NCBI RefSeq assembly: GCF_038446955.1
Contig: NZ_CP151803.1
Span: forward strand, 6,076,001-6,140,000
Length of the DNA: 64,000 nucleotides
Reading direction: 5' to 3'
Origin: Pedobacter sp. FW305-3-2-15-E-R2A2
Lineage (GTDB): Bacteria > Bacteroidota > Bacteroidia > Sphingobacteriales > Sphingobacteriaceae
Position numbers and translations under genes: made by a program. This document shows, one piece after another, positions 1-64,000 of this stretch (within the stretch, counting starts at the first letter, position 1; each line of letters begins with the position of its first letter). The notes below the pieces were generated by a model. The model did not search any database, was not told the DNA's origin, and saw nothing but the letters and a program-made list of their open reading frames with translations.

Positions 1-95
1 TCCCTTTGAAACTCTGACCTCGCTTCTTTCTGATTCCCTGCAAACCTATCCTCATTCCCCCAGCGTTTCGCCGATAGTAACTTTTCCCAATTCAT
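1..95 (-). CDS. dgt: Deoxyguanosinetriphosphate triphosphohydrolase (dGTPase), N-terminal fragment
   Basis: Only the first 31 codons lie in the window; the gene runs off the left edge on the minus strand. It opens at an ATG (95-93) and reads MNWEKLLSAKRWGNED, then a segment rich in Gln, Glu and Arg ending SEFQR. This is the typical N-terminus of bacterial dGTPases of the HD superfamily, which cleave dGTP to deoxyguanosine and triphosphate. The HD motif itself lies outside the window, so the call rests on N-terminal resemblance alone. The gene is divergent from the OmpA-like lipoprotein gene, with about 140 bp shared upstream. Confidence 0.72.
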   Translation of the reverse strand, partial: MNWEKLLSAKRWGNEDRFAGNQKEARSEFQR

Positions 96-238
96 ATAAT
101 GGCTTAAAATTTTTGGCCGCAATATACAAATCTCTTGTTTGCGGATCCAATAGAATGCAAAAAGCCACCGTAAGGGATTCGTGACGATCACCGCATTTCA
201 TTTTGACATTGTTATATTTACGCTCAATTTAATTTCCA

Positions 239-757
239 ATGACACACACAACGAAACTAGTTTTAGCACTATTGCTTACCGTGACCCTTTCCTGCAAAAC
301 AAAAAAAGCAGTGGTTACCACACCAACACCTGTAGAGAAAACAACTGATACAGAGCTGGATAAAATCAAAAAAGACTTACCACAGGATCAGGTAGAAAGA
401 ACAGAAGCGGGCATTAAGTTCACCTTTAGCTCAGAGATCTTATTCCCTACCAACTCTTCTATATTAAATCAGGAGTCTAAAAAGAGAATTACGGATGTTG
501 CTAAAGTCATCGGACAAAAAGACAAATCAAGAGCCATTCTTATTGAGGGGCATTCTGATAAAACCGGAGAGGCAAAATACAATCAATGGCTTTCTGAGAA
601 ACGTGCAGTTTCCGTTAAAACCTATCTGGTTAGCCTTGGAATCAATGCAGACAGAATTACAACTGCGGGTCTTGGCGACAGCAAACCGATCGATGACAAC
701 AAAACCAAAGAAGGCAGATTAAAAAACAGACGAGTGGAAATCACCCTGTTAAAATAA
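239..757 (+). CDS. OmpA-family lipoprotein
   Basis: A 172-residue envelope protein. It has a short hydrophobic leader (residues 6-18) ending in a lipobox-like TLS-Cys19, then a Thr/Pro/Lys linker, and from about residue 60 an OmpA C-terminal (peptidoglycan-binding) domain. Diagnostic features are IEGHSDKTG, the AVSVKTYLVSLGI segment, and the closing NRRVEI. Such proteins tether the outer membrane to peptidoglycan. It has no beta-barrel of its own. It is monocistronic, with a hairpin terminator right after the stop. The family call is firm; the physiological role is generic. Confidence 0.9.
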   Translation: MTHTTKLVLALLLTVTLSCKTKKAVVTTPTPVEKTTDTELDKIKKDLPQDQVERTEAGIKFTFSSEILFPTNSSILNQESKKRITDVAKVIGQKDKSRAILIEGHSDKTGEAKYNQWLSEKRAVSVKTYLVSLGINADRITTAGLGDSKPIDDNKTKEGRLKNRRVEITLLK

Positions 758-789
758 ATTAAAAGGAAAACTCATTACCGACTTTCCGG

Positions 790-827
790 AAAGGGCTGTT
801 TTTAGAAATAAAGACAGCCCTTTTTCT
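790..827 (+). terminator. Rho-independent terminator of the OmpA-like gene
   Basis: An AAAGGGCTGT arm pairs with ACAGCCCTTT and is followed by a T-rich run, 30 bp after the stop codon. Confidence 0.8.
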
Positions 828-880
828 ATACCCTTACTTTTAATTCCTGAATCCTTAAGTTTACAAGAATTAACAGTGGT

Positions 881-926
881 TTTTCAATTTTCAAACGTTT
901 TGTTAAAACATTTGGAAAATTGAAAA
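881..926. promoter_or_regulatory. Long near-palindromic operator upstream of the TetR gene
   Basis: An AT-rich inverted repeat of about 46 bp. The outer arms TTTTCAATTTTC (881-892) and GAAAATTGAAAA (915-926) are perfectly complementary, and the inner arms (AACGTTTT / AAAACATTT) pair imperfectly around GTTA. It covers a possible -33 TTTG (911-914) and lies just upstream of a TATAGTTT -7-like element (933-940) and the tetR start at 953. The size and position suit a TetR-family autoregulatory operator. Binding itself is inferred. Confidence 0.55.
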
Positions 927-952
927 TATGTTTATAGTTTTAAGGAAGGGAT

Positions 953-1555
953 ATGAGTAAAAAAGAACTGGTAAAGGAAAAGATAGGAAGATCAGCCATG
1001 CAGTGTTTTGCAAAGTTTGGTCTTGATAAAACTACCCTTGATGACATTGCCCAGGCCGTTGGCCTGAATAAAGCATCGTTATACTATTACTATAAGAATA
1101 AGGAAGACATATTTATCGAGGTGGCGCTCAAAGAAGGCGAAGATTTTATCAATTCCCTTCAGGAAACCACCTTGCTTAAAGAGGGAATAGAAAACAGGAC
1201 TGCATTTTATCTGGAGTCGAGGTTCAATTATTATAAAAACGTGCTCAATATGAACCGGGTGTCCGTAGATACCCTGAACAAGATTCTGCCTCGTTTTTTT
1301 GAATTGTACAATGCACTGATGAAAAGGGAGAAAATCTTCTTAACACAGCTGCTGGAAAAAGCGGCAAAGGAGGAAAACCTGATGATGACTGATCCGGAAA
1401 ATACGGCATCCGTGCTCATCAACCTTACAGATGCTTTAAAACATAGTGTAGAACAGCAGGCGATCCTGAAAGGGGAAACTGAAATTGATTACACACAAAG
1501 TCTTCAGGACATTAAATTTTTGGTGTCACTGATCTTTACAGGAATAAGAAAATAG
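953..1555 (+). CDS. TetR/AcrR family transcriptional regulator
   Basis: A 200-residue regulator. The N-terminal TetR DNA-binding domain is plain: a helix-turn-helix around residues 25-48 (TTLDDIAQAVGLNKASLYYYY, then KNKEDIF), followed by an all-helical ligand-binding domain. It is preceded by an AAGGAAGGG ribosome-binding-like stretch and by a 46-bp inverted repeat that probably serves as its operator. The TonB receptor, beta-helix lipoprotein and diheme cytochrome genes follow on the same strand, 87 bp further on, so it is the natural candidate to control them. The inducer is not evident from sequence. Confidence 0.9.
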   Translation: MSKKELVKEKIGRSAMQCFAKFGLDKTTLDDIAQAVGLNKASLYYYYKNKEDIFIEVALKEGEDFINSLQETTLLKEGIENRTAFYLESRFNYYKNVLNMNRVSVDTLNKILPRFFELYNALMKREKIFLTQLLEKAAKEENLMMTDPENTASVLINLTDALKHSVEQQAILKGETEIDYTQSLQDIKFLVSLIFTGIRK

Positions 1556-1642
1556 CGGTACTCTCGTAGTTTCATGACGGTTAAAGGGGTTTAAGCTATT
1601 TTATTATTTAAAATTTTGTTGCCAACCTAAACCAAACCAAAT

Positions 1643-4396
1643 ATGAACAAAGTCATGTTACTTAGCCTGATTCTTTATTTCTGTATGCCCGATTCCCTCA
1701 GGGCGCAAAATCTAATCAAAGGAAACATTAAGAACAACGCCACGCAGGAAGCTGCATACGCGGTCTCCGTAAAGGTAAAAAACGGGACAGAAGGCACTTA
1801 CTCTGATGACCGCGGCAGGTTTCAGTTGAAAACATCAAAGAAACTCCCGCTTACCCTGATCATTTCCTCCATCGGCTACGAATCTAAAGAAGTAGCGGTT
1901 CAAAGTTTTTCCGGCATCCTGGAAATCGGATTAGAACCCGCATCTGTACTTGGACAGGAAGTGGTCGTGTCTGCCAGCAGGACGGTACAAAAAAAGCTGG
2001 CCTCCCCCGTCACCATCGAACAGATCAGCAGTAAGGAGATCAGCAATTCGCCGCAGTTGAACTACATCGACATGATTCAGGGTTTAAAAGGCGTGGATGT
2101 GACGGTTTCCAGCATCGGTTTTACCAGTATCTCTACCAGGGGATTTAATACGAGTGGAAATACCAATTTCACGCAGATTGTAGACGGAATGGACAACCAG
2201 GCACCCGGGCTTAACTTCCCCCTCGGATCGGCCATCAGTTTAACACAACTTGATGTAGACAACATAGAAATGCTTTCCGGGGCCTCGTCGGCACTTTACG
2301 GCTCCAGAGGTTTGAATGGAACGATGATCATGTCTGGCAAAGATCCTTTTAAATATCAGGGTTTAAGCGTACTCGTCACTCAGGGGGCGAACCACCTGAA
2401 CAATAAGAACCACAATGATCCCGTAGCCCCTTCCGCTTATTACGACTGGACCATTCGTTACGCGAAACAGATCAATGAGAAATTCGCCTTTAAAATCAAT
2501 TCCCAATATACCCAGGCAAAAGACTGGGTGGCGAATGATGCCAGCAATAAAAACGGAACAGGAACCGCCCTTACTGATCCGAATTACAATGGAGCAAACT
2601 ATTATGGAGGCGCAACTTCTGTTGACATCTCGCCATTTCTACAGGCAGCACTCGCCGGAGATCCCGCACTGGCCCCAATTATCGATCCATTGCTCACTAA
2701 GTCGAATTATGTAGCAAGGACCGGTTACCCTGAATTTGGTTACCTGGACAATAAAGCAAGGCTCTTCAAAGTCAATGCAGAGCTCCGCTATAAGATCAAT
2801 CCAAAACTTGAAGCCCTGATCTCCGGAACTTATGGAACAGGAAATATTGTGTATACCAATGATACACGATACCAGCTGAAAGGCTTTAAAGTAGGTCAGT
2901 ACAGAATGGAACTTAAAAGCGACAAATGGTTTATCCGCGGTTATACCACTCAGGAGAATTCCGGACGGACCATCGTTGCCGGACCTACAGCACAGTACAT
3001 CAATGAGTCCTGGAAAACAAGTTATGACGGCAATACCGGAGGATGGTATCCGGAATATACTTACGGCCTGATCAATGCGCTGGCGGGAGGATCAGGACTA
3101 AACGAAGCACATTTAGCTGCCCGTGCATTTGCTGATCAGGGACGGGCAGAACTGGGAAGTCCTCTCTTTAACCGATTGAAGGACAGCATCACCAACACCC
3201 CTATTTCTGATGGAGGCACGCTCTTCCTCGACCGCAGTAAGTTATACAATGCAGAAGCGCAGTATAATTTTACCGATCTGGTGAAGTTCATGAGTGTCAT
3301 TGCAGGGGTAAACTGGCGACTGTACAGTCTGAACAGTAAAAACACGCTTTTTCCGGATAAGAACAAACCCATCAATGTAAAAGAATACAGTGCCTATATC
3401 CAGTTGGCGAAGAAAGTTGCAGACGATAAACTCAGCATCAGCACTTCCTTCCGCTATGATAAAAACACGTTGTTCTCCTCACCGAAAGTCACGTCGAGGG
3501 CTTCATTGGTTTTTGAAGCAGTAAAAGAAAACTTCATCAGGTTCTCTTATCAGAATGCTTATAGTTTCCCTTCTAATATCCAGGCTTTACAAAACACATT
3601 GAGCGGTTACAACAGCTTTTCTTCCGGCGGTTCTTCCCTCCTGCTCAATGACAATTATCAGTTTAACAAATTTCCACCTTATACCCTGGAAAGTGTGACC
3701 AAATATCAGCAGACAGGTGATGCCGGTGTGCTTCAGAAATTCCAGTACAATGACATCAAACCTCAGTCGGTCAATGCATTTGAACTCGGTTATGCCGCCC
3801 TGATCGGAAAACGGGTGATCTTCGATGTGCTGGGTTATTTCTCTACCTGGAAAAACTTTATTGGCTATGCAAATGTTGCCAATACACCAGGAACGAATGA
3901 TGTGACTGCCTTTAAAGACCATAGCACCTATATCCAATACAACATTGCCTTCAATGGCGGGCAAATGGTAAATACCTATGGCTATGCCGCCAGTGTCAGC
4001 GTAGACCTCGGCCATAATTTCCTGACCAAGGTCAATTACTTTTCAGACCATATCAGGAATAAAAATAATTCTCAGATCAATAACTTCAATACCCCGAGTT
4101 ACCACATCAATATGGAATTTGGAAACAGTGGTTTCGGTAAAAAACAAGAATGGTCATTCAGTACCAGCCTACGCTATAAACCGGGTTATTTCTATGTCGT
4201 TTCCGGTGGCCTTGCTGCTGGACAGGTACCAAGTTCAGCAGTGATCGATGCACAGATCAGCTACAAGCTCATCAAAGCACGCTCGGGAATCAGACTGGGT
4301 GCCACCAATATCACCAACCAATACTATACCACAGGGGTTGCCAATCCGAATATCGGGGCAGTCTACTATGTGACTTATGCTTACAATATCTTTTAA
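1643..4396 (+). CDS. TonB-dependent outer-membrane receptor
   Basis: A 917-residue receptor. A signal peptide ends near SLRAQ (residue 22). A CarboxypepD_reg-like beta-sandwich domain (about 25-105) is followed by a plug domain (about 115-235, with VVVSASRT and the SGASSALYGSRGLNG segment). The rest is a 22-strand-type barrel ending in an aromatic C-terminus (AYNIF) as expected for BAM substrates. No STN domain and no SusD partner are present, so it is not a SusC of the glycan type. It starts a run with the beta-helix lipoprotein (25 bp on) and the diheme cytochrome, suggesting that it brings in the substrate or cofactor those proteins handle. The substrate is unknown. Confidence 0.9.
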   Translation: MNKVMLLSLILYFCMPDSLRAQNLIKGNIKNNATQEAAYAVSVKVKNGTEGTYSDDRGRFQLKTSKKLPLTLIISSIGYESKEVAVQSFSGILEIGLEPASVLGQEVVVSASRTVQKKLASPVTIEQISSKEISNSPQLNYIDMIQGLKGVDVTVSSIGFTSISTRGFNTSGNTNFTQIVDGMDNQAPGLNFPLGSAISLTQLDVDNIEMLSGASSALYGSRGLNGTMIMSGKDPFKYQGLSVLVTQGANHLNNKNHNDPVAPSAYYDWTIRYAKQINEKFAFKINSQYTQAKDWVANDASNKNGTGTALTDPNYNGANYYGGATSVDISPFLQAALAGDPALAPIIDPLLTKSNYVARTGYPEFGYLDNKARLFKVNAELRYKINPKLEALISGTYGTGNIVYTNDTRYQLKGFKVGQYRMELKSDKWFIRGYTTQENSGRTIVAGPTAQYINESWKTSYDGNTGGWYPEYTYGLINALAGGSGLNEAHLAARAFADQGRAELGSPLFNRLKDSITNTPISDGGTLFLDRSKLYNAEAQYNFTDLVKFMSVIAGVNWRLYSLNSKNTLFPDKNKPINVKEYSAYIQLAKKVADDKLSISTSFRYDKNTLFSSPKVTSRASLVFEAVKENFIRFSYQNAYSFPSNIQALQNTLSGYNSFSSGGSSLLLNDNYQFNKFPPYTLESVTKYQQTGDAGVLQKFQYNDIKPQSVNAFELGYAALIGKRVIFDVLGYFSTWKNFIGYANVANTPGTNDVTAFKDHSTYIQYNIAFNGGQMVNTYGYAASVSVDLGHNFLTKVNYFSDHIRNKNNSQINNFNTPSYHINMEFGNSGFGKKQEWSFSTSLRYKPGYFYVVSGGLAAGQVPSSAVIDAQISYKLIKARSGIRLGATNITNQYYTTGVANPNIGAVYYVTYAYNIF

Positions 4397-4421
4397 TCAA
4401 ACCCACAAAAACTAACCAAAT

Positions 4422-5705
4422 ATGAAACATTCCATCACTACAACACTCCTCTTACTACTGATTACCGGTATTTTGGGCTCCTGTAACAGCAAATCAGATC
4501 AAAAAGATACTTACACCACTATCCTAAGTTTTAAACCCGGTGAAGAAGCTAAAATTGCGGAAGCCTTTCTCTCTTTAAAAGACAGCACGAGTATCCTGCT
4601 GAAAGCAGGGAACTATAAATTTGACAACCTCAGCATTGCCCAGGTCAACCATATCCTGATTCAGGGGGAAGGCCATGACAAGACCGTTCTTGATTTTTCC
4701 GGACAGACGCAGGGTGGCGAAGGCATCCGGGTAACTGATGTGAAAGGCTTTACCATTGATGCCATGACCATCCGGGACTCCAAAGGAGATTTGTTAAAGA
4801 TCAATAAAAGCAGCAACGTAACCGTAACCAATCTGCATGCGGTATGGAGCAAGGCTGATTCTACCAGTGGCGGTTATGCCATTTATCCGGTATTGTGCAA
4901 AAATGTGCTCATTGAAAACTGCTATACAGAGGGTTCTTCGGATGCCGGAATTTATGTTGGCCAGACCGACAGCGCCATTGTCAGGAAATGTAAAGCTGCT
5001 AAAAATGTGGCTGGCTGTGAAATTGAAAATACTTCCAATGCAGAGGTCTACGACAATGAGTTTTACAACAATACCGCAGGTTTCTTGATTTTTGACCTTC
5101 CCGATCTTTCAAAAAGAGGGGGTCATGTGAAGGTTTATAATAATAACATCCACGACAACAACTTTAGAAATTTCGCTAAAGCAGGTAGTTTCGGTACCAC
5201 CTGGGGTGTTGGAAATGCCTCGCCGGGAAGCGGGATCATCATCCTCGCAGCCTCAGACATTGAGATCTATAACAATAAAATTATCAACAACAACACTTCT
5301 TCCATCACCATTGCTTCCGGCTTTGCCGTAGATGAGAAAGCTGGCGAGAAGATCAATGCCAATTATTCGCCTATTCCGAAAAACATCAGGATTCACGACA
5401 ACACCATAGAGATGGGACCTGCTTTTCCTAAGCCTGCTTATGAACACCGGATCGGGCAATTGTTGGTGGCAACAGAAGCGCAGCTGAACAGACTGGATCC
5501 TGCCCGCAAAAACAAACGGATTCCATGGATCATGTATGATGGAATTACCAGCAATATCCTGACCAAAGGAACCGCAGCAAATCCGGATTCTATTTGTATC
5601 AAACAGCCCGGCGACAATGTCTTCGTGAATGCCGATTTCCTCAACATTTCAAAACCTGAAAACTGGAAACCCAATACAAATATTAGCCCATACCAATGCA
5701 AATAA
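4422..5705 (+). CDS. Parallel beta-helix repeat lipoprotein
   Basis: A 427-residue exported lipoprotein (leader ending GILGS-Cys21). From about residue 60 it shows right-handed parallel beta-helix spacing: repeated short strands with Asn-rich turns, e.g. VEIYNNKI-type, KVYNNNIHDNN and IRIHDNTIEM segments. It resembles the beta-helix family (TIGR03805, from memory) that is recurrently paired with a family of diheme cytochromes (TIGR03806, SO2930-type), and that partner follows here with overlapping ends. The function of the pair is, to my knowledge, not established. It could bind or cleave a polymer, as related folds do, but no catalytic residues can be assigned with confidence. Confidence 0.85.
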   Translation: MKHSITTTLLLLLITGILGSCNSKSDQKDTYTTILSFKPGEEAKIAEAFLSLKDSTSILLKAGNYKFDNLSIAQVNHILIQGEGHDKTVLDFSGQTQGGEGIRVTDVKGFTIDAMTIRDSKGDLLKINKSSNVTVTNLHAVWSKADSTSGGYAIYPVLCKNVLIENCYTEGSSDAGIYVGQTDSAIVRKCKAAKNVAGCEIENTSNAEVYDNEFYNNTAGFLIFDLPDLSKRGGHVKVYNNNIHDNNFRNFAKAGSFGTTWGVGNASPGSGIIILAASDIEIYNNKIINNNTSSITIASGFAVDEKAGEKINANYSPIPKNIRIHDNTIEMGPAFPKPAYEHRIGQLLVATEAQLNRLDPARKNKRIPWIMYDGITSNILTKGTAANPDSICIKQPGDNVFVNADFLNISKPENWKPNTNISPYQCK

Positions 5706-5707
5706 AG

Positions 5708-6778
5708 ATGCGTAAAACTTATCTTTTTAGCACCTTGCTCCTCTTTAGCACTACATTTTCGGTGTTGATGGAGCAGGGCTGCAAAAATAAAACCAAGCCT
5801 GTAAATCAAGGCGATTTTCAATTTAAAGAAAAGCTTTCTGATTATGGATTTTTCAAAGGAAAACTCAAAGACCTGAATCCTGCAGATGGGATTTTTAACT
5901 ATGAATTGAGTACCCCTTTGTTTACCGACTATGCCATTAAAGACCGGTTTATTGTTTTACCGGCTGGCAAGGCGATAAAATATACCGAAAATGGGGCTTT
6001 AGACTTTCCTGATTCCAGCATCATCATTAAAAATTTCGCATATACCAATGTCGAACATCAAAAAGTGATGATTGAAACCCGCTTGCTCGTAAAAGATCCA
6101 AAGGATAAAAAATGGAAAGTGATGAACTACCTCTGGAACAAGGAGCAAACGGAGGCCCTGAAACACATTACCGGGGCCAGGGTTCCGATTACCTTACTTG
6201 ATGAGGAAGGAAAAAAATATTTTACCAATTATCAGGTTCCCAATACCAACGACTGTAAAAGGTGTCACATCAAGGATGGGATCCTGACCCCGATCGGGCC
6301 TAAAGCAAGAAACCTCAACTTTACCCTTAGCGGACAAACGGTAAATCAATTGAGCCAATGGGCAGCCAAAGCCAGGATTACTGGATTGCCTGAGCTGAGC
6401 AAAGTGCATCAGCTCCCGGTCTGGACGGACAAAAAACACTATAGTCTGGAACAAAGGGCCAGGGCATATATGGATATAAATTGTGCACATTGTCATACTA
6501 AAGGTGGCGATGCCTACAATACCGGATTATTTTTAGATTATCAGGAAACAAACCCAGATCATTTGGGGATGAGAAAAGCACCGGTTTCTGCGGGTGGAGG
6601 CGCCGGAGGATTAGATTATGACATCGTTCCGGGGCTACCTGAACAATCCATACTCTTGTACAGAATGAACAGTACAGAACCGGGAACGGCCATGCCGGAA
6701 CTGGCACGAACCATTATTCATAAAGAGGGTGTGGAACTGATCAGAGAATGGATTAAAAGTTTACCAAAACAGAAATAG
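5708..6778 (+). CDS. Diheme c-type cytochrome, SO2930-like
   Basis: An exported protein of about 356 residues. Two heme-attachment motifs are visible: CKRCH about midway (residue ~183) and CAHCH (~259), consistent with covalent attachment of two hemes in the periplasm. The middle region (YELSTPLFTDYAIKDRF, LVKDPKDKKWKVMNYLWN) resembles the conserved family found next to beta-helix lipoproteins. The ATG at 5708 gives a proper signal peptide (MRKTYLF...). An in-frame ATG at 5696 overlaps the end of the upstream gene and is the alternative. The leader ends in MEQGC, a poor lipobox, so lipidation is uncertain. A strong hairpin follows the gene. Confidence 0.85.
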   Translation: MRKTYLFSTLLLFSTTFSVLMEQGCKNKTKPVNQGDFQFKEKLSDYGFFKGKLKDLNPADGIFNYELSTPLFTDYAIKDRFIVLPAGKAIKYTENGALDFPDSSIIIKNFAYTNVEHQKVMIETRLLVKDPKDKKWKVMNYLWNKEQTEALKHITGARVPITLLDEEGKKYFTNYQVPNTNDCKRCHIKDGILTPIGPKARNLNFTLSGQTVNQLSQWAAKARITGLPELSKVHQLPVWTDKKHYSLEQRARAYMDINCAHCHTKGGDAYNTGLFLDYQETNPDHLGMRKAPVSAGGGAGGLDYDIVPGLPEQSILLYRMNSTEPGTAMPELARTIIHKEGVELIREWIKSLPKQK

Positions 6779-6795
6779 CTTTCAGAAATAAGATC

Positions 6796-6850
6796 AGCAG
6801 GATTTATGAATATCATATTATTCTAATGCCAGATTCATAAATCCTGCTTT
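6796..6850. terminator. Hairpin terminator between convergent genes
   Basis: A perfect 16-bp stem (6796-6811 with 6833-6848, AGCAGGATTTATGAAT and its complement) encloses a 21-nt loop. It sits between the cytochrome gene and the convergent serine hydrolase gene and could stop both. Confidence 0.7.
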
Positions 6851-6872
6851 AAATTCAAGCCAAATCATCTGT

Positions 6873-7988
6873 TTAATTGCCAAGCAAAGTGCCTATATTT
6901 TTGTTAAAAACGATTCCCTTATCACAATTGGTAAAAAACACGTAACCATTTTTATTCGCTTTATTGATCTTGAACCCGGATTGAGCGTCTCCGTTATTTC
7001 CGCCATGTTCATATATTACCCCATAACTTACAGGTCGGATTGCAATTCCAAGCCCCCATGCCGTATCTCCATTGACCAGATAATGTGGCGTACTTTTATC
7101 GAGCTGTACCTGTTCTCTGAACAGCTCATCCCCACTCTTTTTTGACAGCCCCTTACCCCTCATCAGTGCAATCAAAAAGGTCGAATAATCTACGGCCTCT
7201 GTATGTAATCCTCCTGCAGGTTCAAACCAGGTGGAATCCTGCTCCGGAAAGGCAATTGGCCAGGGTTTGCCGGTCGGTTTTCCGCCGGCATGCCCTTTCA
7301 CCCTATGTTTTGTGATGTAGTCATTTCCACTAAACCAGGAGTTTTTGAGCTGAAGCGGCTTAGCTGCCTCTGATTGAAAATACGGATCCAGCGTCTGTAA
7401 AGTCAAGTGATTTAAATGCGCAATAACTCTGGCAAGATAAGAATACCCTTCACCTGAGTAGGCAAATTGCGTTCCCGGAGTAAACTTGATATATAATTCA
7501 CCGTATTTATAACGGTTTTCATCACGCTTATCGAAGTAACGCCAGTTTGGGAAGCCAGTGGTATGAGACAAGACCATTCGTGCCGTGATCAGCTTGTAGC
7601 ATTCATCTTTGGCAATATCCGGATAAGGCAAATACCTGTACAAAGGAGTATCCAGGTTCAGCACTTTCTGATCAACCAACTTCAATACGAAATAGCTGAA
7701 CAGGGGCTTTGACAAGGACGCCGCTTCAAAAAGGGAATTCGCATCCAGCTTTTTCTTAGTCACGATATCTGAAACTCCAAGGGAGCGGCGGTAAACCACT
7801 TTTCCATTGTTGATCAGCGCAAACGATAAACCAGGGAGCCCCAGAGAATCCATCTGTTTTTTAATAAATTCGTCTAATTGTTCTACACTCAGCTTACTTC
7901 CTTTGAGGGTTTGTAATTGCGCAGTGCTTTTAAAACTAAGGAACAGCAGGATGATCAATACACCTACAGGAAGGTTGATTTTACTCAT
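6873..7988 (-). CDS. Secreted serine hydrolase, beta-lactamase class C / PBP4* type
   Basis: A 371-residue protein with a signal peptide (about residues 1-23, ending KSTAQ). The class C beta-lactamase/esterase fold is shown by Ser91-Leu-Ser-Lys94 (SxxK), a Tyr-Ser-Gly (YxN-like) in FAYSGEGYSYL, and the HGG triad-like motif in YEHGGNNGD near the C-terminus. The family includes D,D-peptidases, esterases and D-aminopeptidases, and true beta-lactamase activity cannot be inferred from motifs. It appears monocistronic. The closely spaced flanking genes point the other way or are separated by terminators. Confidence 0.88.
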   Translation of the reverse strand: MSKINLPVGVLIILLFLSFKSTAQLQTLKGSKLSVEQLDEFIKKQMDSLGLPGLSFALINNGKVVYRRSLGVSDIVTKKKLDANSLFEAASLSKPLFSYFVLKLVDQKVLNLDTPLYRYLPYPDIAKDECYKLITARMVLSHTTGFPNWRYFDKRDENRYKYGELYIKFTPGTQFAYSGEGYSYLARVIAHLNHLTLQTLDPYFQSEAAKPLQLKNSWFSGNDYITKHRVKGHAGGKPTGKPWPIAFPEQDSTWFEPAGGLHTEAVDYSTFLIALMRGKGLSKKSGDELFREQVQLDKSTPHYLVNGDTAWGLGIAIRPVSYGVIYEHGGNNGDAQSGFKINKANKNGYVFFTNCDKGIVFNKNIGTLLGN

Positions 7989-8244
7989 ATTCAGAAATGG
8001 TTAAGGTCGTGCATGGTAAGCGTTACCTACATTAGAGCATACCGATGTATTAAAGTTACAGATCCGGATTGGTTATAAAAGACAAAAGCCACGACATCCA
8101 TCGGGGCTCCTGTATCAACTAAACCTAAACTATAAATACTAACCAAATATTTATGGCGCAAAACTAAGGTTGCATTGTAAAATTCAGGTTAAGTGTATAT
8201 GATTTATAAGGTTCAGAAAAAAATAGTTTTCTGAGGGTTTACAA
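7989..8244. other. Intergenic stretch without a recognisable gene
   Basis: Between the serine hydrolase start and the terminator of the dipeptidase gene. I found no open frame longer than a few codons with a plausible start, no convincing TTTG/TAnnTTTG promoter pair and no repeat. It presumably carries the serine hydrolase promoter. Confidence 0.5.
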
Positions 8245-8284
8245 AAGAAAAAATCAGGTATATGGCTTCGCTTTATACCTGATT
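8245..8284 (-). terminator. Terminator of the dipeptidase gene
   Basis: AATCAGGTATA (8252-8262) pairs with TATACCTGATT (8274-8284). On the minus strand the stem is followed by a TTTTTTCTTTT tract. Confidence 0.85.
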
Positions 8285-8299
8285 CATTAGGCCTTCCGG

Positions 8300-9757
8300 C
8301 TATTTCTTAACAGGAATTTCCTGTAAAACTTTCAATAAATAACTCCAGTATTTCTGTACCGAAGAGATTTTCACGCATTCATCGGGAGAATGTGCCCCAT
8401 GAATGGTAGGACCAAAAGAGATCATATCCATTCCCGGAAGGTGAGCACCTAAGATACCACACTCTAAACCAGCATGACAAGCATTTACATTTGGCTCTGC
8501 ATTAAAGGTTGTTTTATACAACGTAGTCATCAATCTTAAAATATCAGAATCTGCATTTGGTTTCCATCCCGGATAATCTCCACTGCGGGAAACATCACAG
8601 CCCATATTTGCCAATGCTGCGCCTACTGCATTTGCCACATCGTCTTTAGTGCTTTCTACACTGCTGCGTTGCAGGGATTGCGTAATAAACTCGCCACCTT
8701 TGATGATAACCCTGGCCAGGTTTGAAGATGCTTCAACCAGGTCGGCAATATCAGGGCTCATTCGGAATACCCCATTTGGAATCGCATAAATTGCATTTAC
8801 AATTTTTTGGAAATCGACTTTATCCATTCCATGTTCAGGAAGGGCGGTTTCTTCAGCATTGATACTTAAACCAGCTTCGATGCTTTGGTATTCTTCTTTT
8901 AGAATCGCCGAAAAATCAGCGATAAAAGTAAGAAAAGCATCTTTTTGACTTGCAGGAACACTAACGACTGCTTTAGATTCACGTGGAATTGCGTTTCTTA
9001 AACTTCCACCATCTACCGTACTTAATTGTAAGTCCACTGATTTAAGTCCAGCGTAAAACAGGCGGTTCATCAATTTATTGGCATTTGCTCTTCCTTTGTG
9101 GATGTCCATTCCGGAATGGCCGCCAACAAGGCCTTTGATCGTAATCTGGTAAGCCAGCTGATCTTTAGCGATTGGTATTTGTTTATAGTGATAAATGCTG
9201 TTCGTATCTATCCCACCGGCACAGCCAATGGTCAATTCATCATCTTCTTCTGTATCCAGGTTTAACAGGATAGTTCCCGATAGATTGGCAGGATCAAGTT
9301 CTTTAGCACCCGTCATTCCGGTTTCTTCATCGATGGTAAATAAAGCTTCGATGGCAGGATGAACAATGGTAGAGGAAGCGAGGATGGCCATGATGGTCGC
9401 CACACCGATTCCGTTATCTGCTCCAAGTGTAGTTCCCTTTGCACGTACCCAATCGCCATCTACAAACATCTCTATTCCTTGTGTTGCAAAGTCGAAATTA
9501 CTGTCGCCGTTTTTCTGATGAACCATATCCAGGTGTGATTGCATGATCACCGTCTGTCTGTTTTCCATACCGGCAGTAGCTGCTTTCCTGATCACGACAT
9601 TGCCTGTCTTATCCTGAATGGTTTCCAGACCAAGGCTGTTGCCATAGTTAACCATGAACTCAATCACCTGTTCTTCTTTTTTTGAAGCTCGTGGTACTGC
9701 GTTGAGGTTTGCAAAATTATTCCAAAGTTCCTGAGGTTCTAAATTTTTGACTTCCAT
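8300..9757 (-). CDS. pepD: Aminoacyl-histidine dipeptidase (peptidase D, M20 family)
   Basis: A 485-residue cytosolic metallopeptidase that cleaves Xaa-His dipeptides such as carnosine. Di-zinc M20 motifs are in order: QSHLDMVHQKNGD (metal His/Asp), GTTLGADNGIGVA (bridging Asp), DEETGMTGA (catalytic Glu pair), CHAGLECGIL, and GPTIHGAHSPDECV near the C-terminus. The length is as expected for the PepD subgroup, including the lid/dimerisation insert. No signal peptide. It is a single gene with its own terminator. Confidence 0.93.
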   Translation of the reverse strand: MEVKNLEPQELWNNFANLNAVPRASKKEEQVIEFMVNYGNSLGLETIQDKTGNVVIRKAATAGMENRQTVIMQSHLDMVHQKNGDSNFDFATQGIEMFVDGDWVRAKGTTLGADNGIGVATIMAILASSTIVHPAIEALFTIDEETGMTGAKELDPANLSGTILLNLDTEEDDELTIGCAGGIDTNSIYHYKQIPIAKDQLAYQITIKGLVGGHSGMDIHKGRANANKLMNRLFYAGLKSVDLQLSTVDGGSLRNAIPRESKAVVSVPASQKDAFLTFIADFSAILKEEYQSIEAGLSINAEETALPEHGMDKVDFQKIVNAIYAIPNGVFRMSPDIADLVEASSNLARVIIKGGEFITQSLQRSSVESTKDDVANAVGAALANMGCDVSRSGDYPGWKPNADSDILRLMTTLYKTTFNAEPNVNACHAGLECGILGAHLPGMDMISFGPTIHGAHSPDECVKISSVQKYWSYLLKVLQEIPVKK

Positions 9758-9831
9758 TACTATCTCTTTGTTGTTTCAAACAAAGCTAGAAAAACCATCA
9801 GGATATTCTTTAGGGAAAGGAGATAATATCC

Positions 9832-9870
9832 ATAAAAAAAGACCGTACCGGTGTGTGAGCCGGTACGGTC
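9832..9870 (-). terminator. Terminator of the susD-like gene
   Basis: A GC-rich 11-bp stem, GACCGTACCGG with CCGGTACGGTC (9841-9851 / 9860-9870), is followed on the minus strand by seven T residues. Confidence 0.9.
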
Positions 9871-9900
9871 GATAGATATCAAAAAAGCGAGAGATTGCGG

Positions 9901-11787
9901 TTAATAGCCTGGGTTTTGTTTCAATTCTTTGTTTTTGTTGATCTCATCACGACTAAAAGGCCTGAAATAGATCTTATCATTCCAGGAACGGTCTTCCTGG
10001 GCGGTCTCTGTGGTAGGCGTATACGTATAATCGTAAATAGAAGGATCATATTTGTACTTATCTGCCAGTGTCTTTCCAGCCTTAAACTTACCTGTCACCT
10101 TGATATAAGTGGTTTTCCGGCCAAGTGTTTCTTTGGCAATCATCCATCGGCGGGCATCGTGATAACGTTGCTCTTCGTACACCATTTCTATGCGGCGCTC
10201 ATGTCGGTAGATCTCTCTGAGTTGATCTTGTCCCATCTGTGTTATGGCCGGCATTCCTGAACGGAAGCGAATCCGGTTTAACCAAAGCAGCGCCTCGCTT
10301 ACCTGACCAACTTCAATACTTGCTTCGATATAATTCATCACCGCTTCCGTATACCTGAAGAATGGCCAAGGCACAAACTGAGGCATAGAAGCATCCACAA
10401 TATTCGGATCCGGATCAATAAATTTATGGGTATAATAACCTGTCCAGCTTCCATTCCAGCTTTCAATAGGTCCCGAACGGGTATCTAATCCTTTAGCAGT
10501 GATCAGCTTTCCTTCTACCATCAGGTCGTACTCCCCGGTTTGAATCTGGCTTGCGGGATCTACATTTCCAGATACCTTATCTCTCGGTTTCCATCCCGCA
10601 CCATCATACAGCACAGTGGCATAAAACCGGGGATCTCTGTTTTGGTAAGGGGCTGCTTTTTTTTCAGGATCAGCCCAGCTGAACTTTGTGCCATCGGCCA
10701 TTTCATAATCATCAACCAGTAAACCTACAGGGGTATTACCTGCCCAGTTGCGGTATCCATTCGGACCATTTGCACGTGCATAACGCATGTCGCTACGGTC
10801 GATAAAATACCTGGCCAGGATGAGTTCTGAACCTGCCGCTCCATCAATACCGGGCGCTTTACTTCCGCCACCCATGGCCAGACTTTTGTAATTATTGCGT
10901 CCTTCTTCCGGAGAAACTTTAGCAGAAAGGTCCAGTTTATATCCTCGTCCCGGTGCATCCATTACCGCTTTAGCGGCAAGCTGTGCGTCTCTCCAGCGTT
11001 GCTGCTGATCGCCATCCGTATACACCAATGGTGCCAGTTGTTCTGCATTTAAACCTGCAAGCAAAGTAGATTTCGCTTTTGCTTTGGTCTGGTCGTGTAA
11101 ATCGCTGGCAGCATAGAGTAAAACTCTCGATTTTAAAGCCAGCGCAGCCAATGCCGGAGCCCTTCCTTTTCCAATAGTTTTACCCGTTAGCAATCTATTC
11201 GCGTCTTCGCAATCCTTAAGGATAAAATCAACGCATTCTTTATAGGTTCCGCGTTTTGCATTGTAGTCATCATTCAAAACATAGACCTTTGTAATCAGCG
11301 GAACACCGCCATAGTACCTTAACAGCTGGTGGTAAAAATAGGCACGAAGGAAATGAGCTTCTCCCAGGAGTCTGTCTTTCAGCGTCTGATCAGTAATGCC
11401 ATTCTCTGTTCCTGATAATTTCTCTATCGTGATGTTACAAGTCCGGATGCGGTTATACATTTTCGCATATCCCCAGGTATCGTCTACCCAACCCAGTGTA
11501 GAAGGGTTAATTGTACTGGAATTGACCAGATCTATTCCTCTGTTTGGATGGGTAAAAAGCGATTCATCCGATACCGACGACAACATCTGTTCCGAGAAAC
11601 CGCCTACACTCAGGCCGTTGTAAATCTCCAGTACAAAAGCGTCTGCCAGACCTCCATCCTGCCAGATCAGTTCTGTAGGAATAGTGGTTGGCGGTTTTTC
11701 AGAAAGAAAGTCTTTTTTGCAACCCGTTGCCAGCAAAGCCATTGCAGCAATTGCCCATATATATGTATTCTTGATTGTTAATTTCAT
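9901..11787 (-). CDS. SusD/RagB-family nutrient-binding outer-membrane lipoprotein
   Basis: 628 residues, with a lipoprotein leader ending LLATG-Cys23 followed by KKDFLSEKPPTT, the classic SusD N-terminus. The helical TPR scaffold and a SusD C-terminal region (RRIEMVYEEQRYHDARRWM) are visible. It forms the surface lid over the SusC channel encoded immediately upstream, 37 bp away, and captures substrate at the cell surface. A terminator follows, so no degradative enzyme belongs to this transcript and the substrate cannot be read from context. Confidence 0.93.
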   Translation of the reverse strand: MKLTIKNTYIWAIAAMALLATGCKKDFLSEKPPTTIPTELIWQDGGLADAFVLEIYNGLSVGGFSEQMLSSVSDESLFTHPNRGIDLVNSSTINPSTLGWVDDTWGYAKMYNRIRTCNITIEKLSGTENGITDQTLKDRLLGEAHFLRAYFYHQLLRYYGGVPLITKVYVLNDDYNAKRGTYKECVDFILKDCEDANRLLTGKTIGKGRAPALAALALKSRVLLYAASDLHDQTKAKAKSTLLAGLNAEQLAPLVYTDGDQQQRWRDAQLAAKAVMDAPGRGYKLDLSAKVSPEEGRNNYKSLAMGGGSKAPGIDGAAGSELILARYFIDRSDMRYARANGPNGYRNWAGNTPVGLLVDDYEMADGTKFSWADPEKKAAPYQNRDPRFYATVLYDGAGWKPRDKVSGNVDPASQIQTGEYDLMVEGKLITAKGLDTRSGPIESWNGSWTGYYTHKFIDPDPNIVDASMPQFVPWPFFRYTEAVMNYIEASIEVGQVSEALLWLNRIRFRSGMPAITQMGQDQLREIYRHERRIEMVYEEQRYHDARRWMIAKETLGRKTTYIKVTGKFKAGKTLADKYKYDPSIYDYTYTPTTETAQEDRSWNDKIYFRPFSRDEINKNKELKQNPGY

Positions 11788-11824
11788 CTTCTATATTTTT
11801 TAGTTTCAGTGGTCCTGGTTTGAC

Positions 11825-14800
11825 TTAAAAAGTAGCTTTGATTCCGGTGTTGATCACCCGGGCCTGCGGATAGTACTGAGCGCTGGAATTGGTAGATTCC
11901 GGATCCCAGATTTTGATTTTATCCAGTGTAAACAGGTTCAGTCCGCTTACATAAACCCTCAAAGCAGTTAGTCCCATCTTTTTACTCAAAGTACCCGATA
12001 AAGAATAACCCAACTCCACGTTCTTTAATCTGATATAGTTGTTGCTGCGAATCCAGTAAGTATTTCTGGCAGCATTGTTCATGTCGGTGTAATAGGTTTT
12101 TCCGCGGTTAGAAAGGCGTGGATTTTCGGAGCTTGGATTGTCTATCGTCCATCGGTTTTTATAAGACCACTCCAGGAAATTTCCGATATCACCCGATTCC
12201 GTTAAGCCGATGATCTGTACCCCACCAGTAGCACCCTGAACCAATACAGACAGGTCGAAGTTTTTATACTGAAGGTTTAAGTTTAATCCGCCTGTAAAGG
12301 TTGGCGTACTTGTTTTATCCAGCCTGATCTGGTCGTCGGCATTGATCTTTCCATCTCCGTTGGTGTCCTGAAACTTCATGTCTCCGGGCAATAACTTCGG
12401 CGTAATCGAACTATAGTCGATCGTGTTTGCCTCAATTTCGGCCCGGTCTCTGAAAACCCCTGCAAACTGATAAGCCAGTTCTGTTTTGGTAGGCATGCCT
12501 GTAGAGCGTTGCCATTCCGGTGCACCTGGAGTTTCATCCCAGAAAACAATCTTATTTTTTGCATATCCTCCATTTACGCTGATGCCATAGCCAAACTCTC
12601 CGGCCCGGTCATTATAGCTCAGTTTAAATTCATATCCGCTGTTGTTCACTTTCCCCAGGTTTACCGGAGGCAGTTTGTCTATAATTCCTGAACTTTCAGG
12701 AACGGAATTACCTCTGCTGATGAGGATATTTGTTCTTTTATTAGAGAAATAGTCAAACTCCAGCGACAGCTTATTGTCCAGAAAGGACGCATCTAAACCG
12801 ATATTAGTATTGTTCGCTACTTCCCAGCTAAAATTCGGATTGGGAACACGGTTTTCAGACAAGGTCTGGCTAAGTTGATCGTTCACGACATAGTTTCCAA
12901 AACCTGCGGTACTCAGGTATTGATATTCTGCCAGCGCATCGCCAAAATAGGCTTCGGCTCCCATCTGTCCCCAGGAACCTCTTAGTTTCAGGTTGTTTAC
13001 AAATTTCACGTTGTCTTTAAAGAAAGGCTCTTCAGACAAGCGCCAGCCCAGGGATACTCCCGGAAAGAAGCCATAACGTTTATCCTCCGGGAAGATGTAA
13101 GAACCATCTACCCTCCAAAGGAATTCGGCAAGGTATTTTTCTTTATAGTTGTAACCCAGCCTTCCGAAATAGCTCAGACGTGCTCTGTTAAACAAGTTAT
13201 TTGGTGCATCTGCAGGGTTGCCTACCGTTTGCTCTTTATCACTTCCTGCAACCAGCTCCTGTAGCGCGGTAGAAAGGAAATAGCGGCGTGAAGCATTGAA
13301 GCCATCGTTATTTACCTTTTCACTCGTCATACCTGCCATCAGGCTAAAAGCATGTTCTCCGATTTTCTTATCGTAGTTGGCCATGGTCATCAGGTTGATC
13401 GCCAGCTGATCTCCGGCAGTTTCCGTCAGACTGGCATCTTTACGTTCCGAGCTCACCGCTCCAACCAGCTTCGGTGTTACCCCATCGGCTTCAAAAGTCT
13501 GTTTATCCCAGCTGTACAAGGTCCATGGCGTTTGCCATCTTTTTTGCCGGCCTGCAAATTTATCAATGGATGCTGTACCCGTTAATTTTAATCCCTCTAC
13601 GCCGGGAATCTTGATTTCTACTTTACCGGTAGTCTGGAAATAGTCTCTTTTATCTTTGTTATAACCCGTGAGATCTGTGGTCGTCACATAAGGGTTGTAG
13701 CCAAATTCAATGGCTGGTCCCGGTAAACCATTGGGCCAGACCTCCACTTCATTCGGTCTTCCGCGCATCAGCATCCTGAAGATATCTCCAGCACCTACCG
13801 TAGGGAAATTCCGCAGCTCTTCTCTTGCGGTAACCCCAAGGGTAGTGGTGATGTATTTATTTAATGTCGCTTCAAGGTTAATCCTCATGTCGTACTGCTT
13901 ATAACCCGTTGCCGACTTTTTATAATAACCATCCTGATCCAGGTAGCCCATTGAGATCAGGTATTTGATATTTTCCGCACCTCCATTGATCTGCAGGTTA
14001 TGTCTTTGCTGCGGCGACCAGTTTTTAAGGGTCGTCTTGAACCAGTCGGTATTCGGATAGCGGAGCGGATCTGAGCCGTTTCTGAATTTCTCCATTTCAT
14101 CCGGGCGAAAAGCAGCAGTAATCGTATTCCCATTATCAGTTCTCAGGTAAGAACCTGTATTTTTGAAACCCTGAGAAGCTGCGCTCCATTGGTTGTCCGG
14201 CAGATCTGAGCTAAAGATTTTCAACTCATTCAGGATCTCTGCATACTGAACAGAGTTCGACATTTTAGGTGTTCTGGTAGGCTGTTGTAACCCGTAGGAA
14301 TAATCGTAAGAAAATTGAGGTTTACCTGCTTTACCTTGTTTGGTCGTTACTAAAATTACACCGTTTGCTGCTCTGGATCCGTAGATGGCCGCCGAAGCAT
14401 CTTTCAATACGGATACGCTTTCTACATCATTCGGGTTCAGACGTTCCAAACCACCGGCCCTGTTAGGCACTCCATCGATCACGATTAAGGCATCACTATT
14501 TCCAAGGGAGTTGACACCACGGATACGGATCGAAGAACCATCATACCCCGGCTCTCCGCTCGATTGCATAGCTGTTACCCCAGGCATCCTTCCTGCAAGG
14601 GAATTGGACAGGTTTGCCGTTGGCGTTTTGGCCAGATCAGTCCCTTTTACAGAGGTTACCGCTCCGGAAACTACCGCCTTTTTTTGCGTACCGTATCCTA
14701 CAACCACAATCTCCGATAAGTCCTGACTATTTTCCAGTAATTTCACATTGATCGTGCCCTGGCTGTTCACATCGATCTCCTGACTTACGAATCCGATATA

Positions 14801-15337
14801 CGAAAACATCAGGACACCATTATCCGGAACCTTGATGCTGTACTTTCCAACGGCATCAGTTGTGGTCGCGATGCTGCTGCCTTTGAGTTTGACACTTGCT
14901 CCTGGAACAGCGACGCCCTTGGCATCGGTTACTGTTCCTTTCACCAATATTTCCGCTGCATCTGCATTTTTTGAGCGGATGACCACCAGGTTATCTTCCA
15001 GCGACTGGAATTTTAATCCGGTTCCCTTTAAGAAAATATCCAGTGCATCAGACACGAGAATGTCCTTTTCGATGAGGGTGATGCTTTTGGTTGCAGGAAG
15101 GTCTTCCTCGCTATAAAGCAATCTGAAATTACCCTTCTGTCCGAGGATGGTCAGGGCATCTTTTAATTTCACTTTTCTGAGGTCCAGATCCACCTTGGTA
15201 TTTTGTGAATAGGTCGCTGCCGATACCTGTATGCACAGGAGGAACGAAAAAACAAAGCTCCAGTTTAACATTAGTATTATTTTTTTTCGGGAAAAGCCGG
15301 CACATAGAACTTTATTGCACAGTCCTTTTTTTTTCAT
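11825..15337 (-). CDS. SusC/RagA-family TonB-linked outer-membrane transporter with STN domain
   Basis: 1170 residues. A long leader ends near VSAATYSQ (residue ~45). It is followed by an STN domain (about 48-100, KLKDALTILGQKGNF), a CarboxypepD_reg-like domain (about 133-218), a TonB-box-like EIVVVGYGTQKK, the plug with ALIVIDGVPNR and LKDASAAIYGSRAANGVI, and a barrel ending GIKATF. The STN domain indicates transenvelope signalling to the FecR anti-sigma factor encoded upstream, so the receptor probably induces its own operon when substrate is bound. A small hairpin (GGTAGC-TTTA-GCTACC, 15373-15388) and a TAACTTTG element lie just upstream. The substrate is unknown. Confidence 0.94.
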   Translation of the reverse strand: MKKKGLCNKVLCAGFSRKKIILMLNWSFVFSFLLCIQVSAATYSQNTKVDLDLRKVKLKDALTILGQKGNFRLLYSEEDLPATKSITLIEKDILVSDALDIFLKGTGLKFQSLEDNLVVIRSKNADAAEILVKGTVTDAKGVAVPGASVKLKGSSIATTTDAVGKYSIKVPDNGVLMFSYIGFVSQEIDVNSQGTINVKLLENSQDLSEIVVVGYGTQKKAVVSGAVTSVKGTDLAKTPTANLSNSLAGRMPGVTAMQSSGEPGYDGSSIRIRGVNSLGNSDALIVIDGVPNRAGGLERLNPNDVESVSVLKDASAAIYGSRAANGVILVTTKQGKAGKPQFSYDYSYGLQQPTRTPKMSNSVQYAEILNELKIFSSDLPDNQWSAASQGFKNTGSYLRTDNGNTITAAFRPDEMEKFRNGSDPLRYPNTDWFKTTLKNWSPQQRHNLQINGGAENIKYLISMGYLDQDGYYKKSATGYKQYDMRINLEATLNKYITTTLGVTAREELRNFPTVGAGDIFRMLMRGRPNEVEVWPNGLPGPAIEFGYNPYVTTTDLTGYNKDKRDYFQTTGKVEIKIPGVEGLKLTGTASIDKFAGRQKRWQTPWTLYSWDKQTFEADGVTPKLVGAVSSERKDASLTETAGDQLAINLMTMANYDKKIGEHAFSLMAGMTSEKVNNDGFNASRRYFLSTALQELVAGSDKEQTVGNPADAPNNLFNRARLSYFGRLGYNYKEKYLAEFLWRVDGSYIFPEDKRYGFFPGVSLGWRLSEEPFFKDNVKFVNNLKLRGSWGQMGAEAYFGDALAEYQYLSTAGFGNYVVNDQLSQTLSENRVPNPNFSWEVANNTNIGLDASFLDNKLSLEFDYFSNKRTNILISRGNSVPESSGIIDKLPPVNLGKVNNSGYEFKLSYNDRAGEFGYGISVNGGYAKNKIVFWDETPGAPEWQRSTGMPTKTELAYQFAGVFRDRAEIEANTIDYSSITPKLLPGDMKFQDTNGDGKINADDQIRLDKTSTPTFTGGLNLNLQYKNFDLSVLVQGATGGVQIIGLTESGDIGNFLEWSYKNRWTIDNPSSENPRLSNRGKTYYTDMNNAARNTYWIRSNNYIRLKNVELGYSLSGTLSKKMGLTALRVYVSGLNLFTLDKIKIWDPESTNSSAQYYPQARVINTGIKATF

Positions 15338-15441
15338 AGATTTGTGAATTTCAAAGTTAAAAATCTGATAATGGTAGCTTTAGCTACCCTTGAAGGTTTG
15401 GAAAAGGGGGAAAATGTTGGCGCATTTACTCCCTTTTTTTT

Positions 15442-16512
15442 TTAGTAAATAATTACGTCATCTGCTTTAAGTTTAAAGTGAAAAGGTTTGATTAATTGCA
15501 TCGCCGTTAAGGCTTCTTTGATGTTTTCATTTTTAAAAATTCCGGTGAAACGATAAGATTTAGGTACGTTCGCGGCGATCTCGATTTGAACGTTAAACCA
15601 GCGCTCCAGTTTAGGTTTTAATTCCTCAAATGATTCGTTTTTAAAGACCAGGACATCATCTTTCCAGGATGTTTCTTCGATATAATCCTGTCCTGCAATT
15701 CGTACAGGGGCTATATTTTCGATTTTTAACGTCAGGTCATCTGAATCCTGAAGCAGGGCTTTTTTATCCTTTGTTTTCTTGTTTTCTGTAAGCGCGAATT
15801 TTTCAGATGGTTTTAAAAGAATTTTTTGCTGAGACTTGCTGTTGACCGAAAGTTCTATAGAGCCCCGGAGCAGGGTGGCCTCAGAGACCTGATCCAGGTC
15901 ATAAGCTTTTACATTGAATGCCGTCCCTAAAACCTTTATGGAAATCTTGTTGGTCTGCACGATGAAAGTGCGGTTTTTCTGATGGGCCACATCAAAGAAT
16001 GCTTCTCCGATCAGGTACACCAATCGTCTTCCTTTTTCATTGAGTTTACTATCGTAAGAGAGTTTGCTGTCTGCATTGAGCCAAACAAGTGTGCCATCGG
16101 GAAGTGTGATCTTTTTACGCATTCCTTTGCCACTCACAATTACTGTATCAAAATCTACCGTTTTTCTATTCAGCTGAAATAAAGCAGCAAGACAAATCAA
16201 AAAGAGGCTGCAGGCAATGGCAAAAACGCCTACATATTTCTTATACCAGCTGGAAGGTATTTCTTCCTCCAGGAGTACAGGTTCAAACTCTTCAGAAAAT
16301 TTTAGTTTATGTTGTTCAAAGATTCGGTTAATGTACAGGTTATGGGAAGGCTTTTCTGCTCCGGAATCGCTCCAGATTTCTTTCAACACCTCCTCATAAT
16401 GCAGGGAATCAGGATAGATAGCCATGAGTTCATCCAGCTCTTCCAACTCATGCGTTGTAGCTTCATTGGCCATTTTTCGGGCCAATAGTTCCATTATTCT
16501 ATTGCTATCCAT
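15442..16512 (-). CDS. FecR-type anti-sigma factor
   Basis: 356 residues. A cytoplasmic N-terminal part that would hold the sigma factor (about 1-90) is followed by one membrane span (about 93-114, YVGVFAIACSLFLICLAALF). The periplasmic FecR domain (about 125-225, including KITLPDGTLVWLNADSKL) and a C-terminal DUF4974-like domain (about 285-354) follow. It relays substrate occupancy of the STN-bearing SusC protein across the inner membrane to the ECF sigma factor. It lies 104 bp upstream of susC. Unusually, a VOC-protein gene separates it from its sigma gene. Confidence 0.92.
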   Translation of the reverse strand: MDSNRIMELLARKMANEATTHELEELDELMAIYPDSLHYEEVLKEIWSDSGAEKPSHNLYINRIFEQHKLKFSEEFEPVLLEEEIPSSWYKKYVGVFAIACSLFLICLAALFQLNRKTVDFDTVIVSGKGMRKKITLPDGTLVWLNADSKLSYDSKLNEKGRRLVYLIGEAFFDVAHQKNRTFIVQTNKISIKVLGTAFNVKAYDLDQVSEATLLRGSIELSVNSKSQQKILLKPSEKFALTENKKTKDKKALLQDSDDLTLKIENIAPVRIAGQDYIEETSWKDDVLVFKNESFEELKPKLERWFNVQIEIAANVPKSYRFTGIFKNENIKEALTAMQLIKPFHFKLKADDVIIY

Positions 16513-16645
16513 TTGGACGGTTCGTTCTGAAGTTTATATTGGTTGTTTGTATAGGACAATATTTTTCAGGAAACTCCCTAGTCGGATAAGAAAAAAAATG
16601 AAAATAATTTACAGGACTCCCAATTTTGGGGATTAAATTATTGAT

Positions 16646-17038
16646 CTACCCTTCATACTTGTGAAATTCGGTGATCGTTAAGTAATATCCGTCCGGATCT
16701 CTAAGTGAAAATTCCATTTTCGTTGAATTGGGATTTAAGTGGACATCTTCTTCAATAGGCCAAGCCAGCTTTTCGACATTTTGTCGAATCACAGGCATAT
16801 TTTCAGTCCTGAAATAAAGGATCAGTCCATTGCCTGGTGTAATATTCGGGTTCATCATGGTTGGATGTTCGTCTTCTCCCCATTGATGAAGGCACATTAT
16901 AATTTCATTATTTTCAGAAACGAGGATATCAAACTTCTTTCCTCCATGCAAGCTTCTCCAGTTAAAGACCGTTTGATACCATTTAGCACTGGTTTCAACA
17001 TCTTTTACAGCTATTATAGGGTCCATTTTTGTCATCAT
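16646..17038 (-). CDS. VOC superfamily (glyoxalase/bleomycin-resistance-like) protein
   Basis: A 130-residue cytosolic protein of the vicinal-oxygen-chelate fold, with two beta-alpha-beta-beta-beta modules: AVKDVETSAKWYQTVFNW at the N-terminus and MEFSLRDPDGYYLTITEF at the C-terminus. The last motif is typical of the family's final metal ligand region (Asp-Pro-Asp-Gly-Tyr). Start choice among three nearby Met codons (residues 1, 2, 5) is ambiguous. It sits 42 bp after the sigma-factor gene and 133 bp before fecR, an unusual place for such a gene. Substrate unknown. Confidence 0.85.
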   Translation of the reverse strand: MMTKMDPIIAVKDVETSAKWYQTVFNWRSLHGGKKFDILVSENNEIIMCLHQWGEDEHPTMMNPNITPGNGLILYFRTENMPVIRQNVEKLAWPIEEDVHLNPNSTKMEFSLRDPDGYYLTITEFHKYEG

Positions 17039-17080
17039 ATCATTTTTCCTATTGTAAAATATGCAAGGCGTATATTAGCT

Positions 17081-17647
17081 TTACATCAGGTTAAGTTCCA
17101 TCTTCAGGATGGCCGTTAATTTCTTTACTGCGGTAACCAGATGGGCATCTACGGTTTTTACAGAGATATTTAAAATGGCCGCCGTTTCTTTGTAACTCAA
17201 ACCATCTTCTTTAATGAGCTTGAATACCAGCTGGCATTTGCCGGGCAAAGATTGCGTAGCGCGTTCCAGTTTTTTCTTCAGCTCTCCGTTGATTAGCAAT
17301 TGTTCAGGATTCAAGGCGTCCAGGGCAACTTCAACCTCGATGTCATCAATGGATACCAGTTCTTGCCGGGCGTGTTTGTTCAGGGCATTCAGGGAAAGGT
17401 TCCTGGCAATCACAAAAGCATAAACCCTCACATTTTCCACCTCCGGCAGCTTCTGCCTGTTCTTCCATAGCGTAATCATGACATCACTTGCCACCTCCTC
17501 CGATAACTCTCTCGACTTTAACAAGCAATAGCTGAACCGATACAAAGAAGGGAACAGTCCCTTAAAAAGTTGTTCATAGGAACTCTGACTGTCATATAAA
17601 GCAATGTGACTGATCAGGCTATTTAAGTCGGGTGCATGCTTGGACAT
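17081..17647 (-). CDS. ECF-type RNA polymerase sigma-70 factor
   Basis: 188 residues with only sigma regions 2 and 4. Region 2 (about 25-92) includes YEQLFKGLFPSLYRFSY and AFVIARNLSLNAL. Region 4 (about 130-182) includes the helix-turn-helix LSYKETAAILNISVKTVDAHL. This is the Bacteroidota sigma type that pairs with FecR and STN-bearing SusC proteins. A perfect-looking housekeeping promoter lies 24-54 bp upstream. It should direct transcription of the downstream susC/susD pair when FecR is signalled. Confidence 0.93.
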   Translation of the reverse strand: MSKHAPDLNSLISHIALYDSQSSYEQLFKGLFPSLYRFSYCLLKSRELSEEVASDVMITLWKNRQKLPEVENVRVYAFVIARNLSLNALNKHARQELVSIDDIEVEVALDALNPEQLLINGELKKKLERATQSLPGKCQLVFKLIKEDGLSYKETAAILNISVKTVDAHLVTAVKKLTAILKMELNLM

Positions 17648-17670
17648 AGGAGGTTTAGGTTAGATTAATT

Positions 17671-17701
17671 CAAATGTATGAATTTAACAATACCATCCAA
17701 A
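17671..17701 (-). promoter_or_regulatory. Bacteroidota-type promoter of the ECF sigma gene
   Basis: On the minus strand, TTTG (17701-17698), 19 nt, then TACATTTG (17678-17671). This is an exact match to TTTG-N19-TAnnTTTG. It would give a short leader before the ATG at 17647. Confidence 0.7.
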
Positions 17702-17798
17702 TCTTTGTATATTTACTTAAGTTCAGAACTTTCTGAGCTTAAAACTGTTAGTAGTGTTAAGCTATAGTGTTATTTGTACATTAACGGGGTTTGAATCA

Positions 17799-18434
17799 AT
17801 GTATAAAAAGGCAATCTCATTCTATAAAACAAGCTGGCCTGGGTTAATATTAGTCGTAATATTTTCCTTTACTTTTATTTTTGGCTTTCTGAAAGCGACA
17901 TTTCCGGAAACTTTTTATGAAAAGGCAAGCGGAAAAATTGATACCGCCATTATTGGAATTGGTTATTATCAGAACAACCATACGGTTGCGCTGAAACTGG
18001 ATTCCGGCAACCTGACCTTACGTCAAAACTATCCACTATGGTGGTATGCGCCACACCCGAAAGCGGCAGACCTCAAATCCGGGAAACAAGTGTCTGTTTT
18101 GATGAAAAAATCTACAGGCAGCTTTTTTGGAATCAAAGCAGAAGGAAAGGTCATTCAACCCGCCTGGTTTGATATTTTAACAGATTATTTCAATTCCCCT
18201 TCGGTATTAGTGGTCATGATTGGTTGTTTCCTGCTGATCAGCATTTATCATTATATGGAGGTGATTAAGAATACCTATCTATGGATGCCTTATGCGCTGG
18301 GAATCGTGGCATTAACGGTCTTTTGGGGTTACCTGAATGTGATTATATTTACTATCGTTTTTCTCGTAGTGGTCAAATATATCCTGAAGAAAAGAAAAGC
18401 ACAACAACTCAGCAATCAGCCGGCAATTGACTGA
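17799..18434 (+). CDS. Hypothetical membrane protein
   Basis: About 211 residues from the ATG at 17799; a GTG at 17754 would add 15 residues but is less likely. One membrane span lies near the N-terminus (WPGLILVVIFSFTFIFGFL), followed by an extracytoplasmic or cytoplasmic beta-rich stretch of roughly 100 residues (TAIIGIGYYQNNHTVALKL, LWWYAPHPKAADLKSGKQV). Three hydrophobic segments at the C-terminus end in a basic tail (KKRKAQQ). I do not recognise a family. It is divergent from the sigma gene and convergent with the His-rich lipoprotein gene. Confidence 0.7.
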   Translation: MYKKAISFYKTSWPGLILVVIFSFTFIFGFLKATFPETFYEKASGKIDTAIIGIGYYQNNHTVALKLDSGNLTLRQNYPLWWYAPHPKAADLKSGKQVSVLMKKSTGSFFGIKAEGKVIQPAWFDILTDYFNSPSVLVVMIGCFLLISIYHYMEVIKNTYLWMPYALGIVALTVFWGYLNVIIFTIVFLVVVKYILKKRKAQQLSNQPAID

Positions 18435-18483
18435 TCCTATTTACTTTGATCGGCAGACTATAAGTTGACATGGGGTATAAAAC

Positions 18484-18516
18484 GTACATATGGAAGTATT
18501 TGTCTCCCATATGTAC
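18484..18516. terminator. Hairpin between convergent genes
   Basis: GTACATATGG (18484-18493) pairs with CCATATGTAC (18507-18516). Moderately T-rich flanks on both strands suggest a shared terminator for the convergent neighbours. Confidence 0.55.
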
Positions 18517-18527
18517 ATTTACATCAG

Positions 18528-19163
18528 TTAATGACCATGGCCACCTGCGGCAACCGGATGAAGCTCAAACTTCAAATCCAGGTCATTGGCTCCGGCAAAT
18601 CTGCTGGCAAAATTGACATCGCTCCAATCAGCAGCAGTGATATTGGCTTTCACCCCAGGGTTAAGGTGGCGCAACACATAGCGAAAAGTAAATCCTTCAG
18701 ATGCTTTATCAACGGTCAGGTAGCCTGTTACACCTACGTTCACCTTTTTATTGTCTTTATCCCGGTCTGCATAAGCATAGGTTAAGACTCCGGCAGGTGC
18801 TCCCAAAATAAAAGCCTGATGAATGTCATGCTTACTTAAAAACTCCTGCTGCATTTCCCGGTTGGCAAAGTCAAAGGATTTCAAGGTTAGTTTATAAGTC
18901 TTGCCTGCGGTCAGGTGCATATGCGTTCCTACGGGCGCCAAGCCTTTACTATCGAAAGAAATGGTTTCGGGTTTCGCATCAGCGATGGGATTGTAATGGA
19001 AGTGGTCGTTATGGGCTTCACGTTCCACTTCCAGGAAAGTAAGCTCTGCCTTTCCGATTTCTTCTTCCGGTATTTCTGGTTTCGGATCCTTCTTACAGGC
19101 GTTAAAAGTTAATGCAATGATTGCAACTAAAACAGCTAATGAGTAATGACGTAATTTGTTCAT
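18528..19163 (-). CDS. His-rich lipoprotein linked to a TonB receptor
   Basis: 211 residues with a lipoprotein leader ending FNA-Cys23, followed by KKDPKPEIPEEE. The mature part is His-rich: REAHNDHFHYNP near residue 50, GTHMHL near 80, and a terminal AAGGHGH. These features suggest binding of a transition metal at the outer membrane or in the periplasm. It is the last gene of a minus-strand run after a TonB receptor (26 bp gap) and a small His/Cys protein, and probably works with that receptor. I do not recognise a named family; the metal-binding role is inferred from composition and context. Confidence 0.75.
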   Translation of the reverse strand: MNKLRHYSLAVLVAIIALTFNACKKDPKPEIPEEEIGKAELTFLEVEREAHNDHFHYNPIADAKPETISFDSKGLAPVGTHMHLTAGKTYKLTLKSFDFANREMQQEFLSKHDIHQAFILGAPAGVLTYAYADRDKDNKKVNVGVTGYLTVDKASEGFTFRYVLRHLNPGVKANITAADWSDVNFASRFAGANDLDLKFELHPVAAGGHGH

Positions 19164-19189
19164 GTTTGTAATTTATTATTGGTAAGCAA

Positions 19190-21289
19190 TTAAAATTTAT
19201 AGGCTAAACGAAGGGTAATATTTCTTCCCATATCATGGGTATAATACCGGTAGCGGTTCATGTAATCTTTGTAGGCCGTATTGAAAAGGTTATCGACGGT
19301 CAGGTTTAAACCCAATTCCCGGGCAGCAAATTTGAATCGGGCACCTGCTGCCAGTTGAATCAGCTGATAGCCTGGCGGAGGAGCTGCATAATCACTTTCC
19401 GGTTCATACCGGGTTTGTCTTCTGACCAGACTATGTCCCAGCTGTAAATACGCCGTGTTTTGTTGATCGGGATTCAGATCAAACTTCAGGGAATGGGTGA
19501 TTCTGTCGGATGGAATATAAGGCAGGTATTTATCTTCGCTCAGGTCTTTCGCCCGAACAACAGCTGCATTTAGCTGATAAGACAGATGAGCAAGGAAAGT
19601 GTATGTTCCTGACAAGTCAGCTCCTGTAAATAAGGCATTGGTTTGCCCGTATCTGAATATCGGATAAGTCCCCGCGATGGTTTGGCGGAAATTGTCATCC
19701 GGCCTGGTATAGATATAATTGTGGAGGTATTGGGCGTATACATCCAGATTGAAAAAAAGTTCAGAAGAAATACGTCTGATGGAGCTTACCCATTTATAGC
19801 CTTGTTCGGCTTTGATGTCTGCATTTCCGATTTCAAATAAACCGGCACCATGATGTAAGCCGTTACTAAACAACTCATTTGCCGTTGGTGCCCTCCAGGC
19901 AAGGCCGATATTGGAAGACAAATGCCATTCTGGATTGATTTTCCATAATGCGCCAACAGATCCCGTTACATTGTGAAAACGACGCTGTCCGCCATAAGAT
20001 TCGGATTGTTCATACTGATACCTGAACCCTGCAGCTTCAAATGTTTTAAAATCGTAACGTATTCCTGCTTCAAATTCAAAAGTCTTTCCGGCCCAACGCT
20101 GCATCAAAAATACACCCGATGTAAAGCTGTCGTAATTTGGAATAAAAGTATTGGCCAGTGTTCCAGGGATATTGTTATTGACCTGAACAGTTCCATTAAA
20201 TCCAAACAAACGCTTAGATCCGTTTTGCAGCTGTTGTTCGAAATTCAGGTCCATGGTATGCGTACGGAGTACTAGGTCTGTGATCGGTAAAGCCTCCCGG
20301 TCTCCACGCCGGAAATCAAACTCTTTTCTATGATTCCGCTGATAACCATAAACCACAGACAGGGATTTTCCTTCCTTAAAATCATAATTGGCTTTTAGCT
20401 TCATCAGGTCGTGGAAAATCCGTTGTCTCGGAGCAGTAATGCGATAGGTAAAATCATACGATTCCAAAGGCCGTCCATGGGCTATTCTGGCTTCAATATC
20501 TTCCTTTGTGCCCACATGTGCACTGTATAAAATTCCCAGTTCCGTACTGAACCGGCTATAGAAGGCTTCATAACTTGAATTCGCAGTCGTGTATCCCAAT
20601 GCAGCAGAATAATTCAGTTCGTTGACTCCGGTATTTCCCAGGTAATAATCAGCAGTTCGGATATTTCCAGCTTTCTTTAATGTCCCCTGAACCCTCCAGC
20701 CAAATCCAGGTAATTGTTTCAGTCCGCCGTTAAGCATTGCGGAAGCAGTACCGGCCCTTCCATTCGAAGCCCCGCTGAGGTTTATACTTCCGCCAATCCC
20801 TTCAGAGACTGGCAAAACAGGCGGTTCTACAATCACCACCCCCGCGAGTGCTTCTGCACCGTACCTGACAGATTCAGCTCCTTTGACCACCTGTATCCGC
20901 GTTGCAATTGCCGGATCAATTTCCGGAGCATGTTCTGCCCCCCACTGCTGCCCTTCCAGTCTGATCCCATTATTCAGGATCAGGATGCGGTTGCTGTGTA
21001 GTCCATGGATCACTGGTTTAGAAATGGTAGCACCTGATTTCAGCATGCTTACGCCCGAAACAGCAGTTAAGGTCTCCGCCAATGTTCCTCCCTTAGAAAG
21101 TTCCAGCTCCCTTTGATTTAGTGTGGTAGAAATACTGGTTTTAGGCCGTTGTTTTTGCCCTCCTTTTACCCCCACCTCTTTCAGCTGAATCACAGCAGGT
21201 TTCGACAAGGTATCCGGAGTTTTCTGCGCATAGGAATAACCCGCAGATAAATACAGGGCAAAAGGGATTAAAAATAACCTCTTTAACAT
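19190..21289 (-). CDS. TonB-dependent receptor, probably for a metal ion or metal chelate
   Basis: 699 residues with a signal peptide (ends SYAQ). The plug domain (about 45-165) carries LAETLTAVSGVSMLKSGATISKP-type and HGLHSNRILILNNGIRLEGQQW segments, then VVKGAESVRYGAEALAGVV. The barrel ends ITLRLAYKF. It lacks the CarboxypepD and STN domains of SusC proteins. The plug signature resembles receptors of the ZnuD / heavy-metal group, and both flanking operon members are rich in His. Zinc or another divalent metal is the best guess, but a siderophore or other ligand cannot be excluded. Confidence 0.88.
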   Translation of the reverse strand: MLKRLFLIPFALYLSAGYSYAQKTPDTLSKPAVIQLKEVGVKGGQKQRPKTSISTTLNQRELELSKGGTLAETLTAVSGVSMLKSGATISKPVIHGLHSNRILILNNGIRLEGQQWGAEHAPEIDPAIATRIQVVKGAESVRYGAEALAGVVIVEPPVLPVSEGIGGSINLSGASNGRAGTASAMLNGGLKQLPGFGWRVQGTLKKAGNIRTADYYLGNTGVNELNYSAALGYTTANSSYEAFYSRFSTELGILYSAHVGTKEDIEARIAHGRPLESYDFTYRITAPRQRIFHDLMKLKANYDFKEGKSLSVVYGYQRNHRKEFDFRRGDREALPITDLVLRTHTMDLNFEQQLQNGSKRLFGFNGTVQVNNNIPGTLANTFIPNYDSFTSGVFLMQRWAGKTFEFEAGIRYDFKTFEAAGFRYQYEQSESYGGQRRFHNVTGSVGALWKINPEWHLSSNIGLAWRAPTANELFSNGLHHGAGLFEIGNADIKAEQGYKWVSSIRRISSELFFNLDVYAQYLHNYIYTRPDDNFRQTIAGTYPIFRYGQTNALFTGADLSGTYTFLAHLSYQLNAAVVRAKDLSEDKYLPYIPSDRITHSLKFDLNPDQQNTAYLQLGHSLVRRQTRYEPESDYAAPPPGYQLIQLAAGARFKFAARELGLNLTVDNLFNTAYKDYMNRYRYYTHDMGRNITLRLAYKF

Positions 21290-21349
21290 AGAAAAAAATT
21301 AAAAATGAAATGATGATGCGCTGGATGCAACGCATAGAAAAATAAAAGC

Positions 21350-21697
21350 CTAAGCTAAAACCGGGGGGCCTCTGTTGATCCGGCCAACGATCGGCAAACG
21401 GATTAACCCTTTCTCAGCAGTGGCTTCAAACGTAAGCTGAGCTATATCCAGATGGGCCAGGAAAACTGAAGTGATAGCAATTAAAGGGATGGGATGATGC
21501 TTCGTCAGCAGCTGACAAAAATTACATTTGATGTGGTTGGTACTCAATTTATCATGACCATCAGGTCTCAATTCCAAACCTTCGTCGTGATGGTGATGCA
21601 TCTCCAAAATAGGCATCCCCGAAAAAACAGCAACCATCAGGAAGAGGAGCAATCTTGTTGCTACCCATAAAAACAGTTCTTTTCTTCCTTTTATCAC
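21350..21697 (-). CDS. Small His/Cys-containing membrane-anchored or exported protein
   Basis: 115 residues starting at GTG (21697). A basic N-terminus and a hydrophobic segment (about 8-28) are followed by EMHHHHDEG, then NHIKCNFCQLLTKHH, a CxxC flanked by His. It heads the operon with the metal-type TonB receptor, 60 bp upstream of it. Such small proteins are commonly found ahead of metal receptors, and a periplasmic metal relay or sensor role is an inference. A 17-bp palindrome overlaps the start codon, so regulation at this site is likely. Confidence 0.7.
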   Translation of the reverse strand: MIKGRKELFLWVATRLLLFLMVAVFSGMPILEMHHHHDEGLELRPDGHDKLSTNHIKCNFCQLLTKHHPIPLIAITSVFLAHLDIAQLTFEATAEKGLIRLPIVGRINRGPPVLA

Positions 21698-21712
21698 GCA
21701 ACAAAGTTGCGT
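21696..21712. promoter_or_regulatory. Palindrome, candidate Fur/Zur-family operator
   Basis: ACGCAACAAAGTTGCGT is a perfect 7-3-7 inverted repeat overlapping the GTG start of the small His/Cys protein and lying between that operon and the divergent ABC exporter genes. The size fits a Fur-family box such as Zur. The regulator is not known and the assignment is an inference from operon content. Confidence 0.45.
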
Positions 21713-21868
21713 TTTATTTCCTTAACTTCATACTCGATCCCAGATTATTTTTGAATCCGGCGCTTACCAAAAGATCTCTGCAACCGTAACTCGCTCATTG
21801 TAACAATATAAGCTGATCTCCATCTTAATTAAATAAAAGCTTTATGCCATTAAAAGATCAAAGCCGAT

Positions 21869-22507
21869 ATGTTAGATTTTCAACAATTCAAAAAATTATA
21901 CGCCGGGCACCTTGTCCTTGAAATTGATAAAATGACCATCGATCCCGGGATTTACTGGCTGAAGGGCGCAAACGGATCAGGAAAAAGTACGTTGTTAAAA
22001 GCCATAGCCGGACTGCTTTCTTTTGAAGGACAGATCAGCCTCTCTCCTGGTATCGACTTGAAAAAACAAAGTGTAGCCTATCGGAAAGTCGTCAATTTTG
22101 CGGAGGCCGAACCGATCTTCCCCGAATTCCTGACGGGAGAGGAAATGATCCAGATGTTTACCAGTGCCAAAGCTGGTCAGCCCGGACAAGCGGGAGATTA
22201 CCTGGAAAGCATGCAAATGCAGCACTATGTAAAGCAACCCATCAGTACTTATTCCAGCGGAATGCTGAAGAAATTATCACTCGTTCTGGCCTTCATTGGT
22301 CAGCCCGAACTGATCTTACTGGATGAACCCTTAATTACCATTGACAGCGACTCTCTCCAGGTCCTTTACTCCTGGATCGTAGAAAAGCATCAAAAAGATG
22401 GAACCAGTTTTCTATTGGCTTCTCACCAGGCACTGGAACATGAAAGCCTTTCCAAAGCCCAGGTATTATGGGTAGAAAAGCAGACTTTAAAAGCCATTGC
22501 CCAATGA
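21869..22507 (+). CDS. ABC transporter ATP-binding protein
   Basis: A 212-residue single nucleotide-binding domain: Walker A GANGSGKST (about 34-42), the Q-loop region, signature YSSGMLKKLSL (about 130), Walker B LILLDEP (about 150), and an H-loop (ASHQ). It has no membrane segments. It is translationally coupled to the next gene, which encodes the membrane subunit, through an ATGA overlap at 22504-22507. Export is more likely than import because no binding protein is present. Substrate unknown. Confidence 0.92.
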   Translation: MLDFQQFKKLYAGHLVLEIDKMTIDPGIYWLKGANGSGKSTLLKAIAGLLSFEGQISLSPGIDLKKQSVAYRKVVNFAEAEPIFPEFLTGEEMIQMFTSAKAGQPGQAGDYLESMQMQHYVKQPISTYSSGMLKKLSLVLAFIGQPELILLDEPLITIDSDSLQVLYSWIVEKHQKDGTSFLLASHQALEHESLSKAQVLWVEKQTLKAIAQ

Positions 22508-23616
22508 CCGGATCTTTAACGCAACTGCTGATCAAAACATTCTCCAGAGGCTTCTTCCGTGTGCATTCGGGAATGTTGCTGTTTTTGTTTGTCGCAGTTT
22601 TCAGCTATTGTTTCTTTATCCTGACGGCAGGAACGATCACGCCAGACAAAGCATTGGTATTTAACATTATTTTTCTGCTCAGCTTTGCGAGCGCCCCGAT
22701 CATGATGATTCTCGTCTTTATCGTCTGGCTGATTTATACCGTAAAAAGCTGGCAATATGTAGCGGCACAACTGCGCATGGATCAATACCAGTTCCTTTTT
22801 TACAGCAGTACTGCCCTGAGTAAAAGAAAACAATTTAAAAGCTGGTTTTTCGCGCAACTGTTCATTTCCATTCCCCTCATTGTTTATGGATTATTCAGTC
22901 TGGTTGCAGGAGCCATTTATGGACATTACCTCATCCCTGTGCTGATCGTTATTTACCTGCTGTTATTAAATGGCATCAGCGCCTTCCTTTATCTTCAGCT
23001 GATGAACCGCATCATGCGAAACGAGGAATCGACCACGCTAAACAAACTGACGAATAGTTGGAAAAAGCCATTCTCCATTTTGTTTCTTTATGACATCATC
23101 CACCGGAAGAAACTGGCTTTTTTAATCACTAAAATACTCTGCTGGGCGATTTTATCGGGTATATTTTTGCTTTTTGCAGATTTAAGAAACGATCTCAGGA
23201 TCGCAGGAATGGCGATATTAGGGGTTGCGGTTGCCCATACTTTCCTGATCTATCAGGGGCAGCGTTTTGAGGTTCAGTATTTAAGCTTTTCTAAAAATTT
23301 TCCTTATTCCAGAAACAGGCTTTATGTACAACTCACCCTGTTGTATGTTTTGCTTTTATTGCCTGAAGGAATCTGGCTGTTCATCCGCTTTGATGCGATC
23401 ACCGCATCAGGTTTATTTCTTCTGATGCTGAGCATTACCTTATTGTTCCGCAGCCTGCTGTATTGGCTGGGACTCCATATGAACAGTTACCTGCCCTGGG
23501 TCTTTGGACTTTTTATCCTGTTCTTCTGGATCATTATGTTTCAGTGGATCTGGGTTCTTATTCCGATAAACTTCTTTTTATCCTATGCCTTGTTTTTCAG
23601 AAATTATTACCGGTAA
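22504..23616 (+). CDS. ABC transporter membrane subunit (putative)
   Basis: About 370 residues with 9-10 hydrophobic segments, e.g. GMLLFLFVAVFSYCFFIL, IYLLLLNGISAFLYL, and a C-terminal block of spans ending FFRNYYR. The ATG at 22504 overlaps the stop of the ATPase gene (ATGA), so this start is preferred over an upstream in-frame ATG inside the ATPase gene. No large extracytoplasmic MacB-like domain is visible. Together with the ATPase it should form a two-component exporter. The family is not recognised beyond this pairing. Confidence 0.8.
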   Translation: MTGSLTQLLIKTFSRGFFRVHSGMLLFLFVAVFSYCFFILTAGTITPDKALVFNIIFLLSFASAPIMMILVFIVWLIYTVKSWQYVAAQLRMDQYQFLFYSSTALSKRKQFKSWFFAQLFISIPLIVYGLFSLVAGAIYGHYLIPVLIVIYLLLLNGISAFLYLQLMNRIMRNEESTTLNKLTNSWKKPFSILFLYDIIHRKKLAFLITKILCWAILSGIFLLFADLRNDLRIAGMAILGVAVAHTFLIYQGQRFEVQYLSFSKNFPYSRNRLYVQLTLLYVLLLLPEGIWLFIRFDAITASGLFLLMLSITLLFRSLLYWLGLHMNSYLPWVFGLFILFFWIIMFQWIWVLIPINFFLSYALFFRNYYR

Positions 23617-23641
23617 AATAGGATTTCAGCAGCAATCAATA

Positions 23642-23914
23642 TTAGCTTAAATAGTCGTAAAGTTCGTAAGCGATGGCACAAAGTAAGCAAAAACCTATTC
23701 CAAAAAACAAGAGCCCAGAGACTCTCTTTTTATAGGCAAAGAACAAAATTATTCCTACAGACAGGAGTAATGGTCCACTAAAAAAAACTTGAATATATCC
23801 TTGGAAAGGGAAAACTTCCTCTGGCCATATAAAAAATAAAATGATCGGACTAACCAGGAAAACCCCTATGCCGTATATAATTTTTAAACCAGCTCCTTGT
23901 ATCGTTCTTAACAT
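23642..23914 (-). CDS. Small hypothetical membrane protein
   Basis: 90 residues with three predicted hydrophobic segments (IIYGIGVFLVSPIILFFIW, IQVFFSGPLLLSVGIILFF, GLLFFGIGFCLLCAIAY) separated by short basic loops. No recognisable family and no close operon partner. It is convergent with the ABC membrane subunit gene and divergent from the next membrane protein. Hydrophobic composition and a clean start support it as a real gene. Confidence 0.6.
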   Translation of the reverse strand: MLRTIQGAGLKIIYGIGVFLVSPIILFFIWPEEVFPFQGYIQVFFSGPLLLSVGIILFFAYKKRVSGLLFFGIGFCLLCAIAYELYDYLS

Positions 23915-23972
23915 AAATATTTATGCAAATTATTCTATTTAAATTGAATCATCAAGCCCTGCAACTTATTGA

Positions 23973-24004
23973 TTTGGAAGTGTTTTGCAATTAATGTAAT
24001 TTTG
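23973..24004 (+). promoter_or_regulatory. Bacteroidota-type promoter
   Basis: TTTG (23973-23976), 20 nt, TAATTTTG (23997-24004). It predicts a transcript start near 24011 and therefore supports the ATG at 24041 over an upstream TTG as the start of the next gene. Confidence 0.6.
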
Positions 24005-24040
24005 CAGCCTGCTAAAGGGGAAATAAAAAGCGACACATAC

Positions 24041-24661
24041 ATGAGGAGTAGGAAAGAGAAAATGCCTGTATTTATACAGGCGATGTACGGTACTGTGATT
24101 GGTTTAAGCTTTTTTCAACTGGCACTTAAAACTCCTGTCCAACCGGATATCATCAGTTCCGCTGCTACTTTAACCAATTTTTTAACCAGTACTTCTTTCT
24201 TCCGCTTGTTGTTTTTAGTCTTGACGGTCCTTCTGGTTGCACAGGAATGGGTTGCTCAGGAGCAGACAAAAAAATCAAAACGCCCGCTTTACTGGCACTA
24301 TATCCCTCAATTCCTAGCCCTGTTCTGTCTCTCTCAGATGTTTACCGCTCTGGAAACACTTCAGCTTAAATACTGGTATGCCAATGCACTCGGCTATACG
24401 TTATGTAATGTTTTCGGCTTTTTTCTCCGCAATAAGGAAACCCATAAAACAACCAATATCCTTCAATATTTAAGGTATCTGATCCAGGTATTCCTGCTGG
24501 AAATCTTCTTTTTTATGATCCCGGCAGATTTCATCTGGCCTTTCTACCTGATTGCTTTTTTAGTAACGGCGTATGTACTCGTTTTTATCTGGTGGTTATG
24601 CAAAGTCCTTACTTTGTATTTTCAGCTAAAGGATAGCCCTTATCAATCCAATCCGTCTTAA
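24041..24661 (+). CDS. Hypothetical multi-spanning membrane protein
   Basis: 206 residues from the ATG at 24041. About six hydrophobic segments are visible, including AMYGTVIGLSFFQLAL, FFRLLFLVLTVLLVAQEW and FLLEIFFFMIPADFIWPFYLIAFLVTAYVLVFIW-type stretches. I do not recognise the family. Its last 53 bp overlap the 3' end of the convergent rhodanese-like gene, which is unusually deep for convergent neighbours. It has a promoter of its own just upstream. Confidence 0.65.
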   Translation: MRSRKEKMPVFIQAMYGTVIGLSFFQLALKTPVQPDIISSAATLTNFLTSTSFFRLLFLVLTVLLVAQEWVAQEQTKKSKRPLYWHYIPQFLALFCLSQMFTALETLQLKYWYANALGYTLCNVFGFFLRNKETHKTTNILQYLRYLIQVFLLEIFFFMIPADFIWPFYLIAFLVTAYVLVFIWWLCKVLTLYFQLKDSPYQSNPS

Positions 24662-25082
24662 CATTTACAGGCAATTCCAATAGCCTGGCATTCTTAAACT
24701 TCAGGTCGTTGAGCAGCTGAAATGCAGGCCTGATATTCGGACATTTATCCATCGGGCAACAGCCACAATAAACCACCAATGCTGTATTTGCAGGAAGTCC
24801 TTTTAATGCTTGTGCGAATTTCTTCAGGTTTTCCTTTTCACTGGCAGCACCCATATTTACCGCTCCTTTAATGTTCTGAACCACGCCAATGTTATAGATC
24901 TTAACCTTCTGACCCCCACGGATCATTTTAACCAGGGTTTCAGGTTTCATCAACTGGCTGCTTGTCCAGGTATTTTTCTGTAAAGTAGCGCCCGTAGAAG
25001 GAAGTACCTGTGCTTGTGAAAAGCCAAATATGCCGACCATTAACAGGGTCAGCAGCGTGCTGCGAAAGGTGGTATTGTTCAT
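24609..25082 (-). CDS. Exported rhodanese-like protein with a Cys-rich loop
   Basis: 157 residues with a signal peptide ending FSQAQ (about 25). A rhodanese-fold domain follows (about 45-150), with VKIYNIG, the KGAVNMGA entry loop, and an active-site region VVYCGCCPMDKCPN holding Cys106, Cys108, Cys109 and Cys114. The loop has more cysteines than a normal CxxxxxR rhodanese loop, so it may carry or sense sulfur or bind a metal rather than act as a simple thiosulfate sulfurtransferase. Its 3' end overlaps the convergent membrane-protein gene by 53 bp. Confidence 0.78.
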   Translation of the reverse strand: MNNTTFRSTLLTLLMVGIFGFSQAQVLPSTGATLQKNTWTSSQLMKPETLVKMIRGGQKVKIYNIGVVQNIKGAVNMGAASEKENLKKFAQALKGLPANTALVVYCGCCPMDKCPNIRPAFQLLNDLKFKNARLLELPVNVKTDWIDKGYPLAENTK

Positions 25083-25154
25083 ATTCTTTAAATAATGCTG
25101 TAGCGGAGCAAGTTAAACATAAGCCGGAAAACTCCGGAAAGATCAATACATTCT

Positions 25155-26468
25155 TTACACGATCTGGTTTAAGATCAATACCCCTATTAAGCCAATCACC
25201 GCTACCAGCGTTTCCATGATAGACCAGGACCGGATCGTATCTTTAATTCCGAGGTTAAAATACTCTTTGAACATCCAGAATCCAGGGTCATTGACATGAG
25301 AAAACATTAAACTTCCCGCACCGATGGAAAGTACCATCAGCTCCGGATTTACGTTCGAGTTGATCATTAGCGGCGCAATAATTCCGGCAGCAGTTAAGCC
25401 CGCAACAGTTGCAGAACCCAGACAAACGCGGATCACCGCAGCAATCAGCCAGCCCAGGAATAAAGGTTCGATAGACAAACCTGCCAGGACATCCCCGATT
25501 TCTTTACTCACCCCACTATCCGAAAGCACCTGTTTTAAAGCACCTGATCCACCAATAATGAGCAGGATCATGGCAATATCTTTGACCGCATCGCCATAGA
25601 TGGACATCACTTCCTTCATGCTCTTTCCCATCTTTATCCCAAGGGTGAAAGTGGTCAGACATAAAGTAAGAAACATCACAATGGAAGGCTCAGCTAAGAA
25701 ACCGGCAAAGCCCGTTACCGCAGGGTTGTCTTTAAACAGCAAGACACAGACCGTCGTCAATGCCATTACAATTACCGGCAACAGCGCCGAGATGAAACTA
25801 TTCCAGGTACCCGGCAATTTCTCTTCAGGTAAATCATCAGACTGAAAAGTTTTAAGCGGTACGGCAACAATATTTTTTAATGTTTTTGAATAAACAGGCC
25901 CTGCGATAATGATCGCTGGAATAGCGAGCATGATACCGTAAAACATGGTGAGTCCCATATTGGCATGGAACTGTAATACTAAAGCAGCAGGTGAAGGATG
26001 TGGCGGCAGGAAACCATGTGTAACCGATAAAGCAGCCAGCATTGGAAGCCCCAGGTATACTGCAGGTAATTTGTATTTGTAGACCACCGAAAAAATAAGC
26101 GGCACCATGAGTACAAAACCAACATTATAGAATAAAGGAATCCCGATGATAAAGCCAGTAGTCATTAATCCCCATTGAATGTATTTACGTCCAAAGATCT
26201 TCATCATTACCGCAGCGATTTTCTGTGCAGCTCCACTTGCAGCAACAAGCTTGCCCAGCATGGCTCCAAATACGATCACAATAATCAAGGAACCCAGGAT
26301 GTCCCCTACTCCTTTTTGTACAGATTTAGTAATGCCCGTTAAGGGAACACCCAATGATAAACCTGCAAGGATAGACACAAAAAGAAAAGCAATAAAGGCA
26401 TTGATCTTGCCCCAGGTGGTCAGCAAAACAAGCAACAGAATGCAACCGATAACGATAAGTACAGTCAT
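25155..26468 (-). CDS. Gluconate:H+ symporter family permease (GntP)
   Basis: 437 residues with about 12-14 hydrophobic segments and GntP family hallmarks: GDILGSLIIVIVFGAMLGKLVAASGAAQKIA, then HGFLPPHPSPAAL in the middle, and IGAGSLMFSHVNDPGFWMFKEYF near the C-terminus. The family imports gluconate and related aldonates; some members take D-serine or other C3-C6 acids. It begins 6 bp after the upstream GH20 gene ends, so the two are almost certainly co-transcribed. The local context (hexosaminidases, KDG kinase) suggests import of amino-aldonic acids. Confidence 0.92.
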   Translation of the reverse strand: MTVLIVIGCILLLVLLTTWGKINAFIAFLFVSILAGLSLGVPLTGITKSVQKGVGDILGSLIIVIVFGAMLGKLVAASGAAQKIAAVMMKIFGRKYIQWGLMTTGFIIGIPLFYNVGFVLMVPLIFSVVYKYKLPAVYLGLPMLAALSVTHGFLPPHPSPAALVLQFHANMGLTMFYGIMLAIPAIIIAGPVYSKTLKNIVAVPLKTFQSDDLPEEKLPGTWNSFISALLPVIVMALTTVCVLLFKDNPAVTGFAGFLAEPSIVMFLTLCLTTFTLGIKMGKSMKEVMSIYGDAVKDIAMILLIIGGSGALKQVLSDSGVSKEIGDVLAGLSIEPLFLGWLIAAVIRVCLGSATVAGLTAAGIIAPLMINSNVNPELMVLSIGAGSLMFSHVNDPGFWMFKEYFNLGIKDTIRSWSIMETLVAVIGLIGVLILNQIV

Positions 26469-26474
26469 GGATTT

Positions 26475-28754
26475 TTAGTTTATAATGATTTCATCTGCCA
26501 TCAGCCAGGCCTTTTCTCCTTCTCCATATCCGCCGACAGGTACTCTGCCGATATTTTCTCCAATTATTCTCAGGTATTGAACTTTTACCAAAGGAAACTT
26601 TGCACGGACTTTATTGATGCCATTAAGATCGAAATTTCCTCCGGTATAAACTTCTTTAAATTCCTTTCCATCAACAGACACCAGAAAACTCAGTTTCTTC
26701 GGTGCCCACATCCTTTGCCAGGGGTAATGAAGCACATTGATACCAATTTGAGAAACCGGTGTTAAAGCACCTAAATCGATAAGGGCATCCAGGTTCTCCC
26801 CACTAAAGCCCAACCATTGTGAATCGTTAAAACGATGGTGTCCTTCCATTCCATTGAGCAGCAGGCCAGCTGGAAAATTGTATTTACCTGCAGGAGCATG
26901 AGCCAGGCTGATCTTTTTCTGAATTCCGGAGTGATGCAGGAAGGCCTGATTAAAAGTCCTTCCTGAACGTTTATTTCCAACAAAGAGCCCGGCGTTCAAG
27001 GTCATTGAACGGTTCAATAAAACTGGCCCCTGATACCGTTTACTTTTCATATTTGGAGCCGAGCCATCCAGGGTATATCTGATTTGCGCTTTCGGCAAAT
27101 TTGTTTTTAAGGTCAAAAGAGGATTTCCATTGGCTCCAGATTTCACTTCTGAAGTAATCTCCTCAAAATAAGGATAATAATTAACCTTCATCCGGTTCAT
27201 GAAATCCCTATGGTCCCTCAATTTCTTCAGAAACCAAGGGTAATTTTTCCCTTTTTTGTCAGACCAGGCGATTTCCGACAAGGCCAATGCACGGGGAAAT
27301 ACCATATATTCCAGGTGTTTCTCCTCCTTCATGTATTCCGTCCAGATGCCACCCTGAACGCCTTTGATGTAAGCGGCCTGCTCAGGGCTTAAAGAATCCG
27401 GTACAGGTTCATAACTATAGACCTTCGATAAAGGGGTGTAATTTCCTGCAGCAATGGGCTCATTTTTATCCAGCGACTGATAATAGTCGAAATACAGCAT
27501 ATTCTCCGGGGTCATGATGACTTCATACTTTTCTTTTGCAGCAACAATTCCGCTCTGCTCTCCCCTCCAGTTCATAATCGTGGCATTTTTAGAAACCCCA
27601 CCTTCCAGTACCTCATCCCAGCCTACAGCCTTTCTGTTTTTACTGTTCAGGTATTTCTCTATCCTTTTCATGAAATAGCCCTGAAGTTCGTGCTCGTCTT
27701 TAAGTCCGTTTTCTTTGATCTTTTGCTGGCATTTGGCGCAGTGTTTCCATTTCAGCTTCGGACATTCATCTCCGCCAATATGGACGTAAGCATAAGGAAA
27801 CAAAGTGACCACCTCATCCAGTACGTCTTCCATAAACTGATAAACTTCCTCATTACCGGCACAGAAAACATCATCAAATACCCCCCAGAACTGAGCGGTT
27901 TTGTAAGGACCTCCCGTACAACCCAATTGAGGATAGGCCGCTAGCGCCGCTAAAGCATGTCCGGGCATTTCAATCTCCGGAAGTATATTGACATATTTCG
28001 AAGTCGCATAACGCACTACTTCACGGATCTGGTCCTGTGTATAATAACCTCCATATTTCTGACCGTCAAAGGTATGAGGCGCTTCTTTTTTATGACCGAT
28101 GATCGTGCCATTCCTCCAGGCAGATACCGACTGGAGCTTAGGGTATTTTTTAATTTCTATCCGCCAGCCCTGGTCTTCAGTAAGGTGCCAATGAAAAATA
28201 TTGAACTTATAGACCGACAGCAAATCGATAAACTTTTTAAGAAAAGCAACGGAATACATATGTCTGCCCACATCCAGGTGCATACCGCGATAATTAAAGC
28301 GCGGATAATCCCTGATTTCCCCTTTTTCTATATGTAATGTATTTTTCGCTACGGGCGACCATAATTGCATTAAAGATTGGATGCCATAAAATACACCCGC
28401 CTGGTCATGCCCCTTGATCAGAATCTGATCACCTTCCACCAACAAATGATAGCCTTCCTTTTCTTTAACCGCTACTGAATCCAGCTTTAAGATGATCTGA
28501 TTTGCGCGGGATTTGGCATTTACAGCAAGCAGAACCCCGGTATAAGAGCGGATGGCTTCATTCAGCAATGCTCCGCTGGCCTTTAGTTCATCAGGATAAG
28601 TGATCGTTGTAGCAGCATAGATATTGATGCTGCCCTTGCTTTTTTTGAGGTAAACGGGTTCGGGAATGACGGCGAACGATGCTTGCTGAGCATGCAAAGC
28701 AGAACCTATAAACAGAAAGGTAATCAGTAAAAACAATCGGACGGTTTTATTCAT
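26475..28754 (-). CDS. GH20 beta-N-acetylhexosaminidase with C-terminal discoidin-type domain
   Basis: 759 residues from the ATG at 28754, which gives a clean signal peptide (MNKTVRLFLLITFLFIGSALHAQ region, cut near residue 22). An N-terminal GH20b alpha+beta domain (about 28-150) precedes the catalytic barrel (about 153-500). The Asp329-Glu330 pair in HIGGDECPKLKW polarises the acetamido group and acts as the acid. A chitobiase-like segment (LRYTLDGSAP-type, about 565) and an F5/8 C-like domain (about 620-759) follow. It removes terminal GlcNAc or GalNAc in the periplasm or at the surface. It is co-transcribed with gntP. Confidence 0.94.
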   Translation of the reverse strand: MNKTVRLFLLITFLFIGSALHAQQASFAVIPEPVYLKKSKGSINIYAATTITYPDELKASGALLNEAIRSYTGVLLAVNAKSRANQIILKLDSVAVKEKEGYHLLVEGDQILIKGHDQAGVFYGIQSLMQLWSPVAKNTLHIEKGEIRDYPRFNYRGMHLDVGRHMYSVAFLKKFIDLLSVYKFNIFHWHLTEDQGWRIEIKKYPKLQSVSAWRNGTIIGHKKEAPHTFDGQKYGGYYTQDQIREVVRYATSKYVNILPEIEMPGHALAALAAYPQLGCTGGPYKTAQFWGVFDDVFCAGNEEVYQFMEDVLDEVVTLFPYAYVHIGGDECPKLKWKHCAKCQQKIKENGLKDEHELQGYFMKRIEKYLNSKNRKAVGWDEVLEGGVSKNATIMNWRGEQSGIVAAKEKYEVIMTPENMLYFDYYQSLDKNEPIAAGNYTPLSKVYSYEPVPDSLSPEQAAYIKGVQGGIWTEYMKEEKHLEYMVFPRALALSEIAWSDKKGKNYPWFLKKLRDHRDFMNRMKVNYYPYFEEITSEVKSGANGNPLLTLKTNLPKAQIRYTLDGSAPNMKSKRYQGPVLLNRSMTLNAGLFVGNKRSGRTFNQAFLHHSGIQKKISLAHAPAGKYNFPAGLLLNGMEGHHRFNDSQWLGFSGENLDALIDLGALTPVSQIGINVLHYPWQRMWAPKKLSFLVSVDGKEFKEVYTGGNFDLNGINKVRAKFPLVKVQYLRIIGENIGRVPVGGYGEGEKAWLMADEIIIN

Positions 28755-28786
28755 GGCATTCCGGAAGATCATACAGCTTTGGTTTG

Positions 28787-28815
28787 TTTGCATATTTTTT
28801 GCAATAAATTGCATA
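28787..28815. promoter_or_regulatory. TTGCA repeat cluster, candidate operator
   Basis: TTTGCATA (28787-28794) is followed by TTGCAATAAATTGCATA (28799-28815), containing the palindrome TGCAATAAATTGCA. It lies at the expected transcript start of the minus-strand GH20-gntP operon, just downstream of its TATGTTTG -7 box (28826-28819). A related TTGCATA/TATGCAA palindrome precedes the KDG-kinase operon. The DeoR protein encoded nearby is the likely binder (inference). Confidence 0.5.
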
Positions 28816-28818
28816 TTT

Positions 28819-28826
28819 CAAACATA
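28819..28826 (-). promoter_or_regulatory. -7 element of the GH20-gntP operon
   Basis: The minus strand reads TATGTTTG, an exact TAnnTTTG match. No good TTTG was found at the -33 distance, which may indicate a regulated promoter. Confidence 0.45.
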
Positions 28827-28884
28827 AGGATTAAAATATTAATTTTCATTGCATGACTAAAATTATTAACAACAAGTTATTTCC

Positions 28885-28917
28885 TGTTGTAAATTAATTA
28901 TAATAAAACTACCTTAG
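28885..28917 (+). promoter_or_regulatory. Possible promoter of the second GH20 gene
   Basis: TGTTG (28885-28889), 20 nt, TACCTTAG (28910-28917). One mismatch in each element relative to TTTG/TAnnTTTG. It is 19 bp before the ATG at 28937. Confidence 0.35.
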
Positions 28918-28936
28918 GCTACTTTAATATGTAAAC

Positions 28937-31534
28937 ATGAGACGATTACTCTTTCAATTACCAATGCTCTTATTGGGACTAATTTCTACTGCACAAGTAA
29001 AAAAAGACGCCATAAATGCAAAAAACATTGCAATTAATTGGCAAATAATAGAAAATAGTTATGCTGATGGTGGACAATTCCTGTCCAGTTTGAATGTTCA
29101 AAACAATGGCCCTTTGGCATTATCTAACAAAAACTGGAAGCTGTATTTCAACTTTGCCAGGAGGATTGTTCCGGGAACAACGACAGGAAATGTAGAAATT
29201 GTACATGTTAACGGAGACTTATACTATATCCGTCCGACAGATAAATTCAAGCCTATTCATAATGGGGCATCGGCTACGACTGAATTTGCCTCCAAAGATT
29301 GGGCAGTGAATGCCACGGATGCGCCGGAAGGATTTTACCTGATCTATGATGACGCACCGAAACAGGCAATCCCTATCAGGAATGTGAAGGCCATTCCTTC
29401 TACGCGCGCGGCACAATTTGCCAGGAATAAGCAGGACCGTGTTCCTTCCATCACTCCTCAAATCATTTATGAGCAAAATAAAAACAGCATAGACCTTCCT
29501 GAGAAAGATTTGCAAAAGATCTTCCCCAGTCCGGCGCAATACGAAGAGAAAGCGGGAGAATTCATCCTGGACCAGGGTGTAAAGTTGAGTGCTGACCCGG
29601 CTTTTACATCAGAAAGCACTTTCCTTCGGGAAAGATTAACCCGTGTGCTAAGCACAGGAAAGGGAACTCAGACCGGAAAGACCATTCAGCTAAAACTGGA
29701 TAAATCGTTAGGAGCGGAAGCTTATCAACTGGAAATCAACAGCAAACAGATCCGGATTACAGCATCAGAGAAAGCAGGTATTTTTTACGGCATTCAATCT
29801 TTACTCAGTACTTTTCCTTTGCAAAAAAAGGGACAGAAAGTTGCGGTTATTAAATTACAGAATGCTGTAGTAACTGACCAGCCACGCTTTCCTTTCCGCG
29901 GACTTATGATTGATGTTGCGAGAAATTTCCAAACAAAAGAGGAGATCTTAAAAGTACTCGACCTGATGGGGATGTACAAATTAAACGTACTTCATTTTCA
30001 CTTAAATGACGATGAAGGCTGGAGATTGGAAATTCAGGATTTACCGGAGTTAACTGCGGTGGGTTCCAGAAGGGGACATTTTTCGGATACGACGCTTAGT
30101 CACCTGCCTCCTTCTTTTGGTTCGGGTCCTTTCCTAAACGAACATCATGGAACAGGTCATTACAGCAAAGCTGATTTCATTGAAATCTTAAAATATGCCA
30201 ATGCACGTCATATCCGGGTGATTCCGGAGATAGAAGCGCCGGGACATGCCAGGGCAGCAGTCCGTTCCATGCATGCACGTTACAACAGGCTGATGAAAGA
30301 AGGCAAGCCTGAAGAAGCAAAGCGTTACCTGTTACATGACCTCAACGACCGCTCTACTTACCGTTCTGTACAAAACTGGAACGACAATGTGATGGATGTA
30401 TCTATTCCTTCCACGTATACCTTTATAGAAAAGATCAGCGACGAGATCATCGCCATGTATAAAACCGCAGGCGCACCTTTACAAACCATACATTTTGGAG
30501 GAGATGAAGTACCAGATGGCGCATGGGAAGGTTCTCCAAACAGCCTGAAATTCGTTAAAGAACATCCGGAACTAAAAGATGTAAATGGCCTTTGGGCTTA
30601 CTTCTACAGCAATATAGACCGCATCTTGAAAAGCAGAAACTTATACCTTTCAGGATGGGAGGAAGTGGGCATGCAGCCAGTTGTTGCAGATGGAAAGAAG
30701 TCCTATGTGATCAATCCTGCATTGGGCGATAAAAACATCCACCTGAATGTCTGGAACAACATTATAGGCTGGGGTGCAGAAGACCTGGCTTACAGACTGG
30801 CCAATACGGGATACAAAGTGATTCTTGGCGGGGTAAGCAATCTATACTTCGACATGGCTTATCAGAAATCATTTGATGAACCAGGCTATTACTGGGGCGA
30901 GTATGCGGATATCGATAAGGCTTTTAATTTCATTCCTTTCAATTCCTTTCTCAATTCCAATATGGATAAGTTTGGCAATACCTTAAAACCTGGTTTTTAT
31001 GATACTAAAGAACGGTTAACCGCAAAAGGGAAAGCAAATATTGTAGGGCTGCAGGGATTATTATGGAGCGAAACGATTAAAGGAGGCAAAGATCTGGAGT
31101 ACATGATCATGCCGAAACTTTTGGGCCTTGCAGAAAGGGCATGGGCAACAGATCCGGAATGGGCCAATGAACCGGACTCCATCAAAAGAAAAGGAATGTA
31201 TGATAAAGCCTGGGCCAGATTTGCCAACAGGCTTGGAAAAAAAGAACTGCCGAGGATAGACGCTGCATTTGGAGAACTGAATTACAGGTTACCCCCTGCC
31301 GGTGCGGTTGTAAAAGACGGACAGGTACATTTGAACAATCAGTTCCCCGGGATTACCATCCGTTATACCACCGATCAAACGATACCAACAGCAAAGAGCC
31401 CGGTATATACCAAACCGATTACCACCAAAGGACTCATCAGGTTCCGTACATTCGACAGCGAGGGACGCGGAGGAAGGTCTACTTCCATCGTAAACGAAGT
31501 GGAATGGAACGTGACTCCTAAGGAGTTACCATAA
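28937..31534 (+). CDS. GH20 beta-N-acetylhexosaminidase with N-terminal CHB_HEX-like domain
   Basis: 865 residues with a signal peptide (ends LISTAQ, about 20). An N-terminal immunoglobulin-like CHB_HEX chitobiase domain (about 30-165, INWQIIENSYADGG... NWKLYFNFARRI) is followed by a GH20b domain (about 175-315) and the catalytic barrel. The catalytic pair is Asp523-Glu524 in HFGGDEVPDGAWEGSP. A chitobiase C-terminal domain (about 785-860, ITIRYTTDQTIPT) closes it. This is the true chitobiase architecture, distinct from the neighbouring GH20. It is divergent from the GH20-gntP operon and 59 bp upstream of the deoR gene. Confidence 0.94.
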   Translation: MRRLLFQLPMLLLGLISTAQVKKDAINAKNIAINWQIIENSYADGGQFLSSLNVQNNGPLALSNKNWKLYFNFARRIVPGTTTGNVEIVHVNGDLYYIRPTDKFKPIHNGASATTEFASKDWAVNATDAPEGFYLIYDDAPKQAIPIRNVKAIPSTRAAQFARNKQDRVPSITPQIIYEQNKNSIDLPEKDLQKIFPSPAQYEEKAGEFILDQGVKLSADPAFTSESTFLRERLTRVLSTGKGTQTGKTIQLKLDKSLGAEAYQLEINSKQIRITASEKAGIFYGIQSLLSTFPLQKKGQKVAVIKLQNAVVTDQPRFPFRGLMIDVARNFQTKEEILKVLDLMGMYKLNVLHFHLNDDEGWRLEIQDLPELTAVGSRRGHFSDTTLSHLPPSFGSGPFLNEHHGTGHYSKADFIEILKYANARHIRVIPEIEAPGHARAAVRSMHARYNRLMKEGKPEEAKRYLLHDLNDRSTYRSVQNWNDNVMDVSIPSTYTFIEKISDEIIAMYKTAGAPLQTIHFGGDEVPDGAWEGSPNSLKFVKEHPELKDVNGLWAYFYSNIDRILKSRNLYLSGWEEVGMQPVVADGKKSYVINPALGDKNIHLNVWNNIIGWGAEDLAYRLANTGYKVILGGVSNLYFDMAYQKSFDEPGYYWGEYADIDKAFNFIPFNSFLNSNMDKFGNTLKPGFYDTKERLTAKGKANIVGLQGLLWSETIKGGKDLEYMIMPKLLGLAERAWATDPEWANEPDSIKRKGMYDKAWARFANRLGKKELPRIDAAFGELNYRLPPAGAVVKDGQVHLNNQFPGITIRYTTDQTIPTAKSPVYTKPITTKGLIRFRTFDSEGRGGRSTSIVNEVEWNVTPKELP

Positions 31535-31593
31535 ATATAAAATTGTATAGAGTTTTATAATTAAGCCGTATTATTGTAATTATATACTAATTA

Positions 31594-32370
31594 ATGACTA
31601 CCGATCAACAACCAGCTACCCTAACAAAAGCGCAACGTAAGCAGCTCATTGTTAAAGAGATTAACATCCATACCCGTGCTACATTTGAGCATTTAGCATT
31701 GATTGTCAACGTTTCTGAAGACACCATCAGAAGGGACATCAATGAGCTGGAAAAAGAAAATCTGGTGATCAAGGTCAAAGGAGGTGCGATGGCCAGCGCT
31801 TACCACCACACTTCCGAACAAAAAGCTTATTCACAAGATGATAAGATTACCATCGCTCAGAAATTACTTCCCCTATTGAGGAAGGACATGTTGTTGCTAT
31901 TGGGTGGAGGAACAACGATCAGGGAGTTCATCAAACTGATTCCGGGAAACCTAAGGATCACCATTGTGACGGCCAGTGTTTTATCGGCAGTGGAATTATT
32001 GGATAAGCCCAATATCAGAACCATCATGCTTGGTGGACAGATTTCTACTTATAGTCAGATGAGCTTTAGCGGGGATGTATTTAACCAGCTCTCGCACCTC
32101 AAAACTGACCTTTGCATCCTGGGCACCAATGCATTAGATATTGAAGGAGGTTTTTCTGATTCCGACTGGGATACGGTTCAGGTAAAGAAAGCAATGCTGG
32201 CCTCTTCAGAGAAGGTAGCCATTGTTTCCATCTCTGAGAAGTTAAACTCAACGATGAAAATCAAGATTGCCAACTTATCTGAAGTCGATTATATCGTGAC
32301 CGAGCTTTCGCCTGATGCAGAGCTACTAAGCCCATACAAAAGAGCCAACCCAAATCTGACTTTTCTTTAG
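31594..32370 (+). CDS. DeoR/GlpR family transcriptional regulator
   Basis: 258 residues. The N-terminal DeoR helix-turn-helix (about 18-70) includes ATFEHLALIVNVSEDTIRRDI and a following ENLVIKVKGGAM. The C-terminal sugar-phosphate sensor domain has the GGGTTIREF loop, TASVLSAVELL and LGTNALDIEGGFSD motifs of the family. DeoR repressors respond to phosphorylated sugar intermediates. With a KDG kinase in the cluster, KDG-6-phosphate or KDG is a reasonable effector (inference). It is read on from the second GH20 gene and overlaps the convergent PLP-enzyme gene by 4 bp. Confidence 0.92.
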   Translation: MTTDQQPATLTKAQRKQLIVKEINIHTRATFEHLALIVNVSEDTIRRDINELEKENLVIKVKGGAMASAYHHTSEQKAYSQDDKITIAQKLLPLLRKDMLLLLGGGTTIREFIKLIPGNLRITIVTASVLSAVELLDKPNIRTIMLGGQISTYSQMSFSGDVFNQLSHLKTDLCILGTNALDIEGGFSDSDWDTVQVKKAMLASSEKVAIVSISEKLNSTMKIKIANLSEVDYIVTELSPDAELLSPYKRANPNLTFL

Positions 32371-33479
32371 ATAGAGATCTTTTTGTCTCTGGCTTTAATC
32401 TTCCAGCTGGTTTCAATCTGTTTTCCCCTGACTACCTGCGCTTCTTCATAAAGCGCACAGGTTGGGCAAACATGGTAAGGCATTCCATAAATGCGGTCGC
32501 CGATCTGATATTTTATAGATTCATTATGCTTTAAGGTCAGGTGTTCTTCAGAATGACCATAGGGGATTAAATCTGTATTCCATGGAAAGAGTACCCGTTT
32601 CTCTAAGGGGTTTTCCGAAGAGACCGACTTATAACCCAGGTCTACACAGATCAGGTCATCGGCAGGAAGCGAAATCACCGTACAAATCAGCAATGCAGCA
32701 GGCTGAAACTGTAATTCAGGCAAATGCTTCGTGTAATTGTCGTCCCAGAAAACGAAAGTTCCGGGGCTGCATTCCACGCGATCCTGACCAGCATAATAAG
32801 TAAAGGTATTGGATCCTCCTGCAACAATCTTCAAATCAGGGAGGCCAAGTTTAGCCAGTTCATCCGCAGCTGCAAATACCTTTTCCAATGCAGGTTTTGC
32901 TTTTTCCGCACGGACTGCAGGATCTAAATCATGAAGATGACCATCATAAGCATGCAGGCCTTGTAATTTCAATCCTTTGATCTGACTTAATGCCAAACAG
33001 AAGCTGACGAGCTCCCCAGTAACCGGAAAACCTGTTCTGTTCATCCCGGTATTCAAATCCAGATATACAGCAATCTCCAGCTGATGCGCCAGTGCCATCG
33101 CCGCAATTTGATCGGCAGCATCCAGGTGATCTACTAAACAGGAAAATGAACATTTCGGAAACGCCATGATCAATTCGATCAGTCTGTTGATTTTAAAGCC
33201 TACCGGCTGATAGGCAATCAATACATCGCTCATTCCATTTGCAGCAGCAAGTTCAGCCTCTGCAATCGTTGCACATTTAATCTTACTGATGCCATATCCG
33301 GAAAAAAGCTGGATGATCTCACCGATCTTATGCGTTTTAATATGAGGCCTGAACCGGTCTGTATTTCCGGACAGCATGGCCAGCGCGATTTCTATATTAG
33401 ATTTAATACGCGCTTCGTAGACCACAAATAAGGGGGTATCATACGCATTCAGGTTTGAAATTTCCTGCCAGTTTTCCAT
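32367..33479 (-). CDS. D-threonine aldolase / D-glucosaminate dehydratase-like PLP and metal enzyme
   Basis: 370 residues of the alanine-racemase-like fold type III family that includes D-threonine aldolase, D-serine dehydratase and, from memory, D-glucosaminate dehydratase. The PLP lysine is in RPHIKTHK (about residue 49). The substrate or metal site at the C-terminus is HVCPTC (His336, Cys338, Cys341). Co-directional with, and 32 bp after, the KDG-kinase gene. With a KDG kinase and GntP nearby, deamination of 2-amino-2-deoxygluconate to KDG explains the cluster better than threonine cleavage; this is an inference. Confidence 0.88.
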   Translation of the reverse strand: MENWQEISNLNAYDTPLFVVYEARIKSNIEIALAMLSGNTDRFRPHIKTHKIGEIIQLFSGYGISKIKCATIAEAELAAANGMSDVLIAYQPVGFKINRLIELIMAFPKCSFSCLVDHLDAADQIAAMALAHQLEIAVYLDLNTGMNRTGFPVTGELVSFCLALSQIKGLKLQGLHAYDGHLHDLDPAVRAEKAKPALEKVFAAADELAKLGLPDLKIVAGGSNTFTYYAGQDRVECSPGTFVFWDDNYTKHLPELQFQPAALLICTVISLPADDLICVDLGYKSVSSENPLEKRVLFPWNTDLIPYGHSEEHLTLKHNESIKYQIGDRIYGMPYHVCPTCALYEEAQVVRGKQIETSWKIKARDKKISI

Positions 33480-33511
33480 ACTATAATAAATTAATTAGGA
33501 GGTTTCCCTTG

Positions 33512-34540
33512 TTATCTGTTTATTTTACTCGAGATGCCGCTTTGCATAAAAGCGTCGATCTCCTCTTTATCCGTTAAGGCCCAGTCGCCATGAATACTTT
33601 GTTTCAGCACGCCACAGGCTGCGGCCCAGTTGACCATCTTTTGAGGATCAAAACCGGACGATATTCCATATAACAATCCAGCGGTAAAGGCATCTCCTGT
33701 TCCAATCTGGTCTGTAACCATGGGAAGGGTATGTACTGTAGAGTAATAAAATTGTCCTTCATGCGCCAATCCGGCAAAATATTCATGATGGAGCCCTTCT
33801 ACTACCCGGAAGCTCATGGCAAAGGTTTTAAGAAGCGGCATTTTTGTTTTCAAAAAAGAGAAACAGTATTCAAACCGATCCCTTAAAGACATTCCTTCTT
33901 TGGTTTTTATGCCGAAATAAATGGCTGCACTATCCAGATCGGCGACCGCTACCTGGCAATAACGCAATAAGCCAGGCATGATCTCCTGCGGCTCCTTTCC
34001 ATACTTCCATAATTTCTTACGGTAGTTAAAATCCGCCGAAATCATGATTCCTTTTTGGTGGGCGATTTCTATCGCCTCTTTGCACACTTCTGCGGCACTC
34101 TCGGAAAGCGCCGCTGCAACGCCAGACCAATGGAATAAGGAAGATGATTTCAGTAACTGCTGCCAGTCGGCCATTCCCGGCTGAAGCTGTGAAAAGGAAG
34201 AACCTGAGCGGTCATAGATGACTTGTGTTGGGCGGATATGGTTTCCGTTTTCCACGTAATACGTGCCCAGACGCTCTCCTCCTTTAAGAATTCCTGTCGC
34301 ATCCACTCCATACTTCCGGAGTTCTGCAATGGCCATATCTGCCAGAGCATTGTTGGGAACTCTGGTGACCATTTTACTGTTCAGACCAAGTCTGGCGAGA
34401 AGCACCGCTACATTTGCTTCTGCACCTGCAACATGAACATTAAATGAATTGGACTGCACAAAGCGCAGGCCCAGCTGTGTATTAAAACGCAACAACAGTT
34501 CACCAAAACAGGTGATATTAGGAGTAGGATTCATAGGCAA
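33512..34540 (-). CDS. kdgK: PfkB-family sugar kinase, probable 2-keto-3-deoxygluconate kinase
   Basis: 342 residues of ribokinase/PfkB fold. The N-terminal GAEANVAVLLARLG substrate-binding signature and the C-terminal IGTGDAFTAGLLYGI, which holds the catalytic Asp and anion hole, are both intact. Sequence character (TCFGELLLRFN, NAVFDYDR-like YDRSGSSFSQL) resembles bacterial KDG kinases that make 2-keto-3-deoxy-6-phosphogluconate. It is the first gene of an operon with the D-TA-fold enzyme. Substrate specificity within PfkB enzymes is hard to assign from sequence, so the KDG call leans on neighbours. Confidence 0.85.
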   Translation of the reverse strand: MPMNPTPNITCFGELLLRFNTQLGLRFVQSNSFNVHVAGAEANVAVLLARLGLNSKMVTRVPNNALADMAIAELRKYGVDATGILKGGERLGTYYVENGNHIRPTQVIYDRSGSSFSQLQPGMADWQQLLKSSSLFHWSGVAAALSESAAEVCKEAIEIAHQKGIMISADFNYRKKLWKYGKEPQEIMPGLLRYCQVAVADLDSAAIYFGIKTKEGMSLRDRFEYCFSFLKTKMPLLKTFAMSFRVVEGLHHEYFAGLAHEGQFYYSTVHTLPMVTDQIGTGDAFTAGLLYGISSGFDPQKMVNWAAACGVLKQSIHGDWALTDKEEIDAFMQSGISSKINR

Positions 34541-34575
34541 TAACCTGTGATATTTGGTTTGATAGGCTAATTTAT

Positions 34576-34583
34576 CAAATATA
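34576..34583 (-). promoter_or_regulatory. -7 element of the kinase operon
   Basis: The minus strand reads TATATTTG, matching TAnnTTTG, 36 bp upstream of the kinase ATG. No TTTG is found at the usual -33 distance. Confidence 0.4.
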
Positions 34584-34610
34584 TAACTGTTCAGCTAATA
34601 TGCGTAAAAA

Positions 34611-34629
34611 TTGCATAAATAGTATGCAA
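34611..34629. promoter_or_regulatory. Palindrome upstream of the kinase operon, candidate DeoR operator
   Basis: TTGCATAAATAGTATGCAA is a 7-5-7 inverted repeat, with a further TTTGCA at 34634-34639. It shares its half-site with the repeats before the GH20-gntP operon. Here it sits upstream of the presumed -33 region rather than on the start point. Confidence 0.45.
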
Positions 34630-34677
34630 AATATTTGCAGAACAACACATTTGAAGAGGTATATCTCAGGGATCTGT

Positions 34678-34789
34678 TCGGGTAGTGTTATGGTTGTGTT
34701 GTATCGTTCTCTATGTTCTGGCCGAATATGCTGCGATTCTTTGCATTCTTCTTCGACTCCGACTACAACGCAACCATAACACTACCCGA
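34678..34789. repeat. Long inverted repeat in an intergenic region
   Basis: Two 26-bp arms (34678-34703 and 34764-34789) are complementary except for one position (T/C). They begin TCGGGTAGTGTTATGG and enclose about 60 bp. Weaker matching continues outward (GGGA...GTCCC). It lies between the kinase operon and the USP gene. It may be a mobile palindromic element (MITE/REP-like) or a large terminator or RNA hairpin. No coding sequence is present. Confidence 0.65.
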
Positions 34790-34805
34790 GTGAAGTCCCA
34801 TGGAA

Positions 34806-35627
34806 TTAAATTGGAATAGAGAATAAAGGAATGTCCAGTCCGGAGGCCATGACTCTTGTTTTACTGCGGTGCACCAATGAGGCCCAGAAACCATATTTAT
34901 TAGGGATCATGATCAAAAGGTCTGCTTTGAATTCTTTGATTTCTTTTTCGATCTCTTTAATCACCTCATTAGATTTCACATTTTTATAATAATAGCTGAC
35001 ACCGGACAGACCGTTGCCGATTCCATCTTTTGAAGACAATGCAGGATCATCTGCTTTCAGATCTTCGATCGCATTGTTTACATGGAAAACTTCTACTTCA
35101 GCATTCAGGCTCGTAGCCAGTTCCTTAATTCGTTTCAAAATCTTTTCAGGCACACCTCTCAGTACATCGCATGCAAACAGGATCTTTTTAATCTCTCCAA
35201 ACTTAGCTCCTATCGGCACTGCGAGCACAGGAAATTTCAGCTTTTTAATCGCGGCTGTAGTGGTATTTCCCATCAGGTCCTGCTCCAGCGTTCTGGCTTT
35301 CATGCCCAATACCAGCAAATCTGCTTTATGCCTGTCGATCAGATCGCTCAACTCATCTTCTACAAATGAAAAGCGGGCTTCGAAACCGACTTTGATGCCA
35401 TAGGTTTTGGAAAGATAAAGTGCCCTTTCCTGCAATCGGTTTTCGTTTTCATCCATTAGCTTCTGAATACTGGAAGCAGGTAAAATCGTGTTGGCGGCAT
35501 GAACGGGAAGGACATAAGAATTGAATAAAACCAGTCTTGCATTACCATGTTTTGCAGCTGCTGCAGCATACTCTACTGCATTTTCAGCTACCTCGGAAAA
35601 ATCTGTTGCGACAATTATAGTTACCAT
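34806..35627 (-). CDS. Universal stress protein, tandem USP domains
   Basis: 273 residues from the ATG at 35627, which begins MVTIIVATDFSEVAENAV, the typical USP first strand; 31 more codons upstream are open but lack USP character. The first domain (about 1-145) ends with VLGMKARTLEQDLMGNTTTAAIKKL. The second (about 150-273) is more diverged (IKKILFACDVLRGVPEK, LIMIPNKYGFWASLVHRSKT). USP proteins bind ATP or AMP and help survival under stress. It is transcribed alone. Confidence 0.88.
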   Translation of the reverse strand: MVTIIVATDFSEVAENAVEYAAAAAKHGNARLVLFNSYVLPVHAANTILPASSIQKLMDENENRLQERALYLSKTYGIKVGFEARFSFVEDELSDLIDRHKADLLVLGMKARTLEQDLMGNTTTAAIKKLKFPVLAVPIGAKFGEIKKILFACDVLRGVPEKILKRIKELATSLNAEVEVFHVNNAIEDLKADDPALSSKDGIGNGLSGVSYYYKNVKSNEVIKEIEKEIKEFKADLLIMIPNKYGFWASLVHRSKTRVMASGLDIPLFSIPI

Positions 35628-35794
35628 AAGAATTGTGTATTGGTTATCCGTAAATTTAACCAATAGTTTCCCCTGACTGTTGATTTTAATCGTCTCAGAA
35701 AATAATTTTACAATAAACAAACTGAAAGGTCAATCTAATATGACAAATCGAATGGCAGAAAAAAAAACGATCTTTGCCTTGCTAACATTTGACC

Positions 35795-36484
35795 ATGAAG
35801 AATATAAAAGTAATCGCATTTGACGCGGACGATACGCTTTGGGTGAACGAACCTTATTTTTTAGAAGCGGAGCAGAAGTTCTGCGCCTTACTGGAGGATT
35901 ACCTTCCCCATCACAGTGTTTCTCAGGAGCTTTTCAAAACGGAAATGCAAAACCTTTCCTTGTACGGATATGGGGTAAAAAGCTTTATGCTTTGCATGAT
36001 AGAAACTGTGCTGAGGGTGACGAACAATACCGCAAACCCGGAGATCTTACATAAAACCATTCAGTACGGACAAGAATTACTCAATAAGCCTATTGAACTG
36101 CTGGACGATGTGAAAGAAGTTTTAGAAGCCTTAAAAGGAAAATACCGCCTGGTGGTTGCGACCAAAGGCGATCTTCTGGATCAGGAACGGAAACTGGCCA
36201 AGTCGGGATTATCCTCCTATTTCCATCACATTGAAATCATGAGTGATAAAAAAGAGAAAGATTATGAGAAACTGCTGAAACACCTGGATTGTAAACCGGA
36301 ACACTTTCTGATGCTGGGCAATTCCTTAAAATCAGATGTGATGCCCGTTCTTGAAATCGGGGGACATGCCGTACATATTCCATATCATACTACCTGGGCA
36401 CATGAGCAGATTGACCATACCCTGGAACATGATAACTTTTATCAGGTCAAAGCATTGGCCGAGATTTTACCACAATTATTATAA
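35795..36484 (+). CDS. HAD-superfamily hydrolase
   Basis: 229 residues from the ATG at 35795 (MKNIKVIAFDADDTLW). The nucleophile motif DADDT (Asp11-x-Asp13), a helical cap, motif II VVATKGD, motif III Lys region and motif IV GNSLKSDVMPV are visible. Likely a phosphatase of the HAD-like group acting on a small phosphorylated metabolite; substrate unassignable. Its stop TAA overlaps the ATG of the truncated CAT gene (TAATG), so it leads an operon with it and the Crp-like gene. Confidence 0.88.
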   Translation: MKNIKVIAFDADDTLWVNEPYFLEAEQKFCALLEDYLPHHSVSQELFKTEMQNLSLYGYGVKSFMLCMIETVLRVTNNTANPEILHKTIQYGQELLNKPIELLDDVKEVLEALKGKYRLVVATKGDLLDQERKLAKSGLSSYFHHIEIMSDKKEKDYEKLLKHLDCKPEHFLMLGNSLKSDVMPVLEIGGHAVHIPYHTTWAHEQIDHTLEHDNFYQVKALAEILPQLL

Positions 36485-36780
36485 TGAAACAAATTTTAGA
36501 TTTAAACGGCTGGGCAAGAAAAGAACATTTTCATTTCTTTAAACAATTTGATGAACCTTTTTTTGGTGTCACCGTAAATATAGATTGTACCCTCGCTTAT
36601 GCTTCAGCAAAGGCAAAAGGGATTCCATTTTTCTTGTATTACCTACATAAATCGTTGACTGCAGCAAACCAAATCGCTGCTTTCCGATACCGGATTGTGG
36701 AAGATCAGGTTTGGATTTACGATAAAGTGGATGTATCGTCTACGGTAGACCGTCCGGATGGAACTTTTGGCTTTTCATAA
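36484..36780 (+). pseudogene. Truncated chloramphenicol acetyltransferase-like gene
   Basis: 98 residues matching only the N-terminal half of the trimeric CatA-like family, which is normally about 210 residues: LDLNGWARKEHFHFFKQFDEPFFGVTVNIDCT and VDRPDGTFGFS, then stop. The C-terminal half with the catalytic HHxxxDG histidine is missing, so acetyl transfer is not possible. The remnant is coupled to the upstream HAD gene (TAATG) and ends 3 bp before the Crp-like start. An in-frame deletion that joined it to the next gene is the simplest explanation; a domesticated short protein is less likely. Confidence 0.75.
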
Positions 36781-36783
36781 CAA

Positions 36784-37353
36784 ATGGAAGCGTTCTGGCA
36801 ATACATCAAAAGCTATACCGCAATTTCTGAGGCTGCGCAAAATGCCTGGCAGCAGCTATTACAGGAAAAGACCATCAGTAAAGGAGAATACTTCCTGATG
36901 GAAGGGAGTATTCCTAAAAGGATCGCTTTTGTAAAAAAAGGGCTTTTCTCTTATTACTACACCGACCAAGACGGCGCAACCGTGATCAAAAAGTTCTTTC
37001 CTGAGCAAACATTGGTTGCCTCCACCAGTGCGATGTTACTGCAGCAGCCCAGCTTATTTACCATACAGGCGCTGGAAGAAACGGAAATTATCAGTTATGG
37101 TTTTGAGGGATTCCGGGAGTTGACACTGGAATACCCCGATATTGCAGGTTTTTACATTCATTATATGGAGCAGCATTGGATCATCGAAAAGGAAATCGGT
37201 GAGATCAGCCTTAAATATCAAACTGCCAAACAAAGGTATCTGGATTTCAAGGAAAATAATGCAGCGTTGTTTGCCCGCCTAAAGCAACACCATATGGCTT
37301 CTTATTTGGGGGTTACCCCAACACAGCTGAGCCGAATCAGGGCAGTATTATAA
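36784..37353 (+). CDS. Crp/Fnr-family transcriptional regulator (cyclic-nucleotide-binding domain type)
   Basis: 189 residues. A cNMP-binding beta-roll (about 25-115) contains KGEYFLMEGSIPKRIAFVKKGLF and the TLVASTSAMLLQQPSLFTIQALEETEI stretch. A helix follows, then a compact C-terminal DNA-binding part, MASYLGVTPTQLSRIRAVL. The cNMP ligand residues (RxE in PBC) are not conserved, as usual for these Bacteroidota regulators. It starts 3 bp after the CAT remnant and precedes an EamA transporter, a common neighbour, so it may control that gene. Confidence 0.88.
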   Translation: MEAFWQYIKSYTAISEAAQNAWQQLLQEKTISKGEYFLMEGSIPKRIAFVKKGLFSYYYTDQDGATVIKKFFPEQTLVASTSAMLLQQPSLFTIQALEETEIISYGFEGFRELTLEYPDIAGFYIHYMEQHWIIEKEIGEISLKYQTAKQRYLDFKENNAALFARLKQHHMASYLGVTPTQLSRIRAVL

Positions 37354-37410
37354 ATTATATCAACATAGGTAAAGGGGAAGCTCATAAATATGAGCTTTCT
37401 TTGCGGCGGA

Positions 37411-38316
37411 ATGAAAAACAATATTATCAAAGGAAGTATTCTGGTTGCCTTGGGATCATCCAGCTATGGCATGCTGGCCACGTTTGTGAAAATGGCTTAT
37501 AAAGAACATTACACCACCGCCGAAGTCACCATTTCTCAATTCACCTTAGGCGTAATTGGTCTGTTGCTATTGAGCATGTTTTCAAAAAAGACGCCTCAGG
37601 TGATAACTGCAGTTCCCAAATGGAAAAGCATTACCAAACTGATGGCAGCCGGAACCTCGATGGGATTAACCAGTGTTTTTTATTACCTGTCTGTACAATA
37701 TATTCCCGTAAGTGTAGGTATTGTTTTGTTAATGCAAACGGTCTGGATGGGTGTCATTCTGGAGATGATCATGCATAAGAAGCTTCCCGGGACACGGAAG
37801 GTCATTGCTGTGCTGATCATTCTGGCAGGAACCGTCCTGGCGACCAATCTTTGGGGCGCAGAGATTGCCATAGACTGGCGTGGAATTGGTTGGGGTATGC
37901 TGGCTGCAATGGCTTATACGGTGGCAGTGTATGCTTCCAATGGAATCGCCCTGCATTTACCTTCTATCAGGAGAAGCCTATACCTTGTTCTCGGCGGATT
38001 GATCGTCATTCTATGTATTTTCCATTCTTCTCTGACCGCAGATTTCGGCTTTAGCATCTTTTGGCGATGGGCGATTGTGCTTTCTTTATTTGGCACCATT
38101 TTACCCCCACTGCTATTCACGATGGGAATGCCACTCACCGGAGTGGGATTAGGTACCATTATTGCCGCAGTAGAGATTCCGGTATCTGTAATGATGGCGC
38201 ACCTCCTCTTAAAGGAACCTGTTAACGTGTTCCAATGGCTGGGAATTGCACTCATTCTGGCTGCAGTGGTGCTCATGAATATCGAGAAACCAAAGCAGGC
38301 AGAAATAGCGGTATAG
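37411..38316 (+). CDS. EamA/DMT-family transporter
   Basis: About 301 residues with ten hydrophobic segments in two EamA repeats. The ATG at 37411 (MKNNIIKGSILVALG) is preferred; an ATG at 37390 lies inside an 8-bp hairpin (AAGCTCAT...ATGAGCTT) and would add seven residues. The second half ends in VPVSVMMAHLLLKEPVNVFQWLG, the conserved EamA motif region. These proteins export metabolites such as amino acids; the cargo is unknown. Downstream of the Crp-like regulator. Confidence 0.88.
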   Translation: MKNNIIKGSILVALGSSSYGMLATFVKMAYKEHYTTAEVTISQFTLGVIGLLLLSMFSKKTPQVITAVPKWKSITKLMAAGTSMGLTSVFYYLSVQYIPVSVGIVLLMQTVWMGVILEMIMHKKLPGTRKVIAVLIILAGTVLATNLWGAEIAIDWRGIGWGMLAAMAYTVAVYASNGIALHLPSIRRSLYLVLGGLIVILCIFHSSLTADFGFSIFWRWAIVLSLFGTILPPLLFTMGMPLTGVGLGTIIAAVEIPVSVMMAHLLLKEPVNVFQWLGIALILAAVVLMNIEKPKQAEIAV

Positions 38317-38317
38317 G

Positions 38318-39082
38318 TTATCTGTTTTTCTTTAACTGATCCAGGCGGGTCTTTTGTTCATTAATTCTGTTTTCCAGGTATTGACGTCTTTCTTCATCAT
38401 GGGTTTCATCGGTTGAAGGATGTTCATCTACCCAGATCTGATATTGTTGTTCCTGGTGGTCTGTATGAATTTTCAGTTTATTTTCCAGGGCCGCCCTTTT
38501 GGCCTTCAGATCAGCAAGCGTCACTACCCAATCCTGTTTTTCCGAAGCGCTTGCTGATTCGACACTGATTTCTGCCATTTTAATATCCGCATTTAGCCTA
38601 TCGAGCTCTGTCTTTGCAGGAACAAAGACCTTTTCCTCTAAACTAAACCGCTTCAGGTCTGTACTGAGTGGTAACAAAACCGTATCCACAGGTGTTTCCC
38701 AATTCTCCCAAACATGGGCAATCAAGACTGATTTGCCGTTAGGAATATTTGCAGAAACCTGATCCAGATAATCTGACACCCCTTCGGCTTTTAGTGTTTC
38801 TCCTGCAGAGCCCGCAATCATTCCTCCTGCCAGTCCGACAATAAAGCCCAATGGTCCTGCTAAAAGGCCAACCAGTCCGCCAATCAATCCTCCGCCAATC
38901 ACCCTCGCTCCTTCTGATTCATTTTTGGCTGACCGGATATTCACCTTCCCATCTCCATCTCGGGTCAAAACATAAGTTTCTCCTACAGAAACATCTTTTG
39001 TAAGGTGAAGTTCCTGTAATGCCTGTAGTCCTTTGAATGCCTCCACTTCAGAATTGAATAAGGCCTGAATCATTTTTTCCAT
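38318..39082 (-). CDS. DUF1269-like protein with glycine-rich hydrophobic segment and coiled coil
   Basis: 254 residues. The N-terminal third (EKMIQALFNSEVEAFKGLQALQELH, about 1-50) resembles DUF1269 proteins. A glycine-zipper-like hydrophobic stretch lies at about 62-95 (GGGLIGGLVGLLAGPLGFIVGLAGGMIAG), and a long Glu/Lys-rich coiled-coil tail at about 165-254. Probably membrane-associated and perhaps stress-related; function not known. It is convergent with the EamA gene, stops separated by 1-2 bp. Confidence 0.75.
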   Translation of the reverse strand: MEKMIQALFNSEVEAFKGLQALQELHLTKDVSVGETYVLTRDGDGKVNIRSAKNESEGARVIGGGLIGGLVGLLAGPLGFIVGLAGGMIAGSAGETLKAEGVSDYLDQVSANIPNGKSVLIAHVWENWETPVDTVLLPLSTDLKRFSLEEKVFVPAKTELDRLNADIKMAEISVESASASEKQDWVVTLADLKAKRAALENKLKIHTDHQEQQYQIWVDEHPSTDETHDEERRQYLENRINEQKTRLDQLKKNR

Positions 39083-39255
39083 GAGTATCGTTTTTGATCT
39101 TGTACTTTTCTATACTACAAACCAGCAGATATTTTGTTTTCAGTAACCAGGGCGATCATTTTAGGAACAGCAATTTTAAGAGTCCGCTTTTATCGATATT
39201 AAACTTATTTGTTCCTGGTGTGTTTATACTTCAGATCAATTTAAATCGTATAGCT

Positions 39256-39396
39256 ATGAAAAGTCCAGGAAATAAAACGGAACAAAAAGAACTTAAGGAA
39301 GTCACAAAGAAAGCAAAGGGCGCTGAACCGGAAAATGCAACTTCCGCAAAAGATGCGAAGAAAGTGGTTACCCATAAAAAGAAAAGCGCAAAATAA
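39256..39396 (+). CDS. Small lysine-rich protein
   Basis: 46 residues from the ATG at 39256 (MKSPGNKTEQKELKEVTKKAK...), ending KKVVTHKKKSAK. The strongly basic, low-complexity Lys/Ala/Glu composition recalls small histone-H1-like or stress-induced proteins of Bacteroidota, but no family can be named. Upstream codons of the same frame are hydrophobic and unlike the body, so the long start at 39094 is unlikely. A hairpin terminator follows at 39443. Confidence 0.5.
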   Translation: MKSPGNKTEQKELKEVTKKAKGAEPENATSAKDAKKVVTHKKKSAK

Positions 39397-39442
39397 GACA
39401 AAATATTCATCGGAAAATATGCTTCCGGAAGAGGTCGGGTTC

Positions 39443-39478
39443 GCAGGCAGACAGGGTTATTGGTCTGCCTGCTTCATT
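39443..39478 (+). terminator. Terminator after the small lysine-rich gene
   Basis: GCAGGCAGAC (39443-39452) pairs perfectly with GTCTGCCTGC (39463-39472), followed by TTCATT. Confidence 0.7.
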
Positions 39479-39593
39479 ACCAGTACTTTCGATTTAGATT
39501 TTCTTACATTTCGTATTGTTTCTATCACAATCTTTCTTAAATTGACTAAAATTTTCATTAAAGCTCTTAGTAAGATTATTTATTTTTTTAACG

Positions 39594-39791
39594 ATGGATA
39601 TAGACCCTGTAGACAATATTGTCAATTATAAAGTGGGAATCATTTATTGGAATCCCGCAGATTCAAGATTAATCGTACCCAAACGCGAAAGGTCAATGGG
39701 TTACACTTTAAATTTTGCCCATAGACTTAACATTCTGATATTAGTGGTCATTACGGCGCTTGTAATTTATACGGCGATGTATCTCCAATAG
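39594..39791 (+). CDS. DUF5808-like small membrane protein
   Basis: 65 residues. A conserved block GIIYWNPADSRLIVPKRERSMGYTLNFAH matches the DUF5808 pattern (YxNPxDxRLxVPKR...GxTLNF), followed by a single C-terminal membrane span (LNILILVVITALVIYTAMYL). Function unknown. It is 7 bp upstream of the GNAT gene and probably in one transcript with it. Function in this family is not characterised, as far as I know. Confidence 0.75.
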   Translation: MDIDPVDNIVNYKVGIIYWNPADSRLIVPKRERSMGYTLNFAHRLNILILVVITALVIYTAMYLQ

Positions 39792-39798
39792 ACAGGAA

Positions 39799-40269
39799 AT
39801 GAAAATCATTCAGTCCAGCACAATTAATCCGGTTCAGAAGAAAGCGATCCATGATCTGTGGAATAAAGAATATCCCGCCAAACTAAAACACGGAGAATTA
39901 AAAGAGCTGGATGATTACCTGAGCGGTCTTGCCGATGTGGAGTATCACCTGCTGACTGGTCCTTCCGAAGAAGTAGTGGGCTGGGCTCTACGGTTCACGA
40001 GAAATAACCAACCCTGGTTTGCGATTGTAGTAGACAGCAATTTACATGGACAAGGTCATGGCCGTCGTCTGCTGGAAGAAATGAAGAAGAACACAGCCGA
40101 ACTGAATGGCTGGGTGATCGATCATAACAAAGACCTGAAAGAAAACGGAGAATACTACCGGTCTCCATTAGGCTTTTACCTGAAAAATGAATTCATCATT
40201 CTTCCGGAAACCAGACTTGAACTGGAAAAAATGTCGGCGGTAGCCATCCGCTGGATCAATAAAAAATAA
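39799..40269 (+). CDS. GNAT-family N-acetyltransferase
   Basis: 156 residues with the GNAT fold. VGWALRFTRNNQPWFAIVVDSNLHGQGHGRRLLEEM holds motif A, with the acetyl-CoA pyrophosphate loop Gln/Arg-x-x-Gly-x-Gly as GQGHGR. The C-terminal part is short and lacks a clear substrate signature, so the acceptor is unknown. Its 3' end abuts the convergent XRE-cupin gene (stop codons adjacent). Confidence 0.85.
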   Translation: MKIIQSSTINPVQKKAIHDLWNKEYPAKLKHGELKELDDYLSGLADVEYHLLTGPSEEVVGWALRFTRNNQPWFAIVVDSNLHGQGHGRRLLEEMKKNTAELNGWVIDHNKDLKENGEYYRSPLGFYLKNEFIILPETRLELEKMSAVAIRWINKK

Positions 40270-40851
40270 TCAGGCTCTGGTTTCTTCAAAGAAATAGATG
40301 ATCAGCATCATTGCTTTATCTTTCCCTATATTCCTTGGCGTATGAGAAAGGCGTCCATCAAAAAGAAGGGAATCTCCTGCCGACAATTCGATCTCCTGAT
40401 CGTCAAAGATATATTTGATATTTCCAGCCAGAATATATTTGTACTCGAAGGCTTCGGTAGTCACCATTGGTCTGGTCGCGTCAGGTTCCAGTTCCAGCAG
40501 GACAATATCTACGGTAGAATTCTTGATCGACTTGGTCAGAATCCGCTGGTATAGAAATCCCAGTGCCTGTTCTTTTTCAAAAGACTCATATTCTGCTTTT
40601 CTTTTCACCACCACCGGGGCTTTGTTCGAACTCGCAGAGATGTCTTTAAAAAACTGGTTCAGGTCAACGTCAAGGGATTTGATAATGTCTATCAGCACCA
40701 TCAAAGAAGGTACAGTACGGTTGTTTTCAATTTGTGAAATCAGACCTTTACTTACGCCTGCCCGATCCGCCAATTCCTGAATGGTGATGCCTCTTTCTTT
40801 TCTTATTTCTTTTATCCGGTAACTGATCTTCAGGATTACATCCTCTTCCAT
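40270..40851 (-). CDS. XRE-family regulator with C-terminal cupin domain
   Basis: 193 residues. The N-terminal helix-turn-helix (about 8-65) reads ITIQELADRAGVSKGLISQIENNRTVPSL. The C-terminal cupin (about 115-190) includes FEYKYILAGNIKYIF and SLLFDGRLSHTPRN. These MerR-like or PuuR-like regulators sense small ligands and often control catabolic or transport genes. It follows an APC amino-acid permease gene on the same strand by 58 bp and probably regulates it. Confidence 0.9.
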   Translation of the reverse strand: MEEDVILKISYRIKEIRKERGITIQELADRAGVSKGLISQIENNRTVPSLMVLIDIIKSLDVDLNQFFKDISASSNKAPVVVKRKAEYESFEKEQALGFLYQRILTKSIKNSTVDIVLLELEPDATRPMVTTEAFEYKYILAGNIKYIFDDQEIELSAGDSLLFDGRLSHTPRNIGKDKAMMLIIYFFEETRA

Positions 40852-40909
40852 AGTTTTTTTTCTTGTCCAAAAATAATCAATTTACAGCCGCATCACCATT
40901 CTATTTAAA

Positions 40910-42373
40910 CTAATTTGTGTTAACAGAGCCCGGTTCCTTTTGTTTTGTCAGATAATAAACAGGAATCCCGGCCAGCATGATCACTACACCCCATCCACAG
41001 GTGCTGATTCGCGTGATCAGCAGAGACACACAGAATACAGTTGCGAAGATGATGTATAACAATGGCAATATTGGGTATCCAAAAGCTTTATATGGACGTT
41101 CGGCATTCGGCATTTTCTTTCTCAGGATAAAAATTCCGACAATCGTCAGGATATAGAAAATCATCACAATGATCATCACAAAATCCAGTAAAGCACCATA
41201 TTTTCCGGTAAGACATAGGGCTGAGGCCCAGAAACACTGAATCCATAAGGCCCAGGCCGGTACACTTGCTTTGTTTAAATTGGCCGCTTTCTTAAAGAAA
41301 AGACCATCTTTTGCCATGGTATAATATACCCTTGCCCCTGCCATGATCAATCCGTTATTACAGGCGAAAGTAGAGATCATGATCATAACCGCAATGATAA
41401 TCGTTCCTGCATTTCCGAAAATATGTTGGGCAGCAACTACCGCAACACGGTCAGACTTTGCCGTAGCTATGTCGTTTAAAGGAATCACGGCAACATACAT
41501 TAAGTTCGCAAGGATGTAGATAACACTTACAATAAAGGTTCCCAGGAACAGGCTAAGCCCTACGTTACGTTCCGGTTTTTTGATTTCCCCGGCAATGAAG
41601 GTTACGCCATTCCAGGCATCACTGGAAAATAAAGAGCCCACAAGGGAGGCAGAAACGGCTGCGAAAAGTACAGAACCTCCAACCGTCATCCAGGAGCCGC
41701 TTTCTACGTTAAAAGATCTGGTGCTCCAGGCATCTGCCCAGTTGGCATTCCAGATTTCTGATTTGGCACCCAGGGTAAAGCCAAATATGATCAGTCCGAA
41801 AAGAGATAAAATTTTGATAATGGTTAGAAAAGTCTGCAAGGTTTTGCTGTCTTTCACCCCACGGCTATTGATGTAACTCAGCAGGATAATGGTCAGAATA
41901 GACACAATTTGTGCCGCGCTTAAAGAGAAAAATTCCGGTGCTCCGGCTGCATCCGTCCCGATCTTTAGCTGCCAAAGGATGTTTGTTTCACTCAGGGGTT
42001 CATAAAGGTAAGCTGCAAATTTAGAGAAGGCCACGCCTACCGCGGCGATGGTCCCGGTTTGAATGACGGCGAAAAAACTCCATCCATAGAGAAAAGCAAT
42101 CAACTTGTTATAAGATTCTTTCAGGTATACGTATTGACCGCCTGCTTTGGGAAACATAGCACTCAATTCCCCATAACTTACCGCTGCAATTACGGTAACC
42201 AGTCCGGTGATGACCCAGATTAAAATCAGCCAGCCTGCCGATCCTACCTGCCTGGTGATATCGGCACTGACAATAAAGATTCCGGAGCCGATCATAGAAC
42301 CTACGACCAGCATTGTACCATCTAATAAGCCAAGTTCTCTCTTGAAAGAGCCATCTTGATTTTCTTTTTCCAT
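40910..42373 (-). CDS. APC-superfamily amino-acid permease
   Basis: 487 residues with about 12 spans. The N-terminal LGLLDGTMLVVGSMIGSGIFIVSADI holds the APC unwound helix 1 motif (GSGIF). Typical helix 6 YLSFSS-type and YLKESYNKLIAFLYGW segments are present. Substrate unknown; the family exchanges or takes up amino acids. Co-directional with an XRE-cupin gene. Upstream lie several inverted repeats that may be its operator. Confidence 0.9.
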   Translation of the reverse strand: MEKENQDGSFKRELGLLDGTMLVVGSMIGSGIFIVSADITRQVGSAGWLILIWVITGLVTVIAAVSYGELSAMFPKAGGQYVYLKESYNKLIAFLYGWSFFAVIQTGTIAAVGVAFSKFAAYLYEPLSETNILWQLKIGTDAAGAPEFFSLSAAQIVSILTIILLSYINSRGVKDSKTLQTFLTIIKILSLFGLIIFGFTLGAKSEIWNANWADAWSTRSFNVESGSWMTVGGSVLFAAVSASLVGSLFSSDAWNGVTFIAGEIKKPERNVGLSLFLGTFIVSVIYILANLMYVAVIPLNDIATAKSDRVAVVAAQHIFGNAGTIIIAVMIMISTFACNNGLIMAGARVYYTMAKDGLFFKKAANLNKASVPAWALWIQCFWASALCLTGKYGALLDFVMIIVMIFYILTIVGIFILRKKMPNAERPYKAFGYPILPLLYIIFATVFCVSLLITRISTCGWGVVIMLAGIPVYYLTKQKEPGSVNTN

Positions 42374-42468
42374 TTAGTTTGTTTTAGTTTTTAGCCCTGA
42401 ATCTTTCAATTGTTGCATTTGTGGTTCCTGCAATACCTGAAACATTCATAGACTTGGTTTTGGTTTTT

Positions 42469-42538
42469 CAAAATGAAACGATCCTGTCAGCACTGATCTG
42501 CACAATTAATTGTGGTTCAATTTGATGGTTTCATTTTG
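42469..42538. promoter_or_regulatory. Nested inverted repeats upstream of the APC permease
   Basis: Outer arms CAAAATGAAAC (42469-42479) and GTTTCATTTTG (42528-42538) are exactly complementary and flank a perfect 14-bp palindrome, CACAATTAATTGTG (42501-42514). Candidate operator of the downstream XRE-cupin regulator (inference). Confidence 0.5.
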
Positions 42539-42654
42539 TTTGGTTAGTTTGTGCTAATATATTTAAAATAATTAAAATCAGATTGCCCTGATTGGCATTC
42601 GGAATATTAAATTAATATTTCTCGAAAAAAGCTTAACAATCAATTCATTAAAAA

Positions 42655-42685
42655 TTTGCTTTTTAAAAGAACACCCTTATTTTTA
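42655..42685 (+). promoter_or_regulatory. Promoter of hppA
   Basis: TTTG (42655-42658), 19 nt, TATTTTTA (42678-42685), one mismatch to TAnnTTTG. Predicted start near 42692, giving a leader of about 100 nt. Confidence 0.5.
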
Positions 42686-42695
42686 CGTTGCTCTA

Positions 42696-42735
42696 CCTTC
42701 ATAATCAACGCTCTAACCACTCATGATAATGAAGG
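42696..42735 (+). promoter_or_regulatory. Stem-loop at the 5' end of the hppA leader
   Basis: CCTTCATAATCA (42696-42707) pairs with TGATAATGAAGG (42724-42735) in 11 of 12 positions, with a 16-nt loop. It is close to the predicted transcript start, so it could protect the mRNA 5' end or act in regulation. Confidence 0.4.
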
Positions 42736-42789
42736 GGCCGCAATTAACCGCAAAAACCAAATAAAGAACCAAATAAACAGAAATTAAGT

Positions 42790-45084
42790 ATGGAGTTTTT
42801 ACAAAACAATCTAATCTATTTTATTCCCGTCCTGGGATTAATTGGCATTATCGTCATGGCTATTAAAAGTGCCTGGGTAAACAAGCAGGATCCTGGTGAT
42901 GCAAACATGCAAGAGTTGGCCGGCTATATTGCCGACGGGGCGATGGCCTTTTTAAAAGCAGAATGGAAAGTATTGAGCATTTTCGTGGTCTTCACCGCAG
43001 CTTTACTGGCCTATTCCGGAACCGTTCACGAAGTCAACGGAGTGGAATTGCATTCCAGCTGGATCATTGCTGTCGCTTTTGTGATTGGTGCTGTATTTTC
43101 TGCTACTGCAGGATATATCGGGATGAAAGCCGCTACAAAAGCCAACGTACGTACTACCCAGGCTGCAAGAACGAGTTTATCCAAAGCTTTAAAAGTTTCC
43201 TTCACGGGAGGAACAGTAATGGGACTGGGTGTAGCAGGACTGGCAATCTTGGGATTAGGAGGTTTGTTTATTGTCTTCATGCAGGTATTTAATGTCGTAG
43301 AAGCCAACAGTACAGAAATGAAAACAGCAATAGAAGTGCTGACAGGTTTCTCCCTGGGTGCAGAGTCTATCGCCTTATTTGCCCGTGTTGGCGGCGGTAT
43401 TTATACCAAAGCAGCCGATGTAGGTGCCGATCTGGTAGGTAAAGTAGAAGCCGGAATTCCGGAAGATGATGTAAGAAATCCGGCGACAATTGCCGATAAC
43501 GTAGGTGATAATGTGGGGGATGTGGCTGGAATGGGTGCCGATTTATTCGGTTCTTATGTAGCAACGATACTCGCAACCATGGTGTTGGGACAAGAAATCG
43601 TGGTAGATAAATTAAATGGTGTAGCGGTCGATAACCTGAATGGTTTCTCGCCGGTATTGCTGCCAATGGTAATTTGCGGACTGGGAATTTTGTTCTCCAT
43701 CGTAGGAACCTGGTTCGTTCGCATTAAAGGAGAAGATTCCAATGTACAAACTGCCCTGAACTTAGGAAACTGGAGCTCTATCGTACTTACCGCTATCGCT
43801 TCTTATTTTATTGTGATGTTCATGCTTCCTGCTCAGCTGCATTTACGTGGCGTTAACTTTACCAGTCTGGATGTATTTTTTGCCATCATTGTTGGGTTAA
43901 TCGTGGGTACTTTGATGAGTATCATTACAGAATATTATACCGCTATGGGCAAAGGCCCGGTGAATTCGATCATTCAGCAATCAGGAACCGGCCATGCCAC
44001 AAATATTATCGGTGGTTTATCTGTAGGGATGAAATCTACCGTAGCCCCGATTCTGGTACTGGCAGCCGGAATTATCTTTTCTTATGCCTTTGCAGGTTTA
44101 TATGGTGTGGCCATTGCCGCAGCAGGAATGATGGCCACAACGGCGATGCAACTGGCCATTGACGCTTTCGGTCCTATTGCAGATAATGCAGGTGGAATTG
44201 CCGAAATGAGCCAGCTTCCACCAGAAGTTCGGGAACGTACAGACAATTTAGATGCAGTAGGAAACACTACAGCGGCTACGGGTAAGGGTTTCGCCATTGC
44301 TTCTGCAGCCTTAACCTCACTGGCTTTATTTGCGGCCTTTGTTGGCGTTGCAGGAATTGATGCCATCGATATTTATAAGGCCCCTGTTTTGGCGGGCTTA
44401 TTTGTAGGAGCGATGATTCCTTTTATCTTCTCTGCTTTATGTATTGCTGCTGTTGGTAAGGCCGCAATGGACATGGTTCAGGAGGTTCGTCGTCAGTTCC
44501 GTGAGATTCCGGGAATTATGGAATATAAAGCGAAACCGGAATACGAGAAATGTGTGGCGATCTCTACAGAAGCTTCTATCCGCGAAATGATGTTACCAGG
44601 GGCAATCGCTTTACTGGTTCCGATCATCGTTGGCTTTGGGCTTAAAGGTGTATTTCCTTCGGTAAGTTCTGCGGAGATCTTAGGTGGTCTGCTTGCTGGT
44701 GTTACCGTATCAGGTGTATTGATGGGGATTTTCCAGAGCAATGCCGGTGGTGCCTGGGACAATGCAAAAAAATCATTTGAAAAAGGGGTATCGATCAATG
44801 GAGAAATGTTCTATAAAAAATCGGAACCACATAAAGCTTCAGTGACTGGTGATACCGTCGGTGATCCCTTCAAAGATACTTCAGGTCCATCGATGAATAT
44901 CCTGATCAAACTGATGTCTATCGTTTCTCTGGTGATCGCTCCGTACATTGCCGTTGGAGTGATGACAGAAACAAAACAGGAGATCAAAAAAGAGATCAGG
45001 GTCATTAAAACGGTCGATTCTCTGGGAAAAGAAACAATGGATACGGTAAAAAATACCATTGACACCTTGACCGTCAAGCCATAA
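42790..45084 (+). CDS. hppA: Membrane-bound ion-pumping pyrophosphatase
   Basis: 764 residues with about 16 spans. It couples pyrophosphate hydrolysis to H+ or Na+ export. The substrate loop [18 protein letters not shown] and the [19 protein letters not shown] acidic motifs are intact, as is the third pyrophosphate region (KCVAISTEA-side and [12 protein letters not shown]). The [12 protein letters not shown] motif has Ala where K+-independent enzymes have Lys, so it is predicted to be K+-dependent. H+ versus Na+ specificity is not decided here. A charged C-terminal extension ([18 protein letters not shown]) is characteristic of Bacteroidota versions. Confidence 0.95.
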
Positions 45085-45102
45085 TATTATAATTGTTACT
45101 GC

Positions 45103-45139
45103 TAAAAGGGATTTTGAATAAGAATCCCTTTTATTTTTA
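45103..45139 (+). terminator. Terminator of hppA
   Basis: TAAAAGGGATT (45103-45113) pairs with AATCCCTTTTA (45123-45133), followed by TTTTT. Confidence 0.85.
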
Positions 45140-45213
45140 AACATATTTTATTTAGGTTTGACAATCAGATTACAAACCAAAGACTATAGAAAACTATTAC
45201 TAAATCTTAAATT

Positions 45214-46917
45214 ATGAATTTTAGAAAGTCAATCGACTTACTTACAAAAGAAGCTGCTGAGAGCGGAGAGGGCACCCTGAAGCGGACCCTTGGCCCCGTT
45301 AACCTGGTAGCTTTGGGTATTGGAGCCATTATTGGTGCTGGACTATTTTCCATCACCGGTTCTGCAGCCGCCAATAATGCCGGCCCGGCCATCACCATTT
45401 CCTTTATCATTGCAGCAATTGGTTGCGGATTTGCAGGCTTATGCTATGCAGAGTTTGCTTCCATGATTCCTGTTGCAGGAAGTGCTTACACCTATTCTTA
45501 TGCCACCATGGGCGAATTAGTTGCCTGGATTATTGGTTGGGATTTAGTGTTGGAATATGCGCTTGGTGCGGCCACGGTTTCCATCAGCTGGAGCCGGTAT
45601 CTCGTTAAGTTTCTTGCTTATTACGACGTCCACCTCCCTGCGGAAGTGACGATGTCACCTTTTGAGACTGCACAATTGCTTGACGGAACAACCGTTCATG
45701 GAATGTTCAACCTTCCGGCGGTATTTATCATATGTCTGATGTCATTGGTATTAATGAGAGGCACTCAGGAGTCTGCTTTTATCAATGGTTTGATTGTAGC
45801 GATTAAAGTAGTTATCGTATTCATATTTATTTTCTTAGGTTGGAAATACATCAACGCAGACAACTATTCTCCATATTTTATTCCTGCAGATAAGCCAGGT
45901 CATGACAGCTTCTTTACCAATGGATGGGGAGGTGTCATTCGGGCCGCGGGAATTGTGTTCTTTGCTTATATTGGTTTTGATGCCGTTTCTACTGCAGCAC
46001 AGGAAGCTAAGAATCCAAAGAAAGATATGCCAATCGGGATTCTCGTTTCCCTGTTTGTATGTACCGTTCTTTACATCTTATTCGCACACGTAATGACAGG
46101 TGTTGCCAACTATGACATGTTTAAAGGTCAGGATGGTATTGCGCCGGTTGCTGTTGCTATTGATAATATGGGAGTTAAAAATGCGGCCGGTGTGGTTACG
46201 CCTGCGTTCCCATGGTTAAATAAATTGATCATCCTTGCGATTTTAGGTGGTTATGCTTCTGTAATCCTGGTGATGTTACTGGGACAATCAAGGGTATTCT
46301 TCTCGATGAGTAAAGATGGTTTATTGCCTAAAGTATTCTCCAGTGTTCATCCTAAATTCAGTACTCCTGTGAAAAGCAATTTACTTTTCATGGTGTTTGT
46401 GAGTTTATTTGCTGCATTTGTTCCGGCAGGCGTAGTTGGTGAGATGACCAGTATCGGTACCTTACTTGCATTTATCCTGGTATGTATCGGAATTGTGATT
46501 CTTAGAAAACGCATGCCAGATCTTCCAAGAGCATTTAAAGTGCCATTGGTGCCACTAATCCCGATCTTAGGTGTGGTGGTATGTTTAGGAATGATGGTAT
46601 TCCTTCCTTTAGATACCTGGGTTCGTTTATTGGTATGGATGATCCTTGGTATGGATGTTTACCTGTTCTATGGTATCAAAAACAGTTTATTATCTGACAA
46701 TAACCCGGTAACACTGGCAAGAAGCAATAAAGTAGTTTCCTTAATCGGACTGGCTTTGGCTGCACTATTGGTTGCTGTTGCCTTCATTCACCATAGCATC
46801 ACAGACGGAAAAGATACAGGCTTGTATTATTTCTCTCTGGTTTATGCTGCGGTACATTTACTATTATACGCCTATCGTCTTTCCACTTCTAAAAACGTGA
46901 AAGCCAAGATAAACTAA
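45214..46917 (+). CDS. APC-superfamily (cationic amino-acid type) permease
   Basis: 567 residues with 14 or so spans. The N-terminal cytoplasmic part (FRKSIDLLTKEAAESGEGTLKRTLG) and the GIGAIIGAGLFSITG helix-1 motif are typical of the CAT-like YfnA/CAT subgroup, with FFAYIGFDAVSTAAQEAKNP in helix 6. Probable amino-acid uptake. It has its own strong terminator and stands alone, 130 bp after hppA. Confidence 0.92.
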   Translation: MNFRKSIDLLTKEAAESGEGTLKRTLGPVNLVALGIGAIIGAGLFSITGSAAANNAGPAITISFIIAAIGCGFAGLCYAEFASMIPVAGSAYTYSYATMGELVAWIIGWDLVLEYALGAATVSISWSRYLVKFLAYYDVHLPAEVTMSPFETAQLLDGTTVHGMFNLPAVFIICLMSLVLMRGTQESAFINGLIVAIKVVIVFIFIFLGWKYINADNYSPYFIPADKPGHDSFFTNGWGGVIRAAGIVFFAYIGFDAVSTAAQEAKNPKKDMPIGILVSLFVCTVLYILFAHVMTGVANYDMFKGQDGIAPVAVAIDNMGVKNAAGVVTPAFPWLNKLIILAILGGYASVILVMLLGQSRVFFSMSKDGLLPKVFSSVHPKFSTPVKSNLLFMVFVSLFAAFVPAGVVGEMTSIGTLLAFILVCIGIVILRKRMPDLPRAFKVPLVPLIPILGVVVCLGMMVFLPLDTWVRLLVWMILGMDVYLFYGIKNSLLSDNNPVTLARSNKVVSLIGLALAALLVAVAFIHHSITDGKDTGLYYFSLVYAAVHLLLYAYRLSTSKNVKAKIN

Positions 46918-46954
46918 CAACCGTTTAAAGGATTTCTATTCTTTATTACGTGAT

Positions 46955-46993
46955 AAGGCCTGATGTTAATCCTAACATCAGGCCTTGTTATTT
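46955..46993 (+). terminator. Terminator of the amino-acid permease gene
   Basis: AAGGCCTGATGTTA (46955-46968) pairs perfectly with TAACATCAGGCCTT (46973-46986), 4-nt loop, then GTTATTT. Confidence 0.9.
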
Positions 46994-47047
46994 CCTTATA
47001 TTCTGCACTCAACAGTAAAACTGTCTCATTTTTATTACAATTTAATT

Positions 47048-47055
47048 TACCTTTG
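47048..47055 (+). promoter_or_regulatory. -7 element before marC
   Basis: TACCTTTG, an exact TAnnTTTG match 19 bp before the ATG at 47074. It argues against longer starts further upstream. Confidence 0.45.
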
Positions 47056-47073
47056 CAGCATAAATTAACTGCT

Positions 47074-47640
47074 ATGGAATTCAATTTCAGTCAAATCTTG
47101 TCGTGTTCGATGGTTATTTTTGCCATCATCGATATCCTGGGCTCCATCCCTGTGGTGATAGAACTCAGAAAAAAAGCCGGTCATATTCAGTCTGAAAAAG
47201 CGACCATAGTAGCAACAGTGCTAATGATTATCTTCCTTTTTGCGGGAGAAACCCTGTTAAAAGTCATTGGTCTTGATGTGGAATCTTTCGCCATTGCAGG
47301 TTCCTTTGTAATCTTCTTTATTGCAATGGAGATGATCCTCGGCTTAACCATATTTAAAGAAGAAGTTCCTGAAACCGTATCCATTGTACCTCTGGCCTTC
47401 CCTTTAATTGCAGGTGCAGGAACAATGACCACCCTCTTATCGTTAAAAACAGAATATGCCACTCAAAATATCATTGTGGGCATCCTGATCAATATGAGTT
47501 TTGTATACTTTGTACTGAAGAATACAAACAGACTGGAAAGACTTTTTGGAAAGTCCGGGTTGAATGTATTAAGAAAGGCATTTGGAATCATATTACTTGC
47601 GATTGCCATCAAACTCTTCCGTAACAATACCGGACTGTAA
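47074..47640 (+). CDS. MarC-family integral membrane protein
   Basis: 188 residues with six hydrophobic segments. The N-terminal FAIIDILGSIPVVIEL and the central VPLAFPLIAGAGTMTTLLSL motifs are the MarC family signature. The family's function is not firmly established; despite the name, it is not an antibiotic-resistance gene. The ATG at 47074 is chosen because 37 upstream in-frame codons overlap the preceding terminator and the -7 box. Confidence 0.9.
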   Translation: MEFNFSQILSCSMVIFAIIDILGSIPVVIELRKKAGHIQSEKATIVATVLMIIFLFAGETLLKVIGLDVESFAIAGSFVIFFIAMEMILGLTIFKEEVPETVSIVPLAFPLIAGAGTMTTLLSLKTEYATQNIIVGILINMSFVYFVLKNTNRLERLFGKSGLNVLRKAFGIILLAIAIKLFRNNTGL

Positions 47641-47687
47641 CATATCTGCTTCGGGCGCGTCTTATATTAAGAAACCAATATAAGAAG

Positions 47688-47801
47688 ATGAATAACTTCG
47701 AGCAATTTACCCTCATCATTGGCGCTTTGGCCATTTTCTTTGAAGCCCTAAGGCATGCAAAGGAAAAGATCAGGCATTGGTTTAGTACGCAAAAGCACTA
47801 A
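47688..47801 (+). CDS. Predicted 37-residue membrane miniprotein
   Basis: Starts ATG 47688 after AAGAAG (a good ribosome site for this genome) and reads MNNFEQFTLIIGALAIFFEALRHAKEK-type sequence, split by one hydrophobic helix and a basic, His-containing tail ending STQKH. An 8-bp inverted repeat (CTTATATT / AATATAAG, 47661-47684) precedes it. Its stop overlaps the convergent methyltransferase stop by 4 bp. It could be a real small protein; no family known. Confidence 0.45.
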   Translation: MNNFEQFTLIIGALAIFFEALRHAKEKIRHWFSTQKH

Positions 47802-48961
47802 ACCTTAGTCAAGCGGGCTACAAACATGGTATCCGCTTTGTCTTTATAACCTTTGATCACTTCCATTTTCTCCAGTTTCAGCGAAAGGTTTTCTTCCAGA
47901 TAGCTGACCACCTCCTCATTCTCCTGCTTAAAAACAGAGCAGGTGATGTAGATGAGCGGTTTTCCCGGTTTCAGGTATTTCACAACATTCGATGCAATGG
48001 CCTTTTGTAATCTGGTATAATTGCTGATTTTATGTTCATCAAAGAAATACAGCATTTCCGGTGTACGTCCCCAGGTTCCTGAACCGGAGCAAGGTGCATC
48101 CAGAATAATCCCATCAAATTCATAATGGTGTAAATCCTGATCATTGTTTTGCAGCAGATCCAGGACTTTCTTTTGATACTTTTTAATTCCCGCCTCGTGA
48201 AAACGATCATCGAGGTTGTTTAAGCTATTTTCTCTAACATCACTCACCAACAGCTGCACGCTAGGCTCAAGATCGTGCAGAAGCAGGGATTTGCCGCCTG
48301 AGGCAGCACAGCAATCCCACCAGTAATCCCAGGTTTTGGGCTCAAAGAACATCCCTGTCTTTTGAGAAGAAAGATCCTGCACCTGATAGAACTTCTGATT
48401 GGGGAATACATTTTCCAGCTTTGTACCATTCGGCAAGGCCAGTGTGGTCTCGCTCAGCTCCTGAACAGGCACTTCATGCGCTTTCAAAGCTTCCAGTAAT
48501 GATTTTAAATGACCAGTAGTGATTCTTAAAAATAAGTCTGGTTGTGTAAAGAAGGATTCAAAGAAATCTTCCTTCTCTACCGCTGCTGAAAGGTTTTGAT
48601 GAAAAGAAAAGACATCCGCCAATTTAAAATCGGCAAATGCCTGTTGTACCAGTTCCAGTTTGGCTTTTACCGGCAGTTCCATCTTCGCTGCCAAAGCAGG
48701 CAAATGCGTCTCTACCACAAGACTTGGCGTAGTATTACATAAGAAATCAGCTACCGCAAGGCGAAGCACCTGCTGCTCTTTGATCAGGGCCTTTCCAAGC
48801 CTAAAAAAGCTATAGATATAGCGGCTGGACCATCTTCTGTCGGAAGAGCCCATCTTTTTATTCTGCTTGAAATAGATAAACAAAAACCGATGCAAAGGCA
48901 ATAAGCCATCATAGTTTTTAAAGATCTGCTCAAAAGCCCTGATTTGATGTTCTATTCTCAT
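47798..48961 (-). CDS. RsmB/NOP-family SAM-dependent rRNA cytosine-C5 methyltransferase
   Basis: 387 residues. An N-terminal RsmB-like region precedes the Rossmann methyltransferase domain. The SAM loop is seen as WDCCAASGGKSLLL (motif I), the catalytic-site region as DAPCSGSGTWGR (motif IV, Cys), and ITCSVFKQENEEVV (motif VI, Cys). Probably methylates a cytosine in 16S rRNA. The start overlaps the stop of the upstream PBP1-like gene by 4 bp. Exact target base not assigned. Confidence 0.9.
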   Translation of the reverse strand: MRIEHQIRAFEQIFKNYDGLLPLHRFLFIYFKQNKKMGSSDRRWSSRYIYSFFRLGKALIKEQQVLRLAVADFLCNTTPSLVVETHLPALAAKMELPVKAKLELVQQAFADFKLADVFSFHQNLSAAVEKEDFFESFFTQPDLFLRITTGHLKSLLEALKAHEVPVQELSETTLALPNGTKLENVFPNQKFYQVQDLSSQKTGMFFEPKTWDYWWDCCAASGGKSLLLHDLEPSVQLLVSDVRENSLNNLDDRFHEAGIKKYQKKVLDLLQNNDQDLHHYEFDGIILDAPCSGSGTWGRTPEMLYFFDEHKISNYTRLQKAIASNVVKYLKPGKPLIYITCSVFKQENEEVVSYLEENLSLKLEKMEVIKGYKDKADTMFVARLTKV

Positions 48962-50193
48962 TCTATAACGTTTAGCGCAAAGTTCTTATAACGTAAAAGC
49001 ATTAAACTGGTATTGATATAGCCCAGTTTCTCATTATGATAGAACGTAAAGGAATTATGCAGCCCTTTATATCTTTCTTTGGTCAGGTATTTCAGGTAAT
49101 TGGCTCCATGTTCTGCAAACAATTTACCAAAATAGAAACCAATATCAAAGCCTTTAAAAGAATATTCACCAGGTTCAAAATTGAACTTAGTCCGGTATTT
49201 CTTAATGAAGGTGATCGTTTCTCCATTTTGGTAATCGACTTTGTAAGAAGAAGTAATGCTGGTATTTAAGGCCTGAAGCCTGTCGATATTATAATTTTGT
49301 TTTACCCAATCCGGATGACCGAACAGGTTTACATTAAACCCTTTGTTTTTGATCTTCACCAATCTGTCCAGCGTAGGCACTACAAACTTACGGTCAGAAG
49401 AAGTCACAATCACCACGTATTGCTTGTTCTTTGCCATTTTAGTTTCGAAACTGAATACCGAAGGGTATTCCTGCAGCAGATAGACCTTTTTATTATAATG
49501 AAAAAACTGACGCAAAGGTGCAGCCATAATCTCATCACTGGTTGTCTTTGGATTGATCAGCACGATCACTGTATTGTCCGGATTGTAATTCTTAATGATA
49601 TAATTGCCAATTTTCTCTGCATGAAGGTCAATGTTATTGACAATAGAGATCAGATTAGGATTGGAGAACTCTTCCGGATGTGAAGCTGCCAAAGGCGATA
49701 CCACAGGAATATTTTTCGCAATAGAATATTGCGTAATATACTTTACACCCTGCGGAAATACCGGACCAACAATCAGGTTACTGGACAGTAGACCGCCATT
49801 ATTGATCAGTCCTTCCAATTGTGAGTTATTATCACGGGTATCGTAAACGTTGACTTTAAAATTCAGGCCTAAAGACGCCGCAGAGTCTATCCCAAGCTTA
49901 AAGCCCTGATAAAAATCAATGGCCATAGCAGATTTCTCTACTTCGGCTTTGGTTGCCGTCTTTAACTTGATTTCGTTTAAACGAAAAGGGATGAGTAAGG
50001 AAATATTGGCTTCGCTGAAGCGTTCGACCGGTTTCTCTACTTCTTTTTCTTTTGGGGGAGTATCAGGTTTTTTATTTGTATTGGGCCGTGTTTTCGGCGA
50101 ACACGCCGAAAACAACAAGCCAATACAAAGGATCAGCCAATATTTATTCCCACTCAATTGTAGCTGGGGGTTTTGAGCTGATATCATATACAA
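48958..50193 (-). CDS. Periplasmic-binding-protein-like lipoprotein (type 1 fold)
   Basis: 411 residues. A hydrophobic leader ([14 protein letters not shown], lipobox Cys about 31) is followed by a Lys/Pro/Glu-rich linker and a type 1 periplasmic-binding fold (about 62-411: [50 protein letters not shown]). No partner transport genes are nearby. The start is inside guaA: the ATGs at 50193 and 50187 overlap the guaA 3' end by about 45-50 bp. It is a single-protein lipoprotein of unknown ligand; such genes sit beside guaA in related genomes, from memory. Confidence 0.8.
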
Positions 50194-51679
50194 CGCGGTT
50201 TATTCCTTTTACTTTGTTAATAATTTCATTAGAAATTTTGGCGAGTACATTGTACGGTAAATGACACCAATCTGCTGTCATTCCATCTACAGATTCTACT
50301 GCACGAAGGCAAATGGCATTCTCGTAAGTCCGCTCATCACCCATTACTCCTACGGATTGCACAGGAAGGAAGATGGCACCTGCCTGCCATACTTTATCGT
50401 ATAGTCCTGCTTCTTTTAAATTGTTGATGTAAATGGCATCCGCTTCCTGTAAGATCGCTACTTTCTCCGGAGTCACTTCACCAAGAATCCTGATCGCTAA
50501 ACCTGGTCCCGGGAAAGGGTGACGGCCAATAATGAAATGCTCCAATCCTAATGAAGTACCTACTCTTCTCACTTCGTCTTTAAACAAGGTATTTAATGGC
50601 TCTACTACCTGTAACTTCATGAAGTCAGGTAATCCACCTACATTATGGTGTGATTTAATGGTTGCTGACGGACCGTTTACAGAGATGGATTCAATTACAT
50701 CCGGGTAAATTGTTCCTTGTGCAAGCCATTTCACATCTTGTACCTGGTGTGCTTCATCGTCGAAAACTTCGATAAATACCCGACCGATCGCCTTACGTTT
50801 CAATTCAGGATCCGTAACACCGGCAAGCTGACTTAAGAAACGTTCTTTAGCATCCACCCCCTTGATGTTTAATCCAAGGTGTTTATATTGTTCTAATACC
50901 CCTTCATATTCGTCTTTACGAAGTAAACCATTGTCCACAAAAATACAATGAAGGTTTGTGCCGATTGCTTTATGTAAAAGGATGGCAGCAACACTGGAAT
51001 CTACTCCTCCTGAAAGGGCCAGAACCACTTTATCGTCACCTAATTTTGCTTGTAAATCTGCAATAGTCGTTTCTACAAAAGCTTCAGAAGTCCATGACTG
51101 GCTACATCCGCAGATGTCTACCAGGAAGTTTTCCAAAAGCTGTTTTCCATCGGTACTGTGAGTCACCTCAGGGTGAAACTGAATGGCATAAGTTTCGGTA
51201 TCTTTAATCTGATAAGCAGCAACTTTTACGCTGTCTGTACTTGCAATCAGTTCAAAATTTTCAGGGATTTTAGTGATGGTATCTCCATGAGACATCCATA
51301 CCTGAGAATCCAGGTTGATATTTTTAAATAATTTATTTCCGCTAGCAACGAAATTCAGGTTAGCCCTGCCGTATTCACGTGTCGAAGAGGCCTGAACTTC
51401 ACCTCCTAATTGTTGAGCCATATATTGCGCACCATAACAAACTCCTAAAACCGGAAATTTAAGGTGGAATTTGGTTAAGTCTATCTGAGGAGCATCTTCC
51501 TGACGAACTGAATATGGACTTCCTGAAAAGATGACACCTTTCACATCAGATGAGATTTCAGGAATGTTGTTGAATGGATGAATTTCGCAATACACATTTA
51601 GTTCGCGTACCCTGCGGGCAATTAGCTGTGTGTATTGGGAACCAAAATCGAGAATAATGATTTTTTCTAGCATGGCCAA
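50144..51679 (-). CDS. guaA: GMP synthase (glutamine-hydrolysing)
   Basis: 511 residues. The class I glutaminase domain (about 5-195) has [12 protein letters not shown] with the nucleophilic Cys and the HPEVTHS His/Glu dyad. The ATP pyrophosphatase domain (about 200-385) has the PP-loop [11 protein letters not shown]. The C-terminal dimerisation domain ends [13 protein letters not shown], as in canonical GuaA. It makes GMP from XMP. Followed by the lipoprotein gene, whose start overlaps the 3' end. Confidence 0.96.
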
Positions 51680-51716
51680 AGTTAAGAAAACTTAGCTGCT
51701 GCTACAAGACAGATTA

Positions 51717-52181
51717 TCAATTAACCTCGATTTGATACTTATTCACTTCTACACCGAACCTGCGCAGAAAATCAACCCCTTCATCACTCGGTAATCCTTT
51801 GTATTCCGCATAAGAATCCATGTACAGCACTTTCTTTATTCCCGATGACAAGATCAGCCTTGCGCAGGCAATGCAAGGAGAAAGTGTGGTATATAAAGTC
51901 GATCCCTCGATCTTAGATCCGTTTTTTGAAGCGTATAATATGGCATTTTCTTCTGCATGCAAAGCTAAGGAACAGCTTCCTCTGGAATCTCTTTCGCAAC
52001 CTGTCTCCGGCCATTCCTCATCACAATTGTGTGTTCCCGGCGGCGGTCCGTTATAACCAATGGAAATAATCCTGGTATCTTTTGTCAGCACCGCTCCTAC
52101 CTGTGCCCTTACACAATGTGATCGTGCGGCCAGATCGGCGGCCAGGTGCATATAAATATGATCAAAACTTTTCTTACTCAT
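51717..52181 (-). CDS. dCMP/cytidine deaminase-family enzyme
   Basis: 154 residues with zinc-site motifs LHAEENAI (His-Ala-Glu) and LSPCIACARLI (PCxxC). The VGAVLTKDTRIISIGYNGPPPGTHNCDEE block and a putative extra zinc-site pattern fit deoxycytidylate deaminase (ComEB type), which makes dUMP for thymidylate synthesis. Ends 37 bp before the guaA start, on the same strand. Confidence 0.92.
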   Translation of the reverse strand: MSKKSFDHIYMHLAADLAARSHCVRAQVGAVLTKDTRIISIGYNGPPPGTHNCDEEWPETGCERDSRGSCSLALHAEENAILYASKNGSKIEGSTLYTTLSPCIACARLILSSGIKKVLYMDSYAEYKGLPSDEGVDFLRRFGVEVNKYQIEVN

Positions 52182-52195
52182 TATCGATATAAATT

Positions 52196-52230
52196 AAAAA
52201 GCTTCTCATTAAATAAATGAGAAGCTTTTT
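52196..52230. terminator. Symmetrical terminator
   Basis: AAAAAGCTTCTCATT (52196-52210) pairs with AATGAGAAGCTTTTT (52216-52230). Lies after the minus-strand MFS gene; T-rich on both strands. Confidence 0.85.
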
Positions 52231-52246
52231 CTGTTTTTTAATAGGA

Positions 52247-53677
52247 TTAATGGCCTCCTGAAATCTTCTTATCGAAAGAGATGCCCTGAGCCCTAAGAAT
52301 TCCACTCACTTTCCAGGCATAAAATACCAGGTATGCAAAACAAAGAATTCCGACAATATAACTATTTTGAATGCCAATAAATTCTGATACATAGCCCTGA
52401 ACCCAGCTCATGATACCACCGCCCATGATCATCATGATCAGGAAGCTACTTCCCTGACTGGTATTTTTACCCAGTCCGCTCACCGCAAGGGTAAAGATAC
52501 AAGGCCATAATGTGCTACAGAACAAACCTACACTGGTGATGGCGTAAACGCTGACCATGCCTGTTGTAAACATACCGATCAATAAAGCAATGATACCAAT
52601 AGTAGCAAAGATCAGCAACATACGTGCAGGATTTCCTTTACTCAGCATATCAGCAGCAATTAACACAAGAATGATCCAGCCATATACATAAAAAGGAGCT
52701 AAATCATGTTTTGCAATCGCATTAACGCCTAAGAAAATACCAAAAGCTAAATAAGGGGCCACAAATCTCAGGATCTTCTGAACCTGTACATTATCAGTAA
52801 ATGCTTCTACCGCACCTGTCCAGCGACCAATCATCATACTCGCCCAGTATAGAGAAATGTATGGGGCTACATCTTTCAAGGCAAAACCCAATTCTTTTTC
52901 CATATAAGCAGGCAGGTTACTTGCTGTAGACACCTCAACACCTACATAAACAAAGATGGCAATCATACCCAACACCAACTGAGGGTATTTAAGTGCAGAA
53001 CTTCTGGACGCTCCGGCATCATCCGCCGACTCTTCTACCAAAGCTGGTCTGTCCGGAAGTGGGGATAATTTTAAGAAGATCGCCACTGCGAGGAAGGCTA
53101 CACCCAGGATCAGATAAGGTATTTTAACACTTTCAATGCTGATGTCGCTGCTGCCTGCAGATCCAAAAATTGCAAAACTTACAATTAGCGGTCCGATGGT
53201 CGTTCCAAAGTTATTGATCCCACCAGCAAGCGTTAAACGCTGAGATCCTGTTTTAATAGGACCTAAGGCAATGGCCAGGGGATTTGCTACCGTTTGCTGT
53301 AAGGAAAATCCCAATGCAACAATAAACAAACCAGACAGCATTAATGGAAATGAACCATAATTTGCCGCGGGATAAAACAATAAGGTTCCAACTGCAGAAA
53401 TACATAAGCCCAATGCAAGACCATTTTTGTATCCGATTTTATTGACAAGATCTTTTTTGATTAAAATAGAGACGCCCATATAGATCAATGACCCCACGGT
53501 ATAAGCGATATAAAAAGCTAAGGATACCCATTGACTTTGACTTTGTGTTAAATGGAAAGCTTTTTGAAATACTGGAATCAGGATATCATTACTCGCCGCT
53601 ACAAAGCCCCAAAAAAAGAACACGGTAACTAAAGGAATGAACTGTCCCCACTTTGTTTGAGAATTTTCTGCAATCAT
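52247..53677 (-). CDS. MFS transporter, FucP/GluP-type sugar:H+ symporter
   Basis: 476 residues with 12 spans. It has FucP/GluP family traits such as VTVFFFWGFVAASNDILIPVFQKAFHL at the N-terminus, PLAIALGPIKTGSQRLTLAGGINNFGTTIGPLI, and SLYWASMMIGRWTG after the middle loop. These carriers import fucose, glucose or galactose with protons. The precise sugar is not decided. Monocistronic. Confidence 0.9.
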   Translation of the reverse strand: MIAENSQTKWGQFIPLVTVFFFWGFVAASNDILIPVFQKAFHLTQSQSQWVSLAFYIAYTVGSLIYMGVSILIKKDLVNKIGYKNGLALGLCISAVGTLLFYPAANYGSFPLMLSGLFIVALGFSLQQTVANPLAIALGPIKTGSQRLTLAGGINNFGTTIGPLIVSFAIFGSAGSSDISIESVKIPYLILGVAFLAVAIFLKLSPLPDRPALVEESADDAGASRSSALKYPQLVLGMIAIFVYVGVEVSTASNLPAYMEKELGFALKDVAPYISLYWASMMIGRWTGAVEAFTDNVQVQKILRFVAPYLAFGIFLGVNAIAKHDLAPFYVYGWIILVLIAADMLSKGNPARMLLIFATIGIIALLIGMFTTGMVSVYAITSVGLFCSTLWPCIFTLAVSGLGKNTSQGSSFLIMMIMGGGIMSWVQGYVSEFIGIQNSYIVGILCFAYLVFYAWKVSGILRAQGISFDKKISGGH

Positions 53678-53927
53678 ATTTATAATTGGTTTATACTGGG
53701 GTTAAACATAAATAAAAAAAACTGCTTTGTAAAGTGTATAATTTACACAATGATGTTCCGTCATTTCCAAATTGGTATGGTCATCGCAGACACAAATTTG
53801 AGAATCAGCGATAAACAAAATTAAAGCTGGCCTTGTAATTGAAGTCACCTGTAAAATAAACTAATTATAATAGGGTCAATTTTATTCATAAAATTGCATA
53901 TTAGCGTAATTTTATATGTTTAGGTGA

Positions 53928-54554
53928 ATGTTTGAAGCAATATTACAAGGAATAGGTGCAGGTATTTTATTCTCCTTTTTAACGGGACCTGTTTTCTTTT
54001 CCATGATAAAAACCAGCATTGAGAAAGGTTTTAAAGCGGGATTTTCGCTTGCTGTGGGGGTGATTTTTAGTGACATCATATTTATTACGCTCACCATCTT
54101 CAGTGCGCAGTTTGTAGATTATAAATCGGAGTATTTTCAATATATAGGCATCGTTGGAGGTCTTTTCTTATTTGGGATAGGGGTGTACTACCTTTTCAAT
54201 AAAGTAAAAGTGAGTTACGATATCTCTGAGATCGCCAAAGTCAGAAAACGCGGTTATATTCTAAAAGGTTTTTTAATGTGCCTCTTATCTCCTACTACCC
54301 TTATGTTTTGGGTAATGGTTGGAGGGATCATATCCGTACAGCTTCATTATACGATGGCAGAAAAGATTGTATTCTTTATTATTGCCATGGCCACCCAGCT
54401 TTCTGTAGATGGGATAAAGACTTATTATGCGGCCAAGTTAAGGTATAGAATCAAAGAGAAGACCATTCAGAACCTGAACAGAATCGCCGGTGCGGTGATC
54501 ATCATCTTTGCAATCAGGTTATTTGTAGAGGTCATCCTCAAGCATTACAAGTAG
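53928..54554 (+). CDS. LysE-family amino-acid exporter
   Basis: 208 residues with about six spans. The N-terminal motif GIGAGILFSFLTGPVFFSMI and KAGFSLAVGVIFSDIIFI are characteristic of LysE/RhtB exporters (the Gly-Pro region replaced by LTGPV, as usual). Likely exports an amino acid or related compound. Convergent with the PurF-type gene, separated by a terminator. Confidence 0.88.
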   Translation: MFEAILQGIGAGILFSFLTGPVFFSMIKTSIEKGFKAGFSLAVGVIFSDIIFITLTIFSAQFVDYKSEYFQYIGIVGGLFLFGIGVYYLFNKVKVSYDISEIAKVRKRGYILKGFLMCLLSPTTLMFWVMVGGIISVQLHYTMAEKIVFFIIAMATQLSVDGIKTYYAAKLRYRIKEKTIQNLNRIAGAVIIIFAIRLFVEVILKHYK

Positions 54555-54575
54555 TCATCAGATCTTTAAACAAAA

Positions 54576-54615
54576 ATCCCCGCTATAGCCTTTACTATAG
54601 CGGGGATTATATTTT
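54576..54615. terminator. Shared terminator between convergent genes
   Basis: ATCCCCGCTATAG (54576-54588) pairs perfectly with CTATAGCGGGGAT (54595-54607), T-rich on the plus side (TATATTTTA). Confidence 0.9.
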
Positions 54616-54627
54616 ATAAGCTTTATT

Positions 54628-56529
54628 CTAGTAAGCTCTCTGGTTGTTTCCTTCTTTCCAGTTTACAAAAGCCTTGATGACAACTTTGTTTCCACCTGGG
54701 GTTGGGTAGTTTCCGGAGAAATACCAATCGCCGGTATGATCCGGACAAGCCACATGTAAGTTATCTAAAGTCTGGTAAATTACCTCTACTTCTGCGTTAA
54801 TGTTTGCAGGAGTAATGATTTTGGTAATCTGAGCAGAGATCTCTTCCTGAGTAAAAGGTCTGTAAATGTCTTTCACGTGATTTACAATCTGTTCTTTAGG
54901 CAACAACAGGGAAGCTTTACATTTCTGGTAAACTTCTTCAATGATGTGTTCCATTCCGCGTTCCTTTAACAATTGGATGGCCGCTTCAAAAGCAACAAAC
55001 TGTCCCATTTTAGACATATCAATACCATAGCAATCCGGGTAACGGATCTGAGGAGCAGAAGAAACAATAATGATCTTCTTAGGATGCAACCTGTCAATGA
55101 TCTTAATGATACTTTGCTTTAAAGTTGTTCCCCTTACGATAGAATCATCTATCGCCACTAAGGTATCTGTATTGTTCTTGATGATACCATAAGTAGTGTC
55201 ATAAACATGCGCTACCATATCCTGCCTGTCGGCATCCTGGGTAATGAATGTTCTTAATTTCACATCTTTAATAGCCAGCTTTTCTACTCTTGGGTTCATA
55301 GAAAGCAATTCATCCAGCTCCTGATCGTTCAGTTGTTCTTTACGGTTCAGTAAGGTATCTTTTTGAACCCCTCTGATATAGCTGTGCAATCCTTCCACCA
55401 TTCCGTAGAAAGATACTTCAGCAGTATTCGGGATAAAAGAGAATACGGTATTTTTAAGGTCTGCACTGACTGCTTTCAGGATCTGATCGCACAATAAGGC
55501 ACCTAACTGTTTTCTTTCTTTATAAATATCAGCATCACTTCCTCTGGAGAAGTAAATGCGTTCAAATGAGCAAGCTCTTTTTTCCTGAGGATCTCTGAAT
55601 ACTTCCTGAGTAACTTTACCGCTTTTCTTAACGATTAAAGCATGTCCCGGTTCGATTTCTTTAACATCTTTGAATGGAATGTTGAAGGCCGTCTGAATTG
55701 CTGGTCTTTCTGAAGCAGCAACTACGATTTCATCATCAGCATAGTAAAATGCAGGACGTATTCCCGAAGGATCACGAAGTACAAAAGCATCACCATTACC
55801 AACGATTCCGGAGATTGCATATCCACCATCCCAGTTTTTCGCTGAGCGACGTAAGATCTTGGCGATGTCTAAACCTTCAGAGATTTTATGGGTAATTTCT
55901 ACGTTATCCAGTCCTTCTTTCTTGTAAGCATCAAAAAGTTCCTGATTTTCATCGTCAAGGAAATGACCAATTTTTTCAAGGACAGTAACCGTATCTGCTT
56001 TTTCTTTTGGATGTTGTCCAAGCTCATACAATTGCTCCAGCAGCTCTTCCACATTCGTCATGTTGAAGTTACCTGCAATCACCAGGTTACGGGTCATCCA
56101 GTTGTTCTGGCGCAAAAATGGGTGGCAGTTTTCAATACTGTTCTGACCATGGGTACCATATCGAAGGTGACCTAATAAAACTTCCCCGATAAAACTAACA
56201 TTGGATTTTAGCCATTCAGCATCCTGCATTAATTCAGGTGTTTCATTCTGGATGTCTACAAATTTGCTTTGTACATATCCAAAAATGTCTGCAACTGCAT
56301 TTTGTGCCATAGACCTGTACCTGCTGATGTAGCGGTGTCCTGGTTTAACATCAAGTTTAATGGTGGCAATACCGGCTCCATCCTGTCCGCGGTTGTGTTG
56401 CTTTTCCATCAAAAGATAAAGCTTATTCAGTCCCCAGAGTGCTGTACCGTATTTTTCCTGGTAGTATGAGAGAGGTTTTAAAAGACGGATAAAGGCTATT
56501 CCGCATTCATGCTTGATCGAGTCGCTCAT
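54628..56529 (-). CDS. purF: Amidophosphoribosyltransferase-type protein (long Bacteroidota form)
   Basis: 633 residues, longer than the usual 470-510. The glutaminase half has the nucleophilic Cys at residue 9 after a short propeptide (SDSIKHEC), RGQDGAG, GHLRYGTHGQ and the GNFN oxyanion loop. The synthase half has the PRPP-binding motif VAIDDSIVRGTTLKQSI. Extra segments occur near residues 60-110 and at the C-terminus. Expected to form phosphoribosylamine in purine synthesis. Whether this is the main PurF or a paralogue of it cannot be told. Confidence 0.88.
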   Translation of the reverse strand: MSDSIKHECGIAFIRLLKPLSYYQEKYGTALWGLNKLYLLMEKQHNRGQDGAGIATIKLDVKPGHRYISRYRSMAQNAVADIFGYVQSKFVDIQNETPELMQDAEWLKSNVSFIGEVLLGHLRYGTHGQNSIENCHPFLRQNNWMTRNLVIAGNFNMTNVEELLEQLYELGQHPKEKADTVTVLEKIGHFLDDENQELFDAYKKEGLDNVEITHKISEGLDIAKILRRSAKNWDGGYAISGIVGNGDAFVLRDPSGIRPAFYYADDEIVVAASERPAIQTAFNIPFKDVKEIEPGHALIVKKSGKVTQEVFRDPQEKRACSFERIYFSRGSDADIYKERKQLGALLCDQILKAVSADLKNTVFSFIPNTAEVSFYGMVEGLHSYIRGVQKDTLLNRKEQLNDQELDELLSMNPRVEKLAIKDVKLRTFITQDADRQDMVAHVYDTTYGIIKNNTDTLVAIDDSIVRGTTLKQSIIKIIDRLHPKKIIIVSSAPQIRYPDCYGIDMSKMGQFVAFEAAIQLLKERGMEHIIEEVYQKCKASLLLPKEQIVNHVKDIYRPFTQEEISAQITKIITPANINAEVEVIYQTLDNLHVACPDHTGDWYFSGNYPTPGGNKVVIKAFVNWKEGNNQRAY

Positions 56530-56663
56530 TGGTGTGTGATTTGAGCCGCAAATTTACCGTTAATAATAATTAGAACCTAGAAAGAAATGGAATCTTTCAT
56601 AAAGATTATATTCAAATGTTCAAACATCATTTAAACCGTTTAGCAGTATAAAAACAGACAATT

Positions 56664-56698
56664 AAACACAAAAAACCGCACATCTGGATGAGCGGTTT
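56664..56698 (-). terminator. Terminator of the GIN-domain gene
   Basis: AAACCGC (56673-56679) pairs with GCGGTTT (56692-56698); the minus strand runs into TTTTTTGTG. Confidence 0.75.
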
Positions 56699-56746
56699 CT
56701 TGCGGAAAGGATTTTTGTTCCTTCCTTATCGATGGCTTGGTGTCTT

Positions 56747-57289
56747 TTATAGTTTGGCAATTACAAAATCATTCAGGTTTAATTTAGAAACATCATTTCT
56801 AACCAGGTTGTGTTCTGCAGATGAACCGCTTAATTTCAAATCTGACTGGTCTTTCATGTCGGTATAAAGGCTACCAACTTTTGCATTTACATTTGCTTTA
56901 GCACCATCTTTTAAAAAGATCTGAAGAACGGCAAGGTCAAAGTTACCATTGGTTTTTACCTCAGCTGTGTTGGCAGCGTCAATTCTTTGCAGGTCTTTTA
57001 CAGAGATATAGATCGTTGCAGGACTTTGCTCAGTAGAGTTGATGTACAAAGTATATCCTTTTTGTTGAACGGTAGTATTTGCAGTCAGCTCTTCATTCGT
57101 AGTGATGCTTTCTGATTTTGCCTGTACCAATACCACTTTGGCATTTCCGGTTACCACTACTTTATTGAATTTTACTTTAGCAGATGCGCTTACAGGTGTG
57201 GTGTCTTTAGCGAAAGTACTGAAGGCTGAAGAAGTTAAAACGATAGCAGTTAAAGCTGAAGCGAATAGGGTTTTGATGGCAGTTTTCAT
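56747..57289 (-). CDS. Exported head-GIN-domain (DUF2807) protein
   Basis: 180 residues with a signal peptide (ends FSTFA, about 26). The mature protein is a DUF2807/GIN-type right-handed beta-solenoid: repeated short strands such as VKFNKVVVTGNAKVVLVQ, IDAANTAEVKTNG and LYTDMKDQSDLKLSGSS. Members are secreted or outer-surface proteins of unknown function in this phylum. Single gene with its own terminator. Confidence 0.85.
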   Translation of the reverse strand: MKTAIKTLFASALTAIVLTSSAFSTFAKDTTPVSASAKVKFNKVVVTGNAKVVLVQAKSESITTNEELTANTTVQQKGYTLYINSTEQSPATIYISVKDLQRIDAANTAEVKTNGNFDLAVLQIFLKDGAKANVNAKVGSLYTDMKDQSDLKLSGSSAEHNLVRNDVSKLNLNDFVIAKL

Positions 57290-57450
57290 ATCTTTTATAT
57301 TTTAAGTTTTTAATTATTTATTTGTTGTTTTGTAGATAAGACGCCATCCCACAGGAAACGTTTCAGCGTTTTTTGGCACATTAGACCATGCCGCAGTAAC
57401 AGTCGACCAACTGCCATTACTATTCGACCAACAGACAAAAAATAATAGCG

Positions 57451-57476
57451 CAAAAAAAAGCCCCTGGACAGGGGCT
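57451..57476 (-). terminator. Terminator of murI
   Basis: AGCCCCTG (57459-57466) pairs with CAGGGGCT (57469-57476), then eight T residues on the minus strand. Confidence 0.85.
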
Positions 57477-57485
57477 GGTAAGTAT

Positions 57486-58316
57486 TTAGATTTGAAGGTG
57501 CATCTGTTCAGATTCGATTTCCGCTCCAAAGAAGATGGAAGCATGCTGATCAAAGACCTGCCGGTCGCCAGAAGTATAGAAGTGTTTTTCTCCGCCATGC
57601 GCAATCTTTATCGCGATCTCCGGATGTTTTTTTAAATAGGTATCCAGGCTATCGGCAACAATATCTGCCTGCCCCAATAATTGAATGCCCTCTGGAAGCA
57701 TGGCTTTAAGCTTTGGAATCAGCAGTGGATAGTGCGTACAAGCCAACAGAATACAATCAATATCGGCATCCTTTTCCAACAGTTCTTTCAGGTACTTATC
57801 TACAAAATAATCGGCTCCCGGATTCAGGTGTTCATTATTCTCAATCAAAGGCACCCACATCGGACAACTTTGCTGCAAGACTTTCAATTCCGGAAAAAAC
57901 TTAGCAATCTCCATGGGGTAAGACAAAGAATTGACCGTTCCCCTGGTCCCCATTACACCAATAGTTTTGCTCCTGCTAAAGTCCCCCACTACTTCTGCCG
58001 TTGGCCTGATTACGCCCAGCACCCGATGATTCGGATACTTTACCGGGAGCACCTTCTGCTGGATGCTGCGTAAAGCCTTTGCGGAAGCCGTATTACAGGC
58101 AAGAATCACCAGGGGACAACCCTGAGCAAAAAGCCATTCCACACAGTCTAGTGTATACTGATAAATCGTTTCGTAAGAATGATCTCCATAGGGAGACCGG
58201 GCGTTATCGCCCAGATAGATATAATTGTATTGAGGTAACTTTTCAGCAATAGATTTAAACACTGTTAAACCACCATAACCAGAATCAAAAACGCCAATAG
58301 ATTGTCCAATATTCAT
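57486..58316 (-). CDS. murI: Glutamate racemase
   Basis: 276 residues. N-terminal VFDSGYGGLTVF, catalytic Cys motifs LACNTASA (about residue 74) and LLACTHYPLL (about 186), and GDNARSPYG are all present. It makes D-glutamate for peptidoglycan. It follows the second ompH-like gene of the bam cluster but is separated from it by a terminator. Confidence 0.95.
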   Translation of the reverse strand: MNIGQSIGVFDSGYGGLTVFKSIAEKLPQYNYIYLGDNARSPYGDHSYETIYQYTLDCVEWLFAQGCPLVILACNTASAKALRSIQQKVLPVKYPNHRVLGVIRPTAEVVGDFSRSKTIGVMGTRGTVNSLSYPMEIAKFFPELKVLQQSCPMWVPLIENNEHLNPGADYFVDKYLKELLEKDADIDCILLACTHYPLLIPKLKAMLPEGIQLLGQADIVADSLDTYLKKHPEIAIKIAHGGEKHFYTSGDRQVFDQHASIFFGAEIESEQMHLQI

Positions 58317-58317
58317 T

Positions 58318-58357
58318 ATAAAAAAAAGCGGGATTGAGTTTTATCACTCAATCCCGC
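58318..58357 (-). terminator. Terminator downstream of the second ompH-like gene
   Basis: GCGGGATTGAGT (58328-58339) pairs with ACTCAATCCCGC (58346-58357); the minus strand then has a T run that ends right at the murI start. Confidence 0.85.
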
Positions 58358-58379
58358 AATTTAAATATTTTAATTCTAA

Positions 58380-58934
58380 TTATTTCTTAGGAGCTGCAGT
58401 TGCAGTGATGCCCAATTTAGTTTTAACGGCTGCAGTGATGTCATCACCACCATCCCAATATACTAAAGCCTGGTTTGCAGTATCAAATACATAAGCAAAA
58501 CCTTTTTCTTTAGAAACCGCTTTAATTGCAGCATCAGCTTTTACCTGGATAGGATTAAACAATTCTGCATTTTTAGCTTCCATTTCCTGTTGAGCTTTAG
58601 CTCTTGCATCTTCGATACGTTTTTGAAGATCCTGCAAGTCAGCACCCATAGCTTGTAACTCTTTACCTACAGTTTCTTTGTTTGCTTCACTCAACGACTT
58701 TTGTTTATCTTCTGCTGCTTTCAGTTTAACCTGGTACTCAGAGATCATTTTCTCAACATCAGCTTGTTTGGTTTTTCCAAAAGCTTCCAATGCTGTTCTT
58801 GCTGCTTTAACTTCCGGCATTGCTTCAATAATCACTGCTGAATTTAAATGTGCGAATTTTTGTTGTGCATTTGCAATGTTGGCAGTAAACAATAACCCCG
58901 CTGCTACAAAAAATGCGTTAATTGACTTTCTCAT
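58380..58934 (-). CDS. OmpH/Skp-family periplasmic chaperone
   Basis: 184 residues with a signal peptide (ends ANAQQ, about 24). The HLNSAVIIEAMPEV N-terminal strand and the long coiled-coil helices (ADVEKMISEYQVKLKAAEDKQKSL, MGADLQDLQKRIEDARAKA) of Skp are visible. It keeps outer-membrane proteins soluble on the way to BamA. Second of two tandem paralogues, 41 bp after the first. Confidence 0.92.
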   Translation of the reverse strand: MRKSINAFFVAAGLLFTANIANAQQKFAHLNSAVIIEAMPEVKAARTALEAFGKTKQADVEKMISEYQVKLKAAEDKQKSLSEANKETVGKELQAMGADLQDLQKRIEDARAKAQQEMEAKNAELFNPIQVKADAAIKAVSKEKGFAYVFDTANQALVYWDGGDDITAAVKTKLGITATAAPKK

Positions 58935-58975
58935 TTCTATTTATCTTAATAATTGTTTTTACTTATTTGTATATG

Positions 58976-59506
58976 TTATTTTAAAGTTGAACCTGGTTTA
59001 AATCCAAGTAGCCTGATCACGTCATTACTTACATCATAATTACTGCTGGCATAAATCATCATGGTCGACTCACTACTTTTATCGAAGATGAAATCAAAAA
59101 GTTTAGCTTTAGCAACTTCACTGATGGTCTTTGTTACTTTTTCCTGAATCGGGTTCAATAGTTTAGTGCGCGATTTGAAAAGCTCTCCATCAGGACCAAA
59201 GATATTACGTTGAAAATCTTTCGCCGCTTTCTCTTTTTCGATGATATCGTTTTCTCTTCTTTTGCGCATGTCTGCGGTTAATAAAACCTGATCAGCCTGA
59301 TAAGCTTTGTACATCTTGTCGATCTCTACAAAGTTTTGATCCACCTGTCCCTGCCATTGATTAGATAAGGCAGTGAGCTGAGTTAAAGCTGATTTATATT
59401 CCGGAAGATGTTTCAAGATATATTCAGTATCCACGTAGGCAAATTTCTGAGCAAAGGCTCCCATGCAGGTAAAACTCAGGAAGCATATTAAAAGATATTT
59501 TTTCAT
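58976..59506 (-). CDS. OmpH/Skp-family periplasmic chaperone
   Basis: 176 residues with a signal peptide (ends MGAFAQ, about 19). The start KFAYVDTEYILKHLPEYKSAL and the coiled-coil arms (FVEIDKMYKAYQADQVLL, RKRRENDIIEKEKAAKDF) fit the OmpH family. Directly downstream of bamA by 14 bp, so it is co-transcribed with it. A second family member follows. Paralogues are not redundant by sequence: the two share only family-level similarity by eye. Confidence 0.92.
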   Translation of the reverse strand: MKKYLLICFLSFTCMGAFAQKFAYVDTEYILKHLPEYKSALTQLTALSNQWQGQVDQNFVEIDKMYKAYQADQVLLTADMRKRRENDIIEKEKAAKDFQRNIFGPDGELFKSRTKLLNPIQEKVTKTISEVAKAKLFDFIFDKSSESTMMIYASSNYDVSNDVIRLLGFKPGSTLK

Positions 59507-59520
59507 TCGTCTGTTTTTAA

Positions 59521-62070
59521 TTAGTTAAATCCACCTAACTGCTGTGCGATACTGAAAGTAAAGTTTTGCTTTCCTCCATTCTCAACTCCAGGAATCTTAT
59601 CAAAAGGAATCGCGTAATCAATTCCCAATAAACCAAATATCGGTAAAAATATCTTTGCACCAAAACCGGCAGAGCGTCTAACGTTAAAAGGATTATATTC
59701 AGAGAACTTGTTCCAGGTATTACCACCTTCAGCAAATGCCACAAGGAAGGCCGTAGCCGACTGACTGGCAATAACCGGGTATCTTAATTCCAACATATAC
59801 TTGGTGAAGATCGGACTTCCTGATTGTTGTGCAATCCTTACATTCGAACCATTAGGAATCACCGCACTGTTAGAGTAACCACGCATGGCAATCAACTCAG
59901 ATCCCTGAAGGAAGTCAAATCCCTGCATACCATCACCACCTAGTTTGAAACGCTCAAATGCCGGATCTCCTACTGCTTTGTTATATGACCCAAGGAAACC
60001 AAACTGTGCCTGTGCTTTTACAACAAACTTGCCCGCTAATCTATGGAACCATTGAGATTCAAATTTCCATTTGTGGTATTCCGTGAATTTATAGAATTCT
60101 TTATCTGGTGCAGTAGCATAGTTCAACTTATTCAACAAGGAATAAGGAGGCGTTGCCTGAATCGTAAATTTAAAGAATGAACCACCAGTAGGGAAGATTG
60201 GGGAATCTCTTGAATCCCTGCTCAACTCCTGTGCTAAACTGATGTTGTAAGAAGTACCTGTACTAAATTTATATCCGGAATAGTTGTTCAAAACATATTG
60301 CTGGAAACTTAAAGCATGGCTCAACTGGAAATAGTTATCCGGGAAGTTCAACTTTCTACCCAAACTTACTGTTACCCCGTTTAAGCGAATTCTTTGTTGT
60401 TGTCCGCGGCTGTCATTTTCTTTTAGTCCGTTAGACTGTAATGAGGTGAATGCACTCACTCCAAAACTAACTGGCTTTTTACCACCTAACCATGGCTCAG
60501 AGAAAGAGAAACTATAAGACTGATAGTATTTACCGTTTGTCTGTCCACGTAAGCTTAGCTTCTGTCCGTCACCTTTTGGCAATGGTTTATAAGCACTCCC
60601 GTTAAACAGGTTTTTCAAAGAGAAGTTATTGAAAGTAAGACCTAAAGTACCGATGATGTTACCACCACCAAAACCACCTGACAATTCAATCTGATCTGAA
60701 GGTTTTTCTTCTACGGCGTATTCAATATCCACTGTTCCATCTGCCGGATTTGGCTTAGGCGTAGGTACTGTTTTAGACTCATCAAAGTTACCCATTTGTC
60801 CGATCTCACGAACGGTACGGATCAATAGATCTTTAGAGAATTTATCTCCCGGTTTAGTACGTACATCACGCAATACAACTCTATCGTTTGTGATGGTATT
60901 TCCTTTAACCGTAATCCTGTTATTGGTATACTGAGGCCCCTCATAGATGCGCACTTCCACATCAACTGTATCACCATAGATTTTAGTCTGAACCGGATCA
61001 ACGTTAAAAGTCAAATAACCATCATTCAGGTATAAACTGGAAACGTCATCACTGTTAGGGCTGCCTCTTAATTTCTTCTCAAGTTTTTCCTCGCTGAATA
61101 CCTCTCCTTTTTCAAGGCCGAGGATTCGTTCCAAATCTTTTCCTGCATACTTTGCATTACCTGCCCAGGTGATATTTCCGAAATAATATTTAGGTCCTTC
61201 GAACAGGTCCAGCTTAATGCCAACCGCTTTTTCGCTATACTGATACACGCTGTCTTTCAGAATTACCGCATCACGGTAACCTTTATCCTGCATTTTGGCA
61301 ATCAGCGTTTTTTTATCTTCTTCGTATTTTTCTTTATTGAATTTACCCGAACCAAAGATTTTATAGAATGCCTGTTGCTTTGTCTTTTTTAAGAACTTAC
61401 GCAGTTTCGCATCAGAAAATGCCTGATTTCCGGTAAAGTTAATTTCATGAACTTTTACCTTACGGCCTTTGTCTACATTAACTTCCAGGATGACGTGATT
61501 TTCCTGATTGGGATCAACCTTTGTTTTATACGTTACTGCAGTAAAGAAATACCCCTTTTCCAATAAGTACTTTTTAATGGTACTTGTAGTGGTATTGTAC
61601 AGGTTATCATTGATGATCGTCTTGGTCGCTTTTGCATTCAGCTTCTCCAAAATATCTGTTCTTTGAGATTTACTGACTCCCTGAATATCAAAAGAGCTCA
61701 AACGCGGACGTTCCACCACTTCAATATCGAAGAAAACGGAATCGCCTTCAATTTTAACAATATCCAACTGGACATCATCAAACAGACCTTGTTCCCAAAG
61801 AATTTTAATGGCATTGGCAGTGGCTTCACCAGGAAGAACAATACGTTCGCCTTTGATCAGTTTGGAAAGGGTAATGATCACATCTTTGTCTAAAAATTTC
61901 GCTCCCGTAAGCGTCACATCAGCGATCGTATACTCTTTGGGATTAAAATAATCCAGATCCAGGCCATTAACTTTTAATGTAGGAGTTGCAGGATTGGACT
62001 GGGGACGGATCTGTGCCATTGTTGGTAAACCAATCAATAACAACAATATGAGTTGATATATTCTTTTCAT
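59521..62070 (-). CDS. bamA: Outer-membrane protein assembly factor BamA
   Basis: 849 residues with a signal peptide (ends PTMAQ). Five POTRA repeats occupy roughly 40-470, e.g. IADVTLTGAKFLDKDVI, SFDIQGVSKSQRTDI, VHEINFTGNQAFSD, FGNITWAGNAKYAGK and NRITVKGNTITNDRV. The Omp85 barrel follows, with RGYSNSAV (the conserved VRGF/Y lid motif) and a C-terminal FSIAQQLGGFN. It is the central insertase of the BAM complex. In the cluster uppS - bamA - ompH - ompH. Confidence 0.95.
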   Translation of the reverse strand: MKRIYQLILLLLIGLPTMAQIRPQSNPATPTLKVNGLDLDYFNPKEYTIADVTLTGAKFLDKDVIITLSKLIKGERIVLPGEATANAIKILWEQGLFDDVQLDIVKIEGDSVFFDIEVVERPRLSSFDIQGVSKSQRTDILEKLNAKATKTIINDNLYNTTTSTIKKYLLEKGYFFTAVTYKTKVDPNQENHVILEVNVDKGRKVKVHEINFTGNQAFSDAKLRKFLKKTKQQAFYKIFGSGKFNKEKYEEDKKTLIAKMQDKGYRDAVILKDSVYQYSEKAVGIKLDLFEGPKYYFGNITWAGNAKYAGKDLERILGLEKGEVFSEEKLEKKLRGSPNSDDVSSLYLNDGYLTFNVDPVQTKIYGDTVDVEVRIYEGPQYTNNRITVKGNTITNDRVVLRDVRTKPGDKFSKDLLIRTVREIGQMGNFDESKTVPTPKPNPADGTVDIEYAVEEKPSDQIELSGGFGGGNIIGTLGLTFNNFSLKNLFNGSAYKPLPKGDGQKLSLRGQTNGKYYQSYSFSFSEPWLGGKKPVSFGVSAFTSLQSNGLKENDSRGQQQRIRLNGVTVSLGRKLNFPDNYFQLSHALSFQQYVLNNYSGYKFSTGTSYNISLAQELSRDSRDSPIFPTGGSFFKFTIQATPPYSLLNKLNYATAPDKEFYKFTEYHKWKFESQWFHRLAGKFVVKAQAQFGFLGSYNKAVGDPAFERFKLGGDGMQGFDFLQGSELIAMRGYSNSAVIPNGSNVRIAQQSGSPIFTKYMLELRYPVIASQSATAFLVAFAEGGNTWNKFSEYNPFNVRRSAGFGAKIFLPIFGLLGIDYAIPFDKIPGVENGGKQNFTFSIAQQLGGFN

Positions 62071-62132
62071 TTAAATCTAAAAATCGATGCTAAGTTAATT
62101 TAAACACATGTTAAAAAGTGTTAAAAGTAAAA

Positions 62133-62873
62133 TTAGTTCAACTGTTCACTAATTTTACCGAAGCGGCGTTCGCGCTTTTGGTAGTCTACAATTGCTTCAA
62201 AAAGGTCTTCCCTTCTAAAGTCAGGCCACAAAGTATCGGTAAAATACAGTTCGGTATAAGCCATCTGCCACAACAGAAAATTGCTGATCCTATGTTCGCC
62301 ACTCGTCCTGATCATGAGTTCAGGATCGGGAATATTGGTCGTCGTCAGCTGGGCTGAAAAAGTATTTTCATTGATTTCATCAATATTAATTTCCTGATCT
62401 TTAATTTTTTGAGCCAATTTCTTTGCCGCTTCAATGATTTCCCATTTCGCGCTATAGCTCAAAGCAAGTGTCAGGGTACAACGCGTATTTTTTGCAGTGT
62501 TATCCATCGCACTTTTCAGGTCGTCAATACATTTTTGTGGAAGAGAAGAGATATCCCCGATGGCGTTAAGTCTGATGTTATTCTTATTAAGCGTTGCGGT
62601 TTCCTGATTAATGGTCGAGATCAGCAGCTCCATCAAAGCATTTACTTCCTCTATGGGCCTATTCCAGTTTTCGGTAGAAAAAGCATATACAGTCAAGTAT
62701 TTAATCCCTATATCTGCGCAACCTTCTACGATATCTTTTACAGATAACACCCCACTTTCATGGCCAAAGTGCCTGAATTTGCCTTGATTTTTTGCCCATC
62801 TCCCATTTCCATCCATGATGATTGCGATGTGCTCAGGCAGGCGTGTAACGTCAATTTGTTCTTTAAATCCCAT
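62133..62873 (-). CDS. uppS: Isoprenyl transferase (undecaprenyl diphosphate synthase)
   Basis: 246 residues. The cis-prenyltransferase signature IIMDGNGRWAKNQGKFRHFGH, then YAFSTENWNRP, and the C-terminal RTSGEHRISNFLLWQMAYTELYF motif are complete. It makes the C55 lipid carrier for cell-wall synthesis. Upstream of bamA by 62 bp, same strand, probably one operon with it. Confidence 0.95.
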   Translation of the reverse strand: MGFKEQIDVTRLPEHIAIIMDGNGRWAKNQGKFRHFGHESGVLSVKDIVEGCADIGIKYLTVYAFSTENWNRPIEEVNALMELLISTINQETATLNKNNIRLNAIGDISSLPQKCIDDLKSAMDNTAKNTRCTLTLALSYSAKWEIIEAAKKLAQKIKDQEINIDEINENTFSAQLTTTNIPDPELMIRTSGEHRISNFLLWQMAYTELYFTDTLWPDFRREDLFEAIVDYQKRERRFGKISEQLN

Positions 62874-62891
62874 TTATAATTGCAAATATGC

Positions 62892-63722
62892 TTAAAATGT
62901 ATAACATTTTTGGGACACAAAGGTATAAGATATGCCAATACCTACAAACATATAGGTATCTCTTTTTCTAAAATCGCCTCTTTGGGTCCCTGAAAGAGTT
63001 CTTGGGGGAGTGCCTGATGCTAAGGGACCTCTGTTGGGATCTGAAAGCGTTAACCCTCTGTTTCCATCAGCAGGCGGATGATCAATACCTGGATATTTTC
63101 CACTTACATCATCCAGATAATCGCTGAATGCTGTTCTATAGCCAATCTGCGAAAACAACCCCCAGTTTTCCTTTAATCTTGTTTTAAAACCGATCCCATA
63201 AGGAACCGTCAGCGCGTAATTTTTATAAGGTTCGGTTTGCCCCTCTGTTCTGTAAAATCTCAGGTTATACTCCTGATCGCCCAACTCGGCAACATGCGGA
63301 TAATATCCTTTTGGGCTAAAGAAAACCCCTCCTATTCCCGTGAATATATAAGGCGTAAACCTTTTCGTTCCTCCGCCGGCAAAATACTCTAAGAAGTTAA
63401 AATCAACCTGCAGGCTGATTTCATTCAGAGAAGTCTTAAAATTAAGACCCCTATCTCTAAATTGAGCATTGTCAGAACTCAGGTCATTTGCTTTGATTTT
63501 ACCGAAATTGTAATGGATACCAAGGGCCCAGTAAGGATCAAAATTCATCTTTACATAAGCTCCGGCAGACATTCCGCTAATTTTTAAAGGTTTTGTCTGG
63601 TTCAGGTCGCCCATATATCCTGCAGCTCCACCGACCACGCCGAGCTCCATTGTTTGAGCAGCAGCGTTAAGTCCAATGAAAGAGATCGCAAAAAAACAGA
63701 AAAGCCTTGTTCCGTATCGCAT
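62892..63722 (-). CDS. DUF6089 outer-membrane beta-barrel protein
   Basis: 277 residues from the ATG at 63722, which begins 2 bp after the nadK stop; an alternative ATG at 63743 overlaps nadK. A signal peptide (ends LNAAAQ) and an eight-stranded-type porin body (GVVGGAAGYMGDLNQTKP, GAYVKMNFDPYWALGIHYNFG, TPYIFTGIGGVFFSPKGYYPH) end in VGIGISYTF near the C-terminus. Function unknown, though the gene is fixed between nadK and uppS in related genomes (from memory). Confidence 0.85.
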   Translation of the reverse strand: MRYGTRLFCFFAISFIGLNAAAQTMELGVVGGAAGYMGDLNQTKPLKISGMSAGAYVKMNFDPYWALGIHYNFGKIKANDLSSDNAQFRDRGLNFKTSLNEISLQVDFNFLEYFAGGGTKRFTPYIFTGIGGVFFSPKGYYPHVAELGDQEYNLRFYRTEGQTEPYKNYALTVPYGIGFKTRLKENWGLFSQIGYRTAFSDYLDDVSGKYPGIDHPPADGNRGLTLSDPNRGPLASGTPPRTLSGTQRGDFRKRDTYMFVGIGISYTFVSQKCYTF

Positions 63723-63723
63723 C

Positions 63724-64000
63724 TTAATAATTGCGGGTATCAATACCCCAAAGTAGTTTATTTCTTAACGTGGTGAGGTAACTTTCATTGTTCAGCCTGA
63801 TCAGATTTACATGAAAGGCGGCTTTATTTAAGGTCAACTTTACAGAACGGTCTACCGTTTCTGTTCTTGAATCGCAGGAAACCAGGAATTTTGCACTTCT
63901 GGCCTCCACTTCAAATGTAAGCGAAACATCATCAGGAATGATGACTGGCCTTACATTCAGGTTATGTGGTGCAATTGGGGTGATCACAAAATTTTGCGAA
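63724..64000 (-). CDS. nadK: NAD kinase, C-terminal fragment
   Basis: The window ends inside this gene; its last 92 or so codons are present (SQNFVITPIAPHNLNVRPV... ending LLWGIDTRNY). The ITPIAPHNL segment is the conserved C-terminal motif of PpnK/NadK, which makes NADP from NAD. It is read into the DUF6089 gene, which starts 2 bp after its stop. The N-terminal GGDGT motif is outside the window. Confidence 0.9.
   Translation of the reverse strand, partial: SQNFVITPIAPHNLNVRPVIIPDDVSLTFEVEARSAKFLVSCDSRTETVDRSVKLTLNKAAFHVNLIRLNNESYLTTLRNKLLWGIDTRNY

Follow-up and report, generated by a model that had tools for sequence, protein, structure and literature searches.

Four genes that lie in one direction at 953-6778 of the window (the whole stretch of DNA analysed here, 64,000 nt, to which all coordinates refer) form a unit whose grouping is not chance: a regulator, a TonB receptor (TBDR), a beta-helix lipoprotein of the TIGR03805 family (BH) and a diheme cytochrome of the TIGR03806 family (CYT). 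We are fairly confident that the cytochrome is composite, residues 41-210 being a distant P460/c'-beta domain and the C-terminal part a cytochrome c domain with His/Met ligation. A tentative reading, to which we give a little less than even weight, is that the four genes constitute an inducible outer-membrane oxidation module.

The open reading frames lie exactly where the earlier note had placed them, all on the forward strand. The first encodes a TetR-family regulator of 200 aa (953-1555, +; PF00440, TetR_N, E 3e-14) with orthologues in 21 loci, and the second a TBDR of 917 aa (1643-4396, +; CarbopepD_reg_2 and Plug) that consists of a CarboxypepD_reg-like domain, a plug and a barrel. BH follows with 427 aa and the lipobox ILGSC (4422-5705, +), and CYT, of the SO2930 family, with 360 aa (5696-6778, +). 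The two families had been named correctly in the earlier note, since both proteins score above the curated cut-offs (302.8 bits against 141.5 for TIGR03805 and 362.1 against 313.3 for TIGR03806). As the successive intergenic gaps are 87, 25 and -10 nt, the four genes are likely carried on a single transcript. Upstream, a canonical intrinsic terminator, a 15-pair hairpin followed by a T run (790-823, +), closes an ompA-like lipoprotein gene (239-757) and sets the operon apart from it. The strong terminator that had been claimed for the other end is only partly borne out: a stable hairpin is indeed present at 6796-6848 (+; -22.8 kcal/mol, z -5.2), between CYT and the next, convergent gene, but it has no T tract behind it. 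This convergent gene encodes a beta-lactamase-fold protein (6873-7988; PF00144), and PF00144 hydrolase genes also lie beside the unit or the pair in several unrelated genomes (in the fetched neighbourhoods, cited by L-number, L180 6676-7836, L291 4518-5882 and L293 11208-12395), which may be chance in so common a family. A role in esterase or lipid uptake was considered, as beta-lactamase-fold hydrolases, a lipase and FadL occur near some pairs, and was set aside as these neighbours are too inconsistent. Further along the window, two divergent GH20 beta-hexosaminidase genes stand back to back (26475-31534), the first adjoined by a GntP permease gene (25155-26468), and a protein of 633 aa (54628-56529) has no Pfam match at E 1e-8.

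To judge the grouping we assembled 80 loci with close relatives of CYT, together with their 10 kb flanks, and added 40 Bacteroidota neighbourhoods from whole-genome draws as well as Pseudomonadota neighbourhoods. In this combined set BH and CYT occur together in 80 loci, a sample biased toward close relatives. The earlier note had made its grouping depend on how often the receptor and TetR adjoin the pair; when this co-occurrence was examined, a closely related TBDR was found directly upstream, at position -2 from CYT, in 53 of the 80, preceded by a gene for either a TetR or a membrane LytTR regulator. By locus, 33 have TBDR and LytTR, 19 TBDR and TetR, two TetR without TBDR (L082, L083), one TBDR alone and 25 the bare BH-CYT pair. 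Receptor genes are abundant in the window genome, with at least 150 TBDR plug matches or roughly one gene in 40 for a genome estimated at ~6,300 genes, yet the abundance is far from accounting for a receptor at one fixed position in 53 loci whose outer flanks differ, and the grouping is therefore not a matter of chance. The ompA-like gene is common only to the nearest Pedobacter (among the named relatives found, P. steynii comes nearest, its CYT being 96% identical), and the Chitinophagaceae keep the unit in unrelated surroundings. In Pedobacter panaciterrae O48 (NZ_LGEL01000011.1, L070/L071) the operon is present twice, at the mirror positions 51984-73048 and 198925-219989 of a contig of 271972 nt that resembles an inverted duplication and is possibly an assembly artefact.

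When the regulators are mapped on a maximum-likelihood tree built from 53 CYT proteins, 3-4 changes are needed, compared with ~17 in shuffles, so that by this reconstruction the regulator has been swapped at least three to four times with the core retained. Together with the 53 loci, the tree argues that the receptor belongs to the unit within the clade and that the regulator is exchangeable. The proposal of a dedicated receptor and regulator thus stands for Sphingobacteriaceae and Chitinophagaceae, with the amendment that TetR can be replaced by the membrane LytTR protein; in other Bacteroidota and in Pseudomonadota, pairs with no receptor or with an unrelated one occur as well. In the phylum-wide Bacteroidota draw, BH adjoins a full-length CYT in 12 of 16 neighbourhoods, but a TBDR adjoins the pair in only 2-3 of the 16. 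Of the genomes sampled, 18 of 198 from Bacteroidota and 35 of 378 from Pseudomonadota have a TIGR03806 protein that passes the cut-off. In Winogradskyella and Psychroserpens (L121-L142) a solitary TIGR03806-like cytochrome, lacking BH, is found close to genes for lysyl-tRNA synthetase and zinc-protease-like proteins, a context conserved in many marine Flavobacteriaceae.

Upstream of tetR lies an inverted repeat of the form TTTTCAAAC-N13-rTTTGrAAA, reading TTTTCAAAC-N13-GTTTGAAAA in the window (888-918, with flanking arms spanning 881-926), which is a putative TetR site. Called at 14 or more of 18 positions matched, this dyad is present in all 21 TetR loci versus one of 33 LytTR loci, with a mean score in the TetR loci of 16.2 out of 18 as against 11.2 in shuffles; it is from this co-occurrence that we infer binding of TetR to 888-918. 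A search of the window genome at three or fewer mismatches returned no second operator, leaving 888-918 as the sole site. The dyad overlaps a promoter of Bacteroidota type (911-942, +), whose -33 TTTG falls in the right half-site and whose -7 element, TAGTTTTA, occupies 935-942; a TAnnTTT-type -7 element follows ~18-21 nt beyond the -33 TTTG in nearly all TetR loci, an arrangement that we take to match the Bacteroidota promoter consensus. The simplest reading of this layout would be autorepression by TetR of one operon. The LytTR regulator, as judged from its sequence, joins an N-terminal membrane region to a LytTR DNA-binding domain.

What CYT might do is best approached through its first half. 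The P460-like domain is encoded at 5816-6325 (+) and contains the heme-1 CXXCH motif (C187-H191, 6254-6268), and the second heme domain, at 6482-6694 (+), contains CXXCH at 6482-6496 (C263-H267) and an invariant Met333 (6692-6694), likely the axial ligand of heme 2. Searches of PDB sequences with CYT, BH and TBDR gave nothing useful, and Foldseek found no significant match in the PDB to the AlphaFold2 model of the window CYT (pLDDT 91.9). In VIA-align, among the matches listed, the best seven were all cytochrome P460 or c'-beta (Z 7.1-5.4, rmsd 3.3-4.6, 116-126 residues within 41-227 of the model), followed by a match at Z 3.6; the best Z of ~7 falls below the safe-match level of 8. Since such scores are not conclusive by themselves, we ran a sequence-profile comparison, in which CYT residues 40-215 matched a profile of 17 P460-family proteins collected from genomes with an hhalign Prob of 94 (score 50.5). 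The controls remained low: Prob 0.2 for the reversed P460 profile, at most 4 in 20 column shuffles, at most 0.3 for TetR, TBDR and BH, 9 when one CYT half was compared with the other and 0.1 for the CYT half against BH. The extended alignment pairs FPDSSIIIK of CYT with FPDGSVLAK of P460, as well as both CXXCH motifs, and places K112 of CYT (6029-6031, +) on the crosslinking lysine of P460 (the Lys70/78/106 position); that this is the crosslink residue can be told from the solved K106L variant 6w6n, which reads L there. K112 is present wherever the sequences have a letter at this position (166 of 166), E127-T128-R129 of the same domain in 172 of 172, both CXXCH motifs in all complete CYT sequences and Met333 wherever its position has a letter (169 of 169). 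At the position of the P460 distal carboxylate (Glu96/Asp102) CYT has R129 in the simple register, and the invariant E127 comes two residues earlier. Pfam PF16694 matches 12 of 40 CYT members weakly (best E 0.0042, all below cut-off), the window CYT not being among them.

It is possible that CYT, at the outer membrane, is no more than a wire or electron sink with two hemes, with BH as a scaffold or glycan anchor and a receptor whose cargo has nothing to do with redox chemistry. Shewanella SO_2930 is counted among the outer-membrane c-type cytochromes of an electron-transfer network (PMC4837345), and in several lineages CYT occurs alone, without BH or TBDR, as would befit such an accessory. However, the first half differs from ordinary cytochrome c domains, and a wire has no need of invariant pocket-type residues such as K112, E127, R129, W140 and W147, so that we hold this explanation to be rather unlikely; given the likeness of this half to a catalytic heme fold, CYT is probably more than a wire. 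A second possibility is that CYT oxidises hydroxylamine or binds NO as a means of detoxification, given that P460 oxidises hydroxylamine and c'-beta binds gases (PMC11928373). The P460/c'-beta-like domain with its lysine would fit this role, as would the flavohaemoglobin gene that adjoins a fused BH-CYT gene in L301, but a small, permeable substrate requires neither a TonB receptor nor a beta-helix partner, no recurring nitrogen-oxide gene is seen near the pair, and in the simple register the distal carboxylate of P460 is not aligned in CYT. Nitrogen-oxide handling is thus an unlikely explanation. A bolder extension of the oxidase reading is that TIGR03806 represents a large, unrecognised branch of P460, made of lysine-heme crosslinked oxidases with a built-in relay heme and BH as the substrate-binding subunit, acting on an organic substrate outside nitrogen metabolism; this is speculative, and we would not expect it to hold in full.

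The fold of BH was assigned on the model of a natural BH-CYT fusion from Halioglobus (L120), whose BH half contains a right-handed parallel beta-helix of the mannuronan C5-epimerase (AlgE) type, aligning with such epimerases at Z 33 over ~300 residues. Fusions of this kind, 800-1044 aa long, are found in Halioglobus and other Pseudomonadota, and their presence in several of these bacteria would argue that BH and CYT act as partners; the fused model reaches a pTM of 0.58, for which reason the BH/CYT interface was left out of the interpretation. One such fused gene (L301, 6798-14441) has the gene of a FadL-type long-chain fatty acid transporter on one side and that of the flavohaemoglobin on the other. 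By a crude test, a lipobox-like motif is present in most BH and only about half of the CYT sequences. Invariant polar residues run along the helix (D123, K126, W142, Y152, Y155, D174, Y178, Q181, N195, E200, E202 and N203), which suggests that BH keeps a ligand site.

Another possibility is glycan modification, with BH as a polysaccharide lyase or epimerase and CYT oxidising its product. The nearest folds are enzymes of this sort, as the L120 half matches RbmB, polygalacturonases and alginate lyases in addition to the epimerases (Z 33-30 for epimerases, RbmB and alginate lyases), and L178 has GH88 and 3-keto-disaccharide hydrolase genes near the pair; other loci, however, have no such neighbours, and neither SusCD nor consistent carbohydrate-active genes stand beside the pair, which makes this account quite unlikely. 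Metal delivery, in which a NosD-like BH would help the module to acquire or insert a metal such as copper, is very unlikely in our estimation. The NosD structure does align with the BH domain of L120 (Z 28.8), and in two Sphingobacteriaceae (L194 13911-17091, L201 12486-13400) the genes upstream of BH-CYT include those of a TBDR and of a heavy-metal-associated-domain protein, hinting at a metal link, but the fold match is generic, with epimerases and lyases scoring higher (Z 33), and no recurring NosFY transporter is seen near the pair. As to the receptor itself, its SusC signature (TIGR04057) scores 22.4 bits against a cut-off of 46.2, and no SusD lipoprotein lies beside it, the neighbour being BH.

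A neighbour that bears on the reading as an oxidation module is an aldehyde dehydrogenase (ALDH). It is encoded on the same strand in 12 of the 21 TetR loci, eleven times at a gap of 18-59 nt and once at 327 nt, and four further loci have it divergent from the LytTR gene. In the TetR operons it occupies two positions: in Chitinophagaceae it stands between TetR and TBDR (or BH), whereas in Sphingobacteriaceae it follows CYT. The two insertions differ in lineage (~38-42% versus 52-62% identity to the ALDH homologue of the window genome), so that they were probably recruited independently. The closest solved structures of the operon ALDH are class-3 and fatty aldehyde dehydrogenases, and the presence of a class-3 enzyme in the operon of many relatives would point to a substrate at the level of an alcohol, amine or aldehyde and of hydrophobic or aromatic type. 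The window operon is without ALDH, the nearest homologue lying 1.1 Mb away in the same genome. The ALDH genes of L075, L076 and L195 belong to a different family, are on the opposite strand, are ~25-30% identical to the homologue of the genome and are not counted among the 12. An FAD-dependent dehydrogenase (PRK12834) precedes tetR in three Sphingobacterium-type loci. On a Novosphingobium plasmid (NZ_CP039697.1), a BH-CYT pair with an unrelated TBDR in front of it lies among genes for aldehyde, alcohol and PQQ dehydrogenases; this TBDR is itself interrupted by an IS5 transposase gene (L239 6783-10575). In most other Bacteroidota and Pseudomonadota loci the pair has no fixed metabolic neighbour, which indicates that import and aldehyde oxidation are additions specific to the clade.

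The scheme that we propose builds on what the sequences provide, namely gene order, operator and promoter, families, fusion, conserved residues and ALDH linkage, and adds transport, binding, catalysis, substrate class and a lysine-heme crosslink by inference. TetR, seated on the only dyad, which covers the -33 element of the promoter of its own gene, would repress the whole operon until a ligand is bound. The receptor would then carry the substrate over the outer membrane with energy from TonB, and BH may hold or position this substrate, or a glycan, for its partner CYT. As a self-contained oxidoreductase, CYT would oxidise the substrate at heme 1, in a P460-like pocket with the invariant lysine and polar residues, and heme 2, with its predicted His/Met ligands, would pass the electrons on to the respiratory chain. 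In many relatives, the class-3 ALDH of the same operon could convert the product to a carboxylate.

TIGR03805 and TIGR03806 are curated, widespread families whose pairing is already annotated, and in the literature that could be searched we found no function for them, for SO2930 or for P460 fusions. New within that literature are the P460-like domain (absent also from the annotation searched), the unit of receptor and regulator with its operator, and the link to ALDH. The P460-like domain offers a first concrete chemical hypothesis for the two families, and the single operator and the ALDH linkage provide simple genetic handles. The arrangement described here resembles the TIGR03805/TIGR03806 pair in that both proteins exceed the curated cut-offs and adjoin each other, and differs from it in having its own receptor and a regulator whose putative operator is mapped. 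With SusC/SusD systems it shares a TBDR with an N-terminal CarboxypepD_reg-like domain and an adjoining surface-type lipoprotein, but SusD is missing, the SusC signature is below cut-off and a redox partner replaces the glycoside hydrolases. With P460/c'-beta proteins (PF16694) CYT has in common a CXXCH at the domain end, a lysine in an FPxGxxxxK strand and, as the model suggests at a Z below the safe level, the beta fold; unlike them, it has a second heme domain behind and BH as a partner, no carboxylate aligns at the distal position in the simple register and it does not reach the Pfam cut-off. A 2025 review of the P460/c'-beta superfamily makes no mention of diheme, SO2930 or Bacteroidota members, and if the crosslink is real, the P460 cofactor would reach beyond the described proteobacterial P460 proteins to Bacteroidota and to a new partner protein. 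Rubber oxidation by RoxA and Lcp combines a surface heme oxygenase, uptake of the aldehyde product, an aldehyde dehydrogenase and TetR-type control. By analogy, the unit would resemble this system in surface heme oxidation, uptake, ALDH and TetR-type control, but its heme domain is P460-like, whereas RoxA is of the MauG/CCP class.
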